Origin: Candidatus Competibacter phosphatis
GTDB taxonomy: Bacteria > Pseudomonadota > Gammaproteobacteria > Competibacterales > Competibacteraceae
Reading direction: 5' to 3'
Length of the DNA stretch: 64,000 nucleotides
NCBI RefSeq assembly: GCF_012939995.1
Contig: NZ_SPMZ01000023.1
Coordinates: 1-64,000, forward strand
Under the pieces are notes generated by a model that had not been told where the DNA came from, searched no databases, and saw only the letters and a program-made list of their open reading frames with translations. The stretch's first letter is position 1. Every line of letters starts with the position of its first letter. Shown piece after piece: positions 1 through 64,000 of the stretch. Made by a program: the position numbers and the translations under genes.

Positions 1-101
1 TGGAATTCCTCGGCGGCGATGCGGCCGATGACCTCGTTGTAACGTTCCAGCATCGAGAACGTCCATTCGGACGACTCGGCAATCAGTCGCGACGAGCTCA
101 T
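1..101 (-). CDS. SpoVR family protein, N-terminal fragment (YcgB-like)
   Basis: The fragment starts at an ATG on the minus strand (99-101) that overlaps the stop of the DUF444 gene in an ATGA arrangement, and it runs off the left edge. The 33 visible codons include [15 protein letters not shown], which matches the usual start of SpoVR/YcgB proteins (a W-T-F segment followed by a helix with E-x-Y). In many proteobacteria a spoVR gene follows prkA and DUF444, so context agrees. The molecular function of the family is not established; it is linked to sporulation in Bacillus and to stationary-phase or nitrogen-starvation operons in proteobacteria. Confidence 0.8.
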
Positions 102-1366
102 GACACGCGCCTCTTGAACAGATCCCGGAATACCGGGTAGATGTCGGCCGGGCCGTCGATCTGCCGCATGGCGAAGTGTGGGTGTTGCTCCTTCACTTCC
201 TCGTAGGCTTCCCACAGGCTCTGATGGCGGTCCGGGGTGATTTCGATGTAGGCGTAGTAGCGCACGAACGGCACGATCTGCTTGAGCAGGATGTCCCGGC
301 AGGCCGGCGAATCGTGGTGCCAGTTGTCGCCGTCCGAAGCCTGCGCCACATAGATATTCCAACTGGAGGTCGGGTAGCGCGCGGCCATGGTCTCGCCCAT
401 CAGGTGCAGGGCGCTCGATACCACGGTGCCGCCGGTCTCGCGCGAGTAGAAGAACTCCTGTTCGTCCACCTCCTTGGCCACGGTGTGGTGACGGATGAAC
501 ACCACCTCGATTTTCTCGTAATTGCGCTTGAGAAACAGGTAGAGCAGGGTGAAGAAGCGCTTGGCCAGATCCTTGCGCGCTCGATCCATCGAGCCGGAGA
601 CGTCCATGACGCAGAACATCACCGCCTGGGTGGTCGGTTGCGGCTGCTTGACCCGATTGGTGTAGCGCAGGTCGAAGGTGTCGATGAACGGCACCGCCCG
701 CGCCCGCGCCCGCAGGTGTTCGATGTCCTCGATCAACTCGCGGGCGCGGCTGTCGTCCACCGGCGGTTCGGCCAGCAGTCGTTGCAGTTGCTCTTCCGCT
801 TCTCGCAGCCGGCGGGTGTAGGGCGCGGCCAGCGCCATCCGCCGCGCCATGGCCCCCTTCAGCGAACGCACCACATCGATGTTGGCTGGGTTGCCGGCAC
901 TACTGAAGCCGGCGCGCACCGATTTGAATTCGGTGAGCTTGGCCAACTGGGTACGCACCAGATTGGGCAGTTCCAGATCCTCGAAGAATAGCTCCAGGAA
1001 TTCCTCGCGCGACAGATCGAACACGAAATCGTCTTCGCCCTCGCCGCTGTTGCTGGCTTGACCGCCACCACCGCCACTGCCACCGCCGCCCTGCGGCCGG
1101 GCGGCTCGGTCGCCGGCGACGAATTCCTTGTTGCCGGGATGGATGGCCTCGCGCTTCCCGCCCGGCCCGTGGCCGAACACCGGCTCGGACAGGTCGCGGG
1201 CGGGGATGTTGACTTTCTCGCCGTTGTCGATGTCGGTGATGCTGCGGCCATTCATGGCCTCGGTCACGGCCTTCTTGATCTGATTCTTAAAGCGCCGAAT
1301 AAAGCGCTGACGGTTGACGGCGCTTTTGTTCTTGCCGTCCAGCCGCCGGTCGATAAGCGTGGCCAT
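98..1366 (-). CDS. DUF444 / YeaH-YhbH family protein with VWA-like domain
   Basis: A 422-residue protein of the YeaH/YhbH (DUF444) family. The C-terminal half has a von Willebrand A-like fold with the MIDAS motif DVSGSMD at about residues 250-256. A low-complexity glycine-rich stretch ([10 protein letters not shown]) lies near residue 95, and the N-terminus is basic. The start ATG at 1364-1366 is preceded by a GGAGG ribosome-binding site. It lies 26 nt downstream of prkA and overlaps the SpoVR gene by 4 nt, so the three genes form one operon. In E. coli yeaH is co-transcribed with the kinase gene yeaG; its biochemical role is unknown. Confidence 0.9.
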
Positions 1367-1392
1367 GCGCGGTTTCCTCCGAATTAGTCCGT

Positions 1393-3315
1393 TTACGATG
1401 CCTTGCGGACCCGCAAATACCAGTCGGACAGCAAGCGCACCTGCTTGGCCGTGTAGCCCTTGGCGACCATGCGATCGACGAAATCGGCGTGCTTCTTCTG
1501 CTCGTCGGCGCTGGCCTTGGTGTTGAAGCTGATCACCGGCAGCAGGTCCTCGGTATTGGAAAACATCTTCTTCTCGATCACCGCGCGCAATTTTTCGTAA
1601 CTGGTCCAGGCTGGGTTTCTGCCGGCGTTGTTGGCCCGCGCCCGCAGCACGAAGTTGACGATCTCGTTGCGGAAGTCCTTCGGGTTGCTGATACCGGCCG
1701 GTTTCTCGATCTTCTCCAGTTCGGCGTTGAGCGCCGCCCGATCGAACGACTCGCCGGTGTCGGGATCGCGGTATTCCTGGTCCTGAATCCAGAAGTCGGC
1801 GTAGGTGACGTAGCGGTCGAAAATGTTCTGCCCGTACTCGGAATAAGACTCCAGGTAGGCCTGCTGAAGTTCCTTGCCGATGAACTCGGCGTAACGCGGC
1901 GCCAGGTAGCCCTTGAGGTAGGATAGATATCTTTCCTCGGTTTCGGCCGGGAATTGTTCGCGTTCGATTTGCCGCTCCAGCACGTAGAGCAGATGCACAG
2001 GGTTGGCGGCGACTTCGATATGGTCGAAGTTGAACACCTGCGACAGAATCTTGAAGGCGAAGCGGGTGGAAATACCGGTCATGCCTTCGTCCACCCCGGC
2101 GTAGTCGCGATATTCCTGCATCGACTTGGCCTTGGGGTCGGTATCTTTGAGGTTCTCGCCGTCGTAGACCCGCATCTTGGAGAAGATGCTGGAGTTTTCC
2201 GGTTCCTTGATGCGGGTCAGGGTCGAGAACTGGGCCAGCATCTCCAGCGTGCCGGGCGCGCAGGGCGCTTGCGACAACGAACTGTTGGTGAGCAGTTTCC
2301 GATAGATCCTGACCTCGTCCGATACCCGCAGACAGTAGGGGACCTTGACGATATAAACTCGATCCAGAAACGCCTCGTTGTTCTTGTTATTTCTGAAGCT
2401 CTGCCATTCCGACTCGTTGGAGTGGGCCAGAATGATCCCTTCGAAGGGGATGGCCGACAGCCCCTCGGTGCTGTTGTAGTTGCCTTCCTGAGTGGCGGTC
2501 AGCAAGGGGTGCAGCACCTTGATCGGTGCCTTGAACATTTCCACGAATTCCATCAGCCCGCGGTTGGCGCGGCACAAGGCACCGGAGAAACTGTAGGCGT
2601 CCGGGTCGTTCTGGGCGAAATGCTCCAATTTGCGGATGTCGACCTTGCCCACCAGCGAGGAAATGTCCTGATTGTTCTCATCGCCCGGTTCGGTCTTGGC
2701 GACGGCGACCTGATGCAGGATCGACGGCCGTAGTTTCACCACTCGGAACTGGGTGATGTCGCCGTTGTATTCCTGCAGACGCTTGGCGGCCCAAGGCGAC
2801 ATGATATGACGCAGGTAACGGCGTGGGATGCCGAAATCTTCTTCCAGGATCGGGCCGTCCTCGTCGGGATTGAACAGCCCCAGCGGCGACTCGAACACTG
2901 GCGAGTCGGCGATGGCGTAAAACGGCACCTTCTCCATCAACTGCTTGAGCCGTTCGGCCAGCGAGGACTTGCCGCCGCCCACCGGACCGAGCAGGTAGAG
3001 AATCTGTTTCTTTTCTTCCAGCCCCTGCGCGGCGTGCCGGAGATAGGAAACGATTTGCTCGATGGCATCCTCCATCCCGTAGAATTCCTCGAAGGCGGGA
3101 TAGAGCTTGAGCACCTTGTTCTGGAAAATGCGCGACAGACGAGGGTCGTCGCGGGTATCGACCAAGCTCGGTTCGCCGATGGCTTTCAGCAACCGTTCGG
3201 GGGCGCTGGCATAGGCGTTCGAGTCACTCTTGCACAGCTCCAGATACTCGTGCAGCGATAGCGTTTCTTCGCGGCTCTCTTCGTAGCGCGATAAATAGCG
3301 ATTGAAAATCTTCAT
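1393..3315 (-). CDS. prkA: PrkA-type serine protein kinase (YeaG homologue)
   Basis: A 640-residue PrkA/YeaG family protein, the usual family length. An AAA-type nucleotide-binding region has a Walker A motif GPVGGGKSS near residues 110-118, and the C-terminal third is the PrkA kinase domain. It is the first gene of prkA-DUF444-spoVR. E. coli YeaG is a Ser/Thr kinase needed during sustained nitrogen starvation, and yeaGH belongs to the NtrC regulon; that is literature knowledge. Here a sigma-54 promoter (3541-3556) and an NtrC-like dyad (3762-3780) lie upstream, which fits the same control. The substrate of this kinase cannot be inferred. Confidence 0.93.
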
Positions 3316-3540
3316 CGGTCATACCTCTCTATCATGGTCGCGGGAGCGGGGCGGCTTCCCGGTGCGAGCCTTCGGGTTCAACTTCGACGATTCCTTCCTC
3401 GATCCTTGCGTCCCGGGCGTGGGCCGGCGGCGAGAGGGTCGCCGCGGAGCTCCAGCGTATTCCTGGCCGGATCGACCGAATGGTCCCGGTGGCGGGTGGT
3501 TGCGGTTGGTTTCCTCCGCTGACGCTGCTTGGGGAGATAC

Positions 3541-3556
3541 AGCAATTAACGGACCA
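3541..3556 (-). promoter_or_regulatory. Sigma-54 (-24/-12) promoter for prkA operon
   Basis: Read on the minus strand the site is TGGTCCG-TTAA-TTGCT, against the consensus TGGCACG-N4-TTGCW. The GG (3554-3555) and GC (3542-3543) are separated by exactly 10 nt, the hallmark spacing. The predicted transcription start near 3530 gives a leader of about 215 nt before prkA. The NtrC-like dyad lies about 220 bp upstream. Confidence 0.6.
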
Positions 3557-3761
3557 ACCGCCGCTGGCGGCTGACGGGGTCGGGACCCGGTTACGGGATG
3601 GAGCGTAAACGGATTCCATCCAGGTGTTGTTCAAGGTGAAGACAACAAAATCAGTTGCTTGATGGTGCTTGATTCACCTGAAAGCAGGCTGAACAACTGG
3701 TGGAGCCGGACGCGAGCAGCCATGAGGCGCAGTCGATCGAAGAGCATGAATCGTTTGTCGA

Positions 3762-3780
3762 TTGCACAAGTTTAGTGCAA
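3762..3780. promoter_or_regulatory. NtrC-like binding site upstream of prkA
   Basis: A perfect dyad, TTGCAC-N7-GTGCAA, matches the 17-bp NtrC operator form TGCAC-N7-GTGCA in half-sites and spacing. It is immediately followed by a second TGCAC (3781-3785), which makes a partly overlapping GTGCA-A-TGCAC palindrome. It sits upstream of a sigma-54 promoter and an IHF-like site, which is the usual enhancer arrangement. Confidence 0.55.
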
Positions 3781-3994
3781 TGCACTCAAACTGACAGCTC
3801 GCGTGTCGATTGGTTTATCCGTTACGCCGCGCGCCGCCTGGCGCGGGTCGCGCGCTGGTGGGGTTCGATTCCAAGACCTGATAGACCACGGGGGCGGTGG
3901 GCGGTTCAGAGCTTGGTCGTCACGGTTGGGATGGCGGCGGCTTTGTTGCTAACATCGCTCGCCACGCGGACGCATTAAGGCTACAAGGCATGCC

Positions 3995-5090
3995 ATGAAG
4001 ATTATCAGCGACTGGTTTCGTCAGCTTTTCAACGATCCCCAGGCGGTCATTTTGACCGTCGTATTGGTGCTGGGCACCAGTGTGGTCCTGACCATGGGCC
4101 GAGATCTGGCGCCGGTGTTGGCCAGCATGGTCATTGCCTATCTGCTGGAGGGTGTCGTGCAACTGTTGCGGCGCTGGCTGCATCTGCCGCGGCTGCTGGC
4201 GTCCGTGCTGGTGTTTATCCTGTTCGTCGCCTTCGTGCTGTTTTTGCTACTGGGCTTGTTGCCCATGGTGTCCCGGCAGTTGTCCCAGTTGATCCAGCAA
4301 CTACCCAATATGATCGTCGAGGGCCAGAACCTATTGCTTAGCCTGCCGACGATGTACCCGGAGTTCATTACCGAGGTACAGGTGTTGGGCGTCATCAACG
4401 CCATAAAGGCCGAGATCGCCACCTGGGGTCAGAGCGTGCTGTCCTGGTCACTGGCGGCGGGAATGGGCGTCATCACCATCACCATCTACGTGGTGCTGGT
4501 GCCATTGCTGGTATTCTTCTTTCTGAAGGATAAGGACTTGATCCTGAAGTGGTTGCACGGCTTCCTGCCGCACGATCATACCCTGGCGCAGCAAGTCTGG
4601 CGCGAGGTGGACCGGCAGATGGGCAATTATGTGCGCGGTAAGTTTCTGGAAGTGTTGGTGGTCTGGGCCGCGACCTTCATAGCCTTCGCCCTGATGGGCT
4701 TGCAGTTCGCCATGCTGCTCGCCCTGATGGTAGGGTTGTCGGTGATCGTGCCCTATATTGGTGCGGTGGTGGTGACGGTGCCGGTGGCGCTGGTGGCGTT
4801 TTTTCCAGTGGGGTTGGGGTTCCGAATTCATGTGGTTGCTGGGAGTTTACCTGATCATTCAGGGTTTGGACGGCAACGTGTTGGTGCCGCTGCTGTTTTC
4901 CGAGGTGGTCGATCTACACCCGATCGCCATCATCGTGGCGGTGCTGGTGTTCGGCGGCCTTTGGGGGTTCTGGGGGGTCTTTTTCGCCATCCCGCTGGCG
5001 ACCGTGGTGCAATCCATTCTGAAGGCGTGGCCCAGGCCGACCCTGCTAGTGGAGAATGAGAATGTGGAGGCCGGCGCTCTTCGGTCCTGA
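3995..5090 (+). CDS. AI-2E / PerM family permease (single-base frameshift)
   Basis: An AI-2E transporter/PerM-family integral membrane protein of about 364 residues once one base is removed. The reading frame breaks in a run of six T (4799-4804). Deleting one T joins the upstream part (multiple hydrophobic helices, ending near VPYIGAVVVTVP) to the downstream part containing LDGNVLVPLLFSEVV and GFWGVFFAIPLA, both typical of the C-terminal half of this family. The join then reads AFFQWGWGSEFMW without a gap. ATG 3995 has an AAGG ribosome-binding site. Substrates are unsettled; family members have been linked to autoinducer-2 export or Na+/H+ antiport. Convergent with the cardiolipin synthase gene. 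Confidence 0.85.
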
Positions 5091-5135
5091 CCTCCGCTGG
5101 AGCGATACTGGTTTTCGTGGGATTGGCAAGCGCCA

Positions 5136-6569
5136 TCACAACAACGGCGATAGCAGCCGGGCGGTGGATTCGCCCAGCCGCTGACCCAGGGTAGCGCGCC
5201 GGCCCGGCTTGACGTAGCGATTGGCGTGGCACAGATCGGCGGCGAAGCCGCGGGCCAGTTGCCCGGCGAGGCCGGCGTCGTACAGCACCGCCATCGCCTC
5301 GAAATTCAGCGCCAAACTGCGATTGTCGAAATTGGCGCTGCCCACCGCCGCAATTCGCTCGTCCACCACCAGCAACTTGGCGTGTAGCATGGGCGGGCCG
5401 TACTCGTGAATCGTGACGCCGGCACCGACCAGTTCGTCGTAATAGCTACGCGCGGCGGTACTGACCAAGCGGGAGTCGCTCCGCTTGGGCACCAGCACCC
5501 GCACCACCACGCCGCGTAAGGCGGCGGTGATCAGGGCGGCGGTCAGCGCCTCGCTGGGGACGAAGTAAGGCGTGGCCAGCAGGATTTGCCGCTGAGCGCC
5601 GGTGATGGCGGCGAAATACAGCTTAGCGATGGCGTGGCGATCGTTGTCGGGGCCGGATTCGACGACTTGCAGCCATGGGCCGGCCGCTTCGGCGAAATGG
5701 GGAAAAAATTCCGGTTCGAGCGGTTCCTGGCCGGTGGCGAAGTACCAATCTTCCAGGAAGATGAATTGCAAGCGATGAACCGGTTCACCCTCGATGCGCA
5801 GGTGCAGGTCGCGCCAGGCCTCCGTTCCTTGCTGGAGATGGCTGTGAGCGTCGCTGACGTTGATGCCGCCAGTGAAGCCGATCCGGCCATCGCAGACCAC
5901 GATCTTGCGGTGAGTGCGGAAGTTGACGTAGCGCAGACGCAAGCGGCGCAGGCCGATGGGATTGAACCAGGCGACCTGGACCCCGGCGTCCCGCAGCGGT
6001 TGTAGAAAGCGACGATTGGCGCGGTCGGAGCCGATGGCGTCCAGCAACAGTCGCACTCGCACTCCGGCGTGGGCCTGGTCGACCAACCGGTCGCGCAATC
6101 GGGTGCCGATCCGGTCTGGTGTCCACAGATAGTATTCCAGGTGGATGTGATGCGTGGCGGCGGCGATGCTTGCCTCGATGGCCTCGAAGCAGGCATCGCC
6201 GGTTTCCAGCGGGGTCACGGCGATGGCTGGCGTGGGCGTGCCCTGGCTGACCCGCTCCAACAGCAGCGCGAGTTGCCGCTCCAGACCAGCTTCCGGGAAG
6301 TGGGGCGGGATGGCTTGGTCGGGGCGTAGGTCACGAGTGGATTGAATCAGGCGCTCGCGGGCGCGACCGTAGCGGCGCCGGCGCCGGTGCAGCCGCCGCG
6401 GTCCGAACAGCAGATACACCAGAAAGCCGAAGTAGGGCATGAACAGCAGGGCCAGCAACCAGGCCAGCGTCGCTGCTGGCGAGCGACGTTCCAGGATCAA
6501 TCCGACCGCGACCAGGGCAATCCATAGCAGCCAGGCCAGCGAGAACAGCGCGATCAGATGATCGGTCAT
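5136..6569 (-). CDS. cls: Cardiolipin synthase (phospholipase D family)
   Basis: A 477-residue PLD-superfamily cardiolipin synthase that would condense phosphatidylglycerol into cardiolipin at the inner membrane. Two N-terminal transmembrane helices (residues 5-55, PLDNc-like) precede two HKD motifs: HRKIVVCDG near residue 217 and HAKLLVVDE near 395, each followed by the usual G-[GS]-x-N segment (GGINVSD, GSANFDNRS). Length and order match the ClsA type. It begins 9 nt after the PhoH gene ends and is probably co-transcribed with it. A paralogue such as ClsB/C is less likely because of the two membrane helices. Confidence 0.93.
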   Translation of the reverse strand: MTDHLIALFSLAWLLWIALVAVGLILERRSPAATLAWLLALLFMPYFGFLVYLLFGPRRLHRRRRRYGRARERLIQSTRDLRPDQAIPPHFPEAGLERQLALLLERVSQGTPTPAIAVTPLETGDACFEAIEASIAAATHHIHLEYYLWTPDRIGTRLRDRLVDQAHAGVRVRLLLDAIGSDRANRRFLQPLRDAGVQVAWFNPIGLRRLRLRYVNFRTHRKIVVCDGRIGFTGGINVSDAHSHLQQGTEAWRDLHLRIEGEPVHRLQFIFLEDWYFATGQEPLEPEFFPHFAEAAGPWLQVVESGPDNDRHAIAKLYFAAITGAQRQILLATPYFVPSEALTAALITAALRGVVVRVLVPKRSDSRLVSTAARSYYDELVGAGVTIHEYGPPMLHAKLLVVDERIAAVGSANFDNRSLALNFEAMAVLYDAGLAGQLARGFAADLCHANRYVKPGRRATLGQRLGESTARLLSPLL

Positions 6570-6578
6570 GCGTGGCGC

Positions 6579-7946
6579 TTAAAGCCGGTCGGACGCGAAC
6601 TCGGCCAGCCGCGAGCGCTCGCCGCGACGCAGAGTAACGTGGCCGCCGTGTGGCCAATCCTTGAACCGGTCCACCACGTAAGTCAGACCCGATGTGGTTT
6701 CGGATAGATAAGGGGTATCGATCTGGGCGATGTTGCCCAGACAAATCACCTTGGTGCCGGGGCCGGCGCGGGTGATCAGGGTTTTCATTTGCTTGGAAGT
6801 CAGGTTCTGGGCTTCGTCGATGATCAGATACTTGTTCTGGAAGGTGCGGCCCCGCATGAAGTTGAGAGAGCGGATCTTGATCTTGCTGCTGAGCAGATCG
6901 GCGGTGGCGGCACGGCCCCATTCGCCGCCTTCCTGTGGGGCCAGCACTTCCAGATTGTCCATCAATGCCCCCATCCAGGGCGTCATTTTTTCCTCCTCGG
7001 TGCCGGGCAGGAAACCGATATCCTCCCCGACCGGAACGGTCACGCGGGTCATGATGATCTCGCGATAGCGTTTCGCATCCAGCACCTGCGCCAGTCCGGC
7101 CGCCAGCGCCAGCAGCGTCTTACCGGTGCCGGCGGCGCCGAGTAGGGAGACGAAATCGATTTCCGGGTCCAACAGTAGATTGAGCGCGAAATTCTGCTCG
7201 CGATTGCGGGCGGTGATGCCCCAAACCGCATGATTGGGGGTGGTGTGATCCCGGAGGATTTCGATGACGGCTTCCATGCCGCGTAACTGGCGGACGATGA
7301 ACGCCGCATCGGTTTCAGCTTGAAACAGCCCTTGATTCGGATGCCAGTTGGCGATGTCGGGACCCTGGACCCGGTAGAAGGTGCGACCACTGTCCTTCCA
7401 TGATTCCATCTCCTTGCCGTGGCTGTCCCAAAAGCTGGTGGGCAGGTTGTGCGTGCCGCCGTAAAGCAGGTTGACGTCGTCCAGCGCTTGGTCGTTGTAA
7501 TAGTCTTCGGCGTGGATGCCGAGGATGGCGGCCTTGATCCGCAGGTTGATGTCCTTGGAAACCAGCGTGACCTGACGGCGGGGATGATCCTGTTGCAGGG
7601 TCAGCGCCATGCCGAGAATGTCGTTGTCCGGGGTGTTACCCGGCAACGTGGCGGGCGGGCTCAGGCGGGTGGGGCGAATCTGGAAATAGAGCCGGCCGCT
7701 GCTCGGTTCCCCGAGCTGGTTGACCGGGCCGGGTAGCGGCAGACCCCGATCGATCTCGTCCTTGCTGGCGCCGGCGATCAGATCGTCCAGGAGGTGGCTG
7801 ACCTGGCGGACGTTGCGGGCGACCTCGGAAACGCCCTTTTTGGCGCGGTCCAATTCCTCCAGCACCATCATCGGCAGGTGGATGTCGTGCTCCTTGAAGC
7901 GAAACAGGGCGGTGGGATCGTGCATCAGCACGTTGGTGTCGAGCAC
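6579..7946 (-). CDS. PhoH family ATPase with N-terminal PIN domain
   Basis: About 455 residues. An N-terminal PIN nuclease-type domain begins at LDTNVLMHDP, and a PhoH P-loop ATPase domain follows with Walker A GAAGTGKT near residue 266 and Walker B LIIDEAQN. PhoH2-type (PIN-PhoH) proteins are reported RNA helicase/RNases. The only in-frame start is the GTG at 7944-7946, right at the PIN catalytic Asp, which looks too short. An ATG at 8024-8026 lies in another frame; adding one base, for example in the G5 run at 7978-7982, would give a 26-residue N-terminal extension like those of relatives. A missing base is suspected there. Confidence 0.88.
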   Translation of the reverse strand: MLDTNVLMHDPTALFRFKEHDIHLPMMVLEELDRAKKGVSEVARNVRQVSHLLDDLIAGASKDEIDRGLPLPGPVNQLGEPSSGRLYFQIRPTRLSPPATLPGNTPDNDILGMALTLQQDHPRRQVTLVSKDINLRIKAAILGIHAEDYYNDQALDDVNLLYGGTHNLPTSFWDSHGKEMESWKDSGRTFYRVQGPDIANWHPNQGLFQAETDAAFIVRQLRGMEAVIEILRDHTTPNHAVWGITARNREQNFALNLLLDPEIDFVSLLGAAGTGKTLLALAAGLAQVLDAKRYREIIMTRVTVPVGEDIGFLPGTEEEKMTPWMGALMDNLEVLAPQEGGEWGRAATADLLSSKIKIRSLNFMRGRTFQNKYLIIDEAQNLTSKQMKTLITRAGPGTKVICLGNIAQIDTPYLSETTSGLTYVVDRFKDWPHGGHVTLRRGERSRLAEFASDRL

Positions 7947-8111
7947 GAACAGGCGGCGGTCGGCTGGATGAAGCGGAGGGGGTCGTGACGGCGGTTTGGG
8001 GGCATCGGGGCGGAATCGGGCGTCATGGCGCGGGTTTGCGGTTGGGCGGGGGGAGCGGGAAGGACCGGCGCGGCGGGCGCGACAGATATGTGGATCGGGT
8101 ATCGGCGTGGG

Positions 8112-8580
8112 TTACGAAGTCAGGGATTCCACCGCCGCCAGCACTTCGGCGGCGTGACCATCGGGTTTGACTTTGCGCCATTCCCGTCGCAGCACGCCCT
8201 CCGCATCAATCAGGAAGGTGCTGCGCTGCACGCTCACCACGTCCTTGCCATACATTTTTTTTTGGCTGTAGCACGCCGAACCGTTGGCACAGGGTCTGGT
8301 CGGTGTCGGCGATGAGGGGAAACGGAAAGCTTTGCTGGGCGCGGAAACGGTCATGGCTGCGCAAGCTGTCGCGCGATGCACCGAGCACCACCGCGTTCAG
8401 GGCGGCGAAGCGGTCGTGCAGGTTCCGGAACTGCTGACCTTCAAGCGTGCAGCCCGAGGTATTGTCCTTAGGGTAGAAATACAGGATCACCCGGTGGCCA
8501 CGCAGTTCGGAAAGCCGCATGGTTCCGTCGGTCGTGACGGCGCTGAAGTCGGGAGCGGGCTGGCCCACGGTCACATTCAT
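8112..8580 (-). CDS. bcp: Peroxiredoxin, Bcp/PrxQ type (single-base frameshift)
   Basis: A thiol peroxidase of the Bcp/PrxQ family, 155 residues after correction, which is the usual size. The frame breaks in a run of nine T on the plus strand (8255-8263, nine A in the gene). Eight A gives LQPKKMYGKDV, the standard sequence there. Peroxidatic Cys is C44 (TSGC). The resolving Cys that E. coli Bcp carries five residues later is replaced by Gln49, so this is an atypical PrxQ. ATG at 8578-8580 follows AAGGGG. It lies 6 nt after gcvR; the gcvR-bcp pair beside dapA is conserved in gammaproteobacteria. Confidence 0.9.
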
Positions 8581-8586
8581 GTCGGT

Positions 8587-9117
8587 TTACCCCTTGATCG
8601 GTTCCAGCACCGCATCCAGGTTCAGGTCGTCGCAGAAATCCAGGAATTCCTCGCGCAGCAGGGCGATGTGGGTGTTGGCCGGAATACCGATGGCCAGGTT
8701 GACCGAGAACATCGGCGTGCCGGTATGCGGGGCGCTGTAGCTGCGCGTGACCATGTCCTCGATGTTGATCGAGCGGCTGGCGAAGAAGCCGGCTAGGTGA
8801 TGGACGATGCCCGGTTGGTTGACCGCCACCACTTCCACGGCGTAGGGCAGGACATCGCCCGCCGGTACGCGGCCCTCGGTGCGTTTGGCGACGATGGTCA
8901 TGTCCAGCGCCTGCTCCAGCCGCTTGAGTTGCATTTCCAGCTTGGTCAGGGTATTCCAGTTGCCCTGGACCAACAGCAGGATGGCAAACTCGCCGCCCAG
9001 CACGGTCATGCGGCTGTCCACGATGCCGCAGTCGCATTCCAGGATCACGCGGGACAGTTCGTTGACCAGACCGGGACGATCTTCGCCGAGGGCGGAAACG
9101 ACCAGATAGTTTTTCAC
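8587..9117 (-). CDS. gcvR: GcvR-type glycine cleavage regulatory protein (two ACT domains)
   Basis: A 176-residue protein with two ACT domains (about residues 3-70 and 88-165). The N-terminus LVVSALGEDRPGLVNELS is the typical GcvR/ACT start. In E. coli GcvR binds GcvA and represses the glycine cleavage operon when glycine is low. It has no DNA-binding domain and so acts through a partner. Divergent from dapA across 167 nt and followed by bcp, the order found in many gammaproteobacteria. Confidence 0.9.
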   Translation of the reverse strand: MKNYLVVSALGEDRPGLVNELSRVILECDCGIVDSRMTVLGGEFAILLLVQGNWNTLTKLEMQLKRLEQALDMTIVAKRTEGRVPAGDVLPYAVEVVAVNQPGIVHHLAGFFASRSINIEDMVTRSYSAPHTGTPMFSVNLAIGIPANTHIALLREEFLDFCDDLNLDAVLEPIKG

Positions 9118-9284
9118 GGACGGAGCTTCCTACGGGCAAATAATCGGGGAATGATAAACCGCAGTGTACAGGCATCCAGCGGGGGTGAAAACCGCCCTCG
9201 CGCCGCCCCACGCGGGCGCTTGTCAAGCTCGCCTGGTATCCGTACCATGCGACGATTGTTTGGAAAATCAGAGAGTATAAGATT

Positions 9285-10163
9285 ATGTTTCGTGGCAGCA
9301 TGGTGGCGATCGTTACCCCGATGCGCGCGGACGGCGCGCTGGATTTCGAGGCGTTGGCGCGGCTGGTGGAGTTTCATATCGACAGCGGCACCGATGCCAT
9401 TGTCGCCGTCGGTACCACCGGTGAATCGGCGACGCTCGATTATGAGGAACACATCGCGGTGATCCGCAAGGTGGTGGGACAGGTCAAGGGGCGGATTCCG
9501 GTGATCGCCGGTACCGGCGCCAACTCCACCCGCGAGGCGCTGCATCTGACTCAGCGCGCCATGGAGGCCGGTGCCGATGGCTGCCTGTTGGTGACCCCGT
9601 ATTACAACAAGCCCACCCAGGAAGGCTTGTACCAACATTACAAACTGATCGCCGACAGCGTGGCGATCCCGCAGATTCTGTACAACGTGCCCGGTCGCAC
9701 CGCTTGCGATATGAAGCCGGAAACCGTCGAGCGCTTGGCCGATATTCCCAACATCGTCGGCATCAAGGAAGCCAGCGGCAGCATCGAGCGCATTCGGGAA
9801 CTGGTGCGGCGCCTCGGTGATCGCATGGATGTCTACAGCGGCGAGGATGGAATTGCCGCCGAAGCGATTCTCAACGGCGCCAAGGGGACGATTTCGGTCA
9901 CCGCCAACGTCGCGCCGCGCGCCATGCATGAGATGTGCGCCGCCGCGTTGGCTGGCGACCGCAACCTGACCGAAGCCATCGACAACCGGTTGGCCGAACT
10001 GCACAAAGCGTTGTTTCTCGAATCTAACCCGATTCCGGTGAAGTGGGCGGTCGGCCAGTTGGACTTGATTCCACCGGGCATCCGCTTGCCGCTGACGCCG
10101 CTGTCCGACGCCTTGCACCCGGCGGTGCTGGCGGCGATGCGGCAGGCAGGAGTGATTGGATAA
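9285..10163 (+). CDS. dapA: 4-hydroxy-tetrahydrodipicolinate synthase
   Basis: A 292-residue DapA that condenses pyruvate with aspartate semialdehyde in lysine and diaminopimelate synthesis. The Schiff-base lysine is in GIKEASG, the catalytic tyrosine in YNVPGRT, and the substrate-binding loop is TTGESAT. Length equals that of the E. coli enzyme. The ATG follows GAGAG. The stop is 4 nt before the ATG of bamC, matching the widespread dapA-bamC (nlpB) pair. Confidence 0.97.
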   Translation: MFRGSMVAIVTPMRADGALDFEALARLVEFHIDSGTDAIVAVGTTGESATLDYEEHIAVIRKVVGQVKGRIPVIAGTGANSTREALHLTQRAMEAGADGCLLVTPYYNKPTQEGLYQHYKLIADSVAIPQILYNVPGRTACDMKPETVERLADIPNIVGIKEASGSIERIRELVRRLGDRMDVYSGEDGIAAEAILNGAKGTISVTANVAPRAMHEMCAAALAGDRNLTEAIDNRLAELHKALFLESNPIPVKWAVGQLDLIPPGIRLPLTPLSDALHPAVLAAMRQAGVIG

Positions 10164-10167
10164 CACC

Positions 10168-11349
10168 ATGACGATTCGATTTTCGTTTTCCCTTTGGCGC
10201 GCGATCGCGCTTGCCGTCGCCACCCTGATGGTTACCGCAGGTTGTTCCACCAGCTTCGATACCCTGCTGCCGGACCGGCGGCCGGATTACCGGAAAAGCA
10301 CGGTGTCGCAGCCGCTGGAAATCCCGCCGGATCTCACCGCGTCCACCATCGACGATACCTTGCTGGTGCCGGAACTCAACCCGGCGGGTTCGGCCAGCCT
10401 GTCGACCTACGCCAAGGAACGCGGTGGACCGCAAGCGCAGGCCCGCGCGCCCGAGGCGGTGCTGCCGCAGCAGCCGGGCATTACCCTGGAACAGGACGGC
10501 AACCAGCGCTGGTTGGCGATCGCGGCGCCCACCGATCAGGTGTGGCCCAAGGTTCGGGAGTTCTGGACCAGTAACGGTTTTGTCCTGAAGCGCGACGATC
10601 CCACCATCGGCATCATGGAGACCGACTGGGTGGAGAACCGCGCCGATATTCCCCAAGACGGCCTGCGCGGCATTCTGAAAAAGTATCTGGATATCCTCTA
10701 TTCCGCGCCGACCCGCGATAAGTTCCGGGTCCGGCTCGAACGGGCCTCGGACGACAAGGTTACGGATCTGTACCTGACCCATTACGGGGTGGAGGAAGTG
10801 GCGGTCGGCGGCGCGTCCGCCAGTGCCAGCAATGCCTATATCTGGCAGCGGCGACCTTCCGATCCGGAGTTGGAAGCCGAAATGCTCAATCGGCTGACGG
10901 TCTATCTGGGTGCATCGGAGAAGCGAGCCGAGACCCAGCAGGCCAAGGCGGCCGAGACGGCGGGGCCGCGCGTGCGCCGGATCGAGCAGGGTGGCGAGAG
11001 TCAGTTGATCATCGACGAGGACTATTCCCGAGCCTGGCGGTTGGTGGGGCTGGCGCTGGATGGCAGTAATTACGCGGTGGAAGAACAGAACCGCGGTCAG
11101 GGTCTGTATGTGGTCGAGTATCGCGATCCCGAAAAAGAGAACCAGAAACCGGGCAGCGAGGGCTTTTTCTCCAAGTTGGCCTTCTGGCGCGACAAGCCGG
11201 AAGCACCGGCGGTGGGAACCCGCTACCGGGTTCGGCTGGCCGGTCAGGGTACGCACACGTTGGTGGTGGTTCGCAACAGCAGCGACCAGCCCGACGATTC
11301 GGTCGGTGCCCGGCAGTTGCTGGACGTCTTGCAACAGGTCATCAAATAA
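10168..11349 (+). CDS. bamC: Outer membrane assembly lipoprotein BamC (NlpB)
   Basis: A 393-residue lipoprotein component of the BAM complex, anchored in the outer membrane. A basic N-terminus and hydrophobic helix end in a lipobox at VTAGC. The conserved unstructured N-terminal region (YRKSTVSQPLEIPPDL) that contacts BamD follows, then two helix-grip domains. The ATG at 10168 is taken as start; a TTG at 10156 inside the dapA stop region lies closer to an AGGAG sequence and would add four residues. Cotranscription with dapA is likely. Confidence 0.9.
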   Translation: MTIRFSFSLWRAIALAVATLMVTAGCSTSFDTLLPDRRPDYRKSTVSQPLEIPPDLTASTIDDTLLVPELNPAGSASLSTYAKERGGPQAQARAPEAVLPQQPGITLEQDGNQRWLAIAAPTDQVWPKVREFWTSNGFVLKRDDPTIGIMETDWVENRADIPQDGLRGILKKYLDILYSAPTRDKFRVRLERASDDKVTDLYLTHYGVEEVAVGGASASASNAYIWQRRPSDPELEAEMLNRLTVYLGASEKRAETQQAKAAETAGPRVRRIEQGGESQLIIDEDYSRAWRLVGLALDGSNYAVEEQNRGQGLYVVEYRDPEKENQKPGSEGFFSKLAFWRDKPEAPAVGTRYRVRLAGQGTHTLVVVRNSSDQPDDSVGARQLLDVLQQVIK

Positions 11350-11350
11350 T

Positions 11351-11390
11351 GGCGAATGGCGAGCGGCGATTAACGGTTCGCCATCTCGCC
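11351..11390. repeat. Imperfect inverted repeat between bamC and mutL
   Basis: GGCGAATGGCGA at 11351-11362 is nearly the reverse complement of TCGCCATCTCGCC at 11378-11390 (one-base bulge), leaving a loop of about 15 nt. There is no T-tract, so it is not a convincing terminator. It could be a REP-like element or an attenuating hairpin. Confidence 0.4.
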
Positions 11391-11422
11391 ACGCCTCCGC
11401 CCGCTGCGGGATACGCCTTGCG

Positions 11423-13228
11423 GTGAGCGCGGACATTCGGCGATTACCGCCGCAACTGGTCAGCCAGATCGCCGCCGGCGAGGTGGTCGAGCGCCCGGCG
11501 GCGGTTGTCAAGGAACTGTTGGAAAACAGCCTGGATGCTGGAGCGACTCGCATCACCATCGAAGTGGAGCAGGGTGGGGTGCGGTTGATCCGGGTGCGCG
11601 ACGACGGCGGCGGCATTGCTCCCGCGCAACTGGCGCTGGCGCTGGCCCGTCACGCCACCAGCAAGATCGCCAGCTTCGAGGATCTTCAACAGGTGGTCAG
11701 CCTGGGTTTCCGCGGCGAGGCGTTGCCCAGCATCGCTTCGGTGTCGCGGTTGACCCTGACCTCCCGCGTTGCCGGCCAGGACAGCGGTTGGCGCATGGGT
11801 GGCGACGGTGGCGATGTCTTCAGCGAGCCGGTGCCGGCGCCGCATCCGCTGGGCACCACCGTCGAGGCGCGCGAGCTGTTCTTCAACGTTCCCGCCCGGC
11901 GCAAGTTCCTGCGCGGCGAGCGCACCGAGTTCGGTCATATTGAGGAAGGGGTCCGCCGTCTGGCGCTGAGTCGGTTCGCGGTCGGGTTCCACCTCTGGCA
12001 CAACCAGCGCGCGGTATTGCGCCTGGAGCCGGCGCTCGACCGGGAAGCCGGCGCCCGGCGGCTGGCGGAGTTGTGCGGCCGGGAATTCGGCGCGGCCAGC
12101 GTGTGGGTCGACCGTGGCGAGACCGGTTTGCGGTTGACGGGTTGGTTGGGGTTGCCGGCCGTATCGCGCGCGCAACCGGACTTGCAATATTTTTTCGTCA
12201 ACGGCCGGCCGGTGCGCGACCGGATCATGGCGCACGCGGTCCGGCAGGCTTATCGGGATATTCTCTATCAGGATCGTCAGCCGGCGGTCGTGCTCTATCT
12301 GGACATCGACCCTGACCGGGTCGATGTCAACGCCCATCCCGCCAAGCACGAAGTGCGCTTTCGAGACAGCTCGCTCGTCCACGAATTTATTCGTCGCGCT
12401 GTGCAGGCGACGCTGGCCGAGATCAGGCCCGGCACGGCGCCGCGACCCATCGTTCAAGCCGGTGAGCGTTGGCGGCCAGCGGGCGGATCCGGCGGTGGGC
12501 CGGTTTCAGCGGAGCGTTGGGAGCTCCGCCAGCCGGGATTGCCGTTGCGGGTGGACGAACAGATGGCGGTGTACGGTCGGATGCACTCGTCTTCGGGTCC
12601 CGAACCGGCTCCGGCCGATCCCGCTCCCGTCGCGGATGCCGAACGACCGCCGTTGGGCTACGCGCTCGGCCAGTTGCACGGTTGCTATGTGCTGGCGGAA
12701 AACGCCGATGGGCTGGTGGTGGTGGATATGCACGCCGCGCACGAGCGTATCCTGTACGAACGCTTGAAGCGCTTGCAGGCGGAAAACGCGCTCAAGACCC
12801 AGACCTTGCTGGTGCCGGTGACGCTCACGGTGGGTCCCAGGGAGCGCCAGTTGGTCGAAGAGCACGGTGCGCTGTTCGCCCAATCCGGTCTGGAGGTGGC
12901 GATACTGGGGCCGGAAACCCTGGCGGTGCGACAGGTGCCCGTGTTGCTGGTGGATACCGATATCGCCGGGATGGTACGCGACATGTTGGCCGATCTGGCG
13001 GTGCACGAGACCAGTGACCGGTTGGAGGACGCCAACCAAGCGTTGCTGGCCAGTCTGGCCTGTCACGGCGCCATACGCGCCAACCGGCCGCTCAACCTGC
13101 TGGAGATGAATGCCTTGCTGCGTGATATGGAGCGTACCGATCGCGGCGGTCAGTGCAATCACGGTCGACCCACCTGGACGCAACTGACGCTGGACGAGCT
13201 GGATCGACTGTTTCGGCGCGGACGCTGA
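11423..13228 (+). CDS. mutL: DNA mismatch repair protein MutL (endonuclease type)
   Basis: A 601-residue MutL. The GHKL ATPase motifs [20 protein letters not shown] and ATSKI lie in the first 90 residues, with a MutL C-terminal dimerisation domain after about residue 410. The GTG at 11423 is chosen because the protein then begins [19 protein letters not shown] as in relatives. The C-terminal domain has [12 protein letters not shown] (residues 435-446), which fits the DQHA(X)2E(X)4E metal-binding motif of endonuclease-type MutL proteins, absent from E. coli MutL. QCNHGRP near the end is the matching C-terminal motif. Start of the conserved mutL-miaA-hfq-hfl block. Confidence 0.96.
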
Positions 13229-13247
13229 GCGGAGAGATCACGGACAG

Positions 13248-14255
13248 GTGACGACGATGGGCGGGACGAGTCTGGCGACGGATTGTGGACTGGTCGATCC
13301 GCGTCCGCCGGTGTTGTTTCTGATGGGGCCGACCGCCTCCGGCAAGACCGCGCTGGCGGTGGCGCTGGCCCAACGCCTGCCGTTCGAAATCATCAGCGTG
13401 GATTCGGCGTTGGTCTACCGGGGCATGGATATCGGCACCGCCAAACCCGATGCGGACACCTTGCGGCTCGTCCCGCACCGACTGGTGGATATTCTCGATC
13501 CGGCCGAGGCGTATTCCGCCGGTCGGTTTCGGACCGATGCCCTGGCTGAGATCGCCGCCATTCAGGCCGCTGATCGTTTTCCGCTGCTGGTCGGTGGCAC
13601 CATGCTGTACTTTCGGGCGCTGGAACGAGGCTTGGCGGAGTTGCCGGTCGCCGATCCGGCGATTCGCACCCGGTTGGCCGAGGAACTGGCAGAGCGTGGT
13701 GGCGCGGCGTTGCATGGACGATTGGCGCGGTGCGATCCGGCCGCCGCCGCGCGGATTCATCCGCACGACGCCCAGCGCATCCAGCGGGCTCTGGAAGTAT
13801 ATGAACTGACCGGGCGCCCGCTGACGGAACTTTGCGCCCGGCCGTGCGACGAAATGTTACCGTTCCGTGTCGTCAAGCTGATCTTGGCGCCGATGGAGCG
13901 GCGGGTTTTGCATGACCGTATTCGAACCCGGTTCCAGCTCATGCTGGAGCAGGGCTTCATTGCCGAAGTGGAGCGCCTGCGCGCGCGTGGCGATTTGGAC
14001 CTGACCAAGCCCTCGATGCGGGCGGTCGGCTATCGGCAGGTTTGGGAGTACCTGGACGGCTTGTTGGATCGCGTGGACATGATCGAGCGCGCCGTGGTGG
14101 CCACGCGCCAGCTCGCCAAGCGGCAGTTGACTTGGCTGCGCGCGGACATGGTGGCGGCATGGCTGGACAGCGGTCAGCCGCGGTTGCTGGAGCAGGTTGT
14201 TGTCGAGTTGCGCGCACGCGGGTTTTTCCCCAAGGACACGCAGTGCTTGTGCTAG
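13248..14255 (+). CDS. miaA: tRNA dimethylallyltransferase
   Basis: A 335-residue MiaA, which adds a dimethylallyl group to A37 of tRNAs reading UNN codons. The P-loop is GPTASGKT near residue 27, followed by [18 protein letters not shown] (substrate and Mg2+ site) and [17 protein letters not shown] at 13248 gives the longest form; ATG 13257 is an alternative. It follows mutL by 19 nt and precedes hfq, as in E. coli. Confidence 0.95.
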
Positions 14256-14488
14256 TATGCGAGCGTTTTAGACCGGCCGCTGTTTCGCCGCCGGCGTGAG
14301 CGCGGCATCTTGGGAACGGGGTGATTCCCATGAATAATACACGGCGGGAACGTGGCGAGCCGGTCCGATGGGTATTTCTGAGGGGGTAGGCACGCATCGT
14401 GCATGGTGTCTGTGGTTTAGGATGATTTCAAGAATCCTTGAGATTTTTTTTGTATGTTTCGTGCCCATAACAACAAGGGAGAATCGTA

Positions 14489-14740
14489 ATGGCGAAAGGT
14501 CATTCCCTTCAGGAACCGTTCTTGAATGCATTGCGCAAGGAACGAATTCCGGTTTCGGTCTATTTGGTCAACGGGATCAAGCTGCAGGGCCAGATCGAGT
14601 CTTTCGATCAGTTCGTGGTGCTGCTCAAGAACAGCGTCAGCCAAATGATCTACAAACATGCCATTTCCACGGTCGTACCGGTGCGCAACGTGCGCTTGAA
14701 TCTGGCAACGGACGACGGCACCGCCGGCGATCCGTCCTGA
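14489..14740 (+). CDS. hfq: RNA chaperone Hfq
   Basis: An 83-residue Hfq, a hexameric Sm-like RNA chaperone for small regulatory RNAs. Sm1 motif residues are in [15 protein letters not shown], and Sm2 is YKHAIST. The distal and proximal face residues (Q8, K31-like and Y/KH) are conserved. AGGGAG precedes the ATG. The 233-nt gap after miaA contains a TGGGAA/TTCCCA hairpin (14311-14330) but no clear promoter that I can defend. Confidence 0.98.
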
Positions 14741-14770
14741 CCGGTTCGAGCGGAATTACGGGGGGGCGTT

Positions 14771-16072
14771 TTGTTCGAGCGTCCGCGCGGCGGCGAACGT
14801 GCTGTTCTGGTGCACCTGTCGCTGGACAAGCCTGAAAGCAGTCAGGATTTCACCGAGTTTCAGGAGCTGGCCGCATCGGCGGGCGCCGAGTGCGTGGCGC
14901 TGATTACCGGGCGACGACGCACGCCGGATCCCCGCCTGTTCGTCGGCGGCGGCAAGGCCGAGGAAATCCGGGATGCGGCACGAAGCGGCGGGGCGGAACT
15001 GGTCATTTTCGATCACGCCCTGTCGCCCAGCCAGGAACGCAATCTGGAGACGCTGCTGCAATGCCGGGTTCTGGATCGTACCGGCCTGATCCTGGATATC
15101 TTTGCCCAGCGGGCGCGCAGTTTCGAAGGCAAGCTGCAGGTGGAACTGGCGCAATTGCGCCATCTATCCACGCGGCTGGTGCGCGGCTGGACGCACCTGG
15201 AGCGACAACGTGGCGGCATTGGGCTGCGTGGTCCGGGTGAAACCCAGCTCGAAACCGACCGTCGCCTGCTGGCCGACCGGATACGGCAGATCCGCCTGCG
15301 TTTGGATCGGGTCGATCGGCAACGCGAGCAGGGGCGGCGGGCCAGACGCAAGGCTGATCTACCGACAGTCTCGCTGGTCGGCTATACCAACGCGGGTAAA
15401 TCCACCCTGTTCAATGCCCTGACGCAGGCCGGCGTCTATGTGGCGGATCAATTGTTCGCCACCCTGGATCCGACGCTGCGGCGGCTGGATCTGCCAGGCG
15501 CCGAGCCGATCGTGCTGGCCGATACCGTGGGTTTCGTCAGCCGTCTTCCGCACGAGTTGGTGGCGGCCTTCCGCTCGACCCTGCGAGAGACCTGTGAAGC
15601 CAGCCTGCTGTTGCATGTGATCGACGCCGGCCATCCGGATCGAGACGACATCATCGCCCAGGTGGACGCCGTGCTGACGGAGATCGGCGCGGCGGAGGTG
15701 CCCTGCTTGCGGATCTTCAACAAGATCGATCTGACGGGTGAATCGCCTCGGCTGGAGCGGGACGCCGAAGGGCAACCGCGAGCCGTTTGGTTGTCGGCGG
15801 CATCCGGTACGGGCACCGACCTGCTGATCGCGGCGCTGGCCGAGCGTCTGCGAGGCGAGACCATGCATGGTTGGTTATGTCTGCCCCCGGCGGCAGCCCG
15901 GTTGCGAGCGCGTCTGTTCAGTCTGGACGCGGTGGTGGACGAGCGGATTGGGCCGGCGGGAGAATGGTTGATCGAGGTGCGCACATCGCGCAGTAATATG
16001 GATCTGCTCCGTCGCCGGGACGGCTTGCAAGCGGAATGGGTGCGTTCGGGTCTGGCAATCCCGGCGGTGTGA
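14771..16072 (+). CDS. hflX: GTPase HflX
   Basis: A 433-residue ribosome-associated GTPase of the HflX family, which splits or rescues stalled 70S ribosomes under stress. The start is a TTG at 14771, chosen because the protein then begins MFERPRGGERAVLVHL like other HflX proteins. The N-terminal HflX domain and coiled-coil arm with GGIGLRGPGETQLE precede the G domain: G1 GYTNAGKST near residue 206, G3 DTVGF, G4 NKID. Part of the hfq-hflX-hflK-hflC operon. Confidence 0.96.
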   Translation: MFERPRGGERAVLVHLSLDKPESSQDFTEFQELAASAGAECVALITGRRRTPDPRLFVGGGKAEEIRDAARSGGAELVIFDHALSPSQERNLETLLQCRVLDRTGLILDIFAQRARSFEGKLQVELAQLRHLSTRLVRGWTHLERQRGGIGLRGPGETQLETDRRLLADRIRQIRLRLDRVDRQREQGRRARRKADLPTVSLVGYTNAGKSTLFNALTQAGVYVADQLFATLDPTLRRLDLPGAEPIVLADTVGFVSRLPHELVAAFRSTLRETCEASLLLHVIDAGHPDRDDIIAQVDAVLTEIGAAEVPCLRIFNKIDLTGESPRLERDAEGQPRAVWLSAASGTGTDLLIAALAERLRGETMHGWLCLPPAAARLRARLFSLDAVVDERIGPAGEWLIEVRTSRSNMDLLRRRDGLQAEWVRSGLAIPAV

Positions 16073-16106
16073 AGAGTATCGGAGATAACGAATTTTGAGG
16101 TACGAC

Positions 16107-17417
16107 ATGGCCTGGAATGAACCGGGAGGCGGCAATCGCGATCCCTGGAGTGGAGGCGGCCGCGATCAGGGGCCGCCCGATCTGGATGAGGTGATCCGCA
16201 AACTGTCGGACAAGTTTGGCGCCCTGCTGGGTAGTCGGCGTAGTGGCGACGGTGGCGGCGGCGGTGGCGGTGGATCTTCGGGTGCCGGATTTGCCGGGGT
16301 CGGTCTGGTGGTCGGGTTGATCGCTCTGATCGGTTGGTTGATCGCCAGTATCTACATCGTCAACGAAGGCGAGCGTGGCGTGGTGCTACGTTTCGGCCGC
16401 TATCTGGAGACCACGTTGCCAGGTCCGCACCTGCGGTTGTTCCCCATCGACCGGGTGGAGATCGTGAATGTCGAGCAACGGCGCTTCCGGGAAATCGGCT
16501 ATCGCTCCGGCGGTAACGGCGGCCGGCAAGCGGCGATCCGTTCGGTGCCGAAGGAGGCGTTGATGCTGACTCAGGACGAGAACATCGTGGACGTGCGGCT
16601 GGCGGTGCAATACCAGGTCAAGGATCCTCGTGCCTACCTGTTCCACCTGATCGATCCGGAAAGCGTTCTGGTTCAGGTGGTGGAAAGCGCCGCGCGGGAA
16701 ACCATCGGCAAAAGCACCATGGATTTCGTGCTGACCGAAGGCCGCAGCGATATCGTGGCCGATATCAAGACCCTGAGTCAGCGCATTCTGGACAGCTACG
16801 GTCCGGATCAGCCGGCCGAGGCGCCGCCGACGGGGCAGGAAGCGGTGCAGGCCGGATTGGATAAACAGCAGGGTGGCGCCGGTCTGCAAATCGTGACCGT
16901 GGTGCTGCAGGATGCCCAGCCGCCGGAGGAAGTGCAGGATGCGTTCGCCGACGCGATCAAGGCGCGCGAGGACGAACAGCGACTCAAGAACGAAGCCGAA
17001 GCCTACGCCAATGAAATCATCCCGAAGGCGCGCGGTCAGGCGGCTCGGCGGCTGCAGGAAGCCTCGGCTTATAAAGAACAGGTCGTCGCCCAGGCCCAGG
17101 GCGAGGCCAGTCGCTTCGAGCAGTTGCTGTCGGCGTATCAGAAGGCGCCGGAGGTCACTCGCGAGCGCTTGTATCTGGAGACCTTGGAGTCGGTGTTGTC
17201 GCAGACGAGCAAGGTGTTGGTGGATGTCAAGAGCACCAATAACCTGTTGTATCTGCCACTGGATCGACTGCTCAACCCCTCGGCGGGATCGAATGCGGCC
17301 AGCCCGGCGACCAGCTCCTTGCCGGAGACCTTGCCCGCCACCTCGTCGACAACGATCGACGGCAGCGCGGCGGCCACGCGTTTGCGCGATCTTAACCGCG
17401 GTCGGGAGGTGCGCTAA
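16107..17417 (+). CDS. hflK: FtsH protease modulator HflK
   Basis: A 436-residue SPFH/band-7 protein that forms the HflKC cage around FtsH in the inner membrane. A Gly-rich, proline-rich N-terminus (MAWNEPGGG), a glycine run near residue 50 and one membrane helix (about 60-82) precede the SPFH domain and a long coiled coil (about 270-350). The ATG at 16107 has a GAGG site 6 nt upstream and matches the MAWN start of E. coli HflK; a TTG at 16095 is in frame but less likely. The stop overlaps the hflC start (TAATG). Confidence 0.96.
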   Translation: MAWNEPGGGNRDPWSGGGRDQGPPDLDEVIRKLSDKFGALLGSRRSGDGGGGGGGGSSGAGFAGVGLVVGLIALIGWLIASIYIVNEGERGVVLRFGRYLETTLPGPHLRLFPIDRVEIVNVEQRRFREIGYRSGGNGGRQAAIRSVPKEALMLTQDENIVDVRLAVQYQVKDPRAYLFHLIDPESVLVQVVESAARETIGKSTMDFVLTEGRSDIVADIKTLSQRILDSYGPDQPAEAPPTGQEAVQAGLDKQQGGAGLQIVTVVLQDAQPPEEVQDAFADAIKAREDEQRLKNEAEAYANEIIPKARGQAARRLQEASAYKEQVVAQAQGEASRFEQLLSAYQKAPEVTRERLYLETLESVLSQTSKVLVDVKSTNNLLYLPLDRLLNPSAGSNAASPATSSLPETLPATSSTTIDGSAAATRLRDLNRGREVR

Positions 17418-18298
17418 TGGCTCTGTCTCAATTGCCGGTATCCCGGAACGTGCTGTTGGGCGCGGTCTCCGCCGTTGTGTTGCTGCTGTCGCTGTCGCTG
17501 TTTACGGTGGATGAAACCCAGACCGCGCTTCGCTTTCAGTTGGGTGAAATGGTCGAGGCGGATTACCAGCCGGGCCTGCACTGGAAATGGCCGCTGATCA
17601 ACAATATCCGCAAGTTCGATCGACGCTTGCAAACCCTGGATACCGAACCGGAGCGGTTTCTGACCGCTGAAAAGAAGAACGTCATCGTCGATTCCTTTGC
17701 CATGTGGCGCATCCAGGACGTGCGACGGTTCTACACGGCGGTGGGCGGCGATCCGGTTCAGGCTAACGTGCGACTGGATCAGATCGTCAAGGACGGCCTG
17801 CGCAGCGAGTTCAGCAAGCGCACCATCCAGGAAGTGGTATCGGGTGATCGCGACCAGATCATGGAAACCTTGAGTCGCCTGCTCAAGGAGCAAGCCAAAC
17901 AGTTGGGGATCGCCGCTGTGGACGTGCGGATTAAGCGGATCGATTTGCCACCGGATGTCAGCAATTCGGTATTTAGCCGCATGAAAGCCGAACGGTTGCG
18001 GGTGGCCAAGGATTTCCGCTCGCGCGGCGCCGAGGCCGCCGAGCGTATTCGCGCCGATGCCGACCGGCAAAGCACGGTGATTCTGGCCGAAGCCTATCGC
18101 GACGCGGAACGGCAGCGCGGCGAAGGCGATGCCCAAGCCACCGATATCTATGCCCGGGCGTACGGCAAGGATCAGGACTTTTACAGTTTCTCGCGTAGCC
18201 TGACGGCCTATCGACAAAGCTTCGGCGACAAGAGCGACATACTGCTGCTACAGCCGGAAGGTTCTCAGTTCTTCCAGTATTTCAATAAATTGCAATGA
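17417..18298 (+). CDS. hflC: FtsH protease modulator HflC
   Basis: A 293-residue partner of HflK with one N-terminal membrane helix (about residues 12-30) and an SPFH domain facing the periplasm. The conserved TVDETQTALRFQLG and SFAMWRIQDVRRFY segments are clear. It starts within the hflK stop codon, which suggests translational coupling and equal amounts of the two cage subunits. Confidence 0.96.
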   Translation: MALSQLPVSRNVLLGAVSAVVLLLSLSLFTVDETQTALRFQLGEMVEADYQPGLHWKWPLINNIRKFDRRLQTLDTEPERFLTAEKKNVIVDSFAMWRIQDVRRFYTAVGGDPVQANVRLDQIVKDGLRSEFSKRTIQEVVSGDRDQIMETLSRLLKEQAKQLGIAAVDVRIKRIDLPPDVSNSVFSRMKAERLRVAKDFRSRGAEAAERIRADADRQSTVILAEAYRDAERQRGEGDAQATDIYARAYGKDQDFYSFSRSLTAYRQSFGDKSDILLLQPEGSQFFQYFNKLQ

Positions 18299-18352
18299 CT
18301 GGAAGCGATGGCTGGGTCGACAACGGTATCGCGTCCCCCAGCGAACGCCGCC

Positions 18353-18538
18353 ATGTGGAATGAACTGCTGGCGGCTTTCGGCCTGATGCTGGTGCTGGAA
18401 GGTATCTTGCCGTTCCTCAGTCCAGGCCGTTTGCGCCAGACGTTGTTGCAGATGGCAAAACTGGAGGATCGTGCGCTGCGTCTGATTGGATTGGCCAGTA
18501 TGTTGCTGGGGTTGTTGGTGCTGTATGTATTTCGCTGA
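18353..18538 (+). CDS. DUF2065 small membrane protein (YjeT family)
   Basis: A 61-residue protein with two hydrophobic helices (about 5-20 and 43-60) joined by a basic loop. Its sequence (LMLVLEGILPFLSPGRLR and LIGLASMLLGLLVLY) fits DUF2065/YjeT. E. coli yjeT lies in the same place after hflC. The ATG at 18353 is preferred over one at 18308 because the family starts directly with the first helix. Function unknown. Confidence 0.85.
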   Translation: MWNELLAAFGLMLVLEGILPFLSPGRLRQTLLQMAKLEDRALRLIGLASMLLGLLVLYVFR

Positions 18539-18595
18539 GTTCGCCCGATCCATCCTCCACCGGTTTTTCCGGATCTCACTACATTTTCTCCCACC

Positions 18596-19804
18596 ATGAC
18601 CGCTGAAGATCGCTGGCTTTTGCCTGAAGGCATCGAAGAAATTCTGCCCCCCGCCGCCGGCCGAATGGAGCGGCTGCGCCGCGAGTTGCTCGATTTGTAC
18701 GAGAGCTGGGGTTACGAACTGGTTACCCCTCCGCTGATCGAGTTTCTGGAATCGTTGCTGACCGGCACCGGCAACGATCTGGAACTGCAAACCTTCAAAC
18801 TGACCGATCAATTGAGCGGGCGGATGATGGGGGTGCGGGCCGACATGACGCCACAGGTGGCTCGGATCGATGCTCACCTGCTCAAGCGTGCCGGCCCGGT
18901 CCGGCTGTGCTACATGGGCACGGTGCTGCGTACCCGCGCCGACGGCTTTGGCGGTTCGCGCAGTCCGTATCAGGCCGGGGTGGAACTGTATGGTCACCGT
19001 GGCCACGAAAGCGATCTGGAAGTGTTGATGCTGATGCTGGAGACCCTGCAAACGGCAGGCATCGGCGCGGTGCATCTGGATTTGGGACATGTGGCGGTAT
19101 TTCGCGAACTGGTCCGTCAGGCCGGATTGGATCGGGAGCGCGAGGGGCTGCTGTTTGAGGCATTGCAGCGCAAGGCCTTGCCGGAGATACGCCAGCAACT
19201 GGCCGTCTGGGCACTGCCGGCGCCGTGCGAACAAGCACTGCTGGCGCTGGCCGAACTGAACGGGGGGCCGGAGGTGCTGGACGAGGCGGATTTGCGTTTG
19301 GCGGCGACCGACGAGGCCGTGCGCGACGCGCTGGCGATGCTGAGGCGGCTGGTGGCGGCCCTGTTGCAGCGCTGGCCGGAACTGCCGATTCACATCGATC
19401 TGGCCGAACTTCGGGGATACCGTTATCACACCGGCGTCCTGTTCGCGGCCTACGTGCCGAGACAGGGGCAGGCGGTGGCGCAAGGCGGGCGCTACGACGA
19501 GATCGGTCAGGTGTTCGGTCGGGCCCGACCGGCAACCGGTTTCAGCACCGATCTGGCGACGTTGCTGTCGCTGGCGCCGCCGGTGGAGGCCACCGCTACC
19601 GGCATTTATGCCCCACCGGTCGGGGATGCGGCGCTAGAGCAGCGGGTGGCGGCGTTGCGGGGCCGGGGGGAACGGGTGATTCGCGCCTTGCCGGGCGCGG
19701 CGGCGGCGCCAGAAACCCTGGGTTGCGATCGACTGCTGGTCCAGCAGCAGGATGGCGAATGGGACGTGGTTCTCCCGCCGCTGCCCTCCGCCGCGAACGA
19801 ATAG
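18596..19804 (+). CDS. hisZ: ATP phosphoribosyltransferase regulatory subunit HisZ
   Basis: A 402-residue class II aminoacyl-tRNA synthetase-like protein related to HisRS but without the catalytic C-terminal anticodon domain. It forms the octamer with short-form HisG in histidine synthesis. Motif-like segments YESWGYELVTPPLIE, MGVRADMTPQVARI and GGRYDEI are visible. Placement between the hfl genes and purA is common in gammaproteobacteria that use HisG short form; hisG itself is not in the window. Confidence 0.94.
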   Translation: MTAEDRWLLPEGIEEILPPAAGRMERLRRELLDLYESWGYELVTPPLIEFLESLLTGTGNDLELQTFKLTDQLSGRMMGVRADMTPQVARIDAHLLKRAGPVRLCYMGTVLRTRADGFGGSRSPYQAGVELYGHRGHESDLEVLMLMLETLQTAGIGAVHLDLGHVAVFRELVRQAGLDREREGLLFEALQRKALPEIRQQLAVWALPAPCEQALLALAELNGGPEVLDEADLRLAATDEAVRDALAMLRRLVAALLQRWPELPIHIDLAELRGYRYHTGVLFAAYVPRQGQAVAQGGRYDEIGQVFGRARPATGFSTDLATLLSLAPPVEATATGIYAPPVGDAALEQRVAALRGRGERVIRALPGAAAAPETLGCDRLLVQQQDGEWDVVLPPLPSAANE

Positions 19805-21133
<1,329 letters not shown>

Positions 21134-21150
21134 GGGAGCGGGAAAGCAAA

Positions 21151-21177
21151 AGGCCCGGTTATCGACCGGGCCTTTTT
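21151..21177. terminator. Bidirectional intrinsic terminator between purA and tRNA-Leu
   Basis: AGGCCCGG and CCGGGCCT form an 8-bp stem around a 7-9 nt loop. A TTTTT tract follows on the plus strand (end of purA), and an AAAA before the stem gives a U-tract on the minus strand (end of the tRNA transcript). Confidence 0.9.
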
Positions 21178-21182
21178 CAATC

Positions 21183-21269
21183 TGGTGCCGAAGAGAGGAC
21201 TTGAACCTCCACTGGGTTACCCCAACTAAGACCTGAACCTAGCGCGTCTACCAGTTCCGCCACTTCGGC
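21183..21269 (-). tRNA. tRNA-Leu (anticodon CAG)
   Basis: An 87-nt class II tRNA including an encoded CCA end. The acceptor stem GCCGAAG/CTTCGGC is perfect, the anticodon stem is CTAGG/CTTAG with loop TTCAGGT, giving anticodon CAG at 21233-21235 (reads CUG). The D arm has the leucine-type GGTAGACGCG, the variable arm is long (TTGGGGTAACCCAG region), and the T loop is GTTCAAGTC. It lies alone, facing away from rnr. Confidence 0.97.
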
Positions 21270-21306
21270 TTGAGCGTCGCGCCGGTTACGGCGACAACGG
21301 GAGCGC

Positions 21307-21335
21307 ACTATACGGATTGCTTCCCAGCCTGTCAA
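21307..21335 (-). promoter_or_regulatory. Sigma-70 promoter of tRNA-Leu
   Basis: On the minus strand TTGACA (21330-21335) and TATAGT (21307-21312) are separated by 17 nt, a near-perfect sigma-70 promoter. A GC-rich discriminator (GCGCTCCCG) follows the -10, as at stringently controlled stable-RNA promoters. Transcription would start near 21300, about 30 nt before the tRNA. Confidence 0.85.
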
Positions 21336-21378
21336 TCGTTTCCGATTCATATTCTTGTAACCATTTCGAAGCGTTCTC

Positions 21379-23624
21379 ATGACTCAAAAAAAAACGTAGT
21401 TCCTGGCGACAGATGGATCCTTTTCTAGCCCGGGAACAGGAGCAGTATGGCCGTCCCTCTCCCAGCCGCGAGTTCATTTTGCAATATCTGGAAGAGCGGG
21501 GGATGCCACTGACCTTGGAAGCCTTATGCACCGAATGGGGCATGGAGGAAAGCTGGGAAGTCGAAGCTCTGTCCCGTCGCTTGCGGGCCATGGAGCGGGA
21601 CGGGCAACTGATCCGCAATCGCCGCGAAGGCTATGGGCCGGTCAGCAAGATGAACCTGGTGACCGGGCGAGTGATCGGTCATGCCGAAGGCCACGGGTTC
21701 CTGATCCCCGACGAAGGCGGCGATAGCCTGTTTCTCTCCCCTCGGCAGATGCGCAAGCTGCTGCACGGCGATCGGGCGGTGGTGCGGGTGATCGGGGTGG
21801 ATTACCGAGGCCGGCGCGAGGGTGCGGTGGTCGAGGTGCTGGAGCGCAACACCGAGACCGTGGTGGGCCGGTTTTGCGAGGAGCGCGGCGCCTGCTTCGT
21901 TATTCCCGATAACAAGCGCATCAATCAGGACATCATCGTGCCGCCCGACGGTCGCGGCAATGCTCAAGCCGGTCAAATCGTCATCGTCGAACTGATCGAA
22001 CAGCCCAGTGGGCGAACCCGGCCGCTGGGCCGGATCAAGGAGGTGCTGGGCGAACACATGGCGCCGGGGATGGAAGTACGGATCGCCATCGCCAGTCACG
22101 GTATCCCGGTGGAATGGCCGGAGACGGCGTTGGTCGAAGCGCGCGATTTTGGCGAGGCGGTGCCGGAAGTGGCCAAGCAGGGCCGCTGGGATTTACGGGC
22201 GACGCCGCTGGTGACCATCGACGGTGTCACCGCCCGCGATTTCGACGATGCGGTGTACTGCGAGCGGCGTGGCGCCAACTGGCGACTGCTGGTGGCCATC
22301 GCCGATGTGTCCTGGTATGTGCGGCCGGGCACGGCGCTGGATCAGGAAGCGCGCAAGCGCGGCAATTCGGTGTATTTTCCGGACCGGGCCATTCCGATGC
22401 TGCCGGAAACGCTGTCCAATGGCTTGTGCTCGCTGAATCCCGAGGTGGATCGGTTGTGCATGGTCTGCGAGATGACCTTCAATGCCGAGGGTCGCATCGT
22501 CCGCTCGCGTTTCGCCGAGGCGGTGATGCGCTCCCACGCCCGGTTGACCTACGATACCGTGGCAACCATCGTCGTCGACCGTGATCCGCGAGTCCGCGCC
22601 GAATTCGCCGAGGTAGTACCGCACCTGGATCGATTGCACGAACTGTATCAAGTGTTACGGACGGGTCGAGAGCAACGCGGGGCCATGGACTTCGACACCC
22701 AGGAAACCGTGATCGAATACGGAGCGGATCGCAAGATCGAGCGGATTTTGCCGACCGAGCGCAACGACGCGCATCGTCTGATCGAGGAATGCATGATTTC
22801 CGCCAACGTGGCGGCGGCGCGTTTTCTGCAACGCCACAAGATGTTGGGCTTGTACCGGATTCACGAGGGGCCGACCACGGATCGCCTGAACAAGCTGCGG
22901 GCCTTTTTTAGGGGAGATGGGGTTGGGGCTGGGTGGCGGCGATAAACCCTCGCCGCTGGACTATACCCGGTTGCTGGTTCAGGTTCGTGATCGGGCTGAC
23001 GCCCATCTGATCCAGACGGTGATGCTGCGTTCCTTGGCTCAGGCGGTCTACAACCCAGGCAATGCCGGTCATTTCGGGTTGGCGTTGGAGGCTTATGCCC
23101 ATTTCACGTCGCCGATCCGCCGCTATCCCGACTTGCAGGTGCATCGCGCCATTCGCCATGTGCTCAATGGCGGCAAGCCGGCCGATTTCCCTTTTACCCA
23201 TGCCGATCTGATCGGCTTGGGCGAGCATTGCTCAATGACCGAGCGGCGGGCCGATGAGGCGGTGCGCGATGCGGTGGAATGGTTGAAGTGCGAGTTCATG
23301 CTGGACAAGATCGGGCAAGTGTTCGACGGCATTATCACCGGAGTCACGGGTTTTGGCCTGTTCGTGGAGTTGCGCGAAGTATTCGTGGAAGGTTTGGTGC
23401 ATGTGACTTCGCTGCGCAATGATTATTACCAGTTCGATCCGGTGGGCCATCGTCTGCATGGCGAGCGGTCCGGGCAGGTCTATCGTTTGGGTGATGGCCT
23501 GCGGGTACGGGTGGCGCGGGTCGACCTGGACGAGCGCAAAATCGATTTCGAGCCGCTCGAAAGCGAGCGCGGCGAGAAGACGGAACGTCGGGGCCAGCGG
23601 AGTCGTCGCCGGCGCAGGGAATGA
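21379..23624 (+). CDS. rnr: Ribonuclease R (two homopolymer frameshifts)
   Basis: A 3'-to-5' exoribonuclease R of about 747 residues after two corrections. The RNB catalytic motif TARDFDDAV is intact, cold-shock/OB domains precede it, an S1 domain (GVTGFGLFVELRE) follows, and the tail is basic (RSRRRRR). The frame breaks in a T6 run (22904-22909); five T gives RAFLGEMGLGLGGG as in relatives. At the front, ATG 21379 is followed by nine A (21386-21394); with eight, the protein starts MTQKKRSSWRQMDPFLAREQ, typical of RNase R. Otherwise the start is ATG 21413. The stop overlaps the rlmB start. Confidence 0.92.
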
Positions 23625-24391
23625 AGCCCATGACCGATGAGCTGATTCATGGTGTGCACGCGGTGGCGGCGGCGCTGAAATACGAGCCGGAGCAGTTGCG
23701 TGGCTTGTGGGTGGAGAGTCAGCGGCGGGATGCGCGGATACAGGCGTTGCTGGACGAAGCCGCCAAGCGAGGTGTGCCGATTCGAGCGGTCAACCGGGCT
23801 GAATTGGATCGTATGAGCGGCGGTGCGCGCCATCAGGGTATCGTCGCGCGGTTGGCGGTTCAGCAGCGAACTCACGACGAGGCGGATTTGCCGGCCTTGC
23901 TGACGGCGGCTGGACCGGCGCTACTACTGGTGCTGGACGGGGTGCAGGACCCGCACAACCTGGGTGCTTGCCTGCGCGGCGCGGCGGCGGCGGGCGCGCA
24001 GGCTGTGATTGCACCCGCTGACCGCGCCGCCGGTTTGAATGCGACGGTGCGCAAGGTGGCCTGTGGCGCGGTGGAGATCGTACCGTTCATCGCAGTGACC
24101 AATCTGGCGCGGACGCTGCGCGAGTTGCGGCAACAGGGGCTTTGGATCGTCGGCGCGGCCGGCGAGGCGGACACCAGCCTGTATGAGGTGGATTTCACCC
24201 TGCCGACGGCTATCGTATTGGGCGCGGAGGAAAAGGGGTTGCGGCGGTTGACCCGCGAAGTCTGCGACCGGCTGGCGCGAATCCCGATGGCCGAGAACGG
24301 AGTCGAAAGTTTGAACGTGTCGGTGGCGGCGGGGATTTTTCTGTTCGAGGCGCGGCGGCAGCGCGGCGTGAAAAATAATGGATATATTTAA
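23621..24391 (+). CDS. rlmB: 23S rRNA (guanosine-2251-2'-O)-methyltransferase RlmB
   Basis: A 256-residue SpoU/TrmH-family (SPOUT) methyltransferase. The N-terminal substrate-binding domain (IHGVHAVAAAL) precedes the SPOUT motifs VLDGVQDPHNLGACLRGA, IVLGAEEKGLRRL and ESLNVSVAAGI. It overlaps the rnr stop by 4 nt (ATGA); ATG 23630 is a second option. rnr-rlmB is a conserved pair in gammaproteobacteria. Confidence 0.95.
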   Translation: MKPMTDELIHGVHAVAAALKYEPEQLRGLWVESQRRDARIQALLDEAAKRGVPIRAVNRAELDRMSGGARHQGIVARLAVQQRTHDEADLPALLTAAGPALLLVLDGVQDPHNLGACLRGAAAAGAQAVIAPADRAAGLNATVRKVACGAVEIVPFIAVTNLARTLRELRQQGLWIVGAAGEADTSLYEVDFTLPTAIVLGAEEKGLRRLTREVCDRLARIPMAENGVESLNVSVAAGIFLFEARRQRGVKNNGYI

Positions 24392-24429
24392 AGCTGTGTC
24401 CGGTATGGCTTGAGGTTGAGGTGGAACTA

Positions 24430-24904
24430 ATGAGTTTCAAGAATGTGCGTGCAGCTCAAAAATGGCAGGGTATTGATATTGGGCGATGGGCGTGGATCGG
24501 GCTTGGCCTTTGGTCCCATTTCAGCATGGCGGAGGCTCCCGCGACCGTTTTTGGTGAGTACGTCGGTAGCAGTTGTCCTCCCAAAACCGAGGCGAATACC
24601 TGTGTGCCCACCAAGGCGAGCGATCATGTCAGCATTCTGCATGACCAGGAAACAGAGGCCAAAATCAATGTAAAGATTGTCTTCGATAAAGGTCATATTT
24701 GCGCCCTGGAAGGCAGAGCCGTGTGGTCGGAGGGTTCTTTTATGCTTCATGCGGATGGCCTCGATCCTGAGAAACCTTGTCAACTGCTGTTGCAAATTAA
24801 GGGTTCCGAACTGACACTGGAGGATGCGGGAGGGCTTTGTCGCGAAGTCTATTGCGGGGCGCGTGGGACCTTCGAAGGCGCGCGTTTCAAAAAAGCGGCC
24901 ATAG
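24430..24904 (+). CDS. Cys-rich secreted protein of unknown function (possible immunity protein)
   Basis: I do not recognise this family. The start ATG has a GAGG site. A hydrophobic helix near residues 20-35 ends at SMAEA, a signal-peptide-like cleavage site, and the mature part has six cysteines (SSC, NTC, HIC, KPC, GLC, VYC), suggesting three disulfides in the periplasm. The frame as given continues to 25038, overlapping the next gene. Removing one A from the A6 run at 24889-24894 instead ends it at GARFKKRP, giving 157 residues; I prefer this but it is inferred. The next gene encodes a lysozyme-like enzyme with no signal peptide, so an inhibitor or immunity role is plausible. Both genes are lower in GC than their neighbours. 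Confidence 0.55.
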
Positions 24905-24977
24905 CACTCTTGCGGCGGAGGTTTGTTCGCAATCGATCATGGTTTGGAAGCAATGACTTTGCCGGGAGAAGAACATC

Positions 24978-25664
24978 ATGCGTGCCAGCGTTAAAAGTCA
25001 ATTCAGAACGTTCAATGCCCCCTTGGAAGGGGTCGTGAAGTACATGTATCTGGATATCAAAGGCTTGGTTACCATTGGGGTCGGCAATCTCATCGATCCG
25101 ATCAATGCGGCATTGAATCTACCATTTCGTTATAAAAACAAACCAGGCGTCACGAATGCCGGCCAGTCGGCGAGTAGGGCCGATATCGAAGCCGAGTGGA
25201 AACTGATCAAAGGTAAACAAGAGCTCGCGCAAAAAGGACACCGTGCGTGCGAACCCTTGACCAAACTGGAGCTCGATGATACAGCCATCAATACCCTAAT
25301 TGATCAACGCCTTATGCAAAACGAAAGTTTTCTTAAGCGTCAAAAGGCATTCAAGGACTTCGATCAGTGGCCAGCCGATGCGCAACTTGGACTATTGAGC
25401 ATGGCTTGGGCGATGGGACCGGGTTTTTCGGCAAGCTGGCCGAAATTCAGCGCAGCCTGCGAGAAAATGGATTTCGATGCGGCGGCGGAGAATTGTAAGA
25501 TGAGCGAAGCTGGCAATCCCGGTGTCATTCCACGTAATAGGGCCAACAAGCGCCTGTTTCAAAATGCAGCGGCTGTACTTGCCGGTGAAGGGGATGGTTT
25601 TTATAAGCGCGAAATTCTGTACTATCCACAAATATTGCTGAAACCAGTGATTATCAGCAATTAA
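24978..25664 (+). CDS. GH24 (T4 lysozyme)-like muramidase, candidate effector
   Basis: A 228-residue protein with the phage-lysozyme catalytic pattern E-x8-D-x5-T: Glu at residue 18, Asp at 27 and Thr at 33 within EGVVKYMYLDIKGLVTIGVG. This predicts cleavage of peptidoglycan glycan strands. No signal peptide or transmembrane helix is seen, so export would need a holin or a type VI-like system. GGGAGAA precedes the ATG by 7 nt. No phage genes flank it, and the upstream gene encodes a small periplasmic Cys-rich protein, an arrangement like effector-immunity pairs. No secretion genes occur in this window. Family assignment is by motif and could be a divergent GH24/pesticin-like branch. Confidence 0.65.
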   Translation: MRASVKSQFRTFNAPLEGVVKYMYLDIKGLVTIGVGNLIDPINAALNLPFRYKNKPGVTNAGQSASRADIEAEWKLIKGKQELAQKGHRACEPLTKLELDDTAINTLIDQRLMQNESFLKRQKAFKDFDQWPADAQLGLLSMAWAMGPGFSASWPKFSAACEKMDFDAAAENCKMSEAGNPGVIPRNRANKRLFQNAAAVLAGEGDGFYKREILYYPQILLKPVIISN

Positions 25665-25724
25665 ATAACTTGGTGGGATCAGGGGTTATGGAATTAAAAA
25701 AGACTTTGGCGGATTGCAAGAGCG

Positions 25725-26903
25725 TCAGGGTACCGCGACGGGTGGTTCAAAGCGCGTCATTTCCAAATATCCCTGACCTTGAAGTTCTCGATCACTAGCG
25801 TGGCCATGCACCGCTACCGCCCCTTCCCAATACCGTACCGTTAGCCGCATTTCTTGGTCGGCGATTTTGGGGGTGACAGTCAGATCCAGTTTCTCGGTCG
25901 GTACGCGCAGCCGCCAGCCGGCGGGATAGCGGTCGCCAGTGCGCGGGCTGGTCCATGCACCGAGCGGTTGCAAGTCCACCTCGTTCCAGCGCAGCACGCG
26001 CGCCGAGCCATCGGCCTCGACCAGCATGCCTTTGCTGAACGGATCGACGCCGCCATCCTTGCGGCGCAGCCGATAAAACATGACGTCCCGTCCATCGTCG
26101 AGTTGCAGCGCGAACCAATCCCAGCCGCTTTGCTCCGGCCCCAGCGCGCTGGTACTCCATTCCCGGTCCAGCCAGCTCGCGCCGCTGACGGTGAACATCT
26201 GTCCGTTGAGACTGATCGTGCCTCGGGTCGGCAGGCGGGTCAGGGAATAGTAGTAGGATGCATTGCCGGGTTCGGCGCTTTTCTGACTCAAGCCCTGTTC
26301 TCCTTGCAAGACCAGCGGCTTGGCGGTGTCCAGCAGCAGATCGATGGCGATGTCGTCTTGATGCGCCCGTACCCGTAGCGGAAATGGCTCGGATCCGGTG
26401 CTCGCCAGCTCCCAATCTTCCAGCCAGACGCGCAGTGGCGCTGCTTGCGCGCCGGCCAGCCCCATTGCACCCCGATTGAAGCGCTCGAAGGCCCGATGCC
26501 TGTCATCGGCTGCGTCGGTCAGCGCGAAATGGCCCATGTAGACCTGATTAGTGCGCCAAGCCGAATCCGCAACCGGCGCGGTCGGGGCCAGCGCGATGCG
26601 AAACAGAGTCAACTGGTAACCGAACTCCCGGCCAGTGGCATCGGTCAGATTGCCGGTCACGTACCACCATTCATTGCGAAATGCCGGGTGTGGGCCGTGA
26701 TCGGCGGGGAAGACGAATAGTCGTGGCTGGTAGGCCCGTTGGTAGCCGGCGTTGGCGTCGCCGCCCAGAGCAGAGCCGACGCCAACGCTGTTAATAATGC
26801 CGCCTTCTGGGGGTATGCGGGGCCAGAGGTAATAGCCGGTCGTCGCCAGGACCAGCACGGCTGACAGAATCGCTAATCCAACTCGCCAAAATCGCCGATT
26901 CAT
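25725..26903 (-). CDS. AttH/CrtC-like secreted lipocalin-fold protein
   Basis: A 392-residue protein of the AttH/CrtC-like (predicted secreted hydrolase, COG5621) family. One N-terminal hydrophobic helix (about residues 8-25) acts as signal anchor. Family landmarks are FPADHGPHPAFRNEWWYVTGNL, split here as FPADHGPHPAF then RNEWWYVTGNL, and GASWLDREWSTSALG plus GWDWFALQLDDGRDVMFYRLR-like segments. The ATG at 26901-26903 is chosen because it begins this conserved protein; the open frame extends upstream over the permease gene in another frame and is not used. It lies 5 nt after the permease gene. The enzymatic activity of AttH proteins is not established. Confidence 0.85.
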   Translation of the reverse strand: MNRRFWRVGLAILSAVLVLATTGYYLWPRIPPEGGIINSVGVGSALGGDANAGYQRAYQPRLFVFPADHGPHPAFRNEWWYVTGNLTDATGREFGYQLTLFRIALAPTAPVADSAWRTNQVYMGHFALTDAADDRHRAFERFNRGAMGLAGAQAAPLRVWLEDWELASTGSEPFPLRVRAHQDDIAIDLLLDTAKPLVLQGEQGLSQKSAEPGNASYYYSLTRLPTRGTISLNGQMFTVSGASWLDREWSTSALGPEQSGWDWFALQLDDGRDVMFYRLRRKDGGVDPFSKGMLVEADGSARVLRWNEVDLQPLGAWTSPRTGDRYPAGWRLRVPTEKLDLTVTPKIADQEMRLTVRYWEGAVAVHGHASDRELQGQGYLEMTRFEPPVAVP

Positions 26904-26908
26904 GAACG

Positions 26909-29416
26909 TTACTCGCTGCGCAGCGCGTCGGCCGGACGGGCGCGGGCCATCCGCCAGATCGGATACAATCCGGCCAGCAGAGCGGCGCCGATCGCCAGCG
27001 CCAGCGTTTCCAGCAATAGCAGCGGGTTTACTTGAAACGGCAGGCTCCAGCCGAAGGCTCGGCGGTTGATGACGAAGATCAGCACCGCCGCCAGCAGCAG
27101 CCCGGTCGGTAGCGACAGCAAGCCGGCGGTGGCGCCCATGAACCCCGTCTGCAACGAGACCAGCCCACCGATTTCTCCCGCCGTCATGCCGGTGGCGCGC
27201 AGCACCGCGAACTCCCACGCCCGCTCCAGTTGCAGGGCAAGCAGCGCGCTCAACACGCCGACCACCGCCACCAGGATTGCCAGCAGCCGCAGCACGTTGG
27301 TGATGGTGAAGGTGCGGTCGAAGATGTCCATCGTGATGCCTTGGATGTCGCGGTTGGAGCGGATCAGCAAAGGCTGAATCGGTCCCAGCCGTTCCCGCAG
27401 GCGTGTCCGCAGGGTCGTCGGATCCGTGTCCGCCGCCGCGAATACCGCCGCCGAGCCGACCGCCGGATCGTGCCAATAGCGTTCATAGCCGGAGCGGTCC
27501 AGCAAAATCCGGCCGTGCTCCGAACCGTAGTCCAGGAAGACTCCGGCGATGGCGAACGAGTGTAGTCCCTGTCCGGTCGATAGCGCTATCCGGTCGCCGG
27601 CCGAGAGCTGGCGGCGGTAGGCCAGCGGTTCGGAAATCAACACCGCCTCGCCGGTTTGGAACAGTCGCCAAGTGGTGTCCGCGTCGCCGGCGATCAGGTG
27701 GTAGCCAGTTTGGGAGGCGGGGGCCAGTTCCACCGCAAGCAGGGTTACGGGGCGGCGCTCCAGTTCGATCTTGAGGGCGCGATAGGTGGAGATCGCCGCC
27801 ACACCCGGCGTATCCCGCAGCACCGCCAACGCGGCGGGAGTCAGCACATCCGAGCGGTCGCCACCGTCTTCGACGGCAGGCGAGGCTACATAGAGATCGG
27901 CGTTCAGCAGGTCGCCGATCCAGATCGCCACGCCGCTGCGAAAGCTATCCACCATCACCCCGACTCCAACCGTGGTGGAAAAGGCGACCATCAGCGCCGC
28001 GACCGCGATGCCGGTGCGGCTCAGATGGCGGGCGACATCGCGATTGGCCATCCGCGCCAGCAACCCCAGTCGGGCGGTCAGCGGTCGGCTTAGCCGGACC
28101 AGCCCGACCATGGCCGGCGGCGTCAGCAGCGCGCAGCCCAGAATCAACAGGAACAGTCCGGCGAAACCTGCTGTCAGCGTATGGGAAACCGCCAGCACCA
28201 GACCACCACCGGCCAACAACCCCAGGCCGGCCAGCAGCAGCCGGGGCAGGGCAGCGCGCCACCGGGTTTCGAGATGAGCACGGCTCAGCACCGCACCCGG
28301 CGGGGCGTCGGCGGCTTCCCGCGCCGGCAGCCACGCCGCCGCCAGCGTCGCCAGCAGGCCGAGCGCTGTGCCCTTGGCCAGTGACCACGGCTCGATCGTC
28401 AATTCGCGGACGCTGAGCGTGAAGTACAGGTCGTTGATGCTGCGGGTGACCAGATGCACCAGTCCCGATCCCAGCCATACCCCCAGCACGCCGCCGAGCA
28501 GCGTGCCCGCCAAGCCCAGCAGCAACGCTTCGCCCAGCACACCGGCGAACAATTCCCGGCGGCTGACGCCCAAGGCCCGCAAGAGGCCCAGCAAGGCGCG
28601 GCGCTGCACCACCGAAAAGGTCATGGCGTTATAGATCAGGAACATTCCCACCACCAGCGCCAGCAAGCTCATGGCGGTTAGGTTGAGCGAGAAGGCGGCG
28701 CTCAGATCAACCGTTGCTTGATTGCGCTCGGCCGGGCGTTCCAGCCGTAAATCCGGTGGTAGCCAAACGCGGAGTTCGGTCGCCAGATGCTCGCCGGCCG
28801 GACCTTCCGGAAGAATCAAATCGATGTGGTCCAACCGGCCGTCGCGGCCCAGCAAGGTCTGCGCCGTGGCGATGTCGGTGACGATCAGCCCCTCGAAAGC
28901 CACCCCCCGTAGCGTGCCGGCGCGGCGCAGGGTCAAGCGTTGTCCACCACGTTTCAGCGTGACTTCCGAACCCAGCGCCTCCGATAACAGGGCGGCGTTC
29001 GGATTCAGCAGCAAGGCGCGTAAATCGAAATCGCCGCCGGTGAGATCGGCCGCGAGATCGCGAAAGGGTGCTTCCGCGAATGGATCGACACCGAGGATTT
29101 GCAGCAACTGCCCCGGATGGTCGGCGCGAGGCAGGTAGCCGGTCACCACCGGAGCCGCCGGTCGGATGCCGTGCTCGACCCGCAGCCGGGTATAAACTGT
29201 TTCGGCCACGCCTTGCGGTCCGCCGAGGATGCGGTGGGTGGCGTGGCCGGTGATGCGATTCATGGCCAGTTCGAAACCGCGACGGGCGCTGGTATTGGCC
29301 AGATCCACCGCCAGCACCACCGCCACCCCCAACGCGATGCCGAGGATGGTTAGCCCCAATTGCCAGGGATGTCGCAGCGGGTGCCGTAGCAGCGCCCGCC
29401 AGAATAATGGCGTCAT
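26909..29416 (-). CDS. ABC transporter permease, FtsX/MacB type (AttFG-like)
   Basis: An 835-residue permease with two FtsX domains. Membrane helices occur near residues 18-40, 250-275, 300-330, 350-370, a central group at about 385-460, and a second FtsX set at about 710-830. Two large periplasmic domains sit between. The sequence [21 protein letters not shown] is typical (split: [24 protein letters not shown]). Its ATG overlaps the ATPase stop by 4 nt. With the ATPase and AttH-like gene this resembles attEFGH-type loci, here with one long permease. Type VII ABC systems of this sort do mechanotransmission or lipid/lipoprotein extraction; the substrate is unknown. Confidence 0.88.
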
Positions 29417-30111
29417 TGAACTTCTCGGAGATATCCGCCGTCCACCATCAGAATGCGGTCGGCGCGGGCGGCCACTTCCCGGCTGTGCGTGACCATGACG
29501 ATGGTAGTGGCCGCTCGCTGGTGCAGGGTGAGCAGCAGATCCAGGATTCGCTCGCCGGTGGCGGTATCGAGGTTACCGGTGGGTTCGTCGGCCAGCAATA
29601 ACAATGGATCGTGGACCAAGGCCCGGACGATGGCTAGCCGCTGCTGTTCGCCGCCGGACAACCGTTCCGGAAAACTATGGCGGCGGTTGCCCAGCCCGAC
29701 GTTATCCAATAACTCCATGGCCCGGTCACGCCGATCCAGGCTCGCCAGTCCGTTTAATTCCAGCGGCAGGAGCAGGTTTTCCCCGGCGGTCAGAGTCGGT
29801 ATCAGGTTGAAAAATTGGAAGACGAAGCCAATGTGGCGGCGACGAAACCGGGTGCGTTCGATCTCGCTTAAATCGGTCAGCGTCAGGTCATCGATGCGGA
29901 TTTGCCCGGCATCCGGCAGGTCGATGCCCCCGAGCAGATTGAGCAGGGTGGATTTTCCGGAACCGGACTGACCGAGCAGAGCGACGAATTGGCCACGCGG
30001 GATATCCAAGGTCAAGTCGGCGAAGATGGTGCGCCGCAGGTCGCCTTCCGTGTAGTGTTTGAGTAGATGGCGTATCGCGATAAAGGTGTCCGTGGGGTCC
30101 ATTAAATCCAT
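29413..30111 (-). CDS. ABC transporter ATP-binding protein (LolD/MacB type)
   Basis: A 232-residue ATPase. Walker A is GQSGSGKST, the Q-loop [13 protein letters not shown], the signature [15 protein letters not shown], Walker [13 protein letters not shown] and the H-loop THSRE. The FNLIPTLTA and PTGNLD segments are typical of the LolD/MacB class that pairs with FtsX-type permeases. First gene of the three-gene minus-strand operon; start at ATG 30111, with ATG 30102 as an alternative. Confidence 0.92.
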
Positions 30112-30288
30112 CGGGGTTGTTGTAACTATGGACTAAAGAATGTATCAACCACTACTATTATTGTAAGTGCACAAAAGAGACTGTGGCGCGGCGCTTGAAG
30201 TTCCTCACCGATTGGCGCTGTGGACCTGAGACTGGAGGCGATGGTGGTTCCAAGTAGCCCATCCAGTCACGCAGTCAGAGCGATGTCG

Positions 30289-30304
30289 ATGAAATATATT
30301 TCAT
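30289..30304. promoter_or_regulatory. 16-bp perfect palindrome upstream of exopolysaccharide genes
   Basis: ATGAAATATATTTCAT is a perfect 8+8 palindrome 22 nt before the first likely start codon of the export gene. The 215-nt gap (30112-30325) is AT-rich at this end. An operator function is inferred only from symmetry and position. Confidence 0.4.
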
Positions 30305-30325
30305 AATCAAATGGTTGTATTAAAT

Positions 30326-31034
30326 ATGCGAAAGCTTGGAAAATTCAAGATTGAGGCGTGCATGGGGGGTCATGGCAGTTGTGCTCGTGCTCGGCGCCTG
30401 CGCCAAGCAACCGGGCTTGCCACCTTCGACGCAGTATGGTTCTCAGACGACTTCGCCGGAAACCTACAATTACCTGATCGGTCCTGGCGACCAGTTGCAG
30501 ATTTTCGTCTGGCGCAATCCGGAAGTTTCGCAGACCGTGACCGTCCGCCCGGATGGCAAGATCAGTACGCCGTTGGTGGAAGATTTACAAGCCAGCGGCA
30601 AGACCTCCGCCCAACTGGCGAAGGATTTGGAAAAAGCGCTGGAGACTTATATCCGTCAGCCGATCGTCACTGTGATCGTCGTGGCCGGGATTGGACCGTA
30701 CAGCGAGCAGATTCGGGTCATCGGTCAGGTGGGTGGTTCACGCGGTGGGCAAACGACCGGATCGCAGGGTGGGCAAACGACCGGATCGCAAGGAGGTCAA
30801 GCCGGCGTACAAGCCATTGCCTATCGACGAAAAATGACCCTACTGGACGTGATGGTGACGGTCGGTGGTTTGAACGAATTTGCCGCTGGCAACAAAACCA
30901 AGTTGGTTCGCATGGTGGATGGAGAACAAAAGGAATATGAGGTTCGCCTGGACGATCTGCTCAACGGCGACATTTCCGCCAACGTGGATATGTTGCCGGG
31001 CGATATCCTGATCGTCCCGGAGTCCTGGTTCTAA
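30326..31034 (+). CDS. XrtA-type exopolysaccharide export lipoprotein (Wza/EpsD-like)
   Basis: A polysaccharide-export (Wza/OPX) protein: LIGPGDQLQIFVWRNPE opens the poly-export domain, followed by SLBB-like repeats and the C-terminal LPGDILIVPESWF typical of PEP-CTERM-locus export proteins (TIGR03027 type). A lipobox LVLGAC anchors it to the outer membrane. In the given sequence the frame opens only from a TTG at 30336. Removing one G from the G6 run at 30364-30369 would place the start at ATG 30326 and give MRKLGKFKIEACMGVMAVVL, a normal lipoprotein signal; 235 residues. Residues near 140 form tandem GGQTTGSQ repeats. Confidence 0.85.
30744..30800 (+). repeat. 24-bp tandem repeat inside the export gene
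   Basis: Two exact-length 24-bp units (30744-30767 and 30768-30791), each coding GGQTTGSQ, are followed by a partial third (GGAGGTCAA, GGQ). Being a multiple of three, changes in copy number would keep the frame. Confidence 0.85.
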
Positions 31035-31068
31035 GTCGGCGGCGCAGACGGCTTCGAAGGACGCGCTC

Positions 31069-32620
31069 ATGAATGACATCATTGAACTGGTACTGGGCTA
31101 TCTGCGGGGAATCTGGCGTCATCGTTGGTATGCCATGGCTTGCGCGTGGCTGGTCTGCGTGCTCGGTTGGACCGTGGTCTGCATTCTACCCGATCAATAT
31201 GAAGTATCAGCGCGGGTCATCGTAGACACCCAAACCATATTACAGCCCCTGCTTAAGGGATTGACGGTGGAAGTCGATCCCGATACCCAGGTTGCACTAG
31301 TCACAAAAACCTTGCTTAGCCGTCCAAATTTGGAACAAATCGCTCGCTTGGCTGGTTTGGATTCTCAGGTCAGGGGAACCGAGGCCATGGCCCGACTGCT
31401 TGAAGATCTACAGAAAAGGGTCAATTTATTGGGTTCTGGCAAGCAGCAAGAAAATCTATATACGATCACTTACGTTGGGCTTAATCCACAGGACGCTGAG
31501 AAGGTGGTTCGGTCGGCATTAACTGTTTTCGAAAAGAATTTGGTTGGTGGCAGTATGTTGGACGCTGAATCTGCTCAGCGATTTGTAGATGAGCAAGTCA
31601 GTGAATATGAAAATCGACTAAGTGTAGCTGAGAACCGTCTCAAGGAGTTCAAGCTTAAGCATGTGGGCCGAATGCCTTCGGAAGGCCAAACTTATAACGC
31701 GCGCTTGCAACAAATGGCTGCCGATCTTTCAGCGGTTCGGTTGGAACTCACTCAAGTGGAAAATCGTCGCGATTCTTTAAAACAACAGATCAATGAGGCT
31801 TTACAGCAACAGATCAAAGGTGATGGAGAAGTGGTTGCGTTGCCCATCGATCAGCGAATCCAGACTCTTGAACAGAATCTTGATGAGTTGCTGATCAAGT
31901 TTACCGATAAACATCCAGATGTCAGTATCCTCAGACTGACTATTGCTGACCTTAAAAAAGCAGCGTGAACAAGAGCGTCTAAAATATGCAGCTAGTCTTG
32001 CCGAGAGTGGTGCTAATTCGCGAAGTCAGAATGTCAATACAGTCTATCAGCAACTCAAGGTAAAACTTGCGGAAGAAGAAGCAAATATTGCCTCCTTGCG
32101 GGTAAGATTTGATGAGTATATGAAGCGATATAAAGAACTGCAGGCACAAGTTAGCACTCTTCCTCAGATTGAAGCTGAATTAGCAGCTTTGAATCGTGAC
32201 TACGAAGTTAATCGCCAGCAGTACGAGCAACTGCTAGCCCGTCGGGAATCGGCTCGGCTGTCCCAAGAAGCTGAAAAAGCTAGACAGGAACTTCGCTTTA
32301 GGGTCGTCGATCCGCCTCGAATGCCAAATAACCCATCAGGACCGAAGAGACCGCTGCTGATGACTCTAGTGCTGGTCACTGGTTTGGGTGCCGGAGTGGG
32401 ATTGGCATTTCTACTCTCACAACTCTGGCCGACCTTCGATAGTCGCCGTGGCCTCATGGAAAATACGGGTATTCCGGTATTTGGCAGCGTCGGCATGATA
32501 CTGTCGCCGCCGGCCTTGCGTCGTGAGCGGCGATTGACGGTCGCATATGTCTCTTTTGGCGGGATGTTGCTGGTGGTCTATGCCGGTTTGATCGTCGTGG
32601 AAAGAGTCGGTTTGCTATGA
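31069..32620 (+). CDS. XrtA-locus polysaccharide chain-length determinant (frameshifted)
   Basis: A Wzz/GNVR-type chain-length determinant of the PEP-CTERM-locus subfamily (TIGR03007 type), 516 residues after correction. It has an N-terminal helix (about 20-40, RHRWYAMACAWLVCVLGW), long periplasmic coiled coils and a C-terminal helix pair (about 430-510). The start NDIIELVLGYLRGIWRHRWY is characteristic. An A6 run at 31954-31959 breaks the frame; five A gives TIADLKKQREQERLKYAASL through the join. It should set polymer length together with the tyrosine kinase encoded next. The gene is visibly richer in A+T than the flanking housekeeping genes. Confidence 0.92.
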
Positions 32621-32652
32621 GTGCTCAGGTTGGCTGTTGAGGAGAGTTACAG

Positions 32653-33603
32653 GTGGACAGCATCGAAAAAGCCATGCTTGGCCAATCACCTAGCCCGGTT
32701 GTACCGCTCCCGGTTGCACCGCTGGAGATGGAAGCTCCCGTTCTTCCTGCAAAGACCGACGTCATCGAAAGAGCTGTCGTCGGTCTGACGATAGCTCCGT
32801 CAGGCGGAGCCGCCGGTAAGTCGGTTGCCACGGTCAAGCGGACCCAGCGCTCGGTGATGCTGGATTTCCAACAGATTCAGGCAACAGGCCTGCTGGTGCC
32901 GGATACCCGCCGCAGCCGCATCAAGGAAGAGTATCGTCATATCAAACGTCCCTTGCTCATGAATGTCGACGGCAAGGGAGCCGCCACCACCGAGCATGCC
33001 AACTTGATTGTGGTGACCAGCACTCGTCCGGGTGAGGGCAAAACCTTCACGGCCTGCAATCTGGCCTTGAGCATCGCCACCGAGCGGAATCGCACGGTGT
33101 TGCTGGTGGATGCCGATGTGCTCAAGCCCGCCGTGGCGAAAACGCTGGGATTCGAGGCCGAGCTGGGGTTGGTGGATTTCCTGATTGACGATCAGATGGA
33201 TTTAGCCGATGTGCTGGTGGATACCAACGTACCTTCGTTGACCGTCCTACCTGCTGGTAGCCAGCATCATCTGTCCACCGAACTGCTCGCGGGCGAGAAC
33301 ATGCGGCGATTGACGATGGAGTTGAGTCGGCGTTATCCCGATCGTGTGGTCATTTTCGATTCTCCGCCCTTGTTGGCAACCACCGAGGCCAGCGTGCTGG
33401 CGCGTTTGATGGGGCAGGTGGTCATGGTGGTCGAGGCCGGACGCACTCAGCAATCGCAAGTCAAAGCTGCTTTGGCCCTACTTGATCCCAATCAGAGTGT
33501 CGGTTTCGTGCTGAACAAGACTCGTAGTTTTTTGGGTCAGGAATATTATGGGTACGGTTATGGTGGAGGCGACGATAGTAGCGGGAGTAAAGTGAGTGCC
33601 TAG
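32653..33603 (+). CDS. XrtA-associated tyrosine autokinase (CpsD/CapB family)
   Basis: A 316-residue bacterial tyrosine (BY) kinase of the PEP-CTERM-locus type (TIGR03018). Walker A is STRPGEGKTF, Walker A' is VLLVDADV and Walker B VVIFDSPPLL. The C-terminus has a Tyr/Gly cluster (EYYGYGYGGGDD), the usual autophosphorylation tail. The start is a GTG with a GGAGAG site upstream. Cytoplasmic; it works with the chain-length protein to regulate polymerisation and export. Confidence 0.93.
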   Translation: MDSIEKAMLGQSPSPVVPLPVAPLEMEAPVLPAKTDVIERAVVGLTIAPSGGAAGKSVATVKRTQRSVMLDFQQIQATGLLVPDTRRSRIKEEYRHIKRPLLMNVDGKGAATTEHANLIVVTSTRPGEGKTFTACNLALSIATERNRTVLLVDADVLKPAVAKTLGFEAELGLVDFLIDDQMDLADVLVDTNVPSLTVLPAGSQHHLSTELLAGENMRRLTMELSRRYPDRVVIFDSPPLLATTEASVLARLMGQVVMVVEAGRTQQSQVKAALALLDPNQSVGFVLNKTRSFLGQEYYGYGYGGGDDSSGSKVSA

Positions 33604-33623
33604 CTACAGTGAAGCAGGGAGCG

Positions 33624-35363
33624 ATGAATGCGCGGGATAGAAAAAAAAGCCCACGCGCCATGGCCCGGCCCGCCGATGCCTTGAGCCGGCCAAAGCACCC
33701 AAATGGTTTTTAGCCGCTTTGGTGCTGGCGGGTTTCAGTCTTGGCTGTGACGCGCAAGAAGCGGACGGTTACTCGCGGGGGAGGGTGGCGGGTGACACCG
33801 CGACTCAGTGTGGGGACTACCTATTCCGACAATATCCAATTGGCACCGTCCGGTGAGGAGGAAGGGGACACGGTCCTGCAGGTCGATCCCGGTATTTCCG
33901 TGCGCAAGCAGGGCGGACGACTGAATCTTCGCCTGGATTATACTGCCCAAGGCTTGTTTTACGCCGATCATCGCGATGCAGATCAAATCAACAATAATCT
34001 GTTGGTATTTGGAACCGCTGAGCTTTATCAAGATAACCTGTTTCTGGATGCTTATGGTTCAGTCTACCAAGTCCCTGTTGTTTCCAATGGACGAGTCGAT
34101 GTCGGTGGTCTAGGGTCGGACGGAGGAGCACTATCCAGCCTTGGGTTATTTAATAATGTCACTTTGAATGTATTGCCCAGTGCTTCGGGTGTATTGGATC
34201 CGATTGGTATCTTCAGCAACATTGCCCTGACCGATAACCAGACGACCCAGTCCACTTTCGGTATCAGCCCCTATTGGCGCCAGAATCTGGGTGGTTGGGT
34301 GAAGGCGCTGTTGCGCTATCGTTATGAAAATATCAGTTACAGCGGGTCTGACAATCCAATTGACCAGCAGGAAGGCTTATTTGATAGTCAAATTAATTCC
34401 ATCGATTTAAATTTGACCAGTGACCACAATTTTGATGTATTGAAATGGAATCTCAGTTATTTTTATCTGAAGCAGACTGGTCAGCAGAATAATGACATCC
34501 AGGGTGATGGAAATGATCGGCAGGAGCAGATTACTGGGCGATCGGATTACCGATTGAATAATTCTTGGTCGTTGGTGGCCGAAGCAGGTTACGTCAACAA
34601 TCAATCCTCTACTTATACCGACAATACTAACGGTCCTTATTGGGGATTGGGTGCTACTTGGAAACCAAACCGATATTATTCTCTTACCGGCTTGTATGGA
34701 TTGAACTACAATAATGCCACTATACAATGGAACCCTTCTCAGCGCACCAACCTGATCATTAGCCGTGCATACCAGGGGGTTGGTTACAGCCCTGGTGTAT
34801 ACTGGAATGGTTCATTCAGCCATCGGGCGCGTTTCAGCGTTTGGTCAGCGAGTTACACCCAGGAAGTCACTACTTCCCAGCAGTTGGCAAGTAACGATTT
34901 GACCGGGGTTGGTCCAGATGGCCAACCAGTTGTCCTTAATGACCAAAATCAAATTGTATCTGGTGGCTCGTTGGGGCTGAGTAATGAACAGTTCTTGCGT
35001 AAATCTTTCAATTTGGGCGTGACGTATCTGCGCAGTCGGACTGGCTTGACTTTTGCCGCTTTCAGCGATAATCGCGAGTTTCAAGATCCTACTCAAAATG
35101 AAGAGACTTATGGTGTCGGTGCGCTCTGGAGCTGGCGATTCGCGCCGCGTACCGCCTCGTTCCTAGGGGCGGGTTGGGGGCGTGATGACTTGGGCCTCGA
35201 TCAGAAAAATGAATACTGGTTATCGGTCATTGGGTTGGCGCGGGTATTTTCGCCGGATACGGGCGGTCTGATCAGCTACCGCTACTACCGGAACGATGCC
35301 GATCCCACCGACCAAGGCTTTCGAGAAAACCGGCTCAATATTCGTTTCAGCATGAAATTCTGA
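33624..35363 (+). CDS. XrtA-associated outer membrane beta-barrel protein (two frameshifts)
   Basis: A large barrel protein of the PEP-CTERM-associated TIGR03016 type, about 579 residues after correction. From VTPRLSVGTTYSDNIQLAP onward it consists of alternating beta strands with aromatic girdles and ends in F (RFSMKF), as outer-membrane barrels do. The start ATG 33624 has AGGGAG upstream. Two repairs are needed: one base missing between the A8 run (33641-33648) and about 33715, and one G too many in the G5 run 33777-33781. The result carries a signal helix KWFLAALVLAGFSLGCDAQ followed directly by the barrel. It probably serves as outer-membrane component of polysaccharide export. Confidence 0.82.
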
Positions 35364-35374
35364 AATGGCGTTCA

Positions 35375-36472
35375 ATGTATATTGATTACTATGGCTTTAG
35401 TGCCAAACCCTTCCAACTCAGTCCCGATCCCCGCTTTTTTCTTTGGCAGCAGCGTCCACAGCCGTGCGCTCGCGTACCTGCGCTACGGCTTGAGCCAGGG
35501 TGAGGGTTTTATCGTCATCACTGGTGGAATCGGAACGGGCAAGACGACCCTGGTTAAAAACCTGTTCGCCGAATTGGATACCAGCCAGGTGGTCGCCGCC
35601 CAATTGGTAACGACTCAATTGGAGGCTGACGAGTTGTTACGCAGTGTGGTGGCTGCATTCGGCTTGCCTTTTGAAGAGGCGGGCAAGGCTGCCTTGCTGA
35701 GGCATTTCGAGGATTTTTTTGCGCGGTCACGCCCGACAAGGGCGGCGGGTACTGCTGGTGGTGGACGAAGCGCAGAATCTGCCGGTTCGTTCCCTGGAGG
35801 AACTGCGGATGCTGTCGAATTTTCAGGTGGCCGCTACCCCGTTGTTGCAAAGTTTTCTGCTGGGACAGGAGGAGTTTCGTCAGACCTTGCAGGACCCTAG
35901 CATGGAGCAGTTGCGGCAACGGGTCATTGCTTCCTGCCACCTGAATCCACTGAGCGAGTTGGAAACCCGCGAGTACGTCGAGCATCGTCTGCATGTGGTG
36001 GGCTGGGTTGAGGGTCGGCCGGGTTTTACCGACCGCACGCATGGGGCTGTTTACCGGCACACCCAGGGAATTCCCCGTCGAGTCAATATTTTTTTGCGAC
36101 CGTTTGTTGCTGTATGGATTTCTTGAAGGGTTGATGGAGATTTCCGAAGGAGCGGTTGAGGAGGTAGCACAAGAACTGATTCAAAATGAGCAGGGAGGCG
36201 GCGTGCAGACGCAAGCGAGGAGCAGTGGTAGCGGTTCGCTGCTGCGGATGGGCCACGCAATGGAGCAACGTCTTTCCGAGTTGGAGCGGACGGTGGAGAC
36301 CTTGTTGCATCATCCGGAATGGCAAGATATTCAATTTGAGCGACTCGAACGGCGCCTCCAGCAACTGGAGCCGGTCGTGCGAGTTCTCCGACGGCAGTTC
36401 GCCGAGTTCTCCCAGGACATGGAGGAAACGCCATCCGAAGAGACCGCAACTGCGGAAAAACCGCCATCCTGA
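35375..36472 (+). CDS. XrtA-associated ExeA-like AAA ATPase (three frameshifts)
   Basis: A secretion ATPase of the ExeA/GspA type found in PEP-CTERM loci (TIGR03015 type), about 364 residues after correction. It opens MYIDYYGFSAKPFQLSPDP, has Walker A GGIGTGKTTL and Walker B VLLVVDEAQNL, and then ELRMLSNF (sensor-like). Three T runs are each one base too long: 35435-35440, 35714-35720 and 36089-36095. Removing them gives RFFFGSSVHSR, EDFLRGHARQGRR and RVNIFCDRLLLYGFLEG in turn. The C-terminal 120 residues are charged and helical (coiled coil). glpD follows after 33 nt. Confidence 0.85.
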
Positions 36473-36505
36473 GCGTGATTCGGGCTCGTCGCCAGTCGGG
36501 TCTGT

Positions 36506-38110
36506 ATGCAATTGCGAAAGAGCAACATTCGGAAACTGGATCAGGAGATCTACGATATCCTGATCGTCGGCGGCGGTATCAACGGTGCGGTCTCCGCGGC
36601 GGCGCTGTCCGGCAAGGGCGCGCGGGTGGCGCTGATCGACCAGCGCGACTTTGCAGGCTTTACCAGTCAGCAGTCGTCCAACCTGGTTTGGGGCGGCATC
36701 AAGTACCTGGAAAACCACGATTACGCGCTGGTTCGCAAGTTGTGTCTAAGCCGCAACCAGTTGCTCCGCAACTACCCTTCTCGGGTTCGGGAGATTCGTT
36801 TTTTCGCCAGCATCGACACGGGGTTTCACTTTCATCCCCTGTTCTTGTGGGCGGGTGCCTGGTTGTATTGGTTGTTCGGTAACGGGTTTACCCAAACCCC
36901 ACGCCTGCTGTCCAAGCGGACGATCCGACGGGAAGAGCCGGTGGTAAAGATTCAAGATACTGTTGGCGGCTTCGAATATTCCGACGCCTACCTGCCCGAT
37001 AACGATGCCCGCTTCGTATTTCAGTTCGTGCGCTCGGCCATGGATCGCGGTGGTGTCGCGGCCAACTATGTGGAATCGCTCGGTGCTCGCCGCGAGGGTG
37101 AGATCTGGATTGCCCGGGCGCGGGATGTCATCGACGGCGGGGAGATGGAAATCCGCGCCCGAGTGTTGATCAACGCCGCCGGTCCGTTCGTGGACGACCA
37201 TAACGCGCTGACCGGCGAACAGACCGAACACCGCCATGTGTTTTCCAAGGGTATCCATCTGATCGTGCCCCGGATCACCCTCAATCCACGCATTTTGACT
37301 TTCTTCGCCGACGATGGACGCTTGTTCTTCATCATCCCGATGGGTGCGCGTGCCTGCATCGGTACCACCGATACCCCGGTGGAGACGCCGTTTGCCGAGG
37401 TGACGGACGAGGACCGGCGGTTCGTGCTCGACAACATCAACAAGCGCCTGAATCTGGACCGACCGTTGACTTGCGCCGACATCGTTGCCGAGCGTTGCGG
37501 GGTTCGGCCGTTGGTGGTGAAAGCCCAGGCCAGCGACCATGGCCACGATTGGCTGCGATGGTCTCGCAAGCACGAAATCGAGGTGGATCGGGCCAAGGCG
37601 CATCTCAGCATTTTTGGCGGCAAGCTGACCGACTGCATCAACATTGGCGATGAAGTTTCCAGGATCGTGGCCCAACTGGGGATTGCCCTGCCGCATCGCG
37701 ATCATCGCTGGTATGGCGAACCGCATGCGTCGGTTCGTGAGGAGTATCTGCGCCAAGCCAGGCTGATGAAGCTCGATAGCCATGCCTCGCCGAACTCCGG
37801 CGAACCGCTCTCCAGCCGGTTGTGGCGGCGCTACGACCAGCAGGCATTGGAACTGCTTGCCGAAATCCGCGAGGACCCGCGCCAAGCGGAGATGTCGATC
37901 GAGGGTACCGACTATCTTCGCTGCGAAATTCAACTCGCCCAGCGCCGGGAAATGATCGTCAGCTTGGAGGACTTCCTGCGCCGGCGTTCCAAGATCGCGC
38001 TGATCATGCGTCGGGCGGATATCGGGAACACGATCGGCCTGATGGAGATTTGCGAGATTCTGTTCGGCGACCGGGCCGGGGAAAAGCTCGACGAATACTT
38101 CCAAGACTGA
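36506..38110 (+). CDS. glpD: FAD-dependent glycerol-3-phosphate dehydrogenase
   Basis: A 534-residue membrane-associated GlpD-type flavoenzyme that oxidises glycerol-3-phosphate to dihydroxyacetone phosphate and feeds electrons to quinone. The N-terminal FAD dinucleotide motif is ILIVGGGINGAVSA (residues 18-31), followed by SSNLVWGGIKYLEN and the C-terminal domain segment FGGKLTDCINIGDEV. Length fits the family. It is followed by a terminator and, convergently, an aquaporin gene; a glycerol link between the two is possible but the porin is not clearly a glycerol facilitator. Confidence 0.93.
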   Translation: MQLRKSNIRKLDQEIYDILIVGGGINGAVSAAALSGKGARVALIDQRDFAGFTSQQSSNLVWGGIKYLENHDYALVRKLCLSRNQLLRNYPSRVREIRFFASIDTGFHFHPLFLWAGAWLYWLFGNGFTQTPRLLSKRTIRREEPVVKIQDTVGGFEYSDAYLPDNDARFVFQFVRSAMDRGGVAANYVESLGARREGEIWIARARDVIDGGEMEIRARVLINAAGPFVDDHNALTGEQTEHRHVFSKGIHLIVPRITLNPRILTFFADDGRLFFIIPMGARACIGTTDTPVETPFAEVTDEDRRFVLDNINKRLNLDRPLTCADIVAERCGVRPLVVKAQASDHGHDWLRWSRKHEIEVDRAKAHLSIFGGKLTDCINIGDEVSRIVAQLGIALPHRDHRWYGEPHASVREEYLRQARLMKLDSHASPNSGEPLSSRLWRRYDQQALELLAEIREDPRQAEMSIEGTDYLRCEIQLAQRREMIVSLEDFLRRRSKIALIMRRADIGNTIGLMEICEILFGDRAGEKLDEYFQD

Positions 38111-38167
38111 CCGGCAGCCCGGCGGTTCGGTGTTCGGGCGGCCCTTCCGTTGTCGGCTGGAAACGAA

Positions 38168-38193
38168 CGAGGGCGCGTTGTGACGCGCCCTCG
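38168..38193. terminator. Stem-loop terminator between glpD and aquaporin gene
   Basis: CGAGGGCGCG and CGCGCCCTCG form a perfect 10-bp GC-rich stem around TTGTGA. It lies between convergent genes. T-tracts are weak (CTCGTTCGTTT on the minus strand), so termination efficiency is uncertain. Confidence 0.65.
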
Positions 38194-38215
38194 GTTCCGC
38201 ATCGTCGTCAAGGAC

Positions 38216-38932
38216 TCAGGCAGGGTGATCGTTGGCCATCCAGCGGTGGAAGAAGCCGGCCAGCGCCGCGCCGACGATGGGCGCGAGCCAGAACAACCAC
38301 AACTGCTGCAAGGCCCAGCCACCGACGAAAATCGCTTGGCTGGTACTGCGCGCCGGGTTGACCGAGGTGTTGGTGACCGGGATGCTGATCAGATGGATCA
38401 AGGTCAGGCACAGGCCGATGGCGATGGGCGCGAAGCCGGTCGGGGTGTTCTTGTGGGTGGAGCCCAGGATGACGATCAGGAAAAAGAAGGTCATCACCAC
38501 TTCGCAGATCAGCGCGGCGTTCATGCCATAGCCACCCGGCGAATGTTCGCCGAAGCCGTTGGCCGCGAAGCCGCCGAGCGTGGAAAAGTCACTCTTGCCG
38601 GTGAAAATCAGGTAAATGATGCCCGCGCCGGCAATACCGCCAAGGACTTGGGCGATGATGTAGGGGATCAGGTCGGCAATCGGAAAACGCCCACCGGCCC
38701 ACAGTCCCACCGAAACGGCCGGATTCAGATGACAGCCGGAGATGTGGCCGATGGCGTAGGCCATGGTCAGCACGGTCAAACCGAAGGCCAGCGCCACGCC
38801 GACGAGGGCGATGCCCAAGGGATACTTGTCGGGGCCGTAAAAGACAGCGGCTAGCACGGCGCTGCCGCAGCCACCCAACACCAGCCAGAGGGTGCCGATG
38901 AACTCGGCGGCCAGACGATTTGCAAGCGGCAT
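38216..38932 (-). CDS. aqpZ: Aquaporin Z
   Basis: A 238-residue MIP-family channel with six membrane helices and both NPA motifs: GCHLNPAVS near residue 62 and TSVNPARS near 188. The [20 protein letters not shown] and [11 protein letters not shown] segments match AqpZ. The second NPA is followed by Arg of the selectivity filter (NPARS) and not the NPARD of GlpF, so it is a water channel. Stands alone on the minus strand after a ribosome-binding site GGAGG. Confidence 0.95.
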
Positions 38933-39103
38933 GTGGATTTTTCCTCCAAGGATTAAGAGATGCTACGAGATTGCCGTTATCGAGCCACGGCCGTGAGCGC
39001 CAACCGCCGACCAGGGGGTGAATCGAGATTGATATGCGGATGGCGCTGTAAAAGTAATTGCCATCCCGTCACAAAGTCAATCCAATGTTCAGGCACTTTC
39101 GCC

Positions 39104-42002
<2,899 letters not shown>

Positions 42003-42028
<26 letters not shown>

Positions 42029-43124
42029 GTTTGGCTTCCCCAGGCGCTGTCGGAGCGGCGGCGATGAAGCGTTCGAGCTGCTGCAGTTGCGCTTGCAGGA
42101 TTCCGGCCCGCTGATAGCTGTGCGCTGGAAATTTTCGTCCGGGATAAAAAGCCGGTGCCACGGGTTTGTTATCGCCCAATTGTTTATACAGATGATTTAA
42201 TTGCGAAACAACCAGGGAAGCCACCATATAAACATCGCCGGGAGTCAGTTGAGTCATATCGGTTTGACGGGTATCGATATCGAGCACGGTAAACCCCAGG
42301 ATTTGCGCGATGTGGGCGATGCTCCGCAGGCAGGCAATCAGGCGTTGATAGACGTCGCTGGGTTGTTTGTTCGGTTCGAACGGCGGTTCTTCCGGGATAC
42401 GGATCGCTTCCGGGTAACGAGCCAGCAGGCGGGCCGCGTAGTCAATCGCCAAGGTGATTTCCATGTAGACGTCGCTGGGCGCGAAGTGTCGTTCCAGCAG
42501 CAAATCCACTTGGCGGTTCAGGTCGATCAGGGCGGTGAAGTTATCCGGCCGGGTCGGAGTCGGATCGGTCCTGGTCTCGGGTTCGGGGGCTATCTCCAAG
42601 GCGCGCATAATCTGCTGAAGAATCTCATGGGCGTCCTGGAGATTCGCCAGAATATCCGAGGTTCCCAGTTCGTCCGCGGACGTGGGCGGCGAGGTTGCGC
42701 GCACCCGACTGATTTCGAATAGCAGCCGGTCGGTTTTTTGCCACAGCGTCAGTGTCTGGAAGTACAGGTCGCGAGTCAGGTCGCTGTGAATGCCGATATT
42801 GAATTTTCCAGCCCTGGGGGCGCCCATGAAGCGGCGCAACCGTTCCAGATCCTGGCTGTAGGCCGCGATTTGCGCGGGGATCGCGTCGGTATCGCTTCCG
42901 GTCGTTCCCGGCGAGGATGGGTTCGGTTGGGCAACCTCGGCGTAGCCGTGGCTTCCGGCGGCGAGCAGCAGGAAGAACACGGATAGCATGCAAGCGCGCA
43001 ACGGGTCCCACGCCACGGCCCGCCATCGCAAGCAGCGCCCGGGCTGGCCATGTCGACCGGTTTGACCGAAGTGGCGACCAAATCCCGGTTCTTCGTCGGT
43101 GGTCAGTAGCGGTCGTGGTGTCAT
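42003..43124 (-). CDS. Secreted helical-repeat protein of unknown function
   Basis: Not recognised. The 373-codon frame has a signal-like helix MLSVFFLLLAAGSHGYA near residue 46, so the true start may be that Met or one shortly upstream. The mature part is helical with at least three repeats beginning PSDVY or PGDVY (APSDVYMEITLAID, QPSDVYQRLIACLR, TPGDVYMVASLVVS), each followed by a helix of about 25 residues. Two more degenerate copies may precede them (HSDLTRDLYFQTL). The gene overlaps the hybrid kinase gene by 26 nt in a different frame, indicating coupling; a periplasmic sensor partner for the kinase is the simplest guess. Confidence 0.7.
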
Positions 43125-43290
43125 GGCAGATCCGGTTTACGGGGGTTTGCGAAAAATTTCAAGGTCGCGGGATTGGTGCGTCCCGCGATGGGCATCATAA
43201 GCGACCGGCGGCTTGTTCGAACAATGGTTCCTGACGGTCGGTGGCGAACGGCACGCGCCGCCGCACGGATGTTCCGACTCCGTTGCGTCG

Positions 43291-44346
43291 TCAAACGTCG
43301 TTGTGGGCAGAGGCGGGGCGCCGTTCCAGGGCAGCCCGATACTGGGGCGCATACACCGCCGCCAGCCGGATGGCTTCGGACATGCTTAGGGGATTGGCCG
43401 TGCCTTTGCCCGCCTGGTCGAAGGCCGTGCCGTGATCGACCGAGGTGCGGATGAATGGTAGGCCGATGGTGATCGCGATGGTGCGTTGGAAGTCCACCAT
43501 CTTGGTGGCGATATGTCCCTGGTCGTGATACAGCGACAGCACGGCGTCGAAGGCGCCGTTCAGGGCGAGGTGAAATACCGAATCGGCGGCGATGGGGCCG
43601 ACGGCGTCGATTCCCAAGGCTCGCGCGGCGGCGATGGCTGGCTCAAGTTTCTGCGTTTCCTCGTCGCCGAACAGGCCGTGTTCGCCGCCGTGGGGATTGA
43701 GCCCCGCCACCGCCAGCCGTGGTTGCGGGATACCCAGGGCCGTCAATGCGCCGGCGCAGCGCTGCAGATAGTCCAGCACCCGTTGCTGGGTGACCATCTG
43801 GATGGCGCCCGCCAGCGAGACGTGGCGGCTGAGAAAAAACACTTTCAGGGCGAATACCTGGAACAAGGTCAGCGGATCGGCGGTCCCGGTCAGCCGGCCC
43901 AGCAACTCGGTATGACCGATATCCTGAATGCCGGCCGCTCGAAAGGCTTCCTTGTTGATCGGGGTGGTGGCCATCGCGTCGATCAGGCCGCTTTGGCACA
44001 GCTCGACGGTTTTGTGGATGAACTCGAAGGCGGCGCGGCCGGCTTCCGCTTGTACTTGGCCGAACGCGATCCGGTCGGAATCCACGTTGGCCAGATCCAC
44101 CAGGTCGATGGTGCCGGGTCGGTACTGGCCCTGGGCGGGATCGTCCACGATCCGAATGGCCAAATCCAAGTTCGCGACCCGCAGTGCCCGGCGCAGGGCG
44201 CTGGCTTCGCCGACGACCAAGGGTCTGGCGATGTCGTACAGAGCGGGTTGCGCCAGCGCCATGGCGACGATTTCCGGGCCGATCCCAGCAATGTCGCCCA
44301 GGGGGATGCCGATGATGCCGTGGTGGATTGCCTTTCTGTCGCCCAT
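43291..44346 (-). CDS. pdxA: PdxA family 4-phosphate dehydrogenase
   Basis: A 351-residue PdxA-family enzyme. PdxA oxidises 4-phosphohydroxy-L-threonine in the DXP-dependent route to pyridoxal phosphate; the PdxA2 branch acts on four-carbon sugar-acid phosphates. Metal-binding His residues are in [22 protein letters not shown] and [15 protein letters not shown]. Features such as [13 protein letters not shown] and [14 protein letters not shown] recall the PdxA2 branch, so the substrate is uncertain. GAGG precedes ATG 44346. Divergent from pdxS across 189 nt. Confidence 0.88.
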
Positions 44347-44445
44347 GCCGTCACCTCGTCGTCGGGGTTTGAAAGGTTTTGCGGCTCCAGGGTGAAAACG
44401 AGGTCGAACCGTGGTCTGAGGGTGTACGGTCCCCCAACACGATGG

Positions 44446-44454
44446 TGCTATACT
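44446..44454 (+). promoter_or_regulatory. Extended -10 promoter element before pdxS
   Basis: TG-C-TATACT forms an extended -10 hexamer (TATACT at 44449-44454) about 80 nt before the pdxS start. No good -35 is visible, which is acceptable for extended -10 promoters. Confidence 0.45.
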
Positions 44455-44535
44455 CCACCGCTTTGCTGGAACCGGTCAGTCCGGACAAGCCACCCGATGC
44501 GGCATATCCGCTTCACATTGTAGACGAGTAGCAGC

Positions 44536-45417
44536 ATGGCAGAGAATCGATATCTCCTGAACACGCAATTGGCGCAGATGCTCAAGGGCGGGGTCATCAT
44601 GGACGTGGTTGACGTGGAACAGGCCCAGATCGCCCAAGAGGCGGGCGCGGTGTCGGTTATGGCCCTGGAGCGGGTACCGGCCGACATCCGCAAGCAAGGT
44701 GGGGTGGCGCGCATGTCCGACCCCGGTTTGATCAAGGCGATCAAGGAAGCCGTCACCATCCCGGTCATGGCCAAGGCGCGCATCGGCCATTTTGTGGAAG
44801 CGCAGATCCTGCAAGCGCTCAAGATCGATTATATCGACGAGAGCGAGGTGCTGACGCCGGCCGACGAAGAGTGTCATATCGACAAGACTCGATTCGAGAT
44901 CCCCTTCGTTTGCGGTGCCCGCAATCTGGGCGAGGCGCTGCGGCGAATCGCCGAGGGCGCGGCCATGATCCGCACCAAGGGCGAGGCCGGTACCGGCAAC
45001 GTGGTGGAGGCGGTGCGCCACATGCGCGCCATGAACCGGGAGATTCGCCAGTTGGTCAGCATTCCGGCCGAGGAAATCATGGGTTTTGCCAAGGCCAACG
45101 GTCTGCCCTACCAACTGGCGCTGGAGGTCAGGACGCTGGGCCGGTTGCCGGTGGTCAACTTTGCGGCCGGCGGCATCGCCACCCCCGCCGACGCGGCATT
45201 GATGATGCAATTGGGCTGCGACGGAGTGTTCGTCGGCTCCGGCATTTTCAAGTCGAGCGATCCGGTGCGCCGAGCACGCGCCATCGTCAAGGCCACCGCC
45301 TATTTCAACGATCCCGAGAAACTGCTGGAGGTTTCGATGGATTTGGGCGAGCCGATGCCGGGGCTGGACGTGGCCAACATGCCGGGCGAGGAGCGACTGG
45401 CGGGACGAGGCTGGTAA
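44536..45417 (+). CDS. pdxS: Pyridoxal 5'-phosphate synthase, synthase subunit PdxS
   Basis: A 293-residue PdxS (Pdx1), a (beta/alpha)8 barrel that builds PLP from ribose 5-phosphate, glyceraldehyde 3-phosphate and ammonia from PdxT. Catalytic lysines are in [15 protein letters not shown] and [17 protein letters not shown], and [13 protein letters not shown] is the family's N-terminal signature. The enzyme forms a dodecamer with PdxT. The stop overlaps the pdxT start (TAATG). The DXP-independent PdxST route is uncommon in gammaproteobacteria. Confidence 0.97.
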
Positions 45418-46082
45418 TGTCCGCGACCGCCGGTTCCAGCCCGGTCGGCGTGCTCGACCTGCAGGGTGGGGTGCAAGAGCACCTCGATCACCTGCGGCGG
45501 CTCGGCGTGCCCGGCCGGCCGGTCAAGCGCGCCGCCGAACTGGAAGGTCTAGCGGGGCTGATCGTTCCCGGCGGCGAAAGCACCTGCCTGTCGCGCTTGC
45601 TGACGATTTTCGATTTGCGGGAACCGATCGAACAGGCGTATCGGGGCGGTTTGAAGCTGTGGGGTACCTGCGCCGGGGCGATTTTGCTGGCTCGGGAGAA
45701 CCTCGGCGAAACGCCGTATTTCGGCCTGATCGACATCGCGGTCAGTCGCAACGCCTTCGGCAGTCAGCTCGAAAGCTTCAACCGCGCGGCGCTGGTGCCG
45801 GCGGTGGCCCGCGAGCCGGTACCGCTGACCTTTATCCGCGCGCCGAAAATCCTGCGAGTCGGGTCCGGCGTGCGGGTGTTGCTGCAACTGGACGACTACA
45901 TCGCGGCGGCGGAGGACGAGCGGATTCTGGTCACCGTATTCCACCCGGAACTGACCCCGAGCCTGGCGTTTCACCGCTACTTCGCTCGCAAGTGCGGCCT
46001 GAATCCGACCGGGACCGACGATGCCGGGCTCGATCCCGATTGGACGCCGCTGAGCTGGACCCGCTTCAGTTCCCACGCCTGA
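45417..46082 (+). CDS. pdxT: Pyridoxal 5'-phosphate synthase, glutaminase subunit PdxT
   Basis: A 221-residue class I glutamine amidotransferase. The oxyanion and nucleophile segments are PGGESTCLSRL and GTCAGAILLA (catalytic Cys), and the His-Glu pair is in FHPELTP. It starts in the pdxS stop codon; the residues [19 protein letters not shown] include a short N-terminal extension before the usual VGVLALQG. It supplies ammonia to PdxS. Confidence 0.95.
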   Translation: MSATAGSSPVGVLDLQGGVQEHLDHLRRLGVPGRPVKRAAELEGLAGLIVPGGESTCLSRLLTIFDLREPIEQAYRGGLKLWGTCAGAILLARENLGETPYFGLIDIAVSRNAFGSQLESFNRAALVPAVAREPVPLTFIRAPKILRVGSGVRVLLQLDDYIAAAEDERILVTVFHPELTPSLAFHRYFARKCGLNPTGTDDAGLDPDWTPLSWTRFSSHA

Positions 46083-46164
46083 ACATCAATCGATGTCTCG
46101 ATGCTGGCCGGGGCACGCGCGCGCGCTTTTCCTCCAAGCGGAAGGGCTGACTCAGGCCGGAACG

Positions 46165-46839
46165 TCATGGCCGAATGTCAATCGGCGTGCCGTCCGGAAT
46201 CGCCTGCCAGAGTTCCTCGATTTCGTTGTTGGTGACGGCGATGCAGCCCGCCGTCCAGTCCCGCAGTCGATGCAGTGGTCCCATCGAGCCCATGCCGTTG
46301 GGCAAACCGTGAATCATGATGTTGCCGCCGGCCGAGCGTTTCTGCTTGGCGGCGAAAGCGGCTTCCTGGGGACCGGGATAGGAGATGTGCAAGGCGCGGT
46401 GATACGAACTGTCCCGCTTGCGAAAATCGATGACGTAGCGACCTTCGGGCGTTTTGTTGTCGCCCTCGAACTGCTTGGCCCCCACCGGTTGGCGGCCCAG
46501 GGCGATTTCATAGCTCTTGATCGGCCGGTTGTTGCGAAACAGCGTCAGGCGGCGGGCGTTTTTCTCCACCAGTACCCGGTCGGCGATGCGGTTCGAAAGG
46601 CGTGGCGGAGGTTGAGGCGACAGCATCGCGTGCTTTTCCACCGGTACGCTCTGCTCGGGAACCTGGTCGGGGTTTGGGGTCGGCGTCGAGGGTTGCGCGA
46701 CCGGCGGGGTCGTTTGGTCCGTCGGCGGTCGGTCAATCGGTGAGCCGGACGGCGGCGGGCGCAAGAAGCGGTAAACCATGATTGCGCCGTTGATCGTGGC
46801 GAGAACCAGGGTGATGGATAACAGAATCCGAAATTTCAT
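46165..46839 (-). CDS. L,D-transpeptidase (YkuD family)
   Basis: A 224-residue YkuD-domain protein. A signal anchor (MKFRILLSITLVLATINGA) is followed by a Pro-rich linker (about 28-75) and the catalytic domain. The active site is IMIHGLPNGMG then DWTAGCIAVTNNEIEE, with the catalytic Cys in AGC where relatives often have SRGC. Such enzymes form 3-3 peptidoglycan crosslinks or attach proteins to the wall in the periplasm. An upstream in-frame ATG (46926) would add 29 unlikely residues; the Met at 46839 directly begins the signal sequence. Confidence 0.88.
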   Translation of the reverse strand: MKFRILLSITLVLATINGAIMVYRFLRPPPSGSPIDRPPTDQTTPPVAQPSTPTPNPDQVPEQSVPVEKHAMLSPQPPPRLSNRIADRVLVEKNARRLTLFRNNRPIKSYEIALGRQPVGAKQFEGDNKTPEGRYVIDFRKRDSSYHRALHISYPGPQEAAFAAKQKRSAGGNIMIHGLPNGMGSMGPLHRLRDWTAGCIAVTNNEIEELWQAIPDGTPIDIRP

Positions 46840-47102
46840 GATGAAAGCCGTCAATCTGGACAAGGGCGGATTTGGATGCCCGATGGCGTGAACCATAGGG
46901 TAACCAGTCAACCCGGCAACGGGCAATGGGGATTTGAAGTGTGATTTATATCATCTTCATCGTCGGCGATAACCCCTCGATGATTTCCGATTGCAATAGT
47001 CTGAGATTGGCTACACTTGGGAACCTGATCAGGGACGTGGCAATCTCCGGTGGCGAACACACAACAATGGCGGCGTGATGAAAAGGCTTAAAACGGTCTT
47101 CA

Positions 47103-47849
47103 GTGGGTGAAGTGTATCTAGTGGGTGCTGGCCCCGGCGATCCCGAGCTGCTGACGCTCAAGGCGCTGCGTTTGATGAAACAAGCCGATGTCGCGGTGTA
47201 TGACCGACTGGTCGCTCCAGCCATCCTTGATCTGCTGGAGCCGCGCGTCGAGCGGATTTTCGTCGGCAAGGAACCGGACCATCACACGCTGCCGCAGGAT
47301 AATATCAATCGCTTACTGGTGGATCTGGCTTTGCAGGGCCGGCGGGTGCTGCGACTGAAAGGCGGTGACCCATTCATCTTTGGACGCGGCGGCGAAGAGA
47401 TCCAGACTCTGATGGCATCCGGTGTCCCGTTTCAGGTGGTGCCGGGCGTGACCGCCGCCGCCGGATGCGCCGCCTACGCCGGCATTCCGCTGACTCATCG
47501 CGATTATGCCCAGGCGTGTGTATTCGTGACCGGCCATCTCAAGGACGGCACGCTGAATCTGAACTGGCCGGTGCTCGCGCAGCCGCGACAGACGGTGGTG
47601 TTCTACATGGGTCTCAAGAGCATCGGCCATATCTGTGCCCAGTTGCGCGAACACGGCATGGCCGACGACATGCCGGCGGCGCTGGTGGCACAAGGCACCA
47701 CGCCGGAACAACAGGTCTTTTGCGCCACATTGGTCACGCTGCCTCCCATGATCCAGCAGGCCGACATTCACTCGCCGGCATTGTTGATCGTCGGCGAGGT
47801 CGTGAAACTGCATACCCAACTGATGTGGTTTCAGCCCGTTTCGGCGTGA
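47103..47849 (+). CDS. cobA: Uroporphyrinogen-III C-methyltransferase (SUMT)
   Basis: A 248-residue stand-alone SUMT that methylates uroporphyrinogen III twice to precorrin-2, the branch point to siroheme and cobalamin. Motifs are [40 protein letters not shown] and [20 protein letters not shown], quoted in parts. The start is GTG 47103; no closer start fits. No CysG-type dehydrogenase/chelatase domain is fused. Siroheme is needed by NirB encoded in this window, and cobalamin assembly genes are also present. The 263-nt gap before it shows no feature I can support. Confidence 0.94.
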
Positions 47850-47884
47850 CTTGTCCGGTGCGACGATAGCACGACGCTGTTCGG

Positions 47885-48521
47885 TCAGCGTCCCTTGAAC
47901 ACCCCTTTCGACGACGGCGAGATGCCCACCGGGGCTGGATTGAAGGGCGGGTTGGGTTTGGCCAGTGGTCGGTGCGGGCGCGGTGCCGGGTTCGGGAGGG
48001 GGCGGCTGGCGGCAATCGGGTCCCGATTGGCAGGGCCAGGGTCGCGGCGGCTTGGGTGGAGAAGGAGGATAGGGCGGGTAGGGTGATGGATAAGGATAGG
48101 AGGGGTAGTAAGGCGGCGGATAGCTGATGACGGTGTTGTCGTCGTCGCTTTGCTGCTGTTGCTCCAGTTGCTGGTTGAGCAAGCTGTTCTTCAGTTGCTG
48201 ATTTTTCAGCTCCAGGTTGCGGAGCGCCTGCTCCTGGCGGGCTTTTTCCGCAGCCTCGCGTTCACTGGCCATTTGCTCGGACAAGGCGTTGATGCGCGCG
48301 ATCTCGGCGGCGGAATCATCGGCGTCGGTTGGGTTGGCTGGAGATGGCTGCGGAATGTCGAGGGTTTGCACCCGTTCCGCGTTTTCCGGCTTTCGCTCGC
48401 CATAGTGGACCCGCCCGTTGGCGTCGGTCCACTTATAAATCTGTTGCTGGGCGGGCACGGTGGTGGGCGAGGCCAGCAAAATGACAGTACTCAACGAAAG
48501 GACCAGCGGTTTACGGTTCAT
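47885..48521 (-). CDS. DUF4124 periplasmic protein, Pro-rich (single-base frameshift)
   Basis: A secreted protein with signal peptide (LSLSTVILLASPTTVPA), then a DUF4124 domain (QQIYKWTDANGRVHYGERKP), a coiled coil rich in Gln (about 75-125), and a Tyr/Pro-rich tail (YPPPYYPSYPYPSP). As given, the frame continues antisense through the cobA gene. Removing one base from the G5 run at 47998-48002 ends it instead at GISPSSKGVFKGR, 211 residues, removing the overlap with cobA. Function of DUF4124 proteins is unknown; cell-wall association is a guess from composition. Confidence 0.78.
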
Positions 48522-48684
48522 AGGTCGGCTCCGATGAGTTAATCATGCAGGCCAAGGATCGGATTCGACAGGGCTGATGGGGTGATCGGGGCAGGGCGTT
48601 CGCCGCCCGTGGTCCGCATGGTGGGGTCGCGCGGGAATTGCTAGAATCCCCCGCCCATATCAATCACGAACCAAGGGAGCGCTT

Positions 48685-49503
48685 TTGGACATCCTGTTGA
48701 TTCTCAAGGCCCTGATTCTGGGGCTGGTGGAGGCCGCCTCGGAATTCCTGCCGATTTCCAGTACCGGTCACCTGATCATTGTAGGGGATTTTCTGAACTT
48801 CATCGGGTCGCGAGCCGAGACCTTCGAGATTTTCATCCAACTTGGCGCGATCCTGGCGGTGGTATGGATCTATCGGGCGCGGTTGCTCGACGTCGCCACG
48901 CATCTGGATCGGGACCCCAGCGCGCGGCGCCTGGTGCTGAATTTGATTGTCGCCTTCATCCCGGCGGCGGTTTTCGGCCTGCTACTCCATAAGGCCATTA
49001 CTCATTACCTGTTCAACCCGGTCACCGTGGCGGCGGCCTTGGTGGTGGGAGGCATCGTCATCCTGCTGGTTGAGCGCTACGCCCGCGCGGACCGGGTACA
49101 ACGGATCGATCAGATGAGCGGGAAGGATGCGCTGCTGGTGGGAATCGCGCAATGTTTGGCGCTGTTTCCAGGGGTTTCCCGTTCCGGCGCGACCATCATG
49201 GGTGGGATGCTGGGCGGGTTGTCACGCTTCGCGGCGACCGAATTTTCCTTTTTCCTGGCGATTCCGACCATGTTCGCCGCGACGTTTTACAGCTTGTACA
49301 AAGAGTGGGGCCGTCTGACGATGGCGGATATACCGATATTCGCGGTTGGATTCGTGGCGGCGTTTCTGGGTGGATTGGTGGTGGTGCGCTTTCTGCTGGC
49401 CTATGTGGGCCGGCATAGCTTTGTCCCTTTCGCCTGGTACCGGATCGTGTTCGGCGGTTTGTTGCTGGTGTATTTCCATTACCATCCCTGGGTCGGGAAT
49501 TGA
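48685..49503 (+). CDS. uppP: Undecaprenyl-diphosphatase UppP (BacA)
   Basis: A 272-residue integral membrane phosphatase that recycles undecaprenyl pyrophosphate for cell-wall and polysaccharide synthesis. The conserved E-rich motif ASEFLPISSTGHLII and the second motif PGVSRSGATIMGGM are intact. The start is a TTG, chosen because AAGGGAG lies 6 nt upstream and relatives start at this point. It would supply lipid carrier for the exopolysaccharide system as well as peptidoglycan. Confidence 0.95.
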   Translation: MDILLILKALILGLVEAASEFLPISSTGHLIIVGDFLNFIGSRAETFEIFIQLGAILAVVWIYRARLLDVATHLDRDPSARRLVLNLIVAFIPAAVFGLLLHKAITHYLFNPVTVAAALVVGGIVILLVERYARADRVQRIDQMSGKDALLVGIAQCLALFPGVSRSGATIMGGMLGGLSRFAATEFSFFLAIPTMFAATFYSLYKEWGRLTMADIPIFAVGFVAAFLGGLVVVRFLLAYVGRHSFVPFAWYRIVFGGLLLVYFHYHPWVGN

Positions 49504-49595
49504 GGGTGTTACCAGCGGCGCGTCCATTGCGCCGAGTCGCTGATGCGCAAGCCCCCCGCCAGTCGTCCGGCGGAGGATTTGCGAAGCCGGTGAGC

Positions 49596-52500
49596 TCAGG
49601 CGGGCGTTTCGGCCGGTTCCAGCCGCTTGCGGAACGCCGCGTAATACAGCACCGGGATGAAGATCAGCGTCAGCAGGGTGGACACCATGATGCCGAAGAT
49701 CAGTGAGATCGCCAGCCCCCGGAAGATCGGATCGTCGAGGATGAACAATGCCCCCAGCATGGCCGCCAGCGCCGTCAAGATGATCGGTTTGGCCCGCACC
49801 GCGCTGGAGCGGATCACCGCCTCCTCGAACGGCGTCCCGCTGGCGACTTCCAGGTTGATGAAATCCACCAGCAGGATCGAGTTGCGGACGATGATGCCCG
49901 CCAGCGCGATCATGCCGATCATCGATGTGGCGGTGAACTGGGCGTGCAACAGGGCGTGGCCCGGCATCACGCCGATGATGGTCAGCGGGATCGGGGCCAT
50001 GATGATCAGCGGCACCAGGTAAGAGCGGAACTCCGCCACCACCAGCAGGTAAATCAGGATCATCCCCACGGCGTAGGCGATGCCCATGTCGCGGAAGGTC
50101 TCGTAGGTGATCTGCCACTCGCCATCCCATTTCAGGCTGTAACTGTAGGGATTGTCCGGCTGGCGAATGAAGAACTGTTCCAGCGGTTCGCCGCCAATCG
50201 CTTGGTCGCGCAGATGGGCGAAGATTTCGAACATACCGTACAAGGGACTATCGAGTTTGCCGGCCATGTCGCCGAACACGAACACCACCGGTAGCAGGTC
50301 TTTGTGGTAGATGGCGTTTTCGCGCTGAGTCCGTTCGACGTCGACGATCTCCGATAGCGGCACCAATTGTCCGCCCTGAGCGCGGGTTTTCAAATCCAGC
50401 ACGGTCGCCATGCCAGCTTTGTCGGCGATCGGTAGTTCCAGGCGTAGCGGGATCGGGTACTTGGCGGTGCTGGAGTGCAGGTAGCTGACGTCCTCGCCGC
50501 GCAGCGCGGTGTTGAGGTCGGTGGCGACCGCCTGCTGCGATACCCCGAGCAGGGCCGCCTTCGCCCGGTCCACATGCGCGATCAGCCGTTCGGTGGGCGC
50601 CTCGACCGTATCGTCCACATCGATGATGTCCGGCGTGGCGCTGAAGATCCGCCGCACTTCCTGGGCGGCCCGAATCTGGCCGGGATAGTTCAGGCCGTAG
50701 ACCTCGGCCACCAAGGGCGACATGACCGGCGGACCGGGCGGCACCTCGACCACCTTGACGTTGGCGTCGTAGCGCTTGCCGATTTCCTGCAAGGGACCGC
50801 GCACGCTCAGCGCGATGTCGTGGCTCTTGCGATGGCGGTGTTTCTTGTCGACCAGGTTGACCTGGATGTCGCCGACGTTGGCGCCGGTGCGCAGGTAATA
50901 CTGCCGGACCAGACCATTGAAATTGATCGGCGCGGCGGTGCCGGCGTAGATCTGATAGTCGGTGACTTCCTCGACCGTGCCGAGGTAGCGGCCCAGTTCG
51001 CCCAGCACCCGGGCAGTCTGTTCCAGCGTTGTCCCTTCCGGCATATCCACGACCACCTGAAACTCCGACTTGTTGTCGAAGGGCAGCATCTTCAGCACAA
51101 CCAGTTGGAAATAAGCCAGGCTGACCGAACCCGCGATCAGCAGCAGCACGCTCACGCCCAGCACCCAGCGCAACGGCTTGCCGCGTCGCCCCCGCAGGAA
51201 AGGGCCGACCACGCGCCGGAACAGTCGATGCGAAAAATCTTCTCGGCCTTCCTCGCCGGTGGTCGCATGGCGCTCGTCCGCAGGCGGCGGCGAGGCCAAG
51301 GCCGCGCGCTTTTCCACCACCCGTCGCAGCACCTTGTAAGTCAGCCACGGCGTGAACACGAACGCCACCGCCAGCGAGATCAGCATGCCCATGCTGGAGT
51401 TGATCGGGATCGGACTCATGTACGGTCCCATCAGCCCGGAGACGAAGGCCATCGGCAGCAGGGCGGCGATCACGGTAAAGGTGGCCAGGATGGTCGGGCC
51501 GCCGACCTCGTCCACCGCCAGCGGAATCGCCTCGACCAGCTTGCGTCCGCCCAGATGGATGTGGCGATGGATGTTTTCCACCACCACGATGGCGTCGTCC
51601 ACCAGAATACCGATGGAAAAGATCAAGGCGAACAAAGATACTCGGTTGAGGGTGAAGCCCCAGGCCCAGGACGCGAACAACGTGATCGCCAAGGTCAGGA
51701 TCACCGCCGTGCCGACGATGAAGGCCTCGCGCCAACCCAGCGCGATCAACACCAACACGATGACCAGGCTGGTGGCGAAGATCAGTTTGTGGATCAGGGT
51801 CATCGCCTTGTCGTTGGCGGTGACGCCGTAGTTACGAGTGACGGTGAGATTGACGCCCTCGGGAATGAAGGTGCCCTTGAGTTGCTCGACGCGTTCCAGC
51901 AGTTGGTCGGCAACCTGGACCGCGTTTTCACCGGGCTTCTTGGCGATGGCCAGGGTGACGGCCGGGAATTCGCCCTGACTGGAAATGCCCTTTGCCATCG
52001 CCGCCGGACCCGTACCCAGCCAGACGTAGCGCTCCGGCGAATCTGGACCCAGTTCGATCTGGGCGACATCGGCCAGATACACCGGCGTGCCTTTGTGCAG
52101 CCCCACCACCAGACTGCCGATTTCCCGCGGGTCCACCAGGAAACTGCCGGCCTGCACCGGAATTTCGCGGTTGTCGCCGACCAGGTAGCCAGCGTCGGCC
52201 GAGGCGTTGGCGGCTTGCAACGACCGGCGCAAGTCGGCCAGCGCCAACCCGTACCCGGACAGTTTGGCGGGGTCGAACAGCACCCGCACCACCCGATCCG
52301 GCGCGCCGATGGTGTACAGGTCGCGAGTACCGGCAACGCGTTTCAATTCGGTTTCCAGGGTATGCGCCACCCGGCTCAGATCGTCGGCGCTACGTTGCGG
52401 GTCTTCGGTCCACAGCGTCAGGGCGACGATTGGCACGTCGTCGATGCCCTTGGGCTTGACGATGGGCTGACCAACTCCAAGGTTGGTCGGCAGCCAATCG

Positions 52501-52881
52501 AGATTGGAGTAGAGCTTGTTGTACAGGCGGACGATGGCGTCGGTGCGTGGCTGGCCGACCAGGAATTGCACGGTCAGCACCGCCATGCCGGGTCGTGACA
52601 CCGAATACACATGTTCGACGCCCTCGATTTCCGAGAGCATCTGCTCGGCCGGGCTGCTGACCAATCGCTCCACCTCGCGGGCGGTGGCGCCGGGGAAGGG
52701 GGATGAACACATTGGCGAAGGTCACGTTGATCTGCGGTTCTTCCTCGCGCGGGGTGACCAGCACCGCGAACACGCCCATCAACAGCCCCACCAGCGCCAG
52801 CAGCGGGGTGATTTCGCTGAGCAGGAATTTTTTCGCGATCGCCCCGGCTAGGCCGAGGCGCGGTTCGGCGGCGGCGCTCAT
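49596..52881 (-). CDS. RND efflux transporter permease (single-base frameshift)
   Basis: A resistance-nodulation-division inner-membrane pump of 1094 residues after correction, with twelve membrane helices and two porter domains. The TM4 motif GILVDDAIVVVENIHRH carries the two proton-relay Asp residues. The frame breaks in a G5 run at 52698-52702 (C5 in the gene); four C joins NVFIPFPGATAREVERLVSS correctly. The N-terminal TPREEEPQINVTFANV is typical of the branch in sulfur- and metal-exposed bacteria (HAE1-like). It lies 1 nt after the adaptor gene. No outer-membrane factor is encoded nearby. Substrate unknown. Confidence 0.92.
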
Positions 52882-52882
52882 C

Positions 52883-53935
52883 CTACTTCTCCGCCGTGCG
52901 TTGTAGCTGTTCCTTCAGATAAACACCGGCTCGGATCGGGTCCAGCGCCACTTGTTCGCCCGGCTCCAACCCGGCCAGGATTTCGACCACGTCGCCCTCG
53001 GTCCGGCCAGGCCGAACCTGTCGCAGGGTGACGCGACCGTCCTTGACCACATAGACACCGCTGACTTCGCCGCGCTGCGCCAATGCCTGCTTCGGCACGG
53101 TCAATCGGCTGTCCTCGCCGACTCGGAAAGCAACCTTGACGAACATGCCCGGATAGAGGCCTTCGGTCTTGGGCGGCAAGTAGACCCGTACCTTGAACAC
53201 GTTACTCTGCGGATCGGCATAGGGGAAAAAGATCAATTTTGCGGCGGCGATGCTGTTTTTGTTGTCCGGCGGCAGCAAGACTCGCGCCTGGCTATGTTTG
53301 CGCACTGGCACGATCAAGCGTTGGGGAATGTCGGTTACCACCCGCAGTTCGTCGAGCGAGAAGCCGGTTAACAGCGCCTTGCCAGGTTGGACGGCTTCGC
53401 CCCGCTGCACATGGCGCTCCAGGACGATGCCGCTGTAGGGGGCGTTGATGGTGGTGTAGCCCAGCGATTCCTTTGCCTGGGCGACGCCGGCCTGAGCGGC
53501 GTCGAGCCGGGCCTTGGCGGCATTGAATCCGGCGGTGGCGGAGTCCATCTGCGCCCTGGATACCAGTTGCCTTTGGTAGATGTCCTTGATCCGTTTGTAC
53601 TCGGCCTCGGCCTCGATATGGCGGGCCTGGGCTTCGCGCAAGCTGGCCTGGGCTTGCTCCAGGCCGGCGCGCTGCTCGATGTTGCGGATACGGACGATCG
53701 GGGTACCCGCTGGGACGAAATCGTTGACATCCACCATGATGTCTTCGACCTGACCGGCGGTTTGGGCGGAGACGGTGCTTTGGTTGACCGCCTCAACCAC
53801 GCCGTCGAGCACTTGTTCGTCGGGTAGGGTTTGCCGTTGGACCTCGGCGACCGGAAACGGCGGTTCGGCGGCGAGAAGCGCCGGCGCAGCGGTCAACAGG
53901 CAACAGAGCAGCAGCGGACGTGTCGGTATGGGCAT
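52883..53935 (-). CDS. RND efflux periplasmic adaptor subunit (membrane fusion protein)
   Basis: A 350-residue adaptor with signal peptide (LLLCCLLTAAPALLAAE, cleaved at LLA-AE). Lipoyl half-motifs (TAGQVEDIMVDVNDFVPAG and INAPYSGIVLERHVQRGE) flank an alpha-hairpin (about 85-150), followed by beta-barrel and membrane-proximal domains (GLYPGMFVKVAF). It bridges the RND pump to an outer-membrane channel. First gene of a two-gene operon with a palindrome in its promoter. Confidence 0.93.
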   Translation of the reverse strand: MPIPTRPLLLCCLLTAAPALLAAEPPFPVAEVQRQTLPDEQVLDGVVEAVNQSTVSAQTAGQVEDIMVDVNDFVPAGTPIVRIRNIEQRAGLEQAQASLREAQARHIEAEAEYKRIKDIYQRQLVSRAQMDSATAGFNAAKARLDAAQAGVAQAKESLGYTTINAPYSGIVLERHVQRGEAVQPGKALLTGFSLDELRVVTDIPQRLIVPVRKHSQARVLLPPDNKNSIAAAKLIFFPYADPQSNVFKVRVYLPPKTEGLYPGMFVKVAFRVGEDSRLTVPKQALAQRGEVSGVYVVKDGRVTLRQVRPGRTEGDVVEILAGLEPGEQVALDPIRAGVYLKEQLQRTAEK

Positions 53936-53970
53936 GGAATTCTCCCTTTGACCTGAGCGGGTATAAGGTC

Positions 53971-54000
53971 TTTATATATTAGCAATATCTAATATTTCAA
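53971..54000 (-). promoter_or_regulatory. RND operon promoter with operator-like palindrome
   Basis: On the minus strand TTGAAA (53995-54000) and TATAAA (53971-53976) form a promoter with an 18-nt spacer. A perfect inverted repeat, ATATTAG-N6-CTAATAT (53976-53995), fills the spacer. Such placement is typical of a repressor that blocks polymerase, for example ArsR/BigR- or TetR-type. No regulator gene is adjacent. Confidence 0.6.
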
Positions 54001-54052
54001 GGCGAAAAACAAATGAATCGGAAAAATCCATGAATCGATGTCGCCGAGCGGT

Positions 54053-54799
54053 TTATTCCACCAGCAGCGCCGGGACCAGCAGCGCGACGGTTTCAGCCAA
54101 TTCGCAGGCAGCCCCAAGAGTGTCGCCGGTGGTGCCGCCCAGTCGGTTCAGCAACCAGTGGCGCATGCCGAAAAAACCGGCGGCCAGCACACCGAGCAGT
54201 ACGCCACCCTGCCAGTCGAGCAGTACGACCGTGGCGAGGGCAACCAGCAAAACCAGCGTGGCGCAGCTTAGTCGCGGCAGATAGTCGGCGTAGGCCGCGC
54301 CCAGTCCTTCAGGCCGCACATAGGGCGTGGTGGCCAGGAGTAGCACGATGACGGAACGGCCCAGCACCGGCGCCAGCAACAGCACGGTGCGGGCATCTCC
54401 GGCCAGCAGCACTTGCAGGGCGGCAAACTTGGTCAGCAGCACCAGTACGATGATGACCACCGCCATCGGGCCGCTGCGTGGGTCTTTCATGATGGCCAGA
54501 GTCCGGTCGCGATCGCCGTGACCCCCGATCCAGGCATCGGCGGTGTCGGCTAGCCCATCCAGGTGCAAGCCACCGGTCAGCAGGACCCAAACCGCTAGCA
54601 CCAGGGCCGCCAGCACACCGGGGTCGATTAGCCAGAGCATGGTGTGCAATCCGGCCAGCAGCGTGCCGATGAGCAGCCCCACCACCGGGAAGAATAGCAC
54701 CGACAACCCCAGTTCCTCGGGGCGCGGCGGGGTGGCGGGCGACGGGACCGGCAAGCGGGTCAGCAATTGCAGGGCCAGGGCGAAGGCGCGGAGGATCAT
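54053..54799 (-). CDS. cobS: Adenosylcobinamide-GDP ribazoletransferase
   Basis: A 248-residue polytopic membrane enzyme that joins AdoCbi-GDP to alpha-ribazole, the last assembly step of cobalamin. The signature GGLHLDGLADTADAW with its acidic metal-binding residues is intact, with KDPRSGPMAV following. The ATG at 54797-54799 overlaps the cobC stop; the frame upstream of it is over cobC and is not used. Last gene of cobU-cobT-cobC-cobS. Confidence 0.94.
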   Translation of the reverse strand: MILRAFALALQLLTRLPVPSPATPPRPEELGLSVLFFPVVGLLIGTLLAGLHTMLWLIDPGVLAALVLAVWVLLTGGLHLDGLADTADAWIGGHGDRDRTLAIMKDPRSGPMAVVIIVLVLLTKFAALQVLLAGDARTVLLLAPVLGRSVIVLLLATTPYVRPEGLGAAYADYLPRLSCATLVLLVALATVVLLDWQGGVLLGVLAAGFFGMRHWLLNRLGGTTGDTLGAACELAETVALLVPALLVE

Positions 54800-55401
54800 G
54801 CCACCCGGCCATTGTGAAACACCAGACGGGGTTCGGCCTCCGGGTCGTGAAACCAGTGTACCCGGCTGAGCGCCGCGAAAGGCACTTCGAAGCGCCACAG
54901 GCGCCGCAAAGGCATGTCCAGAATCCGGCGCAGCACCATGCGGATGGTGCCGCCGTGGGCGACCAGCAACACATGTTGGCCACGGTGGCGTTCCAGCAGC
55001 GTCGCCCAGGCTTGGCCGACCCGTCGGTCGAAGTCAGCGACGGGCTCGCTTTCGGGGATCGGGTGGGCGATGGGGTCACGCCAGAATTGCGCCAGCGCCA
55101 GCGGGTCGCTGGCGTGGACTTCGGCGACGCCGCAGCCTTCCCAGACACCGAAGCGGATCTCGCTGAATCCCTGAACGATCTCCAGAGGGCGATCCAACTG
55201 CTGGGCCAGCTCGCGGGCGAAGGCGGCGCAGCGGATCAGCGGCGAGCTGACGATCGTTTGCCAGCCGCGAAAGTCCCCGACCGCCGCGCGCATCTGTTGC
55301 CATCCCAGCGGGCTGAGTGGATCGTCCAGCGCGCCGCGAAATTTTTTGCCGCCCGCCGGTTCACCGTGCCTTAGCAGATCGACGGTGGTGAAGTCGTTCA
55401 T
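54796..55401 (-). CDS. cobC: Alpha-ribazole phosphatase (histidine phosphatase family)
   Basis: A 201-residue phosphoglycerate-mutase-like phosphatase: [10 protein letters not shown] holds the phospho-acceptor His, GVWEGCG and [10 protein letters not shown] the second catalytic His. In this operon it should dephosphorylate alpha-ribazole phosphate or cobalamin phosphate. Overlaps cobT and cobS by 4 nt each. Confidence 0.9.
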
Positions 55402-56441
55402 GATTGCGAGACTCCGGCTTCGGCGAAGGTGGCCATGCGGGCGTGCAGGGCGGCGGCGGCGCGTAGGATCGGCATCGCCACCGCCGCGCCGCTGCCTTCA
55501 CCCAGGCGCATGTCCAGATCGAGCAACGGTTGTGCGTCCAGCGCGTCCAGCAGTCGGCGATGGCCGGGTTCGGCGGAACGGTGAGCATGGAACAGCCAGG
55601 CCGCCAGATCCGGCTGGTGCCGGGTCGCGACCAGCGCGGCGGTAGTGGCGATGAAGCCGTCCACCAGCGCTGGAACCCCGAGTTGGGCGCAGCGCAGGTA
55701 GGCGCCCGCCAACGCGGCGATTTCGAAACCGCCCAGCCGTTGCAGGGCCACAAGCGGCCGGTCGGCGCGGTGCCGGGCCAGTCCTCGTTCGATGGTCAGC
55801 GCCTTGCGGGCGACGCCGGCGGCGTCCAGGCCGGTGCCGGGGCCGGCCAGTTGCGCGGCCGGCAGACCGAGCAGGGAGCAGGCGACGGCGGCGGCACTGG
55901 TGGTATTGCCAATGCCCATCTCGCCGCCGATGAACAGCCGTGCCCCGCCGATCGAGGCGCGCTCGGCGGCTTCGCGGCCCGCCGTCAGCGCGTCGTGCAA
56001 CTGTTCGACACTCATGGCGGGTTCGTGAACGAAATTGGCGGTACCGGCGGCGATTCGGGCATCCAGCACGCCCGGCAGATCGCCCAGCGCCTGCACGGTG
56101 CCGACGTTGACCACTTCCAGCCGGGCGTTCCATTCCTGGGCCAGCACGCTGATCGCGGCGCCGCCACGAGCAAAGTTACGCACCATTTCGGCGGTGACGA
56201 CCTGCGGAAAGGCCGATACGCCTTCGGCGACGATGCCGTGGTCGGCGGCGAACACGCTGATCCAGACCTGATCCAGCCGCGGCTGTTGGGTGCCTTGCAT
56301 CGCGGCCAGGGTCGCGCCGAGCCGTTCCAGTCGACCCAGCGAGCCGGGCGGCTTGGTCAGTTGCGCCTGCCGCTCGTGGGCGGCCGCCAGCGTGGCGGTG
56401 TCGGGGCCGGGAATCGGGTCGTCAAACCAGGGATGGCTCAT
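55398..56441 (-). CDS. cobT: Nicotinate-nucleotide-dimethylbenzimidazole phosphoribosyltransferase
   Basis: A 347-residue CobT that makes alpha-ribazole phosphate from dimethylbenzimidazole and nicotinate mononucleotide. The segments [42 protein letters not shown] and the catalytic Glu near the C-terminus in [15 protein letters not shown] are visible. The ATG at 56439-56441 is the start; the longer open frame upstream lies over cobU. Confidence 0.95.
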
Positions 56442-56956
56442 GCGGGACAGTCCTTGAGGGTAAGAGGCAGGCCGGCCACCACGAGGGTGACGCGGCCACA
56501 GAGGCGGGCGACCGCCTGATGCAATCGGCCGGCTTCGTCGCGGAAGCGGCGGGCCAAGGGGTTGATGGGGACGATGCCCTGGCCGACTTCGTTGCTGACC
56601 AGCAGTACCTGTCCAGGCAGACTGGGCAGCGTGTTCAACAGGGCGCGCGTTTCGGCGTCCAGGCGGTCGTCGCCGGCGGCCAGCAGGTTGCTGAGCCACA
56701 GCGTCAGGCAGTCCACCAGCAGGCAGCGATCCGGGGCGGCGTGGGTTTGCAGGGCGGAGGCGAGGGCCAGCGGTTCTTCCACCAGTCCCCAGTCGGCGGG
56801 GCGGTCGGCGCGATGGTGGGCGATGCGCTCGTTCATCTCCGCGTCGCCAGCTTGGGCAGTGGCGAGGTAGATGACATGCAGGCCAGCGGCGGCGGCTTGG
56901 CGTTGGGCGAAGGCGCTTTTACCGGAGCGGGCGCCGCCGAGGATGAGCTGTTTCAT
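56438..56956 (-). CDS. cobU: Adenosylcobinamide kinase / guanylyltransferase
   Basis: A 172-residue bifunctional CobU. The P-loop is GGARSGKS (residues 7-14), the guanylylated His is in the IAHHRADRP segment, and [12 protein letters not shown] and [11 protein letters not shown] are typical. First gene of the four-gene operon. I looked for a B12 riboswitch in the 249-nt gap upstream (56957-57205) and found no B12-box sequence. Confidence 0.95.
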
Positions 56957-57147
56957 GTCGGGCGTGGTTTATGATTTTTCCGCGAGCACCCATGGTGGGT
57001 GGCGTGGCCTCATTATCGTTGATTTCGGCGAATTACCAAATCGGATGACGCGGATGGTGACTGGTTCGCCGCGCGGAATTTCCGCCGCGGCGTGGATGCG
57101 GGGCCATGGCGGTGATGATGGGAGCCCAATGTAAGGTGTGTTTGCAA

Positions 57148-57165
57148 TTGGCATGGATAGTGCTC
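57148..57165 (+). promoter_or_regulatory. Sigma-54 promoter before nasT
   Basis: TTGGCATG-GATAG-TGCT has GG (57150-57151) and GC (57162-57163) separated by exactly 10 nt and agrees with TGGCACG-N4-TTGCW at most positions. The start near 57175 gives a leader of about 30 nt before nasT. No clear NtrC dyad is seen upstream. Confidence 0.65.
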
Positions 57166-57205
57166 AAGACCTCGGCGTCGGGTTTGAAGCACATCAAGGT
57201 CGCTG

Positions 57206-57788
57206 ATGAAAAAAAATCGAAGTCATGCTGATCGACGCTCATTCAGGGCGGTCGGCGATTTTGGAGCAGGCGCTGAGCGACGCCGGCTACCGGATTGCCA
57301 TCCGCATCGTCAGTACTGACCGGTTGCTACAGCAAGTGCGGGATATCAAACCCGATGTCATTCTGATCGATATCGACCTTCCCGATCGCGATACCCTGGA
57401 ACAGTTGCGCGATGTCGGGCGGAACCAGCCCAAACCCATCGTGATGTTCGCTGAACGCAGCGACCCCGAAACCACCGCCGCTGCCTTACGGGCGGGGGTT
57501 AGCGCCTACGTGGTTGACGATCTGAACCCTCGTCGCCTCAAACCCATCATGGATGTCGCCATCGCCCGGTTCCGTGAGTATCAGGCGCTGCGTCGGGAGC
57601 TGGAAGAAACCCGTAACCAACTTGCGGACCGAAAAATCGTCGAAAAAGCAAAGGGCTTGCTGATGAAGCAGCGCAATCTGAGCGAACAAGAAGCGTACCA
57701 GTCCTTGCGCAAGCTGGCGATGGATCGCAATCAGCGCGTGGGAGAAGTAGCGCGTACCGTGGTTTCCTTACTGGAGATGTTGAGTTGA
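57206..57788 (+). CDS. nasT: NasT-type ANTAR antitermination regulator (frameshift near start)
   Basis: A receiver-like plus ANTAR protein of 193 residues after correction. The N-terminal pseudo-receiver has DVILIDIDLPDRD; the C-terminal ANTAR helices (about 130-190) include KIVEKAKGLLMKQRNLSE, with the usual AKG and A-Y-x-x-L-R-K pattern. ATG 57206 has AAGG upstream and is followed by eight A (57209-57216). With seven, the protein starts MKKIEVMLIDAHSG as NasT proteins do; otherwise only an internal CTG/ATG at 57225 is in frame. NasT binds leader RNA to prevent termination and is held inactive by NasS without nitrate. No nasS is adjacent. Confidence 0.9.
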
Positions 57789-57923
57789 GTCGATGGTCTC
57801 TACTCAATGTGGTGCAGGCTGACGATGCTACGCGCCATGATAGGGCAAAATTTACCGGCACGAGTAGTGCGATATACTTTGTTTTTTTCATAAAAATGAT
57901 TGATGTTAAGTGCTTAAGATAAG

Positions 57924-57941
57924 TTGGCACGTATAATGCCT
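57924..57941 (+). promoter_or_regulatory. Sigma-54 promoter of the nrt-nir operon
   Basis: TTGGCACG-TATA-ATGCC has a perfect -24 box, and GG (57926-57927) and GC (57938-57939) 10 nt apart. The predicted start at about 57951 puts the first leader hairpin at +5, which supports both calls. Confidence 0.75.
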
Positions 57942-57954
57942 TAAAAATATCGGC

Positions 57955-58001
57955 AACTTTCCCCAATGGTGGGGCAAGTTACGCGGCTAACGGCGGTCGC
58001 G
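57955..58001 (+). promoter_or_regulatory. Tandem hexaloop hairpins, ANTAR (NasT) RNA target
   Basis: Hairpin P1: CCCC (57961-57964) pairs GGGG (57971-57974), extended by AACTT/AAGTT (57955-57959 with 57976-57980), loop AATGGT. Hairpin P2: CGCGGCT (57982-57988) pairs GGTCGCG (57995-58001) with G-U pairs, loop AACGGC. Both loops have six bases with A at position 1 and G at position 4, the known recognition feature of ANTAR proteins. The pair is followed by an intrinsic terminator. Confidence 0.8.
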
Positions 58002-58012
58002 CATCGGACAAA

Positions 58013-58059
58013 GGCGTCCACACCTCAGTATTTCATACGAGGCGTGGGCGCTTTTTTTT
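58013..58059 (+). terminator. Leader intrinsic terminator before nrtA
   Basis: GGCGTCCACACCTC (58013-58026) pairs with GAGGCGTGGGCGC (58039-58051), one A-C mismatch and one G-U pair. Inner bases GTA/TAC extend the stem to a TTTCA loop. Eight T (58052-58059) follow. It lies 25 nt before the nrtA start, so it must be read through for the operon to be expressed. Confidence 0.85.
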
Positions 58060-58084
58060 ATTGGCTACAAAATGGGTGCACGAC

Positions 58085-59513
58085 ATGAAAAACACCAATG
58101 CGACGAATAATCCGGTCCAGACTCCTGATCTGTCTCGGCGTAAATTCCTCAAAACCGGTGGGCTCGCGTTTGGCGGCGCCACCTTGCTGAGCGGGACGCC
58201 ACCTTGGTTGCGGACGGGCGCTTGGGCCGGCGAAGGCGGTGGTTTGGAGAAAACCAAACTCACTCTAGGATTTATCCCTCTTACCGACTGCGCGCCGTTG
58301 GTGGTGGCGGCGGAGAAGGGTTATTTCAAGAAATACGGCTTGGACGTGGCGCTGTCCAAGGAAGCGTCCTGGGCCAATATCCGCGACAAGGTCGCCATCG
58401 GCGAACTGGATGGCGCGCACATGTTGGCGGGCATGCCCATTGCGGCCAGTCTTGGCGTCGGCGCCTTGCCCAAGGCCACGATCACCGCGTTTTCCATGGA
58501 TCTCAACGGTAACGCCATCACCGTTTCCAACGACTTGTACGAACGGATGGTGAAAGCCGATCCCGAGGCGATGAAGGAGCGTCCTCTCAGCGCCCGTGCC
58601 CTAAAAAAAGGTCATCGATGCCGACAAAGCCGCCGGTAAGGAACCGATGACCTTCGCCATGGTGTTTCCCGTTTCCACCCACAATTACGAAATCCGCTAC
58701 TGGATGGGTTCGGCCGGCATCGACCCGGATCAGGATGTACGCCTGATCGTCATCCCGCCACCGCAGATGGTCGCCAATCTCAAGGCCGGCAACATTGTTG
58801 GTTACTGCGTGGGCGAACCGTGGAACGAGCGCGCGGTGGAAGCCGGCATCGGTCGCACCCTGATCACCAATTACGAGATCTGGAACAACAATCCGGAAAA
58901 GGTGTTCGGCGTCAATTTGGAATGGCACGAGAAAAACCCACGCACCCATCAGGCCTTGATCATGGCCTTGCTGGAAGCGACCCAGTGGATGGATCAGCCG
59001 AAAAATCGCATGGAGGTGGTGAGCTTGATCGCGCAGAAGTCCTACGTCAACGCACCGGACGAGGTGGTGAAGATGTCGATGACCGGCACCTTCAAATATG
59101 CCAAGGACGAAGAACCGCGTCCGCTACCGGATTTCAACGTGTTTTACCGCTATGCCGCCAATTTCCCCTGGCTATCGCACGCCGCCTGGTTCATCAGTCA
59201 GATGTACCGCTGGGGCCAACTGGAGCAGCCGGCCAATATCCTGCAAACCGCCGGTTCCATTTATCGCCCCGATCTGTACCGACAAGCGGCCAAGGCGCTA
59301 GGCGTGCCGTATCCCACCATCGATGTGAAAAAGGAAGGTATCAACGCGAAACCCTGGACGCTCAAGGAAGCCACCAGTCCGATTGCCATGGGTCCGGATC
59401 GCTTCTTCGACGGTGGGGTGTTCGATCCCGCGAAGTCAGGCGAGTACGTCACCGGTTTTGCCGTAAAAAATCTGAAGGTGACGCCCGAAGCATTGCTGAA
59501 AGCCAACTCCTGA
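58085..59513 (+). CDS. nrtA: Nitrate ABC transporter substrate-binding protein (frameshifted)
   Basis: A 475-residue NrtA after correction. A Tat signal (SRRKFLKTGGLAFGGATLL) exports it folded; the CmpA/NrtA domain follows (TLGFIPLTDCAPLVVAAEKG, ...NIVGYCVGEPWNERAV). An A7 run at 58603-58609 breaks the frame; six A gives ARALKKVIDADKAAGKEPM into the second half. The Tat signal shows it is the periplasmic binding protein and not the cytoplasmic homologue NasS. Followed by nrtB after 18 nt. Confidence 0.93.
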
Positions 59514-59531
59514 ATAGGGGAGGAAACGAAC

Positions 59532-60485
59532 ATGAGTAAAGTTATTGCTTTAAGCACTGCGACCCGCATGGAACCTCAACGACTGGAAACACCCGCGCCA
59601 ATGATCGTACCCAACGAGCAAGTCGATGTGACTGCCGCCAATCGCGAACGACAACCGCCGGTCCCAAAGATGGAAACGGCTATCGCTCCAGTGTCGCGCA
59701 CCCGGACCCGCGTCGCGGCGGTTCTGCGCGCCATCTTGTTACCCGCCCTTACCTTCCTTGTGGTGCTGGCGATCTGGAGCTTCGTCAACGCTAAGATCAC
59801 CAGCGATATTCCCACGCCCGCCGAAGCCTGGACCCGAGCGGTGGAGGTGCTCGGTAATCCGTTCTACGACGCCGGGCCGAACGACATGGGCATCGGTTGG
59901 CAGGTGTTGTATTCGCTGGGGCGGGTGATGGCCGGCTTCGCCTTGGCGGTTGTGGTGGGTATTCCGGTGGGCTTCCTGATGGGTGCCAGCCGCGCCGTGC
60001 ACCAAGCCTGCTATCCGCTGGTGCAGATCCTGCGGCCGGTCAGCCCGCTGGCCTGGTTGCCCATCGGTCTGCTGATCTTTCAGGCCAAGGACCCGTCGGC
60101 GATCTTCGTGATCTTCATCACCAGCATCTGGCCGGTGATTGTCAACACCGCCGCCGGCGTGCAGGCGATTCCCCAGGATTATCTCAATGTGGCGCGGGTG
60201 TTGCAGCTCGGCAAACTGGAAGTGACCCGCCGTATCCTGATTCCCGCCACTCTGCCGCATATCCTGACCGGCATGCGGTTGTCGCTGAGCGTGGCCTGGA
60301 TGGTGATCGTGGCGGCGGAAATGCTGACCGGTGGCATCGGTATCGGTTTTTATGTCTGGGACGAGTGGAACAACCTCAACGTTGCTTCCATCATCGTTGC
60401 CATCGGCGTCATCGGCTTGGTCGGCATCTTGTTGGAAAGCGTGATGAATCTGGCGCAACGCCACTTTGACTACAACCGTCGTTAA
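59532..60485 (+). CDS. nrtB: Nitrate ABC transporter permease
   Basis: A 317-residue permease of the NrtB/SsuC type. An N-terminal cytoplasmic tail of about 65 residues precedes six membrane helices; the EAA-type loop is TRRILIPATLPHILTGMRLS. RPVSPLAWLPIGLLIF is characteristic of nitrate/bicarbonate permeases. Between nrtA and the ATPase gene. Confidence 0.94.
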   Translation: MSKVIALSTATRMEPQRLETPAPMIVPNEQVDVTAANRERQPPVPKMETAIAPVSRTRTRVAAVLRAILLPALTFLVVLAIWSFVNAKITSDIPTPAEAWTRAVEVLGNPFYDAGPNDMGIGWQVLYSLGRVMAGFALAVVVGIPVGFLMGASRAVHQACYPLVQILRPVSPLAWLPIGLLIFQAKDPSAIFVIFITSIWPVIVNTAAGVQAIPQDYLNVARVLQLGKLEVTRRILIPATLPHILTGMRLSLSVAWMVIVAAEMLTGGIGIGFYVWDEWNNLNVASIIVAIGVIGLVGILLESVMNLAQRHFDYNRR

Positions 60486-60498
60486 TCGGGAGATCGCC

Positions 60499-61290
60499 AT
60501 GAGCTACCTGAATATTTCCAATGTGGACGTGGTGTTTCCCATCGTCAACGGTACGTACATCGCCTTGCGTGAGGTCTCTCTCGAAGTCGAAAAAGGCGAA
60601 TTCATCACCATCATCGGCCATTCCGGTTGTGGCAAGTCCACGGTGCTGAATGTGGTCGCCGGTTTGTTGCAAGCCACCCGTGGCGGCGTGCTGCTGGAGA
60701 ATCGGGAAGTGAACAGCCCTGGTCCGGATCGCGCCGTGGTGTTCCAGAACCATTCGCTGTTGCCGTGGCTGACGGTCTACGAGAACGTGCGCATCGCGGT
60801 GGACAAAGTGTTCGGCAAGAGCAAGACCAAGGCCGAGCGTCACGACTGGACCGTGCATAACTTGAAGCTGGTGCATATGGAGCATGCGCTGGATAAGCTG
60901 CCTGGCGCGATTTCCGGGGGCATGAAGCAGCGGGTCGGAATCGCCCGCGCCTTGGCGATGCAGCCGAAAGTGTTGTTGATGGATGAGCCGTTCGGTGCGC
61001 TCGATGCCCTGACCCGTGCCCATTTGCAGGAATCGGTGATGGAGATTCAGGCCACGCTCAATAACACCGTGTTGATGATTACCCACGATGTCGATGAAGC
61101 GGTGCTGTTGTCCGATCGCATTGTGATGATGACCAACGGTCCGGCGGCAACGGTGGGCGAAATTCTGCAGGTGGATTTGCCCCGTCCGCGTAACCGCTTG
61201 GAATTGGCCGACGACTCGGCCTACAACCACTATCGCGCCGAAGTTCTGCGTTTCCTTTACGAACGGCAGCGTCGGCCAGACGCAGCGTGA
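60499..61290 (+). CDS. nrtC: Nitrate ABC transporter ATP-binding protein
   Basis: A 263-residue ATPase of the NrtC/NrtD class without the C-terminal NrtA-like domain of cyanobacterial NrtC, so NrtD-like in form. Walker [11 protein letters not shown]-loop [13 protein letters not shown], signature [15 protein letters not shown], Walker [14 protein letters not shown]-loop [11 protein letters not shown] 60499 follows GGGAGA. Confidence 0.94.
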
Positions 61291-61316
61291 ATGGGACCGT
61301 GAAGGAGAATGCAACG

Positions 61317-63749
61317 ATGAAAGAACGTCTGGTTTTGGTAGGCAACGGTATGGCCGGGATGCGCACGGTGGAGGAATTACTGGCGATCGCCCCGGACAAA
61401 TTCGACATCACCGTGTTTGGCAGCGAGCCCCACGGTAACTACAACCGCATCATGCTGTCGCCGGTATTGGCGGGCGAAAAGACCGTCGATCAGATCATGA
61501 TCAACGATTTGTCCTGGTACGCGGAGAAGGGTATCCGCTTGCATGCCGGTCATGCCGTCGTCGACATTCACCGTGCCCGGCGCGAAGTCCGTGCCGCCGA
61601 CGGTACGGTCGCATCCTATGATCGATTGTTGCTGGCGACCGGATCCAATCCCTTCATCCTGCCGATTCCGGGCAACGATCTGCCGGGCGTCATCGGGTTC
61701 CGCGACATCAAGGATGTGGAAACCATGCTGGCGGCGGCGCGCACCGGCAAGAATGCGGTGGTGATCGGCGGCGGCCTGCTCGGTCTGGAAGCCGCCAACG
61801 GACTGATGAAGCAAGGGATGCAAGTCACCGTCGTCCATGTGCTCGATACCTTGATGGAACGGCAACTCGATCCGGTCGCGGCCGACATGCTACGCGCGAA
61901 CCTGGAAGAGCGGGGACTGCGCTTCCTGATGGGCGCGCAAACCGCCGCCCTGCTCGGCGAGGAGCGGGTGCGCGCCGTGCGCTTCAAGGATGGCCTGGAA
62001 ATTCCCACCGATCTGGTGGTGATGGCGGTCGGTATCCGACCCAACTTCGAGTTGGCCAAGCAGATAGGAATCTATTGCGAGCGTGGTATCGTCGTCAACG
62101 ACACCATGCAGACTTACGATCCGAGGGTGTATGCGGTCGGCGAGTGCGTGCAGCATCGCGGCCAGTGCTACGGTTTGGTCGCGCCGCTGTGGGAGCAGGC
62201 CAAGGTCTGCGCCAACCATCTGGCGCGTTACGGCATCGGCCGCTATCAGGGATCGGTGACCAGCACCAAGCTCAAGGTCACCGGCATCGACCTGTTCTCC
62301 GCCGGTAGTTTCAACGGTGGGCCGGGCTGCGAGGAGATCGTGTTGCGCGACCCGGCGCGCGGCGTCTACAAGAAGCTGGTGGTCAAGGAAAACCGCGTGC
62401 AGGGCGCGGTGCTGTACGGCGATACTGTCGATGGCTCCTGGTATTTCCAGTTGCTGCGCGAAGGCACCGACATCGGCGCTTTCCGCGAAACCGTGCTATT
62501 CGGTCACGCCCACATGGCCGATTCGGGCCGGGACGGCTTCAGCGTGATGACGATGGCCGACGACGCCGAGATTTGCGGGTGCAACGGCGTGTGCAAGGGC
62601 GCGATCACCAAGGCGATCGCCGAAAAGAAGCTGTTTACCCTCGACGAAGTGCGCGCGCACACCAAGGCATCGGCTTCCTGCGGTTCCTGCACCGGTTTGG
62701 TCGAACAGCTTCTCGCCGCCACCGTCGGCACCATCGGCAAGACTCCGGCCGAAAAACCGATGTGCAAGTGCACCGAGCATTCGCACGACATGGTGCGCGC
62801 CGCGATCCGCGAACAACATCTGACCTCGCTGGCGCAGATCTTCGAGGCCCTCAACTGGAAAAACCCGGACGGCTGTCACTCCTGTCGTCCAGCATTGAAC
62901 TTTTACCTGATCTCGACGTGGCCCAGCGAGGCGAAAGACGACCAGCAGTCGCGCTTCATCAACGAGCGCGTGCACGCCAACATTCAAAAGGACGGCACTT
63001 ACTCGGTCGTCCCGCGCATGTGGGGCGGCCTGACCAATCCGCAGGAATTGCGCGCCATCGCCGATGTGGCCGACAAGTTCCAGATCCCCACGGTGAAAGT
63101 GACCGGCGGCCAGCGCATCGACCTGCTGGGCGTGAAAAAAGAGGATTTGCCGAAAGTTTGGGCTGACCTCAACGCCGCCGGCATGGTGTCCGGCCACGCC
63201 TACGGCAAGAGCCTGCGCACCGTGAAAACCTGTGTCGGTACCGACTGGTGCCGGTTCGGCACGCAGGATTCGACCGGCCTCGGCGTCAAGCTGGAGAAGA
63301 TGACCTGGGGATCGTGGACGCCGCACAAATTCAAAATGGCGGTTTCCGGTTGTCCGCGCAACTGCGCCGAAGCCACTATCAAGGATTTCGGCGTGGTCTG
63401 CGTGGATTCCGGTTATGAAATTCATGTGGGCGGCAATGGCGGCATCAAGATTCGCGGCACCGATTTGCTGTGCAAACTGGCGACGGAGGCGGAAGTGAAG
63501 GAGTACTGCTGCGCGTTCATGCAGCTTTACCGCGAGGAAGGCCGCTATTTGGAACGCACCGCGCCGTGGATCGAGCGGGTCGGTCTCAGCTATGTGAAGT
63601 CGCGCATCGTCGAGGACGAGGAAAATCGCAAGGCGCTCTGTGCCCGTTTTCTCGAATCGCAACAATATGCCCAGATCGATCCCTGGGCGGAACGCGCCGG
63701 CGGACGCGTGGACGCCCACGAGTTCCAGCCTTTGCAACGAGTGGGTTGA
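61317..63749 (+). CDS. nirB: Assimilatory nitrite reductase (NADH), large subunit
   Basis: An 810-residue cytoplasmic NirB that reduces nitrite to ammonium. Order: FAD/NAD(P)H domains (LVLVGNGMAGMRTVEEL, VVIGGGLLGLEAANGL), a Bfd-like [2Fe-2S] domain (CGCNGVCKG and CGSCTG), then the siroheme/[4Fe-4S] reductase domain with Cys in TCVGTDWCRFG and SGCPRNCAEA. The ATG at 61317 has a GGAG site and begins directly at the flavin domain; an upstream ATG at 61287 would add ten residues. Siroheme may depend on cobA at 47.1 kb. Confidence 0.96.
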   Translation: MKERLVLVGNGMAGMRTVEELLAIAPDKFDITVFGSEPHGNYNRIMLSPVLAGEKTVDQIMINDLSWYAEKGIRLHAGHAVVDIHRARREVRAADGTVASYDRLLLATGSNPFILPIPGNDLPGVIGFRDIKDVETMLAAARTGKNAVVIGGGLLGLEAANGLMKQGMQVTVVHVLDTLMERQLDPVAADMLRANLEERGLRFLMGAQTAALLGEERVRAVRFKDGLEIPTDLVVMAVGIRPNFELAKQIGIYCERGIVVNDTMQTYDPRVYAVGECVQHRGQCYGLVAPLWEQAKVCANHLARYGIGRYQGSVTSTKLKVTGIDLFSAGSFNGGPGCEEIVLRDPARGVYKKLVVKENRVQGAVLYGDTVDGSWYFQLLREGTDIGAFRETVLFGHAHMADSGRDGFSVMTMADDAEICGCNGVCKGAITKAIAEKKLFTLDEVRAHTKASASCGSCTGLVEQLLAATVGTIGKTPAEKPMCKCTEHSHDMVRAAIREQHLTSLAQIFEALNWKNPDGCHSCRPALNFYLISTWPSEAKDDQQSRFINERVHANIQKDGTYSVVPRMWGGLTNPQELRAIADVADKFQIPTVKVTGGQRIDLLGVKKEDLPKVWADLNAAGMVSGHAYGKSLRTVKTCVGTDWCRFGTQDSTGLGVKLEKMTWGSWTPHKFKMAVSGCPRNCAEATIKDFGVVCVDSGYEIHVGGNGGIKIRGTDLLCKLATEAEVKEYCCAFMQLYREEGRYLERTAPWIERVGLSYVKSRIVEDEENRKALCARFLESQQYAQIDPWAERAGGRVDAHEFQPLQRVG

Positions 63750-63767
63750 GGAGTGGAGACCATCATC

Positions 63768-64000
63768 ATGTACGACTGGCACGAAATTGGCGCGCTCGAC
63801 GACATTCCCCGCCTGGGTTCGCGCGTGGTGCAAACTCCGCACGGCGACGTGGCGGTTTTTCGCACCGCCGACGATCAGGTATTCGCCTTGCGCGACCGCT
63901 GTCCGCACAAGGGCGGACCGCTGTCGCAGGGCATCGTTCACGGTCATCGCATCACCTGTCCGCTGCACAACTGGGTGCTGGAGTTGGAAAGCGGTCAGGC
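63768..64000 (+). CDS. nirD: Nitrite reductase small subunit (Rieske), truncated by window end
   Basis: The first 77 codons of NirD run to the right edge. The Rieske ligand motifs are RCPHKGGPLSQG and CPLHNW, giving two Cys and two His for a [2Fe-2S] site (some NirD proteins lack them). It begins 18 nt after nirB with a GAGTGGAG-like site. Confidence 0.93.
   Translation, partial: MYDWHEIGALDDIPRLGSRVVQTPHGDVAVFRTADDQVFALRDRCPHKGGPLSQGIVHGHRITCPLHNWVLELESGQ

Follow-up and report, generated by a model that had tools for sequence, protein, structure and literature searches.

The nasT–nrtA locus

The window, that is, the whole 64,000-nucleotide stretch of DNA analysed, belongs to a 4.39-Mb, 94% complete genome of the Competibacteraceae, a family often encountered in wastewater plants, a setting in which the handling of nitrate is important. 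An untranslated leader on the plus strand sits between nasT, which encodes a receiver domain joined to an ANTAR RNA-binding domain, and the start codon of nrtA at 58085 (Table 1). The original prediction had placed nasT just upstream of the leader, and both the adjacency and the Pfam ANTAR and Response_reg matches agree with this. The nrt/nir genes lie directly 3′ of the leader in most relatives.

Table 1. Features of the nasT–nrtA region, in window coordinates.
Feature	Position	Strand	Details
Sigma-54-type site before nasT	57149..57164	+	TGGCATGGATAGTGCT; 9/11 consensus match
nasT	57225..57788	+	Pfam ANTAR 72 bits, Response_reg 48 bits
NtrC-like palindrome	57831..57847	.	CGCGCCATGATAGGGCA; 9/12; putative enhancer
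Sigma-54 promoter of leader	57925..57940	+	TGGCACGTATAATGCC; score 9/11
Hairpin 1	57955..57980	+	hexaloop AATGGT (57965–57970), A1 and G4; putative outer recruitment hairpin
Hairpin 2	57982..58001	+	hexaloop AACGGC (57989–57994), A1 and G4; putative inner recruitment hairpin
Hairpin 3	58006..58019	+	GGAC[AAAGGC]GTCC, A1 and G4; predicted antitermination hairpin, overlaps terminator
Intrinsic terminator	58010..58059	+	helix 58010–58051, then T8 tract 58052–58059
nrtA (nitrate-binding protein, twin-arginine signal)	58085..59513	+	NMT1_2 133 and 187 bits, in two pieces
nrtB (permease)	59532..60485	+	NCBIfam TIGR01183, above cut-off
nrtC (ATPase)	60499..61290	+	NCBIfam TIGR01184, above cut-off
nirB (assimilatory nitrite reductase)	61311..63749	+	NCBIfam TIGR02374, 936 bits

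When the genes were compared with those of the close relative L011 and others, one extra A was observed in the A-run at 57208–57215, in the start region of nasT, and another at 58603–58609, within nrtA. The former leaves the nasT domains intact, and the sequence suggests that nasT probably starts at 57204 rather than at 57225, the start having been thrown out of frame by the additional A in a run of eight. The latter disrupts the frame of nrtA, which is intact in the relatives. The extra As are probably sequencing or assembly errors. Both frame-broken genes are members of one system.

Leader architecture

The original prediction described a GG-N10-GC promoter, two tandem hairpins with the hexaloops AATGGT and AACGGC, and a strong U-tract terminator before nrtA as a complete leader. 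The promoter was found, both hairpins are present with A at loop position 1 and G at position 4 (A1/G4), and the terminator ends with its T8 tract at 58059; transcription would start near 57950. The two hairpins do not, however, make up the complete array, as a third A1/G4 hexaloop (hairpin 3) had been overlooked. It is located between hairpin 2 and the terminator, and its 3′ half forms the 5′ arm of the terminator, which includes the loop AAAGGC and the stem GTCC. Nowhere else in the 64-kb window do three A1/G4 hexaloops lie in tandem on stems of 4 bp or more, and the leader folds more stably than its shuffled counterparts (z = −5.0).

Folds were predicted for growing transcripts. The results showed that hairpins 1, 2, and 3 are all present in transcripts ending at 58021 to 58046, and that at 58052 the terminator supplants hairpin 3 while hairpins 1 and 2 persist. 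Thus, hairpin 3 and the terminator are mutually exclusive in the predicted folds, with the swap occurring only once the 3′ arm has been made, which identifies hairpin 3 as the competitor of the terminator. Hairpins 1 and 2 form in both states and do not overlap the terminator; they therefore cannot be the switching pair that they had been taken for. By analogy we infer, for these roles as for the order of the relay, that antitermination would be the task of hairpin 3 and recruitment that of hairpins 1 and 2.

Conservation within Competibacteraceae

Eight Competibacteraceae leaders, from the window and from L005–L011, were compared. A1 and G4 are kept in all three loops of all eight, and the spacing is equally fixed, loops 1 and 2 lying 45 and 21 nt before loop 3 in every case. 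Loop 1 varies (AATGGT, ACTGGC twice, ACCGCT, AGCGAC, ACCGAC, ATTGGC, and AAAGGC), the changes being confined to positions 2, 3, 5, and 6. The helices of these leaders are 98.8% paired; two-sided changes occur in hairpin 1, at four of its pairs, with 97% of the cells paired. The terminator helix covaries in a set of 35 leaders.

Survey across Gammaproteobacteria

To survey the design more widely, we used a covariance model consisting only of the hairpin 3 sequence and the terminator, and thus blind to the upstream part, on 369 Gammaproteobacteria (in the GTDB sense) and 39 genomes of the family Competibacteraceae. Merging near-identical leaders and adding loci found via nasT gave 117 proteobacterial leaders. 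When upstream hairpins with a hexaloop and a minimum stem of 5 bp were counted, 99 of 135 had A1/G4, where 1 in 16 would be expected with even letters. Under a slightly different stem rule, 75 leaders had one additional upstream A1/G4 hexaloop, 25 had two, one had three, and 16 had none. At least two were thus found in 26 of the 117 leaders versus 0.09 from shuffles (which gave 4.5 leaders with one), a count that, like the others of the survey, overstates the number of separate origins, since related species are not independent. Any letter pair other than A1/G4 yielded at most one leader with two upstream hexaloops.

The first covariation test of hairpin 3 was biased because the sequences had been picked for that stem, and we relied instead on 84 new leaders outside the model-building set, in 72 of which hairpin 3 is retained; many of the loop-position-1 exceptions belong to a separate element before coaBC (see below). 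The recurrence of the triple-hexaloop design in several lineages is real and extends to a genome that matches P11/NalA strongly (L090/L128). Triple leaders make up 22 of 57 with nasT adjacent, 2 of 14 with NasS adjacent, and 3 of 46 elsewhere, and the excess beside nasT may simply reflect kinship.

Seven leaders (L030, L119, L129, L130, L184, L197, and L200) have a single upstream A1/G4 hexaloop 49–62 nt before loop 3, and several of them carry a stable non-ANTAR hairpin in the gap. Strict hexaloop spacing has been reported for EutV, and by analogy the gap hairpin may act as a spacer.

Proposed nitrogen input through sigma-54 and NtrC

Sites scoring like the leader promoter occur at 0.125 per kb in the window, and its GGC and TGC elements are invariant in the eight Competibacteraceae leaders. 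A second sigma-54-type site, which the original prediction did not mention, precedes nasT and recurs at −73 to −76 in six of seven Competibacteraceae relatives. The NtrC-like palindrome is found at −91 to −93, scoring 9–10/12, in all six other Competibacteraceae leaders scanned, those for which the upstream DNA reached far enough. Palindromes of such score are common (about 1.1 per kb), and the argument for this one is therefore its fixed position. Both NtrC and RpoN are encoded in the genome. Taken together, these observations suggest a feed-forward arrangement in which nitrogen limitation, presumably acting through NtrC, would raise both NasT and the RNA on which NasT acts. The nitrogen-limitation arm of the proposed AND gate is thus well supported by the conserved position of the NtrC-like site and by the second sigma-54 site.

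Which regulator reads the leader

The leader has at least two tandem A1/G4 hexaloops, the last of which overlaps the terminator, and an ANTAR protein is both linked to it and co-occurs with it. NasT and the leader were found in exactly the same 10 of the 39 family genomes. Since the co-occurrence is complete for NasT and NasR-like proteins are present in only two of those ten, NasT is the likely regulator. With three conserved hexaloops, a conserved sigma-54 promoter, and an adjacent, co-occurring nasT, the proposal of an ANTAR-type antitermination leader held up. From the sequences, we consider the leader to be a NasT-controlled transcription-antitermination leader working as a standard on/off terminator switch, with a probability of roughly 0.8.

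The possibility exists that a NasR-like protein, which combines a NIT nitrate sensor with an ANTAR domain, reads the leader and supplies the nitrate input in trans, with NasT being secondary. Such a protein is encoded on contig C17 of the same genome (NIT 148 bits, ANTAR 75 bits), and Klebsiella NasR recognises the same loop letters. We nevertheless find this unlikely, as NasR-like proteins occur in 3 of the 39 family genomes and in only two of the ten leader carriers, all ten of which have NasT, and as the NasR gene is unlinked to the leader whereas nasT is adjacent. On the co-occurrence, we rejected NasR as the general regulator; in this genome, the NIT-ANTAR protein could also act on the leader. 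It is still less probable, to the point that we give it very little weight, that the locus chiefly makes a sigma-54-dependent small RNA, the terminator being its 3′ end and any readthrough incidental. The best Rfam resemblance is indeed to a catalogued Pseudomonas sRNA, P11 (30 bits across the whole leader), but that match is under the Rfam cut-off, the hexaloop letters and the conservation of hairpin 3 are what ANTAR readthrough requires, and in most relatives the next genes are nrt/nir. No model-matching leader was found near the NasR-like NIT-ANTAR gene itself (L202:7860–9161, on C17).

Nitrate input and the apparent absence of NasS

NasS keeps NasT inactive until nitrate binds in Paracoccus and Pseudomonas. 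We searched for NasS using the NasS proteins of related loci as a yardstick, which score 267–301 bits against Pfam NMT1_2. The results showed that, in the 94%-complete genome of the window, only NrtA scores strongly and the next best protein reaches 67 bits. NasS was likewise not found in seven NasT-bearing relatives of the family (G373, G380, G383, G385, G386, G390, and G394; five of them 99–100% complete), each of which has one strong NMT1_2 protein, NrtA. G303 has a second strong NMT1_2 protein beside NrtA; G375 has none, the reason being that its contig seems to break off close to nrtA. Of 12 genomes outside the family that have nasT immediately 5′ of the leader, 11 have a single strong NMT1_2 protein. 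The twelfth (G405) has a second strong match in a frame of 747 residues that probably encodes an NrtC-type fusion. Two control genomes with nasT–nasS gave two strong NMT1_2 proteins each. Thus, of the NasS–NasT system, nasT is present and nasS was not found, and NasS appears from the genome sequences to be missing here and in many other genomes with NasT leaders. A tie between the absence of NasS and the twin-arginine signal of NrtA was considered and dropped, as it applies to many but not all cases (L025, L027, and L035 lack the signal).

None of the 26 aligned NasT proteins has the conserved receiver Lys, which phosphorylation signalling requires, and this clade has Ala in place of the Thr; a phosphorelay, or other phosphorylation signalling, to NasT is therefore unlikely. 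Since NasS, the known nitrate sensor for NasT, was not found, and NasT has a receiver without the conserved Lys, the AND gate lacks support for its nitrate arm in the form in which it had been proposed.

With NasS missing, NasT may be permanently active, and it may be the amount of NasT, not nitrate, to which the switch responds. It is thus possible, at rather less than even odds, that NasT is constitutively active in NasS-less bacteria and that the leader relays nitrogen limitation only, leaving nitrate unsensed; this concerns the input only, and the switch itself would be the same. The failure to find NasS, both here and in relatives whose genomes are near-complete, and the lack of the receiver Lys are consistent with such an arrangement, in which the sigma-54 site before nasT would provide a feed-forward delay. 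On the other hand, the leader is clearly selected in genomes where a plain promoter would suffice, and another partner could gate NasT, such as the paralogous NrtA or c-di-GMP, the latter as reported for NasT of P. putida. For the way in which nitrate reaches NasT here, the candidates are constitutive NasT, the paralogous NrtA, or another ligand. We tentatively suggest, at somewhat less than even odds, that NasT leaders of this kind form a class with three docking steps, two at recruitment hairpins and one at the antitermination hairpin, in bacteria where NasS-less NasT is gated in another manner, for example by NrtA or by NasT dosage alone.

Comparison with known systems

The NalA leader of the Pseudomonas nirBD operon, reportedly treated by Romeo in 2012, is presumably the same as Rfam RF00625 (P11). 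A review covering NalA describes a sigma-54/NtrC promoter and a terminator relieved by NasT (PMC12830290). Since such control is already published, the headline of the original prediction, joint control by sigma-54 and NasT, is known biology, here in a further organism. Like NalA, the leader has a sigma-54 promoter with an NtrC-like site, a terminator putatively relieved by NasT, and a nitrate/nitrite assimilation operon downstream. Unlike NalA, it has nasT directly adjacent without nasS, and nrtABC comes first. It scores 30.1 bits against P11, where the gathering cut-off is 70; L090/L128, a P11 match with 126 bits, has three A1/G4 loops ending in GGAC[AAAGGC]GTCC, with a first stem of only 3 bp. 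The narK RNA (RF03032) shares the AACGGC-loop hairpin followed by GACAAAGrCGUC, but the leader reaches 26.9 bits versus a cut-off of 43.2, and the 3′ half alone aligns. At the gathering threshold, the leader had no Rfam match, P11 and narK being below cut-off.

The A1/G4 letters and the overlap of the last hexaloop with the terminator are as in the ANTAR dual-hexaloop antiterminators of E. faecalis eutP, K. oxytoca nasF, and P. aeruginosa amiE (PMC3369931, PMC8934654), whereas the leader has three tandem hexaloops, not two. As in the Paracoccus denitrificans NasS–NasT system, NasT is a receiver–ANTAR protein and the leader lies between the regulators and the structural genes; nasT is there under NtrC control, for which the putative sigma-54 site may be the counterpart in the window (PMC3795266, PMC5424462). 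A NasS, which P. denitrificans has, was not found here, nor in the relatives that are near-complete.

The leader departs from the textbook in its array of three hexaloops, and the genome in apparently having no NasS. Neither a triple array nor NasS-less NasT is mentioned in the accessible parts of the ANTAR/NasT literature, taken without the key NalA papers (Romeo 2012, Nie 2024). A paper on the EutV–RNA structure argues that the ANTAR dimer contacts the hexaloops successively, starting with the recruitment hairpin and ending with the one for antitermination. Natural leaders in which three hexaloops keep a fixed spacing offer a direct test of this relay model, and NasS-less NasT in many beta- and gammaproteobacteria raises the question of what signals nitrate to NasT.

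Proposed mechanism

At the level of sequence, the three conserved hexaloops, the mutual exclusion of hairpin 3 and terminator in predicted folds, the conserved promoter, and the co-occurrence of NasT with the leader are consistent with the following switch. When nitrogen is limiting, both nasT mRNA and the leader would be transcribed by sigma-54 polymerase, with NtrC as the probable activator. If no active NasT is present, hairpins 1 and 2 would fold, the terminator would swallow hairpin 3, and transcription would stop near 58059. Active NasT would instead dock on the A1/G4 hexaloops as they emerge, with hairpins 1 and 2 as recruitment sites from which it would be relayed to hairpin 3; by holding hairpin 3 closed, it would block the terminator and allow transcription of nrtABC-nirB. 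The published ANTAR mechanism agrees with this switch.

A second terminator element and other ANTAR proteins

A second match to the model lies between radC and coaBC (L201:4311–4475; C38:34810–34974 of the same genome). This element has a sigma-54-like site (TTGGCAATCGGTTTGCT) and a hairpin, GGCGGCTAACGGGGGCCGCC, that hardly varies, whereas its third loop can begin with T, C, G, or A. About 21 genomes of the Competibacteraceae carry the element, and many of these have no NasT. We did not treat it as a NasT leader, given the variation at loop 3 position 1 and its presence in NasT-less genomes. The genome also encodes two Hpt + receiver + ANTAR proteins with an unusual ANTAR domain order (L003:1426–2514 and L004:1294–2400, on C81 and C94), which could be partners of the coaBC element; each of their genes apparently adjoins a kinase-like gene.
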